Positions 1 to 40,117 of a stretch of 40,117 nucleotides of DNA are shown here, piece after piece (positions within the stretch are counted from its first letter, which is position 1; every line of letters starts with the position of its first letter). The notes below the pieces were generated by a model that was given only the letters and a program-made list of their open reading frames with translations, was not told where the DNA came from and made no database searches. This stretch comes from Candidatus Gastranaerophilales bacterium (GTDB lineage Bacteria; Cyanobacteriota; Vampirovibrionia; Gastranaerophilales; UBA9971), in assembly GCA_028278305.1 (NCBI GenBank), contig JANQEP010000008.1:1-40117 (forward strand), read 5' to 3'. The translations under genes were made by a program, and so were the position numbers.

Positions 1-85
1 TTCGCCTTTAACAATTCCATATAGATTTTGAGAAAATTTCAGCAGGCTATTACGAGTTTTACGTATTTCGTGACTCAGGTTATTT
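1..85. repeat. Partial copy (cut by window edge) of a dispersed inverted-repeat element
   Basis: gcctttaacaattccatatagattttgagaaaatttcagcaggctattacgagttttacgtatttcgtgactcaggtta matches both arms of the element at 9981-10131. Confidence 0.75.
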
Positions 86-182
86 AGAGTCTTCAAGACA
101 TAATTTTATAAAGATTTCCGGCTTTATAAGCAAAATTTATATGAGATAATTAAAAAAATTAGTAAAAAAATAGGTACAAAAC

Positions 183-986
183 ATGACAGAGAAAATAAAA
201 GTAGCAGTAAGCGGCGCCTGCGGGAAAATGGGACAGGCTGTAATTAAGGCTGTTCTGGCAGAAGATGATATGGTTCTTGTTTCTGCTATTGACGTTGCTA
301 ACACCGGTAATGATATAGGTGAAATCGTAGAAAACAGACCCTGCGGGGTTTTAATTGAGGAATCTTTAGAAAAAGCCCTCACTGAAAAGCATATTGACGC
401 TGTGGTAGATTTTACAAACCCGGAGTTGGTATTCCGGCATACAAAACTGATACTGGAAAAAGGATCAAGACCTGTTGTAGGTACAACCGGATTAAGGGCA
501 AACGAGCTTGAAGAGTTAAAAAATTTATCACAGCAAAAGGGTCTGGGCTGTCTTATAGCTCCTAATTTTGCGGTGGGCGCTGTTCTTATGATGATGTTTG
601 CGCAAAAAGCAGCAAAGTATTTTGGTAACGCAGAAATTATCGAACTTCACCATAACGGCAAAAAAGATGCCCCTTCCGGAACAGCCATAAAAACAGCTGA
701 GCTTATGACAATGCAAAGAGATAAGTTCGGCGAAGATAACTGTCCTGAGATCGAAACCCTGAAAGGCTCAAGAGGCGGGGTTACTGAGTCGAATATTCAC
801 ATACACAGCGTAAGGATTCCCGGATTCATTGCTCACCAGGAGGTCATTTGCGGCTCTTTGGGGCAGGCTTTGACCATAAGACACGATTCCTTTGACAGAA
901 TCAGCTTCATGCCCGGTGTTATTCTCAGTATAAGATACGTTATGACTCATAACGATTTTATTTACGGATTGGATAATATTCTTTAA
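183..986 (+). CDS. dapB: 4-hydroxy-tetrahydrodipicolinate reductase
   Basis: 267 aa; N-terminal GACGKMG dinucleotide motif, VDFTNPE, VVGTTGL, ELHHNGKKDAPSGTA motifs typical of DapB. Confidence 0.96.
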   Translation: MTEKIKVAVSGACGKMGQAVIKAVLAEDDMVLVSAIDVANTGNDIGEIVENRPCGVLIEESLEKALTEKHIDAVVDFTNPELVFRHTKLILEKGSRPVVGTTGLRANELEELKNLSQQKGLGCLIAPNFAVGAVLMMMFAQKAAKYFGNAEIIELHHNGKKDAPSGTAIKTAELMTMQRDKFGEDNCPEIETLKGSRGGVTESNIHIHSVRIPGFIAHQEVICGSLGQALTIRHDSFDRISFMPGVILSIRYVMTHNDFIYGLDNIL

Positions 987-1070
987 ATCAGGAATTTTAC
1001 AACCTTATTACAAAATTTTTGTCAAATTTTATCTTTAGGCTTTTTATTAATAATTAATATAATAAAATTA

Positions 1071-1098
1071 TCTTGAATCACGAAATACATAAAACTGT
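1071..1098. repeat. Fragment of the same dispersed element as at 1-85, inverted
   Basis: tcttgaatcacgaaatacataaaactgt is close to the reverse complement of the end of the 1-85 copy. Confidence 0.45.
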
Positions 1099-1108
1099 AA
1101 GTGAATTT

Positions 1109-1312
1109 TTAATCCGGAATATACTCAAAAATATCATGTGCTGTGCATTCAAGTGCATAGCATAATTTATTCAATGTGTCGAAGCTTATTTGTGTAGTTC
1201 TATTATAGTAAATTTGAATAATTGTACCCTTAGAGAGACCGCTAATACTCTGTAGCTCACCTGTCTTCATTCTTTTTTCACCCATTATTTTTGATAAATT
1301 ATTTTTAATCAT
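1109..1312 (-). CDS. Small XRE/Cro-CI family HTH transcriptional regulator
   Basis: 67 aa; LQSISGLSKGTIIQIYYNRTTQISFDTLNKLCYALECTAHDIFEY is a Cro/CI-type HTH. Confidence 0.85.
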   Translation of the reverse strand: MIKNNLSKIMGEKRMKTGELQSISGLSKGTIIQIYYNRTTQISFDTLNKLCYALECTAHDIFEYIPD

Positions 1313-1348
1313 AATGAGATCATAATATTAATTTTAGCATCTTGTATT

Positions 1349-1390
1349 TTAGTTCACCATGCTGTAATATATTACAGTATGGTGAACTAA
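1349..1390. promoter_or_regulatory. 42-bp near-perfect palindrome, probable operator over divergent promoters
   Basis: TTAGTTCACCATGCTGTAATATATTACAGTATGGTGAACTAA, one mismatched pair; lies between divergent XRE gene and ORF 1422; contains TAATAT -10-like box 17 bp from TTGTAT (1342-1347). Confidence 0.75.
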
Positions 1391-1421
1391 TAAGTTAATA
1401 TTTCTTAAAAGGAGCAAGAAA

Positions 1422-1628
1422 ATGAGTGAAAAGAAAAAGCTGGAAAAAATTCATAAAACAGCATCAGATAAGTGCTATGAAAACAGGGCTATTTTAGATA
1501 GTTTAATATTAAATTCACAGGCTTGTTCTGCTAAATGCCATGTGTTGCTTGAAATGGTACAAAAGAGAAACTCAAAAATATCTGAAAAAATCGAGGAGAG
1601 CAGGGAAATTTTAGACATAGCAGATTAA
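1422..1628 (+). CDS. Hypothetical small protein, divergent from XRE regulator
   Basis: 68 aa, good SD (aaaaggag) before ATG; helical, charged; no family recognised. Confidence 0.7.
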   Translation: MSEKKKLEKIHKTASDKCYENRAILDSLILNSQACSAKCHVLLEMVQKRNSKISEKIEESREILDIAD

Positions 1629-1638
1629 AACTTTTCCC

Positions 1639-4600
1639 TTATAATTTATCCAGTAAGTCAGGTTCGAGATCAAGGGCTTTTTTTAAATATTTATTTGCCT
1701 CTTCTTTATTTCCGCTATCCCTGAGAATTAATCCCGTGTAATAGTAGTAAAAAGCATTGTCTTCATCGAGATATTTTACGTTTTTAAGGCTCTTTACCGC
1801 TTTTGATTGGTATCCCCGGGCAAGCTGCACTTTTGCTAAACCGAGCCATACATGATAATGTTCCATAGGAGCGGCTGAGAGGACTTTTTTAAGCATCTCT
1901 TCCGCTTCCTCGTATTGTTTCCTGTTTGCGAGAATCACCGCGATATTATAAATTACATCAGTATTTTCTTTATCTGCATCCAGTATTTTTTTGAAATAAT
2001 CAAGGGCTTCATCTTCTTTTTCCAGGTAAATGTGCAGTTTAGCCATGCATAGCAGGGCGTCAATGTTTTTAGGGTTGGTTTGCAGAACTTTCTGGTAGTA
2101 CTGCCGGGCTTTTGAGTATTTTCCGTATAAAAAGTAAATATTCCCCATTTTTAAATTGGATTTTACGTTGTTTTCATCCAGCATCAGGGTTTTTTCAAAA
2201 TATTTCCGGGCGGGCTGGAACTGGTCAATTTCATAATATGCTTCCGCGAGCAGCTCAAAAATATAGGGTTCGCTCTCTTTGTCCGCAAGTTTGTTTAAAA
2301 TACTTATAGCGCTGTCAATTTCTCCCTGGATTAAATAATAATAAGCCTCGTAATACTTGCTCAGAACAATATTTTCCCTGAATTGTTTTACTTTTAGCCA
2401 GTAATCATATGATTTAAACTTTTTCCAGAATTCCTTATCCTTTATTTTATGGCTTTTGGTAATTAAATTGACCTGGTTAATTGTTTTTTGCGCCTCATAA
2501 ATTTCATTTTGCCCTGATAGGACCTCTATTTTCAAGAGATTATAAGTTAAATTTCCGGGGTTTATTGATAAAGCCAGGTTTATTTCATTTTCTGCTTTTT
2601 GAAGTTCTTTTTTCCCGGTAAGGGCTTTTGCCCTTAAATAATGGATGTAGTCGTATTTTTCGATGTCTTTTGTTAATTCCAGGACAAAATCCGGGTCATT
2701 TTTATAATTCAGCGCATAAAAAGCTGTGTATAAAATTTTTTCTTTTTCATCCGGGAAAAACTGCCTCGGAAAATAAAGAACATAAAGCTCATTTATAAAA
2801 GAACCCCAGATTTCCCTGTCATTCACATCATCAAGCACTTGCCTGGCAAAATTAAAATAGTTCATGCTTATTAATTTAAGTACAAGTTTCATTTTTAAGA
2901 AATTATCATCAGGGTGGATGGTTTCATAAAAATTCTTCAGCTCCTGAAGCGCATTTTCTGTTTCCCCTCTGGTAAAGCTGTAAAAAGCTTCTTTTATGCT
3001 GTCTTTTTCTTCCTGGGCGGGAAAGTCAATTTCCCGGATTTCTTCCCTGGCCGGGCGAAATTCATTTATTTTTATGCTGACAAAGTTATTTGCAGCCCTG
3101 AAGTCCCTGTTATCCAGGTTAACCTTAACTTTCGGCTTTGAGCCGGTCTTGCTTACCACGGGCTTGGAAACATTGAGAATTTCAATATCCAGTTTTTTAA
3201 AGCTGTTTATGATATTCACCACCATATCAGAGCGTGCGGATATATTGTTAATATCACTCTCTGTCATGGCAATATGCAGGGGCGTAAAATTGTCATAAGG
3301 AAGACTCGGGTCAAGACTTACCCATTTACCTGTATATGCCTTAACCCACATATGATACGTAAACGCGTTTTCAGGAGAATCGGTATATACAAGCCCCACA
3401 ACGACCTTTGCCGGGATTCCCGCCGCGCGCAGCAGCGACGCCAAAAGTATAGAATGCTCAGTACAGTCACCGCTTCCGGTTTCCAGTACTTTTACCGAAT
3501 TTGCAAAATCAAAAGCAAAGCTTTTATCTGCTATATTGTCATAAACCCATTGTTTCATTTTTTTTGCTATTTTAAAAGCGTCATTTTCATTTGCAGTAAG
3601 CCTGTCTGCCAGGTTTTTGATTGACTCGCTGTCTGTAATTACAAAAGGACCGGACCTTAAGTAGTTTTCGTAGCCTTCTTTTTTAACCGGGTATGGAAAT
3701 TTATAATCTTCGTATTTTTCAGCTTCCACTTTTAAGAAGACAGTATTGTCCTTTACCTGTATAATCCGCTGGTTTTCATCAGTTATAAAAATATTATCCA
3801 CAGCCATGTTTTCAGCTGTAATTTTATAAATTGCCTGGTCAATCGAACCCGGGTCTGCTATGGTTTTTTCCACTTTTATGCAGCTCTCTGAAAAGACATC
3901 AAATTCCGGGGAAATATTCAGAATTTCATCCCTGTCAACTTCAAACTGCTCCATATCAAGTATTGAAGTGTATTCCCTGACGACATGCCCGTTTTCATCA
4001 CGCCAGACATAAAGATCAGTATTCGGAAAAATATTTACTTCATTCCTGTATTTTGTGTAGACACCGTTCAGTTTTCCCTGCTTAAGCAGTTGTTTTTCGA
4101 GTTTTTCTGATTTTATTTCCAGTATTTGCGGGTTAAGACCCGGCTCCAGCGTGTAATACCTTAAGGCATTACTTTTTGTTTCCCTGTACAATCTGTCTAT
4201 AGCATATGGAAACAGGATTTTTTCATCCAGGTCTATTATTTTTTCTTCTTTTATATTATTTATCTTTGCTTTGATAAGTACTTGCCCTGTTTCCCGGTTA
4301 AAATTTCCCGTAAGCCGGATATCTTCCCCTTTGCTTTTTGAGCTGAATGAAAACTGAACAGGGTTTCCTGATTCATCTTCCACAAATGACTGATCCTGGA
4401 TTATCTGTATTTTATCATTATGCCGTTTAAATTTTTGTTCAAAGTGTTTCCTGGTAACGATTACAGTTGAATTTTCCCCTGCCGGTTTTTTTCTTTGCGA
4501 AACATGTATATATCCTGTTTTTATTCCTTTTGATTTAATTATATAAATCTTTTCATATAGAATTTCTGATTGCCCGGCAATTGATACATTGCTTAGAATG

Positions 4601-4647
4601 CATAGGGATATGATAATAAAAGTTCTGAGAAAACCTGCTAAAATCAT
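1639..4647 (-). CDS. Exported transglutaminase-like domain protein with C-terminal TPR repeats
   Basis: 1002 aa; N-terminal signal-like segment; GDCTEHSILLASLLRAAGIPAKVVVGLV...HMWVKAYTGKWVSLDPS transglutaminase core; multiple TPRs at C-terminus. Confidence 0.88.
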   Translation of the reverse strand: MILAGFLRTFIIISLCILSNVSIAGQSEILYEKIYIIKSKGIKTGYIHVSQRKKPAGENSTVIVTRKHFEQKFKRHNDKIQIIQDQSFVEDESGNPVQFSFSSKSKGEDIRLTGNFNRETGQVLIKAKINNIKEEKIIDLDEKILFPYAIDRLYRETKSNALRYYTLEPGLNPQILEIKSEKLEKQLLKQGKLNGVYTKYRNEVNIFPNTDLYVWRDENGHVVREYTSILDMEQFEVDRDEILNISPEFDVFSESCIKVEKTIADPGSIDQAIYKITAENMAVDNIFITDENQRIIQVKDNTVFLKVEAEKYEDYKFPYPVKKEGYENYLRSGPFVITDSESIKNLADRLTANENDAFKIAKKMKQWVYDNIADKSFAFDFANSVKVLETGSGDCTEHSILLASLLRAAGIPAKVVVGLVYTDSPENAFTYHMWVKAYTGKWVSLDPSLPYDNFTPLHIAMTESDINNISARSDMVVNIINSFKKLDIEILNVSKPVVSKTGSKPKVKVNLDNRDFRAANNFVSIKINEFRPAREEIREIDFPAQEEKDSIKEAFYSFTRGETENALQELKNFYETIHPDDNFLKMKLVLKLISMNYFNFARQVLDDVNDREIWGSFINELYVLYFPRQFFPDEKEKILYTAFYALNYKNDPDFVLELTKDIEKYDYIHYLRAKALTGKKELQKAENEINLALSINPGNLTYNLLKIEVLSGQNEIYEAQKTINQVNLITKSHKIKDKEFWKKFKSYDYWLKVKQFRENIVLSKYYEAYYYLIQGEIDSAISILNKLADKESEPYIFELLAEAYYEIDQFQPARKYFEKTLMLDENNVKSNLKMGNIYFLYGKYSKARQYYQKVLQTNPKNIDALLCMAKLHIYLEKEDEALDYFKKILDADKENTDVIYNIAVILANRKQYEEAEEMLKKVLSAAPMEHYHVWLGLAKVQLARGYQSKAVKSLKNVKYLDEDNAFYYYYTGLILRDSGNKEEANKYLKKALDLEPDLLDKL

Positions 4648-4662
4648 TTTATCTCAACAATC

Positions 4663-7284
4663 TTACTTAGTAAGCTCTTTTTTACCGGGGTTATATAAAC
4701 CTTCAAAAAATTCTACTATTCTGTTTTCTTTTTTATCCCTGATTTCTTGTTCTTTTGCAAGAATATTATGAAAATCACTTAAGGTATATTTTTTAAATAA
4801 TTCCTTTATTTTATCAGTTATTTCATAATCTTCCCCGTATAGGAGTATACTTAAAATTTTGTAAACACTAAGGGTAAAGAAACTATCCACCACTTTCGGA
4901 TCAAAGTGTATACCTGAATCTTTTTTTAGTATGTTTAATACGTTGATAAAAGGCATTCTGTCACGATAATGACGTTTTGAGGTTATTGCGTCGAATACAT
5001 CCGAGACAGCAAGGATTTTACCTCCAAGACATATATTATCGCCTTTTAATTGCCTGAAATAACCTGTTCCGTTATATTTTTCGTGATGGGAAGCTGCTAT
5101 TTCAGGGACATCCTTAAATTTTTCTTCAAAATACATTTTATTAAGAATATCAAAAGTAATACGGGCATGTTCCTGTATATGTCTGTACTCTTCATCAGTA
5201 AGCTTACCCTGTTTGCACAAAACACTGTCTTTAATCCCTATTTTGCCTATGTCGTGAAGAAGCGCGCCATGCTCAAGGGCTTCGAGTTCATCGCCTTCTA
5301 TTTTTAATTTTTCCGCTATGGCAATACTGTACAGGGTAACCCTTTTTGAATGACCGGCTGTAATTTTATCCCGCGCGTCAATGGAAGCTGCAAGGGTATT
5401 TATAAAACTTATAAAAGAACGTTTTTGTTCTTCATACATTGTCTGCTGTTTTTTAAAAAGGCGGGCATTTTCCAGGGCAATCCCGGTACTTGAGCCGATT
5501 GCAATCAACAGGTCCTCATCTTCCGTTGTAAAATAGTCGTTCCCGAATTTGTTTAATACCTGGAAAACTCCTACTATTTCATGATTCAGGTTTCTCATAG
5601 GCATACACAGAATGGTTTTTGTTTTATACCCGGTTTTTTTGTCAATTTCCTTGTTAAACCTGGAATCGTTATATGCATCTTTAATATTTATGGTTTCGCC
5701 TGTCTGGGTAACATGCCCTGCCAGTCCGGTATTTGCAGGGAACCTGATTTCCTGGCTGCCCATGCCAAGAGCAATTTTGGACCAGAGTTCCTCGTTTTCC
5801 CGGTCATAGAGAAAAACCGTACACCTGTCCGCAGAAAGCGCTCTTTGTGTTTCCTGGGCAATTATGGACAGCAGTTTATCCAGGTCGGTTTCTGCTGCAA
5901 TTGACCTGCCTATTCTCAAAAGGGCAAGAAAAGGGTCTTTGTTTCCCGAACTCCTTGAAGTATCACCGATAACAGAGATATCTTCCAGCAAGGATTTTCC
6001 CTCAGAAAATAAATCTTCTTTTTTAACGGTTTTATCAATTATATTTGACCATTCTTCTTCGTCAACTTCAAAGAGAACATCTTCAATTTTTTTGCCCAGA
6101 ATATGTAAATTATTCAATTTTACAATTGATAGAGCTTCTTTCAGGCTTGAAGAGGCTTTTGGAAAGTCTGAAAAGTTTTTGTATATTAATCCCAGTTTAT
6201 AATAACTTTTTGCAATCTCAGAAGAGCTCTCAGCTTCCGTAAACAACTCTATAGCTTCCTGAAGACATTCTATAGCCTGCTTTATCTGCCCTTCCTGCTC
6301 GTAAATTAATGCCCTGATCTGTTTTGCAAACCCCTGCCCCCGCGGCGTTGAAAAATTATTAAAAACCGGGTCTACTTCTGTTTCCAGAATTTTTTCAGCT
6401 TTGCTAATGCTTTTATTCCTGATGGCTATACTTGCAAGAATACAGTGGGCAAAAGCCTTAACCAGGTTCAAATCAAGTTTTTCAGCTATTTCAATTGATT
6501 TTAGAGCATTTTTTTCTGCATTTTCAAAGTCTTCAAGCTCAAAATAGACTTTTGCCAGCTCTCCCCATATTCTTGCGCCGGTATGGTAATCACCGAAGTT
6601 TTCAATGGTTTTAATTCCGTTATGCAAATGAACCCGCGCTTCTTCATAATTTTCTATATTAGAGAGATATCTGCCCAGCAAAAGTTCGGTTATTGAAATT
6701 TCCCGGGGGTTATTAATTTTCTTCTTTATTTCAAGAGCCTGGTTCATACATTCAACAGCAGTATAGTAATTTCCGGTTCTTAAGTAAAAAATTGCAAGGC
6801 TGTCATAGACTTTAGCGTATTCAAGTTTGTTTTTATCAAGTAAGTTCTGGGCAAGCTTAAAATATTTCAGCGCATCGCTGTATCTCTTTTCAAAATAATA
6901 TATAATTCCGTAGTAATGAAGTATCTGTGCTGTTATTTCTTTTTCATTCTCTATTTTTGAATTTTCCAGAAGGTATTTTGCATCGTTTAATAAGGTTAAA
7001 GATCTTATTAAACGGTCATTACAGTTTTTGTAATGTATAATTGCAAGCTCTGCAAGGCATATGACAATTTTTTGAATATCTTTAAGCTCATTATAGAGTT
7101 TTTGAGATTCTTCTATGTATTTTATGGATTTATCGTAATTTTTACGAAAAGCTTCAATAAGGCCTAATTCCAGAAGAATTTTCGCCCTGTCATGAGCGCT
7201 TTCAGTATTCTCCAGCTCTTTTTCCAGTTTATTCAGCTGTTTGGGAGAAGAAATATTTATAGATTTATTATCAGTATTAAACAT
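4663..7284 (-). CDS. TPR - GAF - HD-GYP domain protein (putative cyclic-di-GMP phosphodiesterase)
   Basis: 873 aa; N-terminal TPR-like repeats; GAF (LLSIIAQETQRALSADRCTVFLYD); HD-GYP signatures HSKRVTLYS...HGALLHDIGKIGI...ASHHEKYNGTGYFRQLKGDNI. Confidence 0.9.
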   Translation of the reverse strand: MFNTDNKSINISSPKQLNKLEKELENTESAHDRAKILLELGLIEAFRKNYDKSIKYIEESQKLYNELKDIQKIVICLAELAIIHYKNCNDRLIRSLTLLNDAKYLLENSKIENEKEITAQILHYYGIIYYFEKRYSDALKYFKLAQNLLDKNKLEYAKVYDSLAIFYLRTGNYYTAVECMNQALEIKKKINNPREISITELLLGRYLSNIENYEEARVHLHNGIKTIENFGDYHTGARIWGELAKVYFELEDFENAEKNALKSIEIAEKLDLNLVKAFAHCILASIAIRNKSISKAEKILETEVDPVFNNFSTPRGQGFAKQIRALIYEQEGQIKQAIECLQEAIELFTEAESSSEIAKSYYKLGLIYKNFSDFPKASSSLKEALSIVKLNNLHILGKKIEDVLFEVDEEEWSNIIDKTVKKEDLFSEGKSLLEDISVIGDTSRSSGNKDPFLALLRIGRSIAAETDLDKLLSIIAQETQRALSADRCTVFLYDRENEELWSKIALGMGSQEIRFPANTGLAGHVTQTGETINIKDAYNDSRFNKEIDKKTGYKTKTILCMPMRNLNHEIVGVFQVLNKFGNDYFTTEDEDLLIAIGSSTGIALENARLFKKQQTMYEEQKRSFISFINTLAASIDARDKITAGHSKRVTLYSIAIAEKLKIEGDELEALEHGALLHDIGKIGIKDSVLCKQGKLTDEEYRHIQEHARITFDILNKMYFEEKFKDVPEIAASHHEKYNGTGYFRQLKGDNICLGGKILAVSDVFDAITSKRHYRDRMPFINVLNILKKDSGIHFDPKVVDSFFTLSVYKILSILLYGEDYEITDKIKELFKKYTLSDFHNILAKEQEIRDKKENRIVEFFEGLYNPGKKELTK

Positions 7285-7380
7285 AATTATTTATTATATA
7301 TTATAAGGTTATTTAAATCTATGATTACGGATAATTACATCTTTTCTTTGTTTTATTACCGGATGCCTGTTTTGGCGCAA

Positions 7381-8166
7381 TCACAGTCTTCTTTGTAAAA
7401 ACGCCTCGTATAAAATTATTCCTGCAGATACGCTAAGGTTTAGAGATTCAACTTCCGCCTGCATGGGAATTTTTACGCTAAAATCAGATTGATCAAGCAA
7501 ACCTTCAGAGATCCCTTCTGCTTCGGAACCAAAAATTATGACTGACGGAGTTTTATAATTAACTTCAAAATAATTTTTTGTGTTTTCATAACTCACAACC
7601 GTGCTGATAAATTGAAAATCCCTGTATTTTAATAATTTTTGCCTTAAATTTTTAGTGTTATCAAGATAAATTATCGGTATTTTCCACAAATTTGCAGCAG
7701 AAGCCCTGACTGTTTTAGGGTTAAAAATATCAGCCGTATCTTCCGTAAGTATAATACCTGAAGCAGCGGCAGCTTTTGCTGTTCTTATTATTGTTCCGAG
7801 GTTTCCCGGGTCTTTTATGTTTTCAAGTATTATGATCAGGGGATTTTCATCTTTCATTAAGTCATTAATCTTATATTCAGTCTGCTTAGCAACAGCAAGA
7901 ATTTCACAAGGGCTGTCTGTGGTTGATATTTTTTTTAAAACTTTTTCATTTACAAGGTATATAAGGTTTTTGGGAAGTTTTTCCATATCTTCCCCGGTTG
8001 ACTTGTTTAAAAAGATATGAGTGATTTTAAGTCCATAATCCAGGGCATCTTCCACGCTTTTACGTCCTTCAATTAAAAACAGTCCTGTTTTCTGCCTGTT
8101 TTTTTTCTGGTGAAGCGATGCAGCCATTTTGATTATGGAATTTTGAACGCTCGATACCTGTTGCAT
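7381..8166 (-). CDS. SpoU/TrmH family RNA 2'-O-methyltransferase
   Basis: 261 aa; ENIKDPGNLGTIIRTAKAAAASGIILT, IIFGSEAEGIS, IPMQAEVESLNLSVSAGIILYE motifs. Confidence 0.93.
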   Translation of the reverse strand: MQQVSSVQNSIIKMAASLHQKKNRQKTGLFLIEGRKSVEDALDYGLKITHIFLNKSTGEDMEKLPKNLIYLVNEKVLKKISTTDSPCEILAVAKQTEYKINDLMKDENPLIIILENIKDPGNLGTIIRTAKAAAASGIILTEDTADIFNPKTVRASAANLWKIPIIYLDNTKNLRQKLLKYRDFQFISTVVSYENTKNYFEVNYKTPSVIIFGSEAEGISEGLLDQSDFSVKIPMQAEVESLNLSVSAGIILYEAFLQRRL

Positions 8167-8167
8167 C

Positions 8168-9916
8168 TTAGCCTATTTTAAACCTGTTATAATTTTCCAG
8201 CCATGTTTTTTCCTGTTCAGTAAGCTTATCGTAGTTTATAAGATTTTCATCCAGCGGTGCTCTTGTGAGGGTTTTGATTTTAACTTTTCCATCTTCTTCA
8301 ACTATCATTACAGTATTTTCTAGCCTGACACCGCCCTGGTTTTCTTTATATAATCCGGGCTCAACCGTGAAAACCATGCCGGCTTTCAGAGGGATTTTAG
8401 AAGATTCTGACGGACCAATTCTCGGAGGTGATTCATGAACCGGGATTCCAACTCCATGCCCTGTGGCGTGTGAAAATTCAAATCCTTCCGGTTTATTGGC
8501 TTCTACAGCTTCTCTTACCGAATAATCCAGGTCATATCCTGTTGTATTTTCACTAATTTCCAGGTTTATGCCTTTTAAAAACCCTTTTAAAACTGCAGTG
8601 TATAGTATTTTTTGCAAATCATCAGCAGGGACTTCATGTCCTGCTGCAAGAAAAGTTCTTGTCTGGTCAGTTGCATAACCTCCTTCAAAATAAGCTCCGC
8701 AATCAAGAAGGATAAGATCTCCCTTTTTTATAAACTTTTGGGGATCCGGACAGGTATAATGTATAAAAGCTGTGTTTATTCCGACCGTTGTTATGGGCTC
8801 AAAGCTAAGTGAAACAGCTTCTTCCTCTTTAAGAAGACTTTTTATCTTGTTGGAAAAGTCTTTTTCAGAAATTTTCCCGCCTTTTTCCAGGCTTTGATTA
8901 AGCCAGCACATAACACGGTTTAGCGCAATATCGGTTTTAAGGTAGCATTGCGCTATGTATTTTAATTCCCGGGAGTTCTTAATTGATTTTAATTCAGAAA
9001 TATAGCTTTCTTTAATTTCAACAACTTTTTCGGCAAGTTTTTCAATTTTCCTGAAAACCGCAAGCGTAGTGGAATTTGGATGGTAATAAACGCTGAAAAC
9101 ATTTTCCTCACGGGAAAGTTTTTCAATAAAAGTATCAAATTCGCTTTCCTGCTTAAACACAAAATCTTCGCCGAAGTTTTCTGTTATTTCCTTGCAAAGC
9201 TTGTTTAAATCAGTAAAAATATATGCCTTATCCCTGAAAACCAGGGCTTTTGATTTAAAACACGAGCTATAGGGAATTTCCATCCCGCGTAAATTTGCCA
9301 GGTAAGCTATATCAGCAAGGTCTGTAACCAGCAGCAGGTCAATCCGGTTTTGTGATTTATAGTTATTTACGGATTCCAGCTTTTGGACAGGGGATTTGCC
9401 GGATATTTCAACAGGAATATATCTTAAGGACTTACCGGCTTCGGTTTTTGCGGGTATACCGGCAATTTTAAATACCGGGTCCTCTTCATATTCCAGGATT
9501 TTTATATTTTGCTTATTTTTCAGATTTTTTAATAATTCTTTAAACCCTGCACAGCTGGTTTTAGAAGAAACAATCCCGATATTTGCCCTATCACCGCATA
9601 GTTCTGCCAGTTTTTCATATAATGCTTTTTGAGGGGATATTCCCAGCCCTACTTTAACCAGTTTTACAGACTCCGGGTCAGTCTCCATCTCTGCTTGAAG
9701 ATGATACCGTCCGTCTACAAAAAGCATTGCATCTTCAGAAGTGACTATGACATCACCTGTTGAGCCGGAAAACCCGGTTAAAAGGCAGCGGGAATTTTTT
9801 TCCGCGCTCACATATTCATTCAAATACTCATCTGTTGAATTTATTATGAATAAATCCAGTTTTTCCTTTTTCAAAAATGCCTGAAAATCATTTAATATTT
9901 CTTTTGCCGCATTCAT
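8168..9916 (-). CDS. Xaa-Pro aminopeptidase (M24B)
   Basis: 582 aa; creatinase-like N-terminus, LLDCGAYFEGGYATDQTRT, HATGHGVGIPVHESP, TVEPGLY metal-binding motifs. Confidence 0.93.
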   Translation of the reverse strand: MNAAKEILNDFQAFLKKEKLDLFIINSTDEYLNEYVSAEKNSRCLLTGFSGSTGDVIVTSEDAMLFVDGRYHLQAEMETDPESVKLVKVGLGISPQKALYEKLAELCGDRANIGIVSSKTSCAGFKELLKNLKNKQNIKILEYEEDPVFKIAGIPAKTEAGKSLRYIPVEISGKSPVQKLESVNNYKSQNRIDLLLVTDLADIAYLANLRGMEIPYSSCFKSKALVFRDKAYIFTDLNKLCKEITENFGEDFVFKQESEFDTFIEKLSREENVFSVYYHPNSTTLAVFRKIEKLAEKVVEIKESYISELKSIKNSRELKYIAQCYLKTDIALNRVMCWLNQSLEKGGKISEKDFSNKIKSLLKEEEAVSLSFEPITTVGINTAFIHYTCPDPQKFIKKGDLILLDCGAYFEGGYATDQTRTFLAAGHEVPADDLQKILYTAVLKGFLKGINLEISENTTGYDLDYSVREAVEANKPEGFEFSHATGHGVGIPVHESPPRIGPSESSKIPLKAGMVFTVEPGLYKENQGGVRLENTVMIVEEDGKVKIKTLTRAPLDENLINYDKLTEQEKTWLENYNRFKIG

Positions 9917-9980
9917 TAGATCTTCCGGTTTTCCTTTTTATAAATTATAAAATCAAAATTAATGTTTGACTATTAAATAA

Positions 9981-10131
9981 CTCGAATCACGAATTGTATT
10001 TTTTGAAATTTTCTCAAAATCTATATGAAATTGTTAAAGGCTGCGCCTTTAACCACCTCTGGGCGGGTGGGGGATTTTGAGAAAATTTCAACAGGCTATT
10101 ACAGGGTTTTACGTATTTCGTCATTCAGGTT
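9981..10131. repeat. Inverted-repeat (MITE-like) dispersed element
   Basis: Arms TTGAAATTTTCTCAAAATC / GATTTTGAGAAAATTTCAA with outer GAATCACGAA / TTTCGTCATTC; central ttaaaggc-tgc-gcctttaa hairpin; second copy at 1-85. Confidence 0.75.
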
Positions 10132-10275
10132 AAATAGTTGGAAGCAAAATAGTCTCAAAAATGCCTTATAAAAATCACAACGTCATTCGTGTGTATAAAA
10201 TAAGGATTAGTTAAAATATTACGATTGCCAAATTATTAAATTTATATAAAAAGTCTTGCAAATTAAAAAATTAAT

Positions 10276-10291
10276 TAATACAATTGTATTA
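10276..10291. promoter_or_regulatory. Palindromic putative TetR operator
   Basis: TAATACAATTGTATTA, 16-bp perfect palindrome upstream of the TetR gene, followed by direct repeats TTGTATTATAT at about 10285 and 10297. Confidence 0.55.
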
Positions 10292-10344
10292 TATATTTGT
10301 ATTATATGATCGAATAAACTAAAACCACGAAAATCCTGTAAAAT

Positions 10345-11055
10345 ATGAGCAAGTATCCGGAAGAAAAAGAAAATATAAGGAATAAAATCCTTGATGCAGC
10401 AAGCAGGATTTTTGCTGAAAAAGGTTATCAAAATACAACGGTCAGGGATATTTGCCAGAAAGCCGACGTTTACCAGCTCTCTATAAATTATCATTTCGGA
10501 AACAAGGAAAACCTGTTTAAACAGGTGCTTTTAAAGACTTACCAGGATACACATGAAATTGACCTGATTGAAAAAACAAAAGATCTTTCTCCTGAAAAGC
10601 AGCTGGAAGAAATTATAAGAATAAGGGTAAAATCTGTTTTCAGTAATGAAAAAGAAGGATTATACTTCAAGATAGTTGCAAAAGAAATCTCAAATAACTA
10701 CAATTTTATCGTTGAAATAATGAATGACCCTTTTTTAGAGTACTTTAAATTCATCAAAGGAATTATTGACAGGTTATCAGGGCACAAACTTGATAATTTC
10801 GGTTTGAATTACTGTGTATACATTCTAATGTCACATATATCAGTGCTGGCATTTCATGAAAAAGGGCGCTTAGTGCTTTTCAACACCTGTAATCCTGATG
10901 AAAGACAGCTTGAGGAATTTATACAGTACATAAAAAAATTTATTTGTGCAGGCATAGAGAAAATAAAGACAGAAAGATCAGTTAATGAGGTTCAAAATGA
11001 AAAAGAAAATAATAATTGCAATAGTAATTCTGGGTGCACTGGCATTTACGGCTAA
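10345..11055 (+). CDS. TetR/AcrR family transcriptional regulator
   Basis: 236 aa; ILDAASRIFAEKGYQNTTVRDICQKADVYQLSINYHFGNKENLFKQV TetR HTH. Confidence 0.93.
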   Translation: MSKYPEEKENIRNKILDAASRIFAEKGYQNTTVRDICQKADVYQLSINYHFGNKENLFKQVLLKTYQDTHEIDLIEKTKDLSPEKQLEEIIRIRVKSVFSNEKEGLYFKIVAKEISNNYNFIVEIMNDPFLEYFKFIKGIIDRLSGHKLDNFGLNYCVYILMSHISVLAFHEKGRLVLFNTCNPDERQLEEFIQYIKKFICAGIEKIKTERSVNEVQNEKENNNCNSNSGCTGIYG

Positions 11056-12193
11056 AACGTTTTTCCTGAAAGGCGGACCGCCATCCGAGCATGGGCAGAT
11101 GCCCCCGCCAATGGTGAGTCTTGCCAAAGTTGAGCAAAAGGAAATTGTAGATACCAAAGAGTATATAGGAAGAGTCGTGGCAAAGGACGAAGTTGACCTT
11201 GTCCCCTACGTCAACGGGTATCTGCAGAAAAAATACTTTACGGAAGGCGAAATGGTCAATGAAAGGGATCTTTTGTTTCTCATAGAACCCGATGAATACG
11301 AAGCAGCAGTAGCCCAGGCAAAAGCCGATATAGAAAATGCAAAAGCATTGCTCTGGGAGAGTGAAAAAAACCTTGAAAGAGCAGAAGAACTTGTTGCAAA
11401 GGACTTCATAAGCAAATCTGAATATGATAATAAACTGGCTTTGCGGGATAAAAACCGGGCGGCCCTTGAAGCCGCAAAAGCTTACTTAAAAAAAGTCAAC
11501 AATAACCTGAAACATACAAGAATTTACGCGCCAATCCCGGGCAAAATCGGGGATGTCAAAATTACGGAAGGTAACCTCGTAGGCTCAAATATGGGTTCAC
11601 TGGCAACAATAGTCAGGGTTGATCCTATTTACGTAACATACAATATAGCTGCTGGTGAGTTTGTAAAACTCCGGCTTCAACTTGAAAAAGAAAACAAAAA
11701 AATGAATAACTGCAAGGTTAAACTGGAATTTCCGGATGGAACCCCTTATCCTGTCCAGGGAATACAAGATTTTTATGATAACAGGATAGACCAGACAACC
11801 GGAACAATAAAAGTCCGGGCAACTTTCAGGAATCCTAAAGGTATTCTTTTGCCGGGAAAACTTGTTAACGTAATAGTATATGAAAATAAAGGCGATGTAA
11901 AAACCGTTATTCCGCAGGCGGCAGTGCTTGAAGACCCCCGGGGTAAATATGTTTATATTGTGGATAAAGAAAATAAGGCTCAGCAAAAAAGAATTAAGCT
12001 GGGTAAGGAAACAGGCAAGTATTTTGTAGTGAAAGAAGGTCTTAAACCCGGTGAAGAGATAATCTTAAACGGCATACAGAAAATAATGATGCCAGGAATG
12101 CCGGTTATGACAGCTCCCGCAGAAGGCGAGCCTTCTGCGGAAGAGAAACAGTCCAAAGAGTCATCCCGGAGGGAAAAAGCTGATGTTCAGTAA
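10997..12193 (+). CDS. RND efflux periplasmic adaptor (membrane fusion protein)
   Basis: ORF 10985-12193; preferred ATG at 10997 (MKKKIIIAIVILGALAF) with gagg SD; HlyD/AcrA family hairpin and YVNGYLQKKYFTEGEMV, LEDPRGKYVYIVD. Confidence 0.92.
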   Translation: MKKKIIIAIVILGALAFTAKTFFLKGGPPSEHGQMPPPMVSLAKVEQKEIVDTKEYIGRVVAKDEVDLVPYVNGYLQKKYFTEGEMVNERDLLFLIEPDEYEAAVAQAKADIENAKALLWESEKNLERAEELVAKDFISKSEYDNKLALRDKNRAALEAAKAYLKKVNNNLKHTRIYAPIPGKIGDVKITEGNLVGSNMGSLATIVRVDPIYVTYNIAAGEFVKLRLQLEKENKKMNNCKVKLEFPDGTPYPVQGIQDFYDNRIDQTTGTIKVRATFRNPKGILLPGKLVNVIVYENKGDVKTVIPQAAVLEDPRGKYVYIVDKENKAQQKRIKLGKETGKYFVVKEGLKPGEEIILNGIQKIMMPGMPVMTAPAEGEPSAEEKQSKESSRREKADVQ

Positions 12194-15100
12194 TTTTTTC
12201 ATAAACCGTCCCCGTTTTGCTATAGTTTTATCTTTAATCATAGTTATAGTAGGAGTCATAGCGTTTAAATTTCTTCCTATTGAGAGATATCCTATAATAA
12301 CTCCCCCGCAGATTGTTGTAAGGGCGGCATACCCGGGAGCTAACGCAGAAGTTGTGGAAAAAACCATTGCCGCACCGGTTGAAACAGAAATCAATGGCGT
12401 GGAAGATATGATTTATATGCAATCCACCTGTTCTGATGGCAGTTATGAACTTAATGTGTATTTTAAAGTCGGATCTGACACTGATATGGCGATGATTCGG
12501 GTGCAGAACCGGTTAAACCTTGCTACTCCCAAACTTCCCCAGGAGGTAAGAGACCAGGGGCTTGTTGTTAAGGAAAGAACAGGCGGGCATGGGATTTTTA
12601 TTTTCACGCTGAATTCGCCTGATAATTCCTATGATGAAGTTTACCTGGATAATTACGCAAATATATATATAGGCGATGAACTGGCAAGGGTTCCGGGAGT
12701 TGGCGAGGTTGCCACATTTGGGGACAGGTCTTATTCAATGAGAATCTGGCTTAACCCCAGGAAAATGGCAAATCTGGGCATTACTACAACAGAAACCATA
12801 GAGGCTATAAAATCACAGAATATTGAAGTCCCAACAGGCAGTGTAGGCGCCTATCCGGTGGATTCCGACCAGCAGTTTCAATACACTGTAAGGACCCGCG
12901 GCAGGTTTATAAATGTGCCGGAGTTTGAAAATATCATTGTCCGTTCAAATAGTGACGGCTCATCCGTAAAAATAAAGGATATAGCAAAAGTAAGCCTTGG
13001 AGCTAAGAATTACGGGGTATTTTCACGAATTAACGGGGCAAATGCTATAGGTATGTCCGTTAACCAGCTTGCTGACGCGAACCTCATAGAAGTCGTGGGA
13101 AACGTAAAGGAAAAACTCGAGGAAATTAAAAAGCGCCTGCCGGAGGGTATACAGGTTGACATAGTCTATGACGCAGCCGAATATGTTGATGAGTCAATGA
13201 ATGAAGTGTTCACTACCCTGTTTTTAGCTCTGTTCCTGGTAACAGTTGTTATATTCATTTTTTTGCAGAACACAAGGGCAACATTTATCCCGGCGCTTGC
13301 AATCCCTGTTTCTGTTATAGGGACATTTGCCTTTCTTAAGATCTTTGGTTTTTCAATAAACACATTTACGCTATTCGGGCTGGCTCTGGCGATTGGTATT
13401 GTTGTAGATGACGCTATCGTTGTTATTGAAAACGTCCAGCGTTACCTGGGGCAGGGATTAGACCCAAAAGAAGCCGCTTTCAGGACAATGAAAGATGTAA
13501 GCGGGGCAGTTATTGCAACTACACTTGTTTTGCTGGCTGTTTTTATTCCCGTCGCGCTTTTACCAGGAATTACCGGCAAAATGTACAAGCAGTTTTCAGT
13601 AACCATTGCAATTGCAGTTTCAATTTCCTCGCTTGTTGCTCTGACGCTGACTCCTGCGCTTTGCTCAACCATGTTAAAGGTTAAAACAGGCAAAAAAGTC
13701 CGGATTGACCGCTGGGCATGGTTTAATAATGCCTTTGACGCCTTTCAGCAAAGATATTTAAAAGTCGCAACCTTTTTCATACACAGGTCAAAAATAACCT
13801 TAATGGCACTGGCAGGACTGATATTAGGGGTTGTTGGAATGTTCTCCATAATTCCCACAGGCTTTTTGCCCTCAGAAGACCAGGGATTCATTCTCTGCCA
13901 TGTACAATTGCCTGAAGGCGCCTCACTTGTGCGGACAAACGAGGTAGTTAAAAAAGTTGAAAAAATAGTCAGTAATACCCCTGAAATTAATAAAGTAGTT
14001 GCTGTACCGGGCTTTAGCGGTTCAAATACAGCGATAATATTCTGCGATATGAAAAAATGGGGTGAGCGTCCCGGCAAGGAACAGTCAGTTCACGCGGTAA
14101 TAGGACGCCTTCAAAGGCAGTTCTTTATGATAACCGAAGCGCAGATTTTTGCTTTTATACCGCCTTCTATCCCGGGGCTGGGTATGTTTGGAGGTTTTGA
14201 ATTCGAGCTTCAGGACAGGGGTGATAATTCACCGCAGTATCTTGCGCAGAATGCCTGGAAACTCATAGGCGCAGCCAACCAGAACCCTAAGCTGGAGCGG
14301 GTATTCACAATGTTCCAGGCAAACACACCACAGCTGAACATTAGTATAGATAGGGAAAAAGCCCTTGCACAGGGAGTTAATATCAGGGATATCCTGCAAA
14401 CAATAGGTACACAGTTTGGTTCTACTTATATAAATGATTTTAATAAGTTAGGACGTATATTCCAGGTGCGAGTACAGGCAGATTCCAAATATAGAGATAA
14501 CATATCAGATATTACCGATTTGTATGTAAGAAACAGCAGGGGAGAAATGGTTCCGCTAAGCACTTTTGTCACCATAAACTCAACTGTAGGACCTCAAAGC
14601 CTCAGCAGGTTTAACCTGTTCAGGTCAGTGACCATAAACGGGAGCGCAGTAATGGGTGTCAGCTCAGGTGAGGCAATCGAGACAATGAAAGATATCGCGG
14701 AAAAACTGCTTCCCAGGGATATGTCCTATGAATGGTCAGGAACCACAAGGCAGGAAGTCGAGGCAAGCGGTCAGACAATGTATATTTTGCTTCTTGCGCT
14801 GATATTTGTCTATCTTTTCCTGGTTGCCCTGTTTGAAAGCTGGACGCTTCCGTTTGGAGTTATACTTATAGCGCCTGTTGCGGTTGTTGGAGCTCTAATT
14901 GCCCAGATGATATCCGGGTTAAGCCTTGATTTGTACTGCCAGATCGGTCTTGTAATGCTGGTCGGGATGGCAACAAAACATGCCATTTTGATTATTGAAT
15001 TTGCAAGAACCCAGAGGGACGAAAACGGATTAAGCCCTATGGATGCGGCTATAACAGCTGCAAAATTGAGGTTCAGGGCAGTTTCAATGACGGTTTTAAC

Positions 15101-15338
15101 CTTTGTGCTCAGTGTAACCCCTCTGGTTATAGCTACCGGGGCAGGGGCAGAAGCCAGGAATTCCATTGGTATAACTGTTTTTGGGGGAATGATAGCTTCA
15201 GCAGTTATTGGTACGGTCTTTGTACCTGCTTTTTACATAATTATTGAGAACACTAAGGATAATTTCAGAAAACAAAGAGAAAAAGCCGCGGATAGTAATA
15301 TTCCTGATCGAGAAGAGGCATTGAGCTATGAGAAATAA
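12183..15338 (+). CDS. RND (HAE1/AcrB-like) multidrug efflux permease
   Basis: 1051 aa; FFINRPRFAIVLSLIIVIVGV, GLALAIGIVVDDAIVVIENVQR, FIPVALLPGITGKMYKQFSVTIA, GIAMLVG-like repeats. Confidence 0.96.
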   Translation: MFSNFFINRPRFAIVLSLIIVIVGVIAFKFLPIERYPIITPPQIVVRAAYPGANAEVVEKTIAAPVETEINGVEDMIYMQSTCSDGSYELNVYFKVGSDTDMAMIRVQNRLNLATPKLPQEVRDQGLVVKERTGGHGIFIFTLNSPDNSYDEVYLDNYANIYIGDELARVPGVGEVATFGDRSYSMRIWLNPRKMANLGITTTETIEAIKSQNIEVPTGSVGAYPVDSDQQFQYTVRTRGRFINVPEFENIIVRSNSDGSSVKIKDIAKVSLGAKNYGVFSRINGANAIGMSVNQLADANLIEVVGNVKEKLEEIKKRLPEGIQVDIVYDAAEYVDESMNEVFTTLFLALFLVTVVIFIFLQNTRATFIPALAIPVSVIGTFAFLKIFGFSINTFTLFGLALAIGIVVDDAIVVIENVQRYLGQGLDPKEAAFRTMKDVSGAVIATTLVLLAVFIPVALLPGITGKMYKQFSVTIAIAVSISSLVALTLTPALCSTMLKVKTGKKVRIDRWAWFNNAFDAFQQRYLKVATFFIHRSKITLMALAGLILGVVGMFSIIPTGFLPSEDQGFILCHVQLPEGASLVRTNEVVKKVEKIVSNTPEINKVVAVPGFSGSNTAIIFCDMKKWGERPGKEQSVHAVIGRLQRQFFMITEAQIFAFIPPSIPGLGMFGGFEFELQDRGDNSPQYLAQNAWKLIGAANQNPKLERVFTMFQANTPQLNISIDREKALAQGVNIRDILQTIGTQFGSTYINDFNKLGRIFQVRVQADSKYRDNISDITDLYVRNSRGEMVPLSTFVTINSTVGPQSLSRFNLFRSVTINGSAVMGVSSGEAIETMKDIAEKLLPRDMSYEWSGTTRQEVEASGQTMYILLLALIFVYLFLVALFESWTLPFGVILIAPVAVVGALIAQMISGLSLDLYCQIGLVMLVGMATKHAILIIEFARTQRDENGLSPMDAAITAAKLRFRAVSMTVLTFVLSVTPLVIATGAGAEARNSIGITVFGGMIASAVIGTVFVPAFYIIIENTKDNFRKQREKAADSNIPDREEALSYEK

Positions 15339-16734
15339 ATTACTGATATTGACGTTAATTACAGCGTTTATAATACAGGGACTGCCTTTGCAGGCAAAAG
15401 AGGCTGAAGTTGAGAATAAGAATGAAGCTAAAATTGAAGCCGGTGAAAGCGCAAAAGAAAATGAGGAAGAGGATCTCGATGAAATCAGCAAGGTTATTAA
15501 AAGCGGAATAGAAGAAAACCAATATTTAGCGCTTGATAAATGTTTAAAAATAGCCATTGCCAATAATCCTACAATAAGAGCGGCTATAAGCAATACCGAA
15601 GTATTTAAAAACAGGGTTGGCAGGGCAAGAGCAGAATATTTCCCGAAATTCGACATATCAAACGGCTATTCTTTTGATAACCAGTCAGCATTTATGAGCA
15701 TATTTGATCTGGATGTAAACTCCTTTGAAATGTTTAATATCGGGATTTCGCAGCTGATATTTGACTTTGGCAAGACCGGCACTGCAATCGACATTCAGAA
15801 AACCCACCTGAGCGCTGAAAAAGCTGAGCTCAGGGCAACCATAAACGATATTGCGTTTAATGTTAAACAGGCATATTTTACCCTGCTTCTGGCGTTTCAT
15901 ACACAGGATGTGATAAAGGAATCTGTAGAGCAGTATGAACAGCTTCTGGCGCAGGCAAAAGCGTTTTATGAAGTCGGCTCAAAGCCAAAAATCGACGTAC
16001 TCACAGCGGAAGTTAACCTCAGCAATGCAAAGCTGGATCTTATAAGAGCAAAAAACCGGGTTGAGGTGGCTTTTGCAAGTTTAAACAATACAATGGGCTT
16101 GCCGGAATCACCTGTATACCGTTTAAAAGATAAATTACGCTATTTAGAGGAAGTTTTTGAATTTAAAGAGATGATTCAAACCGCATATGATAACAGACCG
16201 GATTTCAAGTCAGCCGTATTGAAAGTAAAGGCATCCGAGAAAGAGGTTAAGCTGGCTAAAAAGGACTACTTCCCAACTATAAAAGGAGGAGCCGGTTTTA
16301 ACCTGACTGCTTTTGATACTGACCTGGGTTCTAACATAGATGAAGGATGGAGAGCCGGGGTTAACCTTGATTTGCCCATCCTGAACCCTTACCTGACTCA
16401 TAAAAAAATCAATGAGGCAAAAGCTGCCTATGAAAAAGAAACTTCTGACGCTGAATCCCTGAAAAATGATCTTTATTTTCAAGTAAAGCAGGCATATACA
16501 GATTTTGTTGAAGCAAAAAACAGCGTTCCCGCTTCAGAAGTAGCTTTAGCACAGGCAGAGGAAAATTATAGTCTGGCAAAAGGCAGGTATGAAGTCGGAG
16601 TAGGTGATCCTATCGAACTTAAAGATGCAGAGCTGACTTACAGGAGCGCTAAGCTTGCCTATTATGAAGCCCTCTATGACTATAACGTGGCGCTGGCAAG
16701 GATAGAAAACGTAATTGGCACAGGGATATATTAG
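15328..16734 (+). CDS. TolC family outer membrane efflux protein
   Basis: 468 aa; signal peptide; two OEP repeats (LDKCLKIAIANNPTIRAA...; LAQAEENYSLAKGRYEVGVGDPIELKDAE). Confidence 0.93.
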   Translation: MRNKLLILTLITAFIIQGLPLQAKEAEVENKNEAKIEAGESAKENEEEDLDEISKVIKSGIEENQYLALDKCLKIAIANNPTIRAAISNTEVFKNRVGRARAEYFPKFDISNGYSFDNQSAFMSIFDLDVNSFEMFNIGISQLIFDFGKTGTAIDIQKTHLSAEKAELRATINDIAFNVKQAYFTLLLAFHTQDVIKESVEQYEQLLAQAKAFYEVGSKPKIDVLTAEVNLSNAKLDLIRAKNRVEVAFASLNNTMGLPESPVYRLKDKLRYLEEVFEFKEMIQTAYDNRPDFKSAVLKVKASEKEVKLAKKDYFPTIKGGAGFNLTAFDTDLGSNIDEGWRAGVNLDLPILNPYLTHKKINEAKAAYEKETSDAESLKNDLYFQVKQAYTDFVEAKNSVPASEVALAQAEENYSLAKGRYEVGVGDPIELKDAELTYRSAKLAYYEALYDYNVALARIENVIGTGIY

Positions 16735-16867
16735 GTACTCTGACAATTAACTATAACGGCTTATTGTCATTCAAACCTGGTCCGGAAACTTAGAAACAGG
16801 ACTTACGCAGAATAAAAATTTTCCGGTCACAACACCGGTATTTAAGACTCCCTCCGGAAATTCTTTA

Positions 16868-16917
16868 TTAAGGAAGTATGAAAAAATTCTTACGTAAAAT
16901 TTTTCATACTTCCTTAA
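16868..16917. repeat. Long inverted repeat / hairpin between tolC-like gene and etfA
   Basis: TTAAGGAAGTATGAAAAAATT ... AATTTTTCATACTTCCTTAA, about 20-bp arms; may act as a terminator for either flanking operon. Confidence 0.7.
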
Positions 16918-17112
16918 CTCCTATTTCAAATGAGTTATATTTTTTAAATGCTTGCCTGACAGACTTAATAAGGGTGTCAGACGGAAAAGAGCCTGAGCAC
17001 ATCTAGAAGATGTGGTTACGTACAACAATGACTCTGTGATTTTTACATTGATGCTTTTAAGACCGCTCTGGTTTCTTTATTATTAAATTTTCGGATTAAA
17101 AAATAAGTTATA

Positions 17113-18132
17113 TTAGCAACTGCAGGTCAGCCGGGAATTTTTAAGTGCTTCTGTAAGTGCGGGAACGACTTCAAAGAGGTCACCTACTATTCCGTATGTT
17201 GCTATCTGGAAAATAGGAGCTTCAGGATCTTTATTGACTGCAATAATAATATCGCTGGAGCTTATACCTGCAACGTGCTGGATAGCTCCGGAAATTCCGC
17301 AGGCAATATAGACTTTAGGACAAACTGTTTTACCTGTCTGTCCAACCTGGTCACAGTGCTCTCTCCAACCGGCATCAACACATGCCCGGCTTGCTGCTAC
17401 AGCACCGCCTACAGCGTCGGCGAGTTCTTCCAGGATTTTAAACCCTTCCGCGTTTTTAATTCCGCGTCCGCCTGCCACAATGAATTCAGCATCTTCGATT
17501 TTGCAGCCGCCCTTGCAGGAATTTATACATTCGAGAATTTTTACTTTAATTTCTGAGGGATCAAACTCAATGTTTAATCTTTCCAGATCAGCTATATTTG
17601 TCGGATCAGGATCTGCTTTTGGTAATACTTTGGGTCTTACCGTAGCCATTTGAGGTCTGGCTGTTTTACAGAGAATTGTCGCCATTAAGTTTCCGCCAAA
17701 AGTCGGTCTTGTTGCGGCAAGTAACCCCTGCTCATTAATATCAAGTTTTGTGCAGTCAGCTGTTAAGCCTGTGTTAAGCCTTGCTGAAATTCTCGGGGCA
17801 AGATCCCTTCCTGATGTTGTAGCCCCAATCAGTACTATAGAAGGGTTTTTCTGTGTAATTGCGTCGCATGCAGCCTTTGAATACAGCTCTGTAGAATAAT
17901 TTTCAAGGCTTTCATCCTGAACAAGATAAACTTTCTGTGCACCTGCTTCTGAAATTTCTTTTACAAGGGGCTCAATATCATTATTTCCGGCAAGAAGTAA
18001 TACTCCGACTTCTTCCCCGTTTAATTTCTGAGAAAGCTCTTTTGCTGAATTAATAAGCTCAAGAGTAACTCCGGCAACTTTGTTTTCAGGTGTTCTTTCA
18101 GCTATTACCCAGATACCTTTATTTTCACTCAT
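17113..18132 (-). CDS. etfA: Electron transfer flavoprotein subunit alpha
   Basis: 339 aa; GATTSGRDLAPRISARLNTGLTADCT, AGGRGIKNAEGF, DAGWREHCDQVGQTGKTVCPKVYIACGISGAIQH FAD-domain motifs. Confidence 0.96.
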   Translation of the reverse strand: MSENKGIWVIAERTPENKVAGVTLELINSAKELSQKLNGEEVGVLLLAGNNDIEPLVKEISEAGAQKVYLVQDESLENYSTELYSKAACDAITQKNPSIVLIGATTSGRDLAPRISARLNTGLTADCTKLDINEQGLLAATRPTFGGNLMATILCKTARPQMATVRPKVLPKADPDPTNIADLERLNIEFDPSEIKVKILECINSCKGGCKIEDAEFIVAGGRGIKNAEGFKILEELADAVGGAVAASRACVDAGWREHCDQVGQTGKTVCPKVYIACGISGAIQHVAGISSSDIIIAVNKDPEAPIFQIATYGIVGDLFEVVPALTEALKNSRLTCSC

Positions 18133-18335
18133 TTATTTTCTCCTATTATTTTTTCCTTATTATCCTGCTGAGTTTCAGTAACTTACAGGTTTTCATTTTT
18201 AAACTAACCGGTTTTTTATGTTAGTCGGGAAAATCCCGAAACGAGCCAGCGGGCAGCTTGAGAAGCAGGGATTCGCTATACGCTCGCAATCTGTTTGACT
18301 TTTTCACAAATCAAGTTTGTGATTAAAGCTGAAGT

Positions 18336-19130
18336 TTATGCGAGTATTTTATCTCTCTTAAGTTTTTCAATAAGCTGCTCAGCCGCCTCCCTGGCGCTTG
18401 CTGCCTGTATTATTTCACCTGATTCCCTTGCTTCTGGTCTGAAAGCTTTTGATACAAAAGTCGGTGAACCTTTGATTCCTACATCTGAATGCTCAAGACC
18501 GAGGTCTTCAAGATTATATTCAGGAATCTGTGTTTTATTAGCTTTCATTGTTCCTTTAATGGAGGGTTTTCTCGGCTCATAATCACATTTAAGCATGCAT
18601 ACAACACCCGGCAGCATCATTTCTGCTTTTTGAGAACCCTCATCCACTTCACGTTTTAACAGGATACTCTGACCGCCTGTGTATTCAATTTCCTTGGCAT
18701 AAGTTACCTGGGCAATTTTCAGGTGTTCTGCTATGCTTGGACCTGTCTGGGCAGTATCTCCGTCTATAGCATACATTCCGCAAATAATGAGATCAAATTC
18801 ACCTACTTTATTTCTGATAGCAGCTGCGAGTGTGCGGCTTGTTGCCTGAGTATCGGCACCGGCGAACTTTTTATCGGAAATTAACATTGCTTCATCAGCG
18901 CCCATTGCAATTGCTCTTTTAAGAACATCTTTTGCCTGCAAAGGACCCATTGTTATTGCGGTTATGGTTGTGTCAGGGTTGGATTCCTTGATTCTGACTG
19001 CTGTTTCAACAGCATATTCATCAAAAGGATTCATTATGCTCTCTACACCTTCTCTAACCATAGTATTGTTTTCTGTCCATTTGATGTCTGCTGTATCAGG
19101 CACCTGTTTTACACAAACTACGATTTTCAT
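18336..19130 (-). CDS. etfB: Electron transfer flavoprotein subunit beta
   Basis: 264 aa; MKIVVCVKQVPDT, NPFDEYAVETAVRIKE, DLIICGMYAIDGDTAQTGPSIAEHL. Confidence 0.96.
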   Translation of the reverse strand: MKIVVCVKQVPDTADIKWTENNTMVREGVESIMNPFDEYAVETAVRIKESNPDTTITAITMGPLQAKDVLKRAIAMGADEAMLISDKKFAGADTQATSRTLAAAIRNKVGEFDLIICGMYAIDGDTAQTGPSIAEHLKIAQVTYAKEIEYTGGQSILLKREVDEGSQKAEMMLPGVVCMLKCDYEPRKPSIKGTMKANKTQIPEYNLEDLGLEHSDVGIKGSPTFVSKAFRPEARESGEIIQAASAREAAEQLIEKLKRDKILA

Positions 19131-19346
19131 AAATCACTCATCCCTTAATAATCTCTAAATCTACTTTACTTTTTATAACAAAAATAAATTTTCTTCAAAT
19201 TATGTCTTAGAGACTATCTGAAAAATACTAAAAATAAACCGGGATATTCTCAGCTGTATCGGGAATTTTAGCTAATCGGCAAGTTTGTTTAGCTATCAGG
19301 ATTTTTTGTCTTAAATATTTTTTCGGATTTGCATTATCAATTGCGG

Positions 19347-19703
19347 TTATTCACAACCGTTATTTTTAAGCAGTTTAACCAGTGATTCTATCTGCTTTTT
19401 TGAATCTGAGATTTCTTTTTCGATTTCTTTTCTGCTTTTTTGTGCCTGTTTTAATTGATCCCCGATAGAAAACAGGTATGCTCCGCCATTGCTTATGTGT
19501 TTTGAAATTATGTTTTGCTCTTGCTCTTTTGATGCCAGGTTTACACGTTGATGAGATATCTTATAGAGTTTTTCAATAAGTATTAAAAGCTGTTCTTTCC
19601 TGAATTCCAGGTTAACAAGATGAGAATCGATCTTTCTTTTTTCTTTTAATGCTTCATCCATGTTTATGTTGGCAAAATTTTTGTGTATACTCTGCTTTTT
19701 CAA
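19347..19703 (-). CDS. Hypothetical coiled-coil protein
   Basis: 118 aa, strongly helical/charged; SD-like gagg upstream of ATG. Confidence 0.65.
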   Translation of the reverse strand: MKKQSIHKNFANINMDEALKEKRKIDSHLVNLEFRKEQLLILIEKLYKISHQRVNLASKEQEQNIISKHISNGGAYLFSIGDQLKQAQKSRKEIEKEISDSKKQIESLVKLLKNNGCE

Positions 19704-20422
19704 ACATTCTCACTCCTCCTGAAAAAATTAAATCCCCATATACACTGATTAATTTTGATATTTTATCCGCTGTCTTCGCTTGGTGACTGCGTATTAACAA
19801 TATATAACAGAAAATTTTTCCTGACATTTCAAAAAGCATGCTCAAAAACCCGGCACCCAACAAAAATCATGATTAAATAGCCTTAAAACACGAAATACAC
19901 TATAAACAGCATGCCAATTTAATATTTTAAATAAATCTTTACAAAAAAATTTCAATTAAATACTGCTTAATCCTCTTACAGTAATCTATTTTAAAATTAT
20001 ATTTCTAATATTGCTATATATACAAGCTTATTAACATAATTACTTACTTATAATTTTTATTATCATTAAGTTTTACCAGATAAAAAAGCATAAATTCAGA
20101 CAGTTAAAGAAATTAACAGGCTTAAACTTTTTCAAAATTTATGGAAAAATTTTTAGATAAATTTTTGTAAAAAATATATGATTTTTTAAAAATATTTAAC
20201 TAAAACCTGAAATCCTCTCATAGAGATGCGATAAAGTACTTAATATTTTTTAATAAACAATTTGAATAGTTAATTTTTTGTTAAGGTACGCAATTGTTTA
20301 ATAAAAATTTTTTTCATATATATAAGAGTTCCAGAAAAATTAAAGGGGGGAGATATTTCAAAAATTTTTAGTTAATTTAAGATAGTAACTTTAAAAGGAG
20401 ATACTATAGGAACATTTAAAAC

Positions 20423-20456
20423 AAAGAGGCTACCCTGAAAGGGGCAGCCTCTTTTT
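20423..20456. terminator. Rho-independent (possibly bidirectional) terminator
   Basis: aaagaggct accctgaaaggggc agcctcttttt; strong stem with T-tract on + strand and T-rich side on - strand. Confidence 0.8.
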
Positions 20457-20531
20457 AATTGGTCAATAAACATACTGAGCGCCTTATGAGTAAAGGACTT
20501 TACCCGGTATGAAAAAAGTTTTTAGAAAGCC

Positions 20532-21359
20532 TCATGGTTTAATGAAATTTATCTGCGGGGTTTTATAAAGCTCTTCTATATAAGTGCCAACCTGCTTTAG
20601 GGCAAGGTCTCTATCATAAGAATACTGGTCTATAAGCTTGAGAAAAACACTCGCCATAACCGCGCCTTCAACGCCGATCTCACGTAAATTCCCTATATGC
20701 TCAGGCTTTGAAACCCCAAAGCCTACTGCCACAGGAAGCGAACTCACGGACTTTATGTCGTGGAAAACATCCCTGAGAACCGCGGAGAAATTCTCCCGGA
20801 CCCCGGTAACTCCCGTGGAAGACACCAGGTATATAAAGCCTGATGAGATTTTTACAATATTCTTTATCCTCTGCTTATCGGATGTCGGTGATACAAGCAT
20901 TATAAAATCAATATTATTGTTTTTAAACAACGTTGCAATTTCCCCGGCTTCTTCCACGGGCAGGTCAGGAATTATAACGCCTGCTATATTCTTGTCTTTC
21001 AGCTCTTTAACAAAATTATTAAATCCAAAATTCAAGATCGGATTCAGATAAGAAAATAATATTAGCGGAATTTTCATATCCTCTTTGATTTTACCAAGAA
21101 GATCAAACGTTTTTCGTAGAGTAACACCGTTTTGCAGGGCAATTTTTGAAGCTTTCTGAATAATAGGACCGTCTGCAATCGGATCAGAAAATGGAATCCC
21201 AACTTCTATAGCAGATGCGCCTTTTTTCTGAAAAAGGTAAAATAATTCCTTTGAAAATTCCATGTCAGGATATCCGGCTTCCACAAAGGGAATAAAAGCA
21301 GGATTCCGCCTGCTGTCGGCTATAGACCTGCTGATTCTAGAAATTGCCTCTTGTTCCAT
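20532..21359 (-). CDS. trpA: Tryptophan synthase alpha chain
   Basis: PAFIPFVEAGYPDMEFS, AIEVGIPFSDPIADGPIIQKAS, IIPDLPVEEAGE, SSTGVTGVRE, VGFGVSKPEH; ORF extends to 21404 but MEQEAISRI at 21359 is the likelier start. Confidence 0.95.
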   Translation of the reverse strand: MEQEAISRISRSIADSRRNPAFIPFVEAGYPDMEFSKELFYLFQKKGASAIEVGIPFSDPIADGPIIQKASKIALQNGVTLRKTFDLLGKIKEDMKIPLILFSYLNPILNFGFNNFVKELKDKNIAGVIIPDLPVEEAGEIATLFKNNNIDFIMLVSPTSDKQRIKNIVKISSGFIYLVSSTGVTGVRENFSAVLRDVFHDIKSVSSLPVAVGFGVSKPEHIGNLREIGVEGAVMASVFLKLIDQYSYDRDLALKQVGTYIEELYKTPQINFIKP

Positions 21360-21843
21360 ATAAATATACTTCTTCCGGCTCTTCAAGCTCATTATGTATC
21401 TCAAAAACAGATTTTTTGATTACCGGGTGAACAAACTCAGGATTTAATTCAAGCATAGGAACCAGTGCATAAGCTCTTTCATGAGCTCTGGGATGAGGTA
21501 TCTGAAGAGATTCTTCGGATATAATCAGGTCTTCATAGAAAAGTATGTCCAGATCAAGTGTCCTTGGTCCAAAGCGGTTTTCAGGGTCCCGTTTTCTGCC
21601 TAATTGCTGCTCGATCCTCATACATTCTCCAAGAAGTTCCTGCGGATTAAGAGCTGTCTCAATTTTCAAAACAGCATTAGCAAACCATTGCTGGTCTTTA
21701 AACCCTATCGGTTCTGTTTCGTAAATGCTGGAGCTGTCTACTACGGTTATTCCATTGGTGTCTTTTAGCAGGTTATTCGCCTGCTGCAGGTAGCCTACTC
21801 TATCCCCAATGTTAGAACCTGCACATAGATATGCCGTGCTCAT
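21337..21843 (-). CDS. folK: 2-amino-4-hydroxy-6-hydroxymethyldihydropteridine diphosphokinase
   Basis: 168 aa; AYLCAGSNIGDR, QWFANAVLKIET, RKRDPENRFGPRTLDLDILFYED, IPHPRAHERAYALVPM. Confidence 0.96.
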   Translation of the reverse strand: MSTAYLCAGSNIGDRVGYLQQANNLLKDTNGITVVDSSSIYETEPIGFKDQQWFANAVLKIETALNPQELLGECMRIEQQLGRKRDPENRFGPRTLDLDILFYEDLIISEESLQIPHPRAHERAYALVPMLELNPEFVHPVIKKSVFEIHNELEEPEEVYLYGTRGNF

Positions 21844-22112
21844 CGCCTGTCCTTTTTGTTCATTTTTGTTTACATCCTGTATTTTATCTTTTTTAAGTCT
21901 AAATTACAAACTATTATTGATATGAGAAAACAGGCTGTAGAGCATTTATCACTTTGGCAGGCTCAAGCTTTTCCTGAGGCTCATATATCAATAGATTCAG
22001 CGAAAAATCAATTCCTGAATCTCTGATTTTTTACAAAAATTAATGAACCGGTTGTTCAGAAATAACCTGTCAATGTGTTAATCTATACCTGTTAATTTAT
22101 TTAGGGTGAAAC

Positions 22113-24113
22113 ATGGATGATCAGGAATGCACAATAAATAACCTTGACCTGGTAGGCAGGGTAGTTGCAACGGAAAAATGTCCGAACACAGCTCAAACTT
22201 TCAGTTTTTGGACTAATCTTGATTCCCCGGTGGGTATCGGTACTATAGTAAGGGTTACGAGCGATAAAATTTACTTTAATAACAATGAAAATAAAGATTA
22301 CAGGCGGGAAGTTTTCGGTATAGTAACCGGGGGTGTAAGCTATACTGACCTTGATTCCCCCATTAATGACTATATAAGTTCGGATTATGATCCTCTATCC
22401 AGCCACAGTGCCCAGACAGAGCGCCCGGAGATCAGGTATTACACAGCTTCTGTTCTTAAAATGGATCCTGAAGAGCCTGTTCAGCCTGTACCTATTGGAA
22501 ATGTCTATTTAGCGACCGATTCCTGCGTAAAAAAATCCCTGCGTATGGATAGCTACGAGAAAACAAAAATTCCGGCAGGACTTTATATTAATGGGGATAA
22601 CCAGTCTCCTGTCTATCTTGATTCAGATTTCCTGCTGGGTCCCGAAGCTGCACACCTCAATGTCACCGGGGTTTCAGGACTTGCGACTAAAACAAGTATT
22701 ATAGAGTTCCTGCTGACAGGAATTACACAGCATTACAAATGCTCAGGCGGAATTGCAACCGTGCTTTTTAATGTTAAGGGATATGACCTGCTTTTCCTGG
22801 ACCAGCCTGCTGAAGACATGTCCGAGCAGGAGCTTAAAATGTATCAAAAACTTGGCATTAATCCTGAACCGTTTCATAATGTCAAATATTATGCGCCTTT
22901 CAAAGATGACGGGGTTAACTTAAACACACTCAGAACAAATGAAGAGTTGATAAATGACGTAAGTCCCCTTAGCTGGGGTCTGGAAGAAATTTTTGACCAT
23001 GTGCAGGTGCTGCTTAATAAGGATGATATAGATGCCAAGGCTGATGCGTTTCTTTCTTTGCTAAAAGAAAGGATTATCAATAAAGACAAGCCCGAGCCCG
23101 GTTACTGCGTTCACAAAGACGAGAAAATTAAAAATTTTAATGACCTTGAAAAATGGTTTCAAAGGGTTTTTGCGCAGATAGAAGGTGAAGAAGAGAGTTC
23201 TGAAGGTAAATCAGGATGGAAAGGACATGCTACAGCTACTATCAGAAAAATTTATAACAGGTTAATGAACATAAAAACACGATGTAAGGGATTGGTTACC
23301 CATACATCTGATTCTTATGACCTGCCCTGGGGAAATTTTGAAAATAAAGCAATATATGTTATTGATATAGCAAATGTTATACCGCTTGCGCAGGACCTGG
23401 TGTTTACCAGGGTTGTTGAAGAGCTAAAAAAACGTCTTGAAGAAGCCGCACTGGGAGTGGAAAAGGTTGTTGTATTCGTGGATGAGCTTAATAAGTATGC
23501 ATCTTCAGACTCCGGAAATTCTTATCTTAAACAAACTCTTCTGGAAATTTCGGAAAGAGGGAGATATCTTGGGCTGGTGTTATTTTCAGCGCAGCAGTTC
23601 AAGTCGCAGGTTCATAAAAGAATTGTCGGGAATTGCGCCACAAGCATTTACGGAAGAATGGATATGGATGAACTTGCTACTCAGGGCTATAGCGTAATGC
23701 CGGCATCTGTCAAGGCTGAGCTGACTGTTCTTGAGAAAGGTAAGCTTCTTATAAGGCATCCGCATTTTAATCAGTATATTTTCGTAAAATTTCCCCGTCC
23801 GCCGGTTTTAACCAGCCAGAAGGGCGCAAAAAAATTCCCGCCAGCTAAGAATAAAAGTTTTGAAGATGCAATGGTCATGCATTTTAAGCGGCTTGAGCCT
23901 AAAATAAAAGCAAATGACGTTAAGGACGCAATTTTTGAAGTTGACCGCCAGGAAGTCCTGAGAGCTTTTAACGAAACCGAACGTAAGGGCAGGGAAAACC
24001 CGCTTGAGTATTTTAAAAATACCCTGAGAAAAAGACCTCCGAGAAATTCATTTGAGGAATCGCATTCTCCTGCTGCAGGCGGCGCAACAATTGATGACTG
24101 GTTGATCGATTAA
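22113..24113 (+). CDS. HerA-like / DUF87-type ATP-binding protein
   Basis: 666 aa; LNVTGVSGLATKTSIIEFLL P-loop-like segment, KVVVFVDELNKYA Walker B, ISERGRYLGLVLFSAQQFKSQVHKRIVGNCATSIYGRMD HerA-like region. Confidence 0.8.
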   Translation: MDDQECTINNLDLVGRVVATEKCPNTAQTFSFWTNLDSPVGIGTIVRVTSDKIYFNNNENKDYRREVFGIVTGGVSYTDLDSPINDYISSDYDPLSSHSAQTERPEIRYYTASVLKMDPEEPVQPVPIGNVYLATDSCVKKSLRMDSYEKTKIPAGLYINGDNQSPVYLDSDFLLGPEAAHLNVTGVSGLATKTSIIEFLLTGITQHYKCSGGIATVLFNVKGYDLLFLDQPAEDMSEQELKMYQKLGINPEPFHNVKYYAPFKDDGVNLNTLRTNEELINDVSPLSWGLEEIFDHVQVLLNKDDIDAKADAFLSLLKERIINKDKPEPGYCVHKDEKIKNFNDLEKWFQRVFAQIEGEEESSEGKSGWKGHATATIRKIYNRLMNIKTRCKGLVTHTSDSYDLPWGNFENKAIYVIDIANVIPLAQDLVFTRVVEELKKRLEEAALGVEKVVVFVDELNKYASSDSGNSYLKQTLLEISERGRYLGLVLFSAQQFKSQVHKRIVGNCATSIYGRMDMDELATQGYSVMPASVKAELTVLEKGKLLIRHPHFNQYIFVKFPRPPVLTSQKGAKKFPPAKNKSFEDAMVMHFKRLEPKIKANDVKDAIFEVDRQEVLRAFNETERKGRENPLEYFKNTLRKRPPRNSFEESHSPAAGGATIDDWLID

Positions 24114-24137
24114 CATTTCAGATATTAATAGTCAAAG

Positions 24138-24166
24138 TTAACTAACCCGTCATTGGGGTTAGTTAA
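24138..24166 (+). terminator. Rho-independent terminator after HerA-like gene
   Basis: TTAACTAACCC gtcattg GGGTTAGTTAA followed by gtccatttttt. Confidence 0.85.
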
Positions 24167-24195
24167 GTCCATTTTTTGATTATTTTCATAAATCC

Positions 24196-24591
24196 TTATT
24201 TTAAAAATTCTTTGAATTTAACATTGCTCTCATTATAATATCCGCAGCCTTCAGGCATTTCAGCACCGGCTCTTAATTGTTTTACCTCTATTTTCGGGTA
24301 TAGCCTGCAATATAAAGACCTGAAAGCATAGCAGGAGCAAAGATTATCATCTTTGAGGGACTTGCAGGTAAAAAGAAGCGCGTTATTCTCATCTTTTCCC
24401 GATATAAAAAAATTATTGTACCTGGAGTCCAGCTTTTTAATCCTTTCAAACTCTTCCTGCTTTGTTAAATAGTCCTTACCGATCATAAAAGTGATATTCC
24501 TGCAGCAATTTCCGCATTTTTTGCACGAACCCTTCACTGTAAATCCGGGTGTTTTTTTAAAGAAACTTTTTATTTTTTTTATTATATTCAT
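24196..24591 (-). CDS. YkgJ-family cysteine cluster protein
   Basis: 131 aa; CKKCGNCCRNITF ... FTCKSLKDDNLCSCYAFRSLYCRLYP. Confidence 0.88.
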   Translation of the reverse strand: MNIIKKIKSFFKKTPGFTVKGSCKKCGNCCRNITFMIGKDYLTKQEEFERIKKLDSRYNNFFISGKDENNALLFTCKSLKDDNLCSCYAFRSLYCRLYPKIEVKQLRAGAEMPEGCGYYNESNVKFKEFLK

Positions 24592-25001
24592 AAAGCCTCA
24601 ACCAAAAATTCCGCCTCTGCAATAGGCTTTTGCAGGTCAGAGAATCCAAAAATCCTGATAACATAGTTTCCCGCTTTGTGAAGAACAAAATAATCGGTCA
24701 CGTAATATTTTTCCTTACCCCGGTTAATATTAGTGCCGTAAGCTACTTCTATAGCATAATATGGGTATTTCATATCAAGTTTTATCACCTGGAGCCTTAA
24801 TTTAGTATCTTCAATAGCCTCCTTACTCGCCAGAATATAATAAATTCTCTGTCTTTGCTTAAAAACCGGGTATCTGTTTTCATGAGTAAAATTAGACGGG
24901 TCAATTTTATGGTCTGACAGCAGGATAACAGCGTCTTCCTCACGGTCACAGCCGGTGATAAGAAAAAAACAGGTGATTATTGCGAAAAAAAGCTTTTTCA
25001 T
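24588..25001 (-). CDS. Hypothetical lipoprotein
   Basis: 137 aa; signal peptide with lipobox FFLITGCDRE; overlaps next gene by 4 bp. Confidence 0.75.
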   Translation of the reverse strand: MKKLFFAIITCFFLITGCDREEDAVILLSDHKIDPSNFTHENRYPVFKQRQRIYYILASKEAIEDTKLRLQVIKLDMKYPYYAIEVAYGTNINRGKEKYYVTDYFVLHKAGNYVIRIFGFSDLQKPIAEAEFLVEAL

Positions 25002-25009
25002 GACGGATT

Positions 25010-27136
25010 TCAGGGATTATAAGGTTCAGCTTCCGGATTGCCGGTATTTTCAGGTTCATTTTCCTCCGGCTTAAACCGGGGTAACTGAACCTCGGACTCT
25101 TTTTTCTTAGAAGCTTCAGCAGCTTCCTCTTTTACCGGGGCGCTCTCTTTTAATTTAATCCTGTTTTCCAGGACTTTTATCCTCATTTCAATACTTTTTA
25201 CGCTTATATTATCAGAAGAGTAAGATACAAAATTTTTGTAATTCTCAACAGCTTCCCTGTAATTCTCGTCTTTTTCTTCCAGTATGCCTAAAGCATAATA
25301 AGCATAGGGAAAATCAGGCTTAAGCCCTATGACTTCCCGGTAAATTTTCTTTGCCCTGTCTTTTTCCCCGAGCTCAGAGACCACAAGACCCAGGTTAAAC
25401 TTCGCGTTTGCGTTATCAGGTTCCAGCTTAAGCGCTTTTTCGTAAAATTCTTTTGCCTTATGGTTTTCAGTTTTATCTTTATACACGTTTCCTAATTTTA
25501 TAAGCGCCTTAACATTTTTGGAATCCAGTTTAAGGGCTTTTTCATAGTTTTTTATTGCCTCATCATATTTATTTTCCTTATAAAAAGTATCTGCAAGCCC
25601 TATGTAAGCTTTAATTTCGCCAGGATCAATTTCTGCGGCTCTTTTATAAGCGCCGCGGGCTTCATCTATTTTGTCGGTTTTCTTAAGTATATCAGCAAAT
25701 GCAATGAATAAATCCTTATTTGTTGCGTCTTTAGCAATAGCCATTTCATAAGCTGTCTGTGCTTCCCTGTTTCTGCCCATTTTTTGCAGGGTATTTGCCA
25801 TTCCTGACAGGGCGTAAAATTCTGTCGGGTTAATTATCAGGGCTTTTTTATAGTAAACCAGAGCCTCTTCGTATTTTTTACCCAGGTTTAATCTGTTTGC
25901 ATTGGCTATAAGCACGTTTTTATAGTCAGATTCCACTTTTTTATCTTTTTTAAGGTCAAGCGATTTTTCATATAAACCCAGAGCCTTATCATAGTTTTTA
26001 AGCGAATGATGGACAAGTGCAATGTTGTAATACAACTCTGCATCTTCTTTTTGGGTTTTTAAAACTTCTTCGTATAAGTCCAGGGCTTTTACATATTTTT
26101 TGGCAAGATGATAACTCCTTGCCAGCTCTTTTTTGATCATAGGATCTTCAGGTTTTAATTTCGCGGCTTTTTCCAGCTTTTGAATTGACTCACCCGTTCT
26201 TTTCCTGCCCTGATAGGTTATGCCCAGGTTATACAGGGCATCAGGGTTATCCGGGTCTATGGAGAGGTATTCTTCATAATATTTAATTGCTTCATCTTCT
26301 TTTTTAAGCTCTACCAGTGCATTTGCAATATCAAGCTTTACTTCTATCAATGAAGGGTCAATTTCAAGGCTTTTTAAAAGCTCCTGAACAGCTTCTTTTT
26401 TTTTGCCGGTGTTTAAAAGGGCTATACCGTAATTTGCGTGGGCTTCCGCATTTTGCGGATAATCTTTTATTGCCTGCTGAAGCACAAAAATAGCTTTTTC
26501 AAATTCTTTTACCTGCACAAGTGCTTTTCCATAGCAGGAATGTTCTTTAAAAGCCTCCGGCTTGTTGTCTATAACAAACTCAAATTCCTTTATAGCACTT
26601 TCAGGTTGCTTAACCGCCATATATGCGGACGCAAGGTTCTTTCTGGAATCTATATGGTCAGGATAACTCTCTAAAAATTTCTCAAAATAAGGGATAGAAT
26701 CTTTATATTGCCCTTTTAAGCTCTTTATATTAGCAACATTTACCAGGTTATACTTATACCCGGGAGAAATATCCAGGGCTCTTGTATATGCTTGAAGAGC
26801 CTTATCATACCGGCTTAATTCCTGGTAAATGTTTCCCATGCTTATGAAAACAAAGGAATCATCAGGATCTATCCTGGATGCCTGGACATATTCATTAACC
26901 GCAGCTTCAAGTTTCCCGCTTTTATAGAGCATATCAGCAAGTTTAATCCTGATCATCGGGCTGGTCGGCGCAAAATCTTTTGCTATTTCCAGCTCTCTTA
27001 TAGCGCCTTCAATATCTTTCATTTTATAAAACTTCATAGCGTTGTCAAAGTGGACTTTTGCCCTTTCATTCATTGAAAACGCAGAAGAAGATAAAAGAAG
27101 CGCTGCTATAAACAAAAGTATTTTTATATTTTTCAT
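25010..27136 (-). CDS. Exported TPR-repeat protein
   Basis: 708 aa; signal peptide; many canonical TPRs (e.g. AYIGLADTFYKENKYDEAIKNYEKALKLDSKNVKALIKLGNVYKDK). Confidence 0.92.
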   Translation of the reverse strand: MKNIKILLFIAALLLSSSAFSMNERAKVHFDNAMKFYKMKDIEGAIRELEIAKDFAPTSPMIRIKLADMLYKSGKLEAAVNEYVQASRIDPDDSFVFISMGNIYQELSRYDKALQAYTRALDISPGYKYNLVNVANIKSLKGQYKDSIPYFEKFLESYPDHIDSRKNLASAYMAVKQPESAIKEFEFVIDNKPEAFKEHSCYGKALVQVKEFEKAIFVLQQAIKDYPQNAEAHANYGIALLNTGKKKEAVQELLKSLEIDPSLIEVKLDIANALVELKKEDEAIKYYEEYLSIDPDNPDALYNLGITYQGRKRTGESIQKLEKAAKLKPEDPMIKKELARSYHLAKKYVKALDLYEEVLKTQKEDAELYYNIALVHHSLKNYDKALGLYEKSLDLKKDKKVESDYKNVLIANANRLNLGKKYEEALVYYKKALIINPTEFYALSGMANTLQKMGRNREAQTAYEMAIAKDATNKDLFIAFADILKKTDKIDEARGAYKRAAEIDPGEIKAYIGLADTFYKENKYDEAIKNYEKALKLDSKNVKALIKLGNVYKDKTENHKAKEFYEKALKLEPDNANAKFNLGLVVSELGEKDRAKKIYREVIGLKPDFPYAYYALGILEEKDENYREAVENYKNFVSYSSDNISVKSIEMRIKVLENRIKLKESAPVKEEAAEASKKKESEVQLPRFKPEENEPENTGNPEAEPYNP

Positions 27137-27348
27137 GACCCTTACCCTAAAAAATTCCTGTTAATATTTATCTAAAAAACACTCAACGTAATTATAAATA
27201 TTTATATGCTAACATCATAACTTAAATTCCGGTTTTTATGAATATTATAAACATGTTTTTGTTTACCCGGGTGATGATTAGATTTCCCGGATTATGTTAT
27301 ATAGCATAGTTTGTAATCATACTTTATAAATATCACAGAGTTAGAATT

Positions 27349-28497
27349 ATGTTCAAGATAAAAAGAGGTTATTCAGCAGGTCTAATACCGGGAATTATTG
27401 CGGCTCTTGCTGCTGTTTTTTTTGTTGCATATAGCGTAGGGGGATTTTTCGGTCCCAAAAAGATTATATTTGTAAAATTCGATGATCCCGGACCGCTTCC
27501 TCAAAATATGGAAGTTTATTTCAAGGGTATTAAGGTGGGAAAAATAACAAAAATGTCAATTTCTGAAGATTATAAAAGCTCTTTACTTAAAGTAGAGATA
27601 AAAGAGAAAGATTTTAACCCGCCAAACAATATTCACGCGGAGATAAAAATCCAGGGAGAAGCGAGAATATGGGCACAGGGCGTTGATATAACCAAATATG
27701 TAGAATTAATCTACCCTAAAGACCCCAGCGCCGTATCCCTTAAAAACGGGGATATCATCGAGGGAAGAGCCGGAGATTTAGAGAAGATCCAGGATTTTTT
27801 GGGAGAAGCTATGGACACGGAAGATGTTCAAAAATCAGTGGATGAAGTCCGGCAAATTATGAAAAATACTGAGAAAGCATCACAAAACCTGGCGAAAATT
27901 AGCGAGAAGATAAATATTTTCCTGGATAATAACCAAAAAAACCTGGATGAAATAGTTGATAATACCAGGATCGCTACTGAAAATGCCCGTCAGATAACCC
28001 TTGCAGTGAGGGAATTTTCCGACAGGCCCTCCGGGGAAAGAGGTTTAAGATCCACTCTGTATGGTCTTTCAGGGATTACGGAAAATGTTTATACACTTAC
28101 ATCTGATATCAGCAAAATTACCGGCAATAGCGAACTTCAAAGCTTTATGGCGCAAAGTCCGTTTTTGTTTAAAAAAGCCCTGTGCAGCGCAATTACAACG
28201 CTTGATAAAACTAATGAAACTCTTACAAGGGTGGATATAACCCTTAATGATGTTGAAAGAATTGTAAACAGGTATGATTGCTTCGGGGCATGTTTAAGTG
28301 ATCTTCTTAGCAAGAGGTTTTTAGGGTTAAAACTTCTTTTTGGAAGACCCGGAGAAGCTTTTGAAATATGCAGAGGAGCATGTCCTCCTGATTACGGAGC
28401 TTTTAGTTATTATAGCCGTCCTTCGGCTTCAATGCCTTATAAATCTTATCCTTATGTAATGAGACCGGTCATTCCCTGTCCTGCATGCCCTAAGTAG
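27349..28497 (+). CDS. MCE/MlaD family protein (lipid transport substrate-binding component)
   Basis: 382 aa; single N-terminal TM; VKFDDPGPLPQNMEVYFKGIKVGKITKM MCE domain; coiled-coil region; Cys/Pro-rich C-terminus. Confidence 0.82.
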   Translation: MFKIKRGYSAGLIPGIIAALAAVFFVAYSVGGFFGPKKIIFVKFDDPGPLPQNMEVYFKGIKVGKITKMSISEDYKSSLLKVEIKEKDFNPPNNIHAEIKIQGEARIWAQGVDITKYVELIYPKDPSAVSLKNGDIIEGRAGDLEKIQDFLGEAMDTEDVQKSVDEVRQIMKNTEKASQNLAKISEKINIFLDNNQKNLDEIVDNTRIATENARQITLAVREFSDRPSGERGLRSTLYGLSGITENVYTLTSDISKITGNSELQSFMAQSPFLFKKALCSAITTLDKTNETLTRVDITLNDVERIVNRYDCFGACLSDLLSKRFLGLKLLFGRPGEAFEICRGACPPDYGAFSYYSRPSASMPYKSYPYVMRPVIPCPACPK

Positions 28498-28542
28498 CAA
28501 ACAAAAATTTTTACGTCTTCATCAATACCTGAACAGGTTTTT

Positions 28543-28582
28543 TAGAATGCGCAATGCGCACTCTACTGCTAATCTGTTACTT
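28543..28582. repeat. Divergent copy of the GTGCGCAATGCGCAC palindrome repeat
   Basis: tagaatgcgcaatgcgcactctactgctaatctgttactt resembles the copy at 39001-39037. Confidence 0.45.
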
Positions 28583-28688
28583 TTTACCTTTTTATCAACA
28601 CCTGTTGACATTAAATTGCGGTTGTATTACAAAAGAATAGATACAATTTAATATATCCCTCCAGGAATATTGAATGTGATCTACGCAG

Positions 28689-28771
28689 GGGGCGCAATAT
28701 AAAAGAAAGGGGCGCCGTATAAAGGAAAAAGACGCCGCTGTTAAGTAAAACCCCCGCCCGGTAAAACAAAG
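28689..28771. repeat. Degenerate ~20-21 bp tandem repeat in the ribosomal operon leader
   Basis: GGGGCGCAATATAAAAGAAA / GGGGCGCCGTATAAAGGAAA (17/20 identical), then more diverged aagacgccgctgttaagtaaa. Confidence 0.5.
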
Positions 28772-28805
28772 TAGTTACGTAGCGCTCACACAGAGAGGAA
28801 AAAGA

Positions 28806-29459
28806 ATGAGTCCTAAAGAATCATTAGGTTTATTTGGCGAAAAATTAGGAATGACACAGATTTATGACGAAGAAGGTCTGGTAATTCCTGTTACAGTTAT
28901 TAAATTAGAAAAGATGATTGTCACTCAGGTTAAAACTGAGGACAAAGATGGTTATAACGCAATTCAGGTAGGCTTTTGTGAAGTTAAAAAAAGAAAACTT
29001 ACGAAAGCCGAATTAATGCATCTGGAAAATAATAAACTTCCTGCATTCAAGTATTTAAGGGAATTCAGGGTAAGCGACCCTTCAAAATACGAAACAGGTC
29101 AGGAAATAGACCTGGCTGAATTTGAAAACATAGAAAAAGTTGACGTAACAGCTAAATCTATAGGAAAAGGATTTCAAGGAACAGTAAAGCGTCATAACTT
29201 CGCAAGAGGTCCGATGTCTCATGGTTCAAAGAATCACAGGCTTCCCGGGTCTATAGGCGCAGGCACAACGCCAAGCAGGGTTTATAAAGGTAAAAAAATG
29301 GCGGGTAACATGGGAAATAAAAATGTTACCGTTAAAAAACTGAAGGTAGTAAAAATAGATAAGGACAAAAACTTAATCCTTATAAAAGGCTCAGTCCCTG
29401 GACCTGAAGGAAAGATAGTCGCAATCAGACCTTCAATAACAGTATGGAACTCACACTAA
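28806..29459 (+). CDS. rplC: 50S ribosomal protein L3
   Basis: 217 aa; GLFGEKLGMTQIYDEEG, GKGFQGTVKRHNFARGPMSHGSKNHRLPGSIGAGTTPSRVYKGKKMAGNMG. Confidence 0.98.
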   Translation: MSPKESLGLFGEKLGMTQIYDEEGLVIPVTVIKLEKMIVTQVKTEDKDGYNAIQVGFCEVKKRKLTKAELMHLENNKLPAFKYLREFRVSDPSKYETGQEIDLAEFENIEKVDVTAKSIGKGFQGTVKRHNFARGPMSHGSKNHRLPGSIGAGTTPSRVYKGKKMAGNMGNKNVTVKKLKVVKIDKDKNLILIKGSVPGPEGKIVAIRPSITVWNSH

Positions 29460-29588
29460 CCGGTTTAAAAGGATTTACAGAACACTTTAAAAGATAATTA
29501 AGTAATCAAATAGGAATAAAACCAATCATAGCTCCGGCTTAAAATACATTCGACGGTAAATATAATAAATACTCGAGGAAATCAAATA

Positions 29589-30224
29589 ATGACAAAGCAA
29601 TTAATGATACATAACAGCGACGGAAGCCAGTTAGGACCTATAGACATAGACGAAAATGTATTTGGTACAGAACCAAACGTTCACGTGATGCACCTTGCCT
29701 TAAAAAGACAATTAAGCAATGCCCGTCAGGGAAGCGCAAATACAAAAATCCGCTCAGAAGTCAGAGGGGGCGGTAAAAAACCCTGGAGACAAAAAGGAAC
29801 CGGTAGGGCAAGGGCAGGCAGCTTAAGAAGTCCGCTTTTTGCAGGCGGCGGTGTAATTTTTGGACCAAAGCCCAGGGATTTTAGTATATCAATGCCAGTA
29901 AAAGCAAGAAGACTTGCCTTAAGATCCGCTCTTTCCTCAAAAGCAGATAACATTAAAGTTATAAAAGATTTCTCAGCTATCAAAAACCCGAAGACAAAGG
30001 AATTTATTAAAGTCCTTGATTCAATTGAAGTAAGCGGTAAAACCCTTGTAATAGCAGACACAAACGCGGCTGAAAACCAGCATTTAAAACTTTCAGCAAG
30101 GAATATCCCGACAGTAAAGCTTATATTGCCGTCTAACATTAATGTAAAAGATATTCTCGAAGCAGACCAGATAGTTATGAGCGAATCTGCAATAAATGAA
30201 ATAACAGAGAGGTTAAAAAAATAA
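29589..30224 (+). CDS. rplD: 50S ribosomal protein L4
   Basis: 211 aa; SEVRGGGKKPWRQKGTGRARAGSLRSPLFAGGGVIFGPKPRDF. Confidence 0.98.
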   Translation: MTKQLMIHNSDGSQLGPIDIDENVFGTEPNVHVMHLALKRQLSNARQGSANTKIRSEVRGGGKKPWRQKGTGRARAGSLRSPLFAGGGVIFGPKPRDFSISMPVKARRLALRSALSSKADNIKVIKDFSAIKNPKTKEFIKVLDSIEVSGKTLVIADTNAAENQHLKLSARNIPTVKLILPSNINVKDILEADQIVMSESAINEITERLKK

Positions 30225-30533
30225 ATGAGCAGAAATAAAAATGAAACAGAATACTTATACCAGCTGATTAAAAGACCTCTTGTAACCGAGAAGTCAACAG
30301 GTCAGACAGCTTTAGGGCAATATTCCTTTGAAGTGGTAAAAGACGCAACTAAAGTGGATATAAAAAAGGCAATAGAACTTCTTTTCCCCGGAAGAAAGGT
30401 ATCAGAAGTAAGAACAGCTTACATGCCAGGTAAGCAGAAAAGGCGCGGATTAAAAACAGGTAGAACCCAGTCAGGTAAGAAAGCCATCGTAACCATACAG
30501 GGCGAACCTATTGAAGAATTAATAGGAGCATAA
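30225..30533 (+). CDS. rplW: 50S ribosomal protein L23
   Basis: 102 aa; [33 protein letters not shown]. Confidence 0.97.
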
Positions 30534-30538
30534 TAAAA

Positions 30539-31363
30539 ATGGGTAATCGTAAACTAAAACCAACAACACCCGGACAAAGATTCGTAATAATAACGGACTT
30601 TTCAGAACTAACAACGGATAAGCCTGAAAAGTCCCTGCTAAGGTCCATGAAAAATCATGCCGGCAGGAATAATTCCGGCAGAATTACCTGCCGTCATAAA
30701 GGCGGAGGGCATAAAAGGGCATACAGGGTCGTTGACTTTCACAGAGATAAAGTTAATATCGAAGGGATTGTAAAATCAATAGAGTATGACCCGAACAGAA
30801 ACGTAAGAATTTCCCTGGTCCATTATGTTGACGGGGAGAAAAGATACATACTCACTCCACAGGGTTTAAAAGTAGGATCAAGTATTCAAAGCGGTGCTGA
30901 AAGTGAGATAAAAGCAGGAAATGCAATGCCTCTGGATAATATTCCGCTTGGCACAATGGTGCATAATGTAGAGTTGGTACCGGGAAAAGGCGGTCAAATA
31001 TGCAGAAGCGCGGGTACCGGAGCACAGCTTATGGCAAAAGAAGGCGATTATATAACATTAAAACTTCCAAGCTCAGAGATGAGAATGGTACGCAGGGAAT
31101 GTTACGCCACAATAGGCGTGCTTGGTAATATTGACCATAAAAACCAGAAACTGGGCAAAGCCGGCAGAAAACGCTGGATGGGAATTAAACCGACAGTAAG
31201 AGGTTCTGTAATGAACCCCGTAGACCACCCGCACGGAGGAGGGGAAGGAAGAGCGCCTATAGGAGGAAGCCAACCTAAAACTCCCTGGGGTAAACCGGCT
31301 TTAGGTAAGAAAACAAGAAAAAGCAAATCATCTGATAAATTAATTGTCAGAAGACGTAAATAA
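30539..31363 (+). CDS. rplB: 50S ribosomal protein L2
   Basis: 274 aa; [42 protein letters not shown]. Confidence 0.99.
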
Positions 31364-31376
31364 CAAGGAGTAATTA

Positions 31377-31658
31377 ATGTCTCGTTCACTAAAAAAAGGA
31401 CCATTTGTAGAAGAATCATTGATGAAAAAAATTGAGAAGATGAATGAATCAGGCGGTAAAAAAGTAGTAAAAACCTGGTCAAGAGCGTCAATGATTGTTC
31501 CTGACATGCTAAATCATACAATAGCAGTGCATAATGGAAAAACACATGTCCCTATTTATATAACAGAACAAATGATAGGACACAGGTTAGGCGAGTTTGC
31601 TCCGACACGTATGTTTCGTGGTCATGCAGGCTCTGATAAGAAGGCTAAAAGAGGTTAA
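31377..31658 (+). CDS. rpsS: 30S ribosomal protein S19
   Basis: 93 aa; [57 protein letters not shown]. Confidence 0.98.
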
Positions 31659-31663
31659 GTAAG

Positions 31664-31990
31664 ATGATGCAGGTAAATCAATCCGGGCAATCAGGCATTT
31701 CATTCGGCAGAGAAACTATTGAACAGCTTGTAGTTAAAGATAGCTTTAACGGAATAACACAAATTCCTTTTAAGCCAGGTATAGTTATCAACCCGGTTGG
31801 AGATGACAAATGTACAATTACAACACCTCCTTTTAAAATTGATAAATTACAAAAAGAAGAGGTATATGCTCAAGGTAGCAATAATTTTCTTATTGTTTAC
31901 CCAAATACAGATTCACAACTTCAAGGACCGCTTAGAAATGGACAATCCGTAAAAGTTAATGATGAAGGTAAATTTGAAGTAATCGCTTAA
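31664..31990 (+). CDS. Hypothetical protein embedded in the S10 operon between rpsS and rplV
   Basis: 108 aa ORF, no family recognised; tight spacing to rpsS and rplV; no signal peptide or TM. Confidence 0.75.
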   Translation: MMQVNQSGQSGISFGRETIEQLVVKDSFNGITQIPFKPGIVINPVGDDKCTITTPPFKIDKLQKEEVYAQGSNNFLIVYPNTDSQLQGPLRNGQSVKVNDEGKFEVIA

Positions 31991-32020
31991 ACTAAACTTA
32001 AACTAAAAAGGAAAATAAAA

Positions 32021-32779
32021 ATGGAAGCAAAGTCAAAACAATCGAATATAAGAATGCCCGCAAGAAAGGTAAGAAGAGTCATTAACACAATCCGGGGAAA
32101 AAGTGTTAAAGACGCAAGCACCATGCTGAAATTCATGCCATATTTTGCGGCAAAAGTGGTGGAAAAAAACCTTAAATGCGCGGTTGCTAACGCATCTGAA
32201 AAACTAGGCGCAATTGAAGAAGAATTAATAGTATCAGAAATTTACGCGGACGACGGTCCGACATATAAAAGAGCAAAACCCCGGGCACAGGGACGTGTTT
32301 ACAGAATACACAAGCGTAACAGCCATCTGACAATAATAGTCAGGGTTTCGGAAGAGCTAAAAGAGAAATTAAAAGAGAAAAAGAAAAAAGCCGGAAAACC
32401 AAAAGCTAAAAAACAGGAAACAAAACCTGTAGAAACAACAGCTCAAGCAGCGGCTGACATTCCTGAAAATGAAGCAAAAACTGAAAAACAGGAAGTTATC
32501 GAACAGGAAGTGGTAATAGAAACCAAAGAAGCCGAAGTCCTGGAAGAGGCAAAACAGGAGCTGGAGCAGGGAATAACTCCCGACATAGAAACCCAGCCGG
32601 AAATTGAGTCACCGGTCGAGAGCGAAGCTGAAAAGGCGGAAACAGGAAAAAATATAAAAGTTGAAGCCGAGCAGCGTGAATCCCACACAGAAACATCCGA
32701 AACAGCTGAAGAAACTGAAAAAACAGAGCCTGAAACAGGTTCAGAAGCGACAGATAATCAGGAAGAAGAAAATAAATAG
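32021..32779 (+). CDS. rplV: 50S ribosomal protein L22 with long acidic C-terminal extension
   Basis: 252 aa; core [26 protein letters not shown]...[20 protein letters not shown], then ~135 aa Glu/Lys/Thr-rich tail. Confidence 0.96.
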
Positions 32780-32790
32780 GAGGTAACCCC

Positions 32791-33516
32791 TTGGGTCAAA
32801 AGACACACCCTACAGGATTCAGATTAGGAGTAATAAAAACCTGGTCAAGCAACTGGTACGCATCAAAGAAAAATTATGTAGACCTGCTTGAAGAGGATAT
32901 GAAAATCCGTAAATTCATAAAGAAAAAGCATAATTCTGCGGGTATAAGCAGGATATTAATAGATAGAAAAGCCCAGACAGTGATAATCTCGATAGTTGCG
33001 GCAAAGCCCGGGATTATTGTAGGCAGAGGCGGACAGGGTATTGATGCCTTAAGAAAGGAACTGTCAGGTTTTACATCAAAACGTGTCCAGATTGACATTC
33101 TGGAAGTAGCAAGAGTAGATATGGATGCCCAGCTGGTATCCGAGTTCATAGCCCAACAGCTCGAAAAACGTGTTGCATTCAGAAGAGCAATGAAACAGGC
33201 TATTCAAAGAGCAATGAGATCAGGATCCCAGGGAATCAAGGTTTCTGTATCAGGACGTCTGGGCGGTACTGAAATTGCCAGAACAGAATGGGCAAAGGAA
33301 GGAAGAATTCCCCTTCAGACGATAAGAGCAGATGTAGACTACGGATTTGCCGAAGCCGACACAATAATGGGAATTATAGGGGTAAAAGTCTGGATATTTA
33401 AAAATGAAATATTACCCGGTGAAAAAATAGACCAGAACATAAAAGCAAAAACATCGCCTGAAGCCGAAGGCGGACATGCAAGAAGAGGAAGAGGCAGACA
33501 GCCCAAGGCTCAGTAA
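32791..33516 (+). CDS. rpsC: 30S ribosomal protein S3 (TTG start)
   Basis: 241 aa; [51 protein letters not shown]. Confidence 0.98.
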
Positions 33517-33541
33517 ATAAATTAATTAGGAGCAAGTAACA

Positions 33542-33949
33542 ATGTTAATGCCAAAAAGAACAAAATATAGAAAACAACAACGAGGCAGGATGAAAGGCAC
33601 AGAAACCAGAGGTACTGTAGTCCAGTACGGGGATTACGGTCTTCAATCCTTAGAACCCTGCTGGGTAAACAGCAGGCAAATTGAAGCTGCCAGAAGGGCT
33701 ATGACCCGTAGCATCAAAAGGGGCGGTAAAGTCTGGATTAAAATTTTCCCGGATAAGATAATTACCGCAAAACCTGCTGAAACCAGGATGGGTAAAGGTA
33801 AAGGCAATCCTGAATACTGGGTAGCTGTGGTAAAACCGGGAAGAGTTATGTTTGAGCTCGCCGGAGTTGAGAGAGATGTTGCAGTAAGAGCACTTGAACT
33901 GGCTGCACAAAAGCTTCCCAACAAAGTCAAAATCATTGAAAGACAATAA
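33542..33949 (+). CDS. rplP: 50S ribosomal protein L16
   Basis: 135 aa; [43 protein letters not shown]; start may be the ATG at 33548. Confidence 0.98.
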
Positions 33950-33969
33950 TATAAAAATGGTGATAAAAA

Positions 33970-34212
33970 ATGAAAACCAGTGAAATCAGAGAACAAACGG
34001 TTGATGAGCTTAAAGATAAAGTTACTTCCTTAAGAAAGGAACTTTTTGACCTGAAAATCCAAAAAGCGACTTTCAAGCTGGAAAACGTGGCTGAAATCCG
34101 CAAAAAAAGAAAATTAATTGCAAAAATCAAAACCGTTATTAGTGAAAAAAACCATCCCGGGCACAATGAAGGGTCTTCCGGGGTTCATACAGATTCTTCA
34201 GCTTCAGAATAG
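33970..34212 (+). CDS. rpmC: 50S ribosomal protein L29
   Basis: 80 aa; [38 protein letters not shown]. Confidence 0.95.
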
Positions 34213-34243
34213 CAGATGAGATAATAACCCGAGGGAAAATAAA

Positions 34244-34489
34244 ATGCCAAAAAAGGAAAAAATAGGACAGGTAGTAAGCACAAAAGCTGATAAAACAGTT
34301 GTGGTGGAAATTCCGGATTATAAACCGCATCCTAAGTACAAAAAAATTATGTGCACAACAAAAAAATACAAGGCGCATAATGAAGGAATAGACTGTGCAG
34401 AAGGCGATGAAGTTAAATTGATAGAAAACAGACCGGTAAGTAAGACAAAACTATGGAAAGTTGTTGAGATTACCAAGAAAGCAACATAG
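34244..34489 (+). CDS. rpsQ: 30S ribosomal protein S17
   Basis: 81 aa; GQVVSTKADKTVVVEIPDYKPHPKYKKIMCTTKKYKAHNEG. Confidence 0.97.
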   Translation: MPKKEKIGQVVSTKADKTVVVEIPDYKPHPKYKKIMCTTKKYKAHNEGIDCAEGDEVKLIENRPVSKTKLWKVVEITKKAT

Positions 34490-34588
34490 ATTTGCCATAT
34501 TTAATCCAAAATTTGCTTGTGATAGAATCAAAGCACAAAAACAAAAAGACAAAATAAAAGAATAATCCTAGAAATAAGGACTGAAAAA

Positions 34589-34957
34589 ATGATACAACAG
34601 GAATCAAGACTAAGAGTAGCGGATAATACAGGGGCAAAAGAACTTCTGGTAATAAGGGTTCTTGGAAGCTCCAATAAGCAATATGCAGGAATCGGTGATA
34701 TTGTAGTTGCGACGGTAAAAGAAGCAGCGCCGAATATGCCGGTTAAAAAATCGGATGTAGTAAGGGCAGTCCTGGTCCGTACGGCTCATACAAAGAAAAG
34801 ACCGGACGGCACAAATATCAGGTTTGATGACAATGCGGCAGTTATTATAAATAAAGAAGGAAACCCTCTTGGAACACGTATTTTCGGTCCGGTAGCCAGG
34901 GAACTTCGTGAAAAAGGGTACATGAAAATTATTTCACTTGCTCCGGAAGTGATTTAG
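34589..34957 (+). CDS. rplN: 50S ribosomal protein L14
   Basis: 122 aa; [56 protein letters not shown]. Confidence 0.99.
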
Positions 34958-34970
34958 GAGAGTAAATAAA

Positions 34971-35330
34971 ATGAAAAGAACAATGAAAACCACCAAGATA
35001 AAAGGAAATAAACTCCACATAAAAAGCGGTGACAGGGTAGTAGTGACTTCCGGTAAGGATAAAGGAAAAATCGGTAATATAAAAAAATCCCTGCCTGCAA
35101 GAAACCAGGTCATTATAGAAGATGTCAATATAATTACTAAAGCAATGAAAGCCAATCCAATGGCGAATTTCCAGGGCGGCTTGATTAAAATGGAAGCCCC
35201 GATTGACTCTTCCAACGTGATGCTATACTGCCAGAAATGCGAAAAAGCAACAAGAATAAGCTTTAAAGTCCTGGAAGACGGCACAAAAACAAGAGTCTGC
35301 AAAAAATGTGATGAGCAGTTTGATACATAA
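34971..35330 (+). CDS. rplX: 50S ribosomal protein L24
   Basis: 119 aa; KOW motif HIKSGDRVVVTSGKDKGKIGNI; CQKC...CKKC C-terminus. Confidence 0.97.
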   Translation: MKRTMKTTKIKGNKLHIKSGDRVVVTSGKDKGKIGNIKKSLPARNQVIIEDVNIITKAMKANPMANFQGGLIKMEAPIDSSNVMLYCQKCEKATRISFKVLEDGTKTRVCKKCDEQFDT

Positions 35331-35442
35331 ATAAACCAATACAATTTGATAACAAAATTTGACAAATAATATATAAAAATTTAAAAATCATCAACAAATA
35401 CTATAAAAAAGATTAAACAAAGACAAAGAGGTATAAATTAAA

Positions 35443-36006
35443 ATGCCAGAAACCAAAAAAATGAAAAAAAAATACCAGGAAGATGCAATTCCTGCACTTA
35501 AAGAGAAGTTCGGCTATAAAAATATACACGAAATCCCAAAACTGGAAAAAGTTGTTGTTAATATGGGACTGGGCGAGGCAGTACAAAACGTAAAGATACT
35601 GGATTCCGCGGTTAGCGAACTCGCTAAAATAACCGGACAAAAACCCATTGTTAACAGGGCAAAAAAATCAATCGCAACATACAAGCTTAGAAAAGGAATG
35701 CCTGTAGGTACAAACGTAACCCTGCGACAGGAAAGAATGTATGATTTTCTTCAAAAACTCATTTGCATAGTCCTCCCCAGAATCAGGGACTTCAGAGGTG
35801 TAAACGACAAGAGTTTTGACGGAAGGGGAAATTATTCCCTGGGACTGAAAGAACAGATCCTGTTTCCCGAGATCAAATACGATGACGTGGAAACAGTTAA
35901 GGGAATGGATATATCAATAGTAACAACAGCCAAAACTGATGAAGAGGCAAAAGCTCTTCTCTCAGAACTTGGTATGCCGTTTAGAAAAAGACAGGCACAG
36001 GCTTAA
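35443..36006 (+). CDS. rplE: 50S ribosomal protein L5
   Basis: 187 aa; [45 protein letters not shown]. Confidence 0.98.
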
Positions 36007-36030
36007 GAACAATAAAGAAGGAGAAGACAA

Positions 36031-36237
36031 TTGGCTAAAAAGTCAATGATAGTAAAGGAAAGAAGAAGAGAAAAGCTGGCTGCAGCGGGTAAATACCCTA
36101 AAGTAAGACTGCACAACAGATGCCGGGTATGCGGAAGACCAAAAGGCTATCACAGGGATTTTGGACTTTGCAGAATACACTTAAGAGAGTTTGCTCTCAG
36201 GGGTTTATTGCCGGGCGTAACAAAATCCAGCTGGTAA
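36031..36237 (+). CDS. rpsN: 30S ribosomal protein S14, zinc-type-like (TTG start)
   Basis: 68 aa; [38 protein letters not shown]. Confidence 0.96.
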
Positions 36238-36276
36238 TTTTATATAGAAAGGTAAAATAAAGAGGAAAACCTGATA

Positions 36277-36672
36277 ATGTATACAGACCCAATAGCTGAT
36301 ATGCTGACACGTATAAGAAATGCCGGAGGCGCAAGTCACGAGAGTGTTGAAATACCTTCATCAAAACTAAAAGTGGAACTTGCAAAGGTTTTAAAAGAAG
36401 AAGGATACATAACTGACTATAAAGTCAGGGAAGAAGGGAAATTCAAAATTCTCACCATCGGTGTAAAATACGAGTCGGAAAAACAGCCGGTAATAAGAAA
36501 AATTCAAAGAGTAAGCAAACCGGGCTTAAGAGTCTATAAAAAATCTAAAAACCTGCCTAAAGTGCTTGGCGGGCTGGGAATATCCATAGTCAGCACAAAT
36601 AAAGGACTCTTGACAGACAGAAAAGCAAGAAAAGAAAAAGTCGGGGGAGAAATCCTCTGCAATGTATGGTAA
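36277..36672 (+). CDS. rpsH: 30S ribosomal protein S8
   Basis: 131 aa; [47 protein letters not shown]. Confidence 0.98.
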
Positions 36673-36705
36673 TTAAGTTTAACTGAAAAATGGAGACTGA
36701 TTAAA

Positions 36706-37242
36706 ATGTCCAGGATAGGCGTAGCTCCTGTTGAAATACCGGATAAAGTAAATGTAGAAATCCAGGATAACCTGATAAAAGCTTCAGGACCCCTGGGAGA
36801 GCTGGAAATAAGACTTCAGCCCGTAATAAAAGTAGAAAAGGAAAATAACAGGCTCGTGGTTAAAAAAGTGAATGACGAGAGAAAAACAAGGGCTCTTCAC
36901 GGTTTAAGCAGGACTCTTGTTTATAATATAGTTAACGGGGTAAGCAAGGGGTTTGAAAAAAGGCTTGAAATCCAGGGAGTCGGCTATAAAGCGGCTCTTG
37001 AAGGCAAGAATTTAAACCTTTCCCTGGGTTATAGTCATCCTGTGAAAATTGAACCTCCGCAGGGGATTGAGCTTAAGGTTGAGGGCAACAATAAAATCAT
37101 AGTTTCCGGCGCTGATAAACAGCTTGTAGGTGATATTGCGGCTTTAATACGCGGTAAAAGACCTCCTGAAGTTTATAAAGGCAAAGGTATCAGGTATGAA
37201 GGCGAATATGTACGCAAAAAAGCAGGTAAAGCCGGTAAATAA
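36706..37242 (+). CDS. rplF: 50S ribosomal protein L6
   Basis: 178 aa; MSRIGVAPVEIP, LEIQGVGYKAALEGKNLNLSLGYSHPV, RPPEVYKGKGIRYEGEYVRKKAGKAGK. Confidence 0.98.
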   Translation: MSRIGVAPVEIPDKVNVEIQDNLIKASGPLGELEIRLQPVIKVEKENNRLVVKKVNDERKTRALHGLSRTLVYNIVNGVSKGFEKRLEIQGVGYKAALEGKNLNLSLGYSHPVKIEPPQGIELKVEGNNKIIVSGADKQLVGDIAALIRGKRPPEVYKGKGIRYEGEYVRKKAGKAGK

Positions 37243-37285
37243 TTCTTAATGGTAAAAACAGAAATAATAACCCAGGTGAGATAAA

Positions 37286-37654
37286 ATGATCAAGAAAAAA
37301 ATAAAAAAAATCGATACACAAAAAAGGCACAGAAAAATAAGGGTAAACCTTAGCGGGACGTCGGAAAGACCGAGGCTTGCGGTTTTCAGGAGCAACAAGC
37401 ACATTTATGCCCAGCTTATTGATGATACACAGGGTAAGACATTAGCTTCTGCCGGGTCAGTAGAGGGTTCTTTAAAAGAACAGCTGAGCCATGGCGGAAA
37501 TATTAAGGCTTCAAAGGAAATCGGCAAGTTAATTGCTGAGAGGGCAAAAGAAAAAGGCATTAAAAAAGTTGTGTTTGACAGGGGCGGAAACCTCTATCAT
37601 GGCAGGATAGCCGAGCTTGCGGACGCTGCCCGTGAGAATGGGCTGGAATTCTAG
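37286..37654 (+). CDS. rplR: 50S ribosomal protein L18
   Basis: 122 aa; [48 protein letters not shown] (complete C-terminus). Confidence 0.98.
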
Positions 37655-37677
37655 GAGCCCGTTTTTGAAAAGATAAG

Positions 37678-37717
37678 CAAAAAGTAGGGTGCGCACCCTA
37701 CTTTTTGTTGTTTACTC
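37678..37717. repeat. Dispersed palindromic repeat, copy B (also terminator-like)
   Basis: 30-bp perfect palindrome CAAAAAGTAGGGTGCGCACCCTACTTTTTG (37678-37707) followed by TTGTTTACT; right half CTACTTTTTGTTGTTTACT matches copies D and E with one mismatch. Confidence 0.85.
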
Positions 37718-37918
37718 TCTTTCAAATTTTATTTTATAGTTTAAAGCCTTGACTATTATTTCTAATTCATTCAAATTTACAGTGCCTTTTTTTAATTTAG
37801 ACGATAAATTTTGTACACTGTATGGTTTATCTTTTGCTTTAGAAATCTTTTCCGCTAAAAATGTCAATGTTACAGCATTATCCAATGCTAATTTTCTTAT
37901 TTCATTACCTAAACTCAT
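37712..37918 (-). CDS. Small XRE-like HTH protein
   Basis: 68 aa; paralogous to the 38086-38292 ORF; stop codon TAA lies inside repeat copy B. Confidence 0.75.
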   Translation of the reverse strand: MSLGNEIRKLALDNAVTLTFLAEKISKAKDKPYSVQNLSSKLKKGTVNLNELEIIVKALNYKIKFERE

Positions 37919-37928
37919 TATTTAAAAA

Positions 37929-38014
37929 TAAACTATATGTTAAAAAATTAAAATATAGTTTAGCTAAATCTTGACTATCTTAAACTAATAATTTAAAATT
38001 AAAGTATTAGTTTA
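37929..38014. promoter_or_regulatory. Two matched inverted-repeat operators flanking/overlapping a promoter
   Basis: TAAACTATAT-N14-ATATAGTTTA (37929-37962) and TAAACTAATA-N14-TATTAGTTTA (37981-38014); + strand TTGACT (37971-37976)-N17-TAAAAT (37994-37999). Confidence 0.7.
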
Positions 38015-38039
38015 TAAATATTAACAAAAGGAGTTTAAA

Positions 38040-38099
38040 ATGAGTAAAGAGGGAGTTTTCAGATGCGCAACCCGCAGTTTGTCGTTTACTTTTTTATAA
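38040..38099 (+). pseudogene. Start of a small gene apparently interrupted by repeat copy C
   Basis: Strong SD aaggag (38028-38033), ATG at 38040, MSKEGVF then reading frame runs into the repeat (agatgcgcaacccgcagtttgtcgtttact) and stops after 19 codons. Confidence 0.45.
38061..38090. repeat. Dispersed palindromic repeat, copy C (diverged)
   Basis: agatgcgcaacccgcagTTTGTCGTTTACT. Confidence 0.65.
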
Positions 38100-38292
38100 A
38101 TTCAATATTATAATCTAATATTTCTGCTATTAGAAAAGCTTCCTTTAAGGTCAAAGTTTCTCTTCTCAATTTGTGAGAGATACTTTGAAAAGTATATTTT
38201 TCATTAGTTTTTTTTGACAACTTTTCTGCCAGCTTGGTTATAGTCATACCCTCCTGAGCCAGTAGTGATTTTATTTTGTTTCTAATATTCAT
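38086..38292 (-). CDS. Small XRE-like HTH protein
   Basis: 68 aa; MNIRNKIKSLLAQEGMTITKLAEKLSKKTNEKYTFQSISHKLRRETLTLKEAFLIAEILDYNIEFIKK; stop codon inside copy C. Confidence 0.78.
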   Translation of the reverse strand: MNIRNKIKSLLAQEGMTITKLAEKLSKKTNEKYTFQSISHKLRRETLTLKEAFLIAEILDYNIEFIKK

Positions 38293-38467
38293 AATTAACT
38301 CAAAAACAAGCTTAATAATTCTTTATTTTAAGAAAATTGAATTATCAGAGTAAAATACTTTATGTTATCATCCTTTAAGAAATTAAAACCTCCTATTGTG
38401 GAGGATTAAATTAAAATAAAATGCATATTGCACACCCAATTAATCAAAGAAAGGCAAAAAATTTTTT

Positions 38468-38803
38468 ATGGATAAAACGGAACAGCCAATGATAAACCCG
38501 GATGCAGCAATATTTCCAATAAGTGTAATTGCGGATATCCTCGAGGTTCACCAGAGGACGCTCAGGATTTATGATGATGAAAACATCCTGGTTCCAAGCA
38601 GGTCAAGCAGGAATAGACGGCTTTACTCCTTTAATGACCTGGAAAAAGGAAAGTTCATAAAGCATTTAACTCGAAACCTGGGGGTTAATCTTGCAGGAGT
38701 GAAAATAGCCCTTGTTCTGCTTAAAGAAGCGGGACTTTCTCCTGAGAGCTACACTGAAAAGGTAAATGACATAGTTGCACAATATAAAGTAGAAAATCTG
38801 TAG
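38468..38803 (+). CDS. MerR-family HspR-like transcriptional regulator
   Basis: 111 aa; FPISVIADILEVHQRTLRIYDDENILVPSRSSRNRRLYSFNDLEKGKFIKHLTRNLGVNLAGVKIAL. Confidence 0.85.
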   Translation: MDKTEQPMINPDAAIFPISVIADILEVHQRTLRIYDDENILVPSRSSRNRRLYSFNDLEKGKFIKHLTRNLGVNLAGVKIALVLLKEAGLSPESYTEKVNDIVAQYKVENL

Positions 38804-38809
38804 CAGTAG

Positions 38810-38842
38810 GTTGGTTTGAAAAATTCTATTTTTTAACCCAAC
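38810..38842 (+). terminator. Hairpin immediately after HspR-like gene
   Basis: gttggtttgaaaaat tct attttttaacccaac, about 15-bp arms allowing G-U pairs. Confidence 0.6.
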
Positions 38843-38875
38843 AGCTTTAAATACTGACTGGTAGTGGTATTTTTG

Positions 38876-38990
38876 TGTCATGACGCACTTGAGAAGCCTG
38901 CCCCGTGCTTGACACGGGGGCATCTATCCGCCAAACATATCAGGCAATAAGCCTAATTATACAGACCCCGCATCAAGTGCGGGGTGACAA
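38876..38990. repeat. REP/BIME-like cluster of GC-rich palindromes
   Basis: CCCCGTG-cttga-CACGGGG (38901-38919) and ACCCCGCA-tcaag-TGCGGGGT (38965-38985) in inverted orientation, markedly GC-rich against the local background. Confidence 0.75.
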
Positions 38991-39000
38991 CAGCAGTAGA

Positions 39001-39037
39001 GGGTGCGCAATGCGCACCCTACTTTTTGTCGTTTACT
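39001..39037. repeat. Dispersed palindromic repeat, copy D (most complete)
   Basis: GGGTGCGCAATGCGCACCCTACTTTTTGTCGTTTACT. Confidence 0.85.
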
Positions 39038-39329
39038 GAATTTCATTAAAATCCCCGTCAAAATTTATGCCTCTATCATAAATATAAGCATAAGCTGGAA
39101 TTTTTTTATTTGTAACTTCTTTTATATATTTTTCAAACCCGTATTTTTTCAACCAAACTTTTACAGAATTTGGTTTTCTTACAGTAAAAATATAAATATC
39201 ATAGTAAGTATTCAGTTCATCCAAAAACTCCAATGCACCTTCTTTTGCATTGGGCAAAATACCATTGTTCCAACCTGTATAATTATTCAGCACTCCATCA
39301 AAGTCTACTAATAATCTTCGTTTTTTCAT
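39033..39329 (-). CDS. Small HAD-superfamily hydrolase, C-terminus ending in repeat copy D
   Basis: 98 aa; LLVDFDGVLNNY motif I, IYIFTVRKPNSVKVWLKKYGF, YDRGINFDGDF; stop codon lies in copy D. Confidence 0.75.
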   Translation of the reverse strand: MKKRRLLVDFDGVLNNYTGWNNGILPNAKEGALEFLDELNTYYDIYIFTVRKPNSVKVWLKKYGFEKYIKEVTNKKIPAYAYIYDRGINFDGDFNEIQ

Positions 39330-39479
39330 TAATCTACCTCCTTTAAAAACATTTTAGCAATACAATTCGTATCCGTCAAAAAAATAAATACACAAAATCC
39401 TTTATTTAAAGGAGTTTTACTCATATATAAATGAACGGTTCTGTTGATAAAATATAAGCTATAAACCAAAATCTTTATT

Positions 39480-39722
39480 ATGAGCAGAAGAAATCACAAA
39501 CGTAATAAAGTTTTATGCAGACATGTTGGCAAGAAGATTAAAGAATTAAGAACTAAGGCGAATATATCCCAAGAAATTCTTGCTTTTGAAGCAAAAATAT
39601 CAAGTGCATACCTTGGTAATATAGAAAGAGCTGAAAGCGATATGACCCTTTCAACAGCTTTAAATGTCTTTAAAGCACTAAATGTTAAAATGTCTGAGTT
39701 TTTTAAATTAATTGAAAGATAG
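39480..39722 (+). CDS. XRE-family HTH transcriptional regulator
   Basis: 80 aa; VGKKIKELRTKANISQEILAFEAKISSAYLGNIERAESDMTLSTALNVFKALNVKMSEFF. Confidence 0.88.
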   Translation: MSRRNHKRNKVLCRHVGKKIKELRTKANISQEILAFEAKISSAYLGNIERAESDMTLSTALNVFKALNVKMSEFFKLIER

Positions 39723-39726
39723 CTTA

Positions 39727-39745
39727 CTACTTTTTGTCGTTTACT
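39727..39745. repeat. Dispersed repeat, copy E (right half only)
   Basis: CTACTTTTTGTCGTTTACT identical to copy D right half. Confidence 0.8.
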
Positions 39746-39987
39746 AATATATCAAGATTAACAAGTATTTGACCTGGTTTTTCCAAATTTGATGCTAACC
39801 ATGCAATACAACCTACTGCTAAGCAGTTTGCTTCTGGCATACTTGATGGTTCCAGAGCAGGTTTAAATTCTGTAAAAAGTGAGGCTAAACATTTTACTGG
39901 CGATGTTTTAAGTAGAATAAGTAATATTTTTAAGTAGATATTAAAAGTAGCTGAAAAAAGTATTACGGGCCTGGTGCAGGATAACAC
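39727..39987 (-). CDS. Hypothetical ORF with GTG start (uncertain)
   Basis: 86 aa; GGGAGG SD-like sequence before GTG; but the opposite strand also carries a protein-like open frame, so strand is uncertain. Confidence 0.3.
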   Translation of the reverse strand: MLSCTRPVILFSATFNIYLKILLILLKTSPVKCLASLFTEFKPALEPSSMPEANCLAVGCIAWLASNLEKPGQILVNLDILVNDKK

Positions 39988-39995
39988 CCGCCTCC

Positions 39996-40109
39996 CTACA
40001 TGCTTTTTTCTTCTTTTGAAGAAACTATTACATCGTATATAACAATAAAACCAAGTGCTAATATAGCAAAAGCAGTAAATGTTAAAGCAAAGTATTCAAA
40101 AGGTGTCAT
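39996..40109 (-). CDS. Small single-TM membrane protein
   Basis: 37 aa read from sequence: MTPFEYFALTFTAFAILALGFIVIYDVIVSSKEEKSM; below the ORF-track cutoff. Confidence 0.5.
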   Translation of the reverse strand: MTPFEYFALTFTAFAILALGFIVIYDVIVSSKEEKSM

Positions 40110-40117
40110 TATTAATC

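Follow-up and report, generated by a model that had tools for sequence, protein, structure and literature searches.

The 108-aa ORF lying between rpsS and rplV in the S10 operon of a Candidatus Gastranaerophilales bacterium is probably a true coding, taxonomically restricted and non-ribosomal accessory gene, with a leader typical of its order and a fast-changing body, a reading which we hold with moderate confidence. Analysis was carried out on a stretch of 40,117 nucleotides of contig JANQEP010000008.1 (the window; genome G000) and draws on sequence comparisons covering the coding character, synteny and restricted distribution of the ORF, the conservation of its leader, the divergence of its body and the enrichment of the leader in the order. 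As proposed, the gene would have come into the rpsS-rplV gap, or arisen there, in a single family of the order and would be read from the S10 polycistronic mRNA via a ribosome-binding site inside the rpsS end. Its product would be one of a class of proteins of the order, small and evolving fast, that have a common leader and unrelated bodies, the class leader consisting of Met, a small N/Q/S-rich stretch and then hydrophobic-[STNG]-F-[GK]. The leader would act in docking or targeting; the body would change under relaxed or diversifying selection. The features are presented in Table 1.

Table 1. Features of the rpsS-rplV region of the window.
Feature	Position	Strand	Basis
Orphan ORF, 108 aa, pI 5.0	31664..31990	+	Coding scores; same-slot homologue in G005
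rpsS (S19), upstream neighbour	31377..31658	+	Pfam Ribosomal_S19 3.6e-37; last codons AAAAGAGGT
rplV (L22), downstream neighbour, long acidic C-terminal tail	32021..32779	+	Pfam Ribosomal_L22 1.6e-31
Conserved N-terminal leader MMQVNQSGQSGISFG	31664..31708	+	Comparison with G005
Fast-diverging body, probably beta-rich	31709..31987	+	G005 comparison; poor structure models
Gap with rplV ribosome-binding site AAAAAGGAAAATAAAA	31991..32020	+	Conserved with G004, itself without the ORF

A complete ORF had been quoted at this place in a sequence-only reading, and its coordinates, sequence and spacing (108 aa plus stop, 5 nt from the rpsS end and 30 nt to the rplV start) proved exact, with Pfam confirming both neighbours. 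A chance ORF was ruled out by Markov trials, codon-position composition and codon scores. Under a first-order Markov model of the 362-nt gap, an open frame of at least 97 aa arose in 0.035% of trials, and in 0.26% when the same model was applied to the corresponding gap of the relative G005. Codon-position composition was gene-like (GC1/2/3 = 0.51/0.32/0.20), and of the six frames only that of the ORF had a positive codon log-likelihood (+0.194, the rest being negative), real genes of 90-250 aa scoring mostly about 0.03-0.24. An assembly artefact was also ruled out because G005, an independently assembled MAG, has the same arrangement. Judged on these sequence properties, 31664-31990 is a genuine protein-coding gene. 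A likely Shine-Dalgarno sequence (AGAGG) lies in the rpsS tail 9 nt 5' of the first ATG and is kept in G005 and in a further relative, G006. No terminator-like site was found near the ORF on the + strand, and its codon usage resembled that of r-proteins only mildly, placing it in the top 11.5% of small genes. We infer co-transcription with the S10 operon, and high expression is plausible from position.

With respect to homology, searches of Pfam, NCBIfam (above cut-off), PHROGs and PADLOC were all negative and PDB chains gave no significant match; no ribosomal-protein family was matched. The earlier description of the product as no recognised ribosomal protein was thus borne out, as was its description as not Lys/Arg rich (pI 4.99). 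Phage or plasmid origin was rejected, with a single weak phage match (E 0.7) and zero plasmid matches. The ORF is single copy, no paralogue being found in its own genome, and among about 240 genomes of the order Gastranaerophilales no homologue was found beyond the same-slot gene of G005. Several weak matches in an order-wide profile search were GGDEF-type proteins and were judged to be chance. The suggestion of a small beta-rich domain gained weak support in that both AlphaFold models were mostly strands, at pLDDT of only 37 and 44; these two models were built from a two-sequence alignment and were too poor for a fold search.

The distribution of the insertion was restricted, in agreement with the proposal of a lineage-specific gene. 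G005, a member of the same genus, carries a 106-aa ORF in the identical slot, starting MMQVNQFRQSNTSFG (BLASTP E 2e-5; Z about 8 against shuffles). Besides the two ORFs, a search with an MQVN...FG pattern gave chance matches only. The body alone remained more similar to its G005 counterpart than shuffled sequences were (P 0.0004-0.002), and the whole gene is therefore taken as homologous to the G005 ORF, with a fast-diverging body. G004, also of the same genus, lacks the ORF and has an rpsS-rplV gap of 33 nt. Likewise, the ORF was missing in four further genera of its family (gaps of 3-53 nt), and no insertion was present among 69 further loci of the order, where all gaps were at most 52 nt. 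An apparent 858-nt insertion in L103 (UBA947) was rejected since it reflects a swapped rpsS-rplB order, the arrangement at 1355-2490 being rplW-rpsS-rplB-rplV in place of the usual rplW-rplB-rpsS-rplV. Coding, and with no homologue beyond a narrow clade, the ORF answers in its sequence to a taxonomically restricted orphan gene.

A 97-aa ORF also occupies the rpsS-rplV slot of G006, a member of another genus of the same family. An SFG leader is not clearly present in it, its similarity to the window ORF is not significant, and a relationship between the two was not demonstrable. The G006 slot ORF showed a weak likeness to the flagellar FlgE/F/G D1 domain (PF22692; E 0.043, 14.4 bits against a cut-off of 27) and to FlgF/G-like proteins (phmmer 0.004-0.05), whereas the window ORF had no Pfam match to this domain. 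The G006 slot ORF may descend from a flagellar-rod-like beta domain. Flagellar rod or hook proteins were present in all 10 genomes examined of the window's family, and flagellar genes have been described in a termite-gut member of the order (PMC5877343). The few carriers of the gene are flagellated and related to the gut Melainabacteria. In a tree of L2, S19 and L22, G000, G005 and G004 grouped together, with G006 and G002 as an adjoining pair; a history of one gain with two losses and a history of two gains fit about equally.

The start of the window ORF fits the pattern hydrophobic-[STNG]-F-[GK] ending within 45 residues (MMQVNQSGQSGISFGR). G006 has three extra small ORFs in its r-protein cluster, two of them with a common leader: these two, of 96 and about 102 aa, lie in the spc section of the operon, in the rplE-rpsN and rpsN-rpsH gaps, and have near-identical starts, TPTGQKPYINRNTPGQKARRVGFG and TPTSQKPYINRNTPGQKARRVGFG, ending RVGFG, the remainder being mostly different. 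No further copies of the pair were found in the G006 genome. When about 1.8 Mb of sampled order genome was scanned, similar starts were observed on many small lineage-specific ORFs, including MISGLGLNPAAKMNFG, MVSSVTFG, MINNIGFKG and MINQVGFSMPSYSANKISFK in G000 and MNISPISLNTINKTSSSKKLSFG and MNILPVGNTSFG in G020. A first test of FG-type motifs in 242 G000 ORFs gave no N-terminal excess, the excess emerging only when the motif included a hydrophobic residue in front and only in small proteins. N-terminal [IVLMTA][NSTG]F[GK] was seen in 25 ORFs of 80-160 aa against 8.9 expected (p 8e-6), a count which excludes the ORFs under study and a p value which is optimistic, as the motif was shaped after examples had been seen. 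The excess in G000 alone was 12 against 4.2. A reversed motif gave no excess in ORFs of the same size (9 against 10.6 expected), and there was none for the motif in proteins longer than 400 aa.

Because the motif had been chosen after seeing examples, a DNA pattern for M-N-I-x-P...[ST]FG was tested across 147 order genomes and matched 14 times, its reversed control 3 times. Nine of the 14 were open and in frame, in families f2, f5 and f7. The motif had been shaped with the help of f7 and of one f2 genome, but not of f5 or of the four f2 genomes that matched. The seven distinct in-frame ORFs that were read encode 93-437 aa, and an AGG-type site closely precedes most of them; MNISPVQNNNSQSFG and MNITPVQNNSQSFG come from two related species in which the bodies diverge with indels. 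Among genomes outside the order in a phylum sample, 5 matches were seen beside 7 for the reversed control, and the one match of the 5 that was in frame read RFG. The strict pattern had no match in the window's own family (f1), since f1 leaders start differently (MINxI, MMQVN). Neither such a leader nor such an rpsS-rplV insertion was found described in the literature searched.

As the leader is short, terminal and common to unrelated bodies, a shared docking or targeting element is the most economical explanation and the most likely one. A broader proposal is offered tentatively and is itself doubtful: that Gastranaerophilales mark many lineage-specific proteins, unrelated to one another and quick to evolve, with an undescribed leader, a small N/Q/S/P-rich stretch ending [ST]FG or [SN]FKG, which would serve them all as a signal for targeting or docking. 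The window ORF would be among them, its place in the S10 operon keeping its expression constantly high. The leader could instead direct export, in which case the ORF would encode a protein that this gut bacterium secretes or directs at its host. Its position at the extreme N-terminus and the unrelated, fast-evolving bodies, mostly without a Pfam match, would suit export, as would one leader protein with ankyrin repeats and one with a PARP-like match. Nevertheless, the leader has no hydrophobic stretch such as a Sec signal would have, no secretion system was linked to it in this analysis, and one leader protein carries a Rep domain, of the kind involved in phage or plasmid replication, so that we regard export as rather unlikely. 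The ankyrin-repeat (2.9e-11) and PARP-like (weak, below cut-off) proteins lie at L221 2846-4375 and L222 12040-12963 (G020).

Divergence of the ORF was measured against its neighbours using the pair G000 and G005. While the flanking r-proteins were 88-95% identical (dN 0.03-0.06; dS about 0.6-1.0, range 0.61-0.98), the ORF products were only about 30% identical, with dN 0.62 and dS 1.1, a dN some 15-fold above that of the r-protein neighbours. This comparison covers a single pair, for which NG86 estimates are rough at 32% identity; one clear orthologue (G005) is too few for selection tests. Identity was concentrated in the leader, at 11 of 15 residues against 18 of 85 in the body (Fisher p 1.5e-4, one orthologue pair), and the first 44 nt were 82% identical to G005, with the remainder unmatched in a DNA search. 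Such rapid divergence, with the ORF dN near the dS of its neighbours, and the patchy presence of the gene are also what would be seen of a recent de novo ORF or a decaying remnant, open by chance, read through from the operon and without selected function. We consider this unlikely, given that the frame stays open over its full length in both genomes at about half nucleotide identity, that the leader is preserved and that codon usage is typical for real genes.

The sequence-only reading had also raised a possible ribosome-linked function, and this part was not supported. Location in the S10 cluster, a ribosome-binding site overlapping rpsS and the identical slot in G005 would all be consistent with a lineage-specific ribosome-associated protein or a regulator of S10-operon translation. 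Against this, the product is acidic to neutral and not basic, and the fast divergence, the pI and the absence from G004 together argue against a ribosomal role; the lineage-wide conservation expected of an r-protein was not observed, the gene being missing from G004 and the 69 other order loci. The ORF product is accordingly not supported by its sequence as a ribosomal component. A ribosomal or regulatory RNA role was rejected, as an Rfam search was empty and the RNA fold was not unusual (z -1.0), and the ribosome-linked alternative as a whole appears very unlikely. Equally improbable is that the ORF was carried in by a small mobile or palindromic element inserting into r-protein gaps. Dispersed palindrome-like repeats in other operon gaps of relatives and the two similar ORFs in G006 might suggest this, but it is countered by the lack of terminal inverted repeats and of a hairpin at the ORF, of a second copy in the genome and of any convincing phage or plasmid match.

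Other features of the operon were observed. The window L22 is 252 aa long with an acidic low-complexity C-terminal tail; L22 length was 200-256 aa in G000, G004, G005, G006, G002 and G003, and other members of the family, G001 and G007-G009, have an L22 of 114-115 aa. In the rpsN-rpsH gap of L154 (G005) and in gaps of L162 (G001) and L161 (G008), dispersed palindrome-like repeats (ATCCTGAAACAAGTTCGGGATGACA and similar) lie between r-protein genes. On the window contig the spc operon ends at rplR, without rpsE, rplO or secY, and two similar 68-aa HTH-like ORFs follow just after it on the minus strand (37712-37918 and 38086-38292).

An accessory gene of this kind matters in that rpsS-rplV insertions are exceptional, and within one gut-associated lineage a core operon would have room for a non-ribosomal gene that evolves rapidly. 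Should the leader prove to be a signal for sorting or docking, it would open a way into an uncharacterised protein set of an uncultured order, the members of which are non-photosynthetic relatives of cyanobacteria.

Rickettsial palindromic elements and other REP-like inserts are small insertions in or between genes of conserved operons. Repeats of similar look occur in neighbouring gaps of relatives, but the window ORF differs in not being palindromic, in having no repeat copies and in its full start-to-stop frame. With r-proteins and ribosome-associated small proteins, such as its neighbours S19 and L22, it shares operon, strand and tight spacing, but it is neither basic nor conserved, is absent from a sister species and matches no family. 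Like orphan small genes the window ORF is short, single-copy, confined to a narrow clade and fast-diverging, and it differs from them in lying within a highly conserved operon and in bearing a leader common to unrelated proteins of the order.
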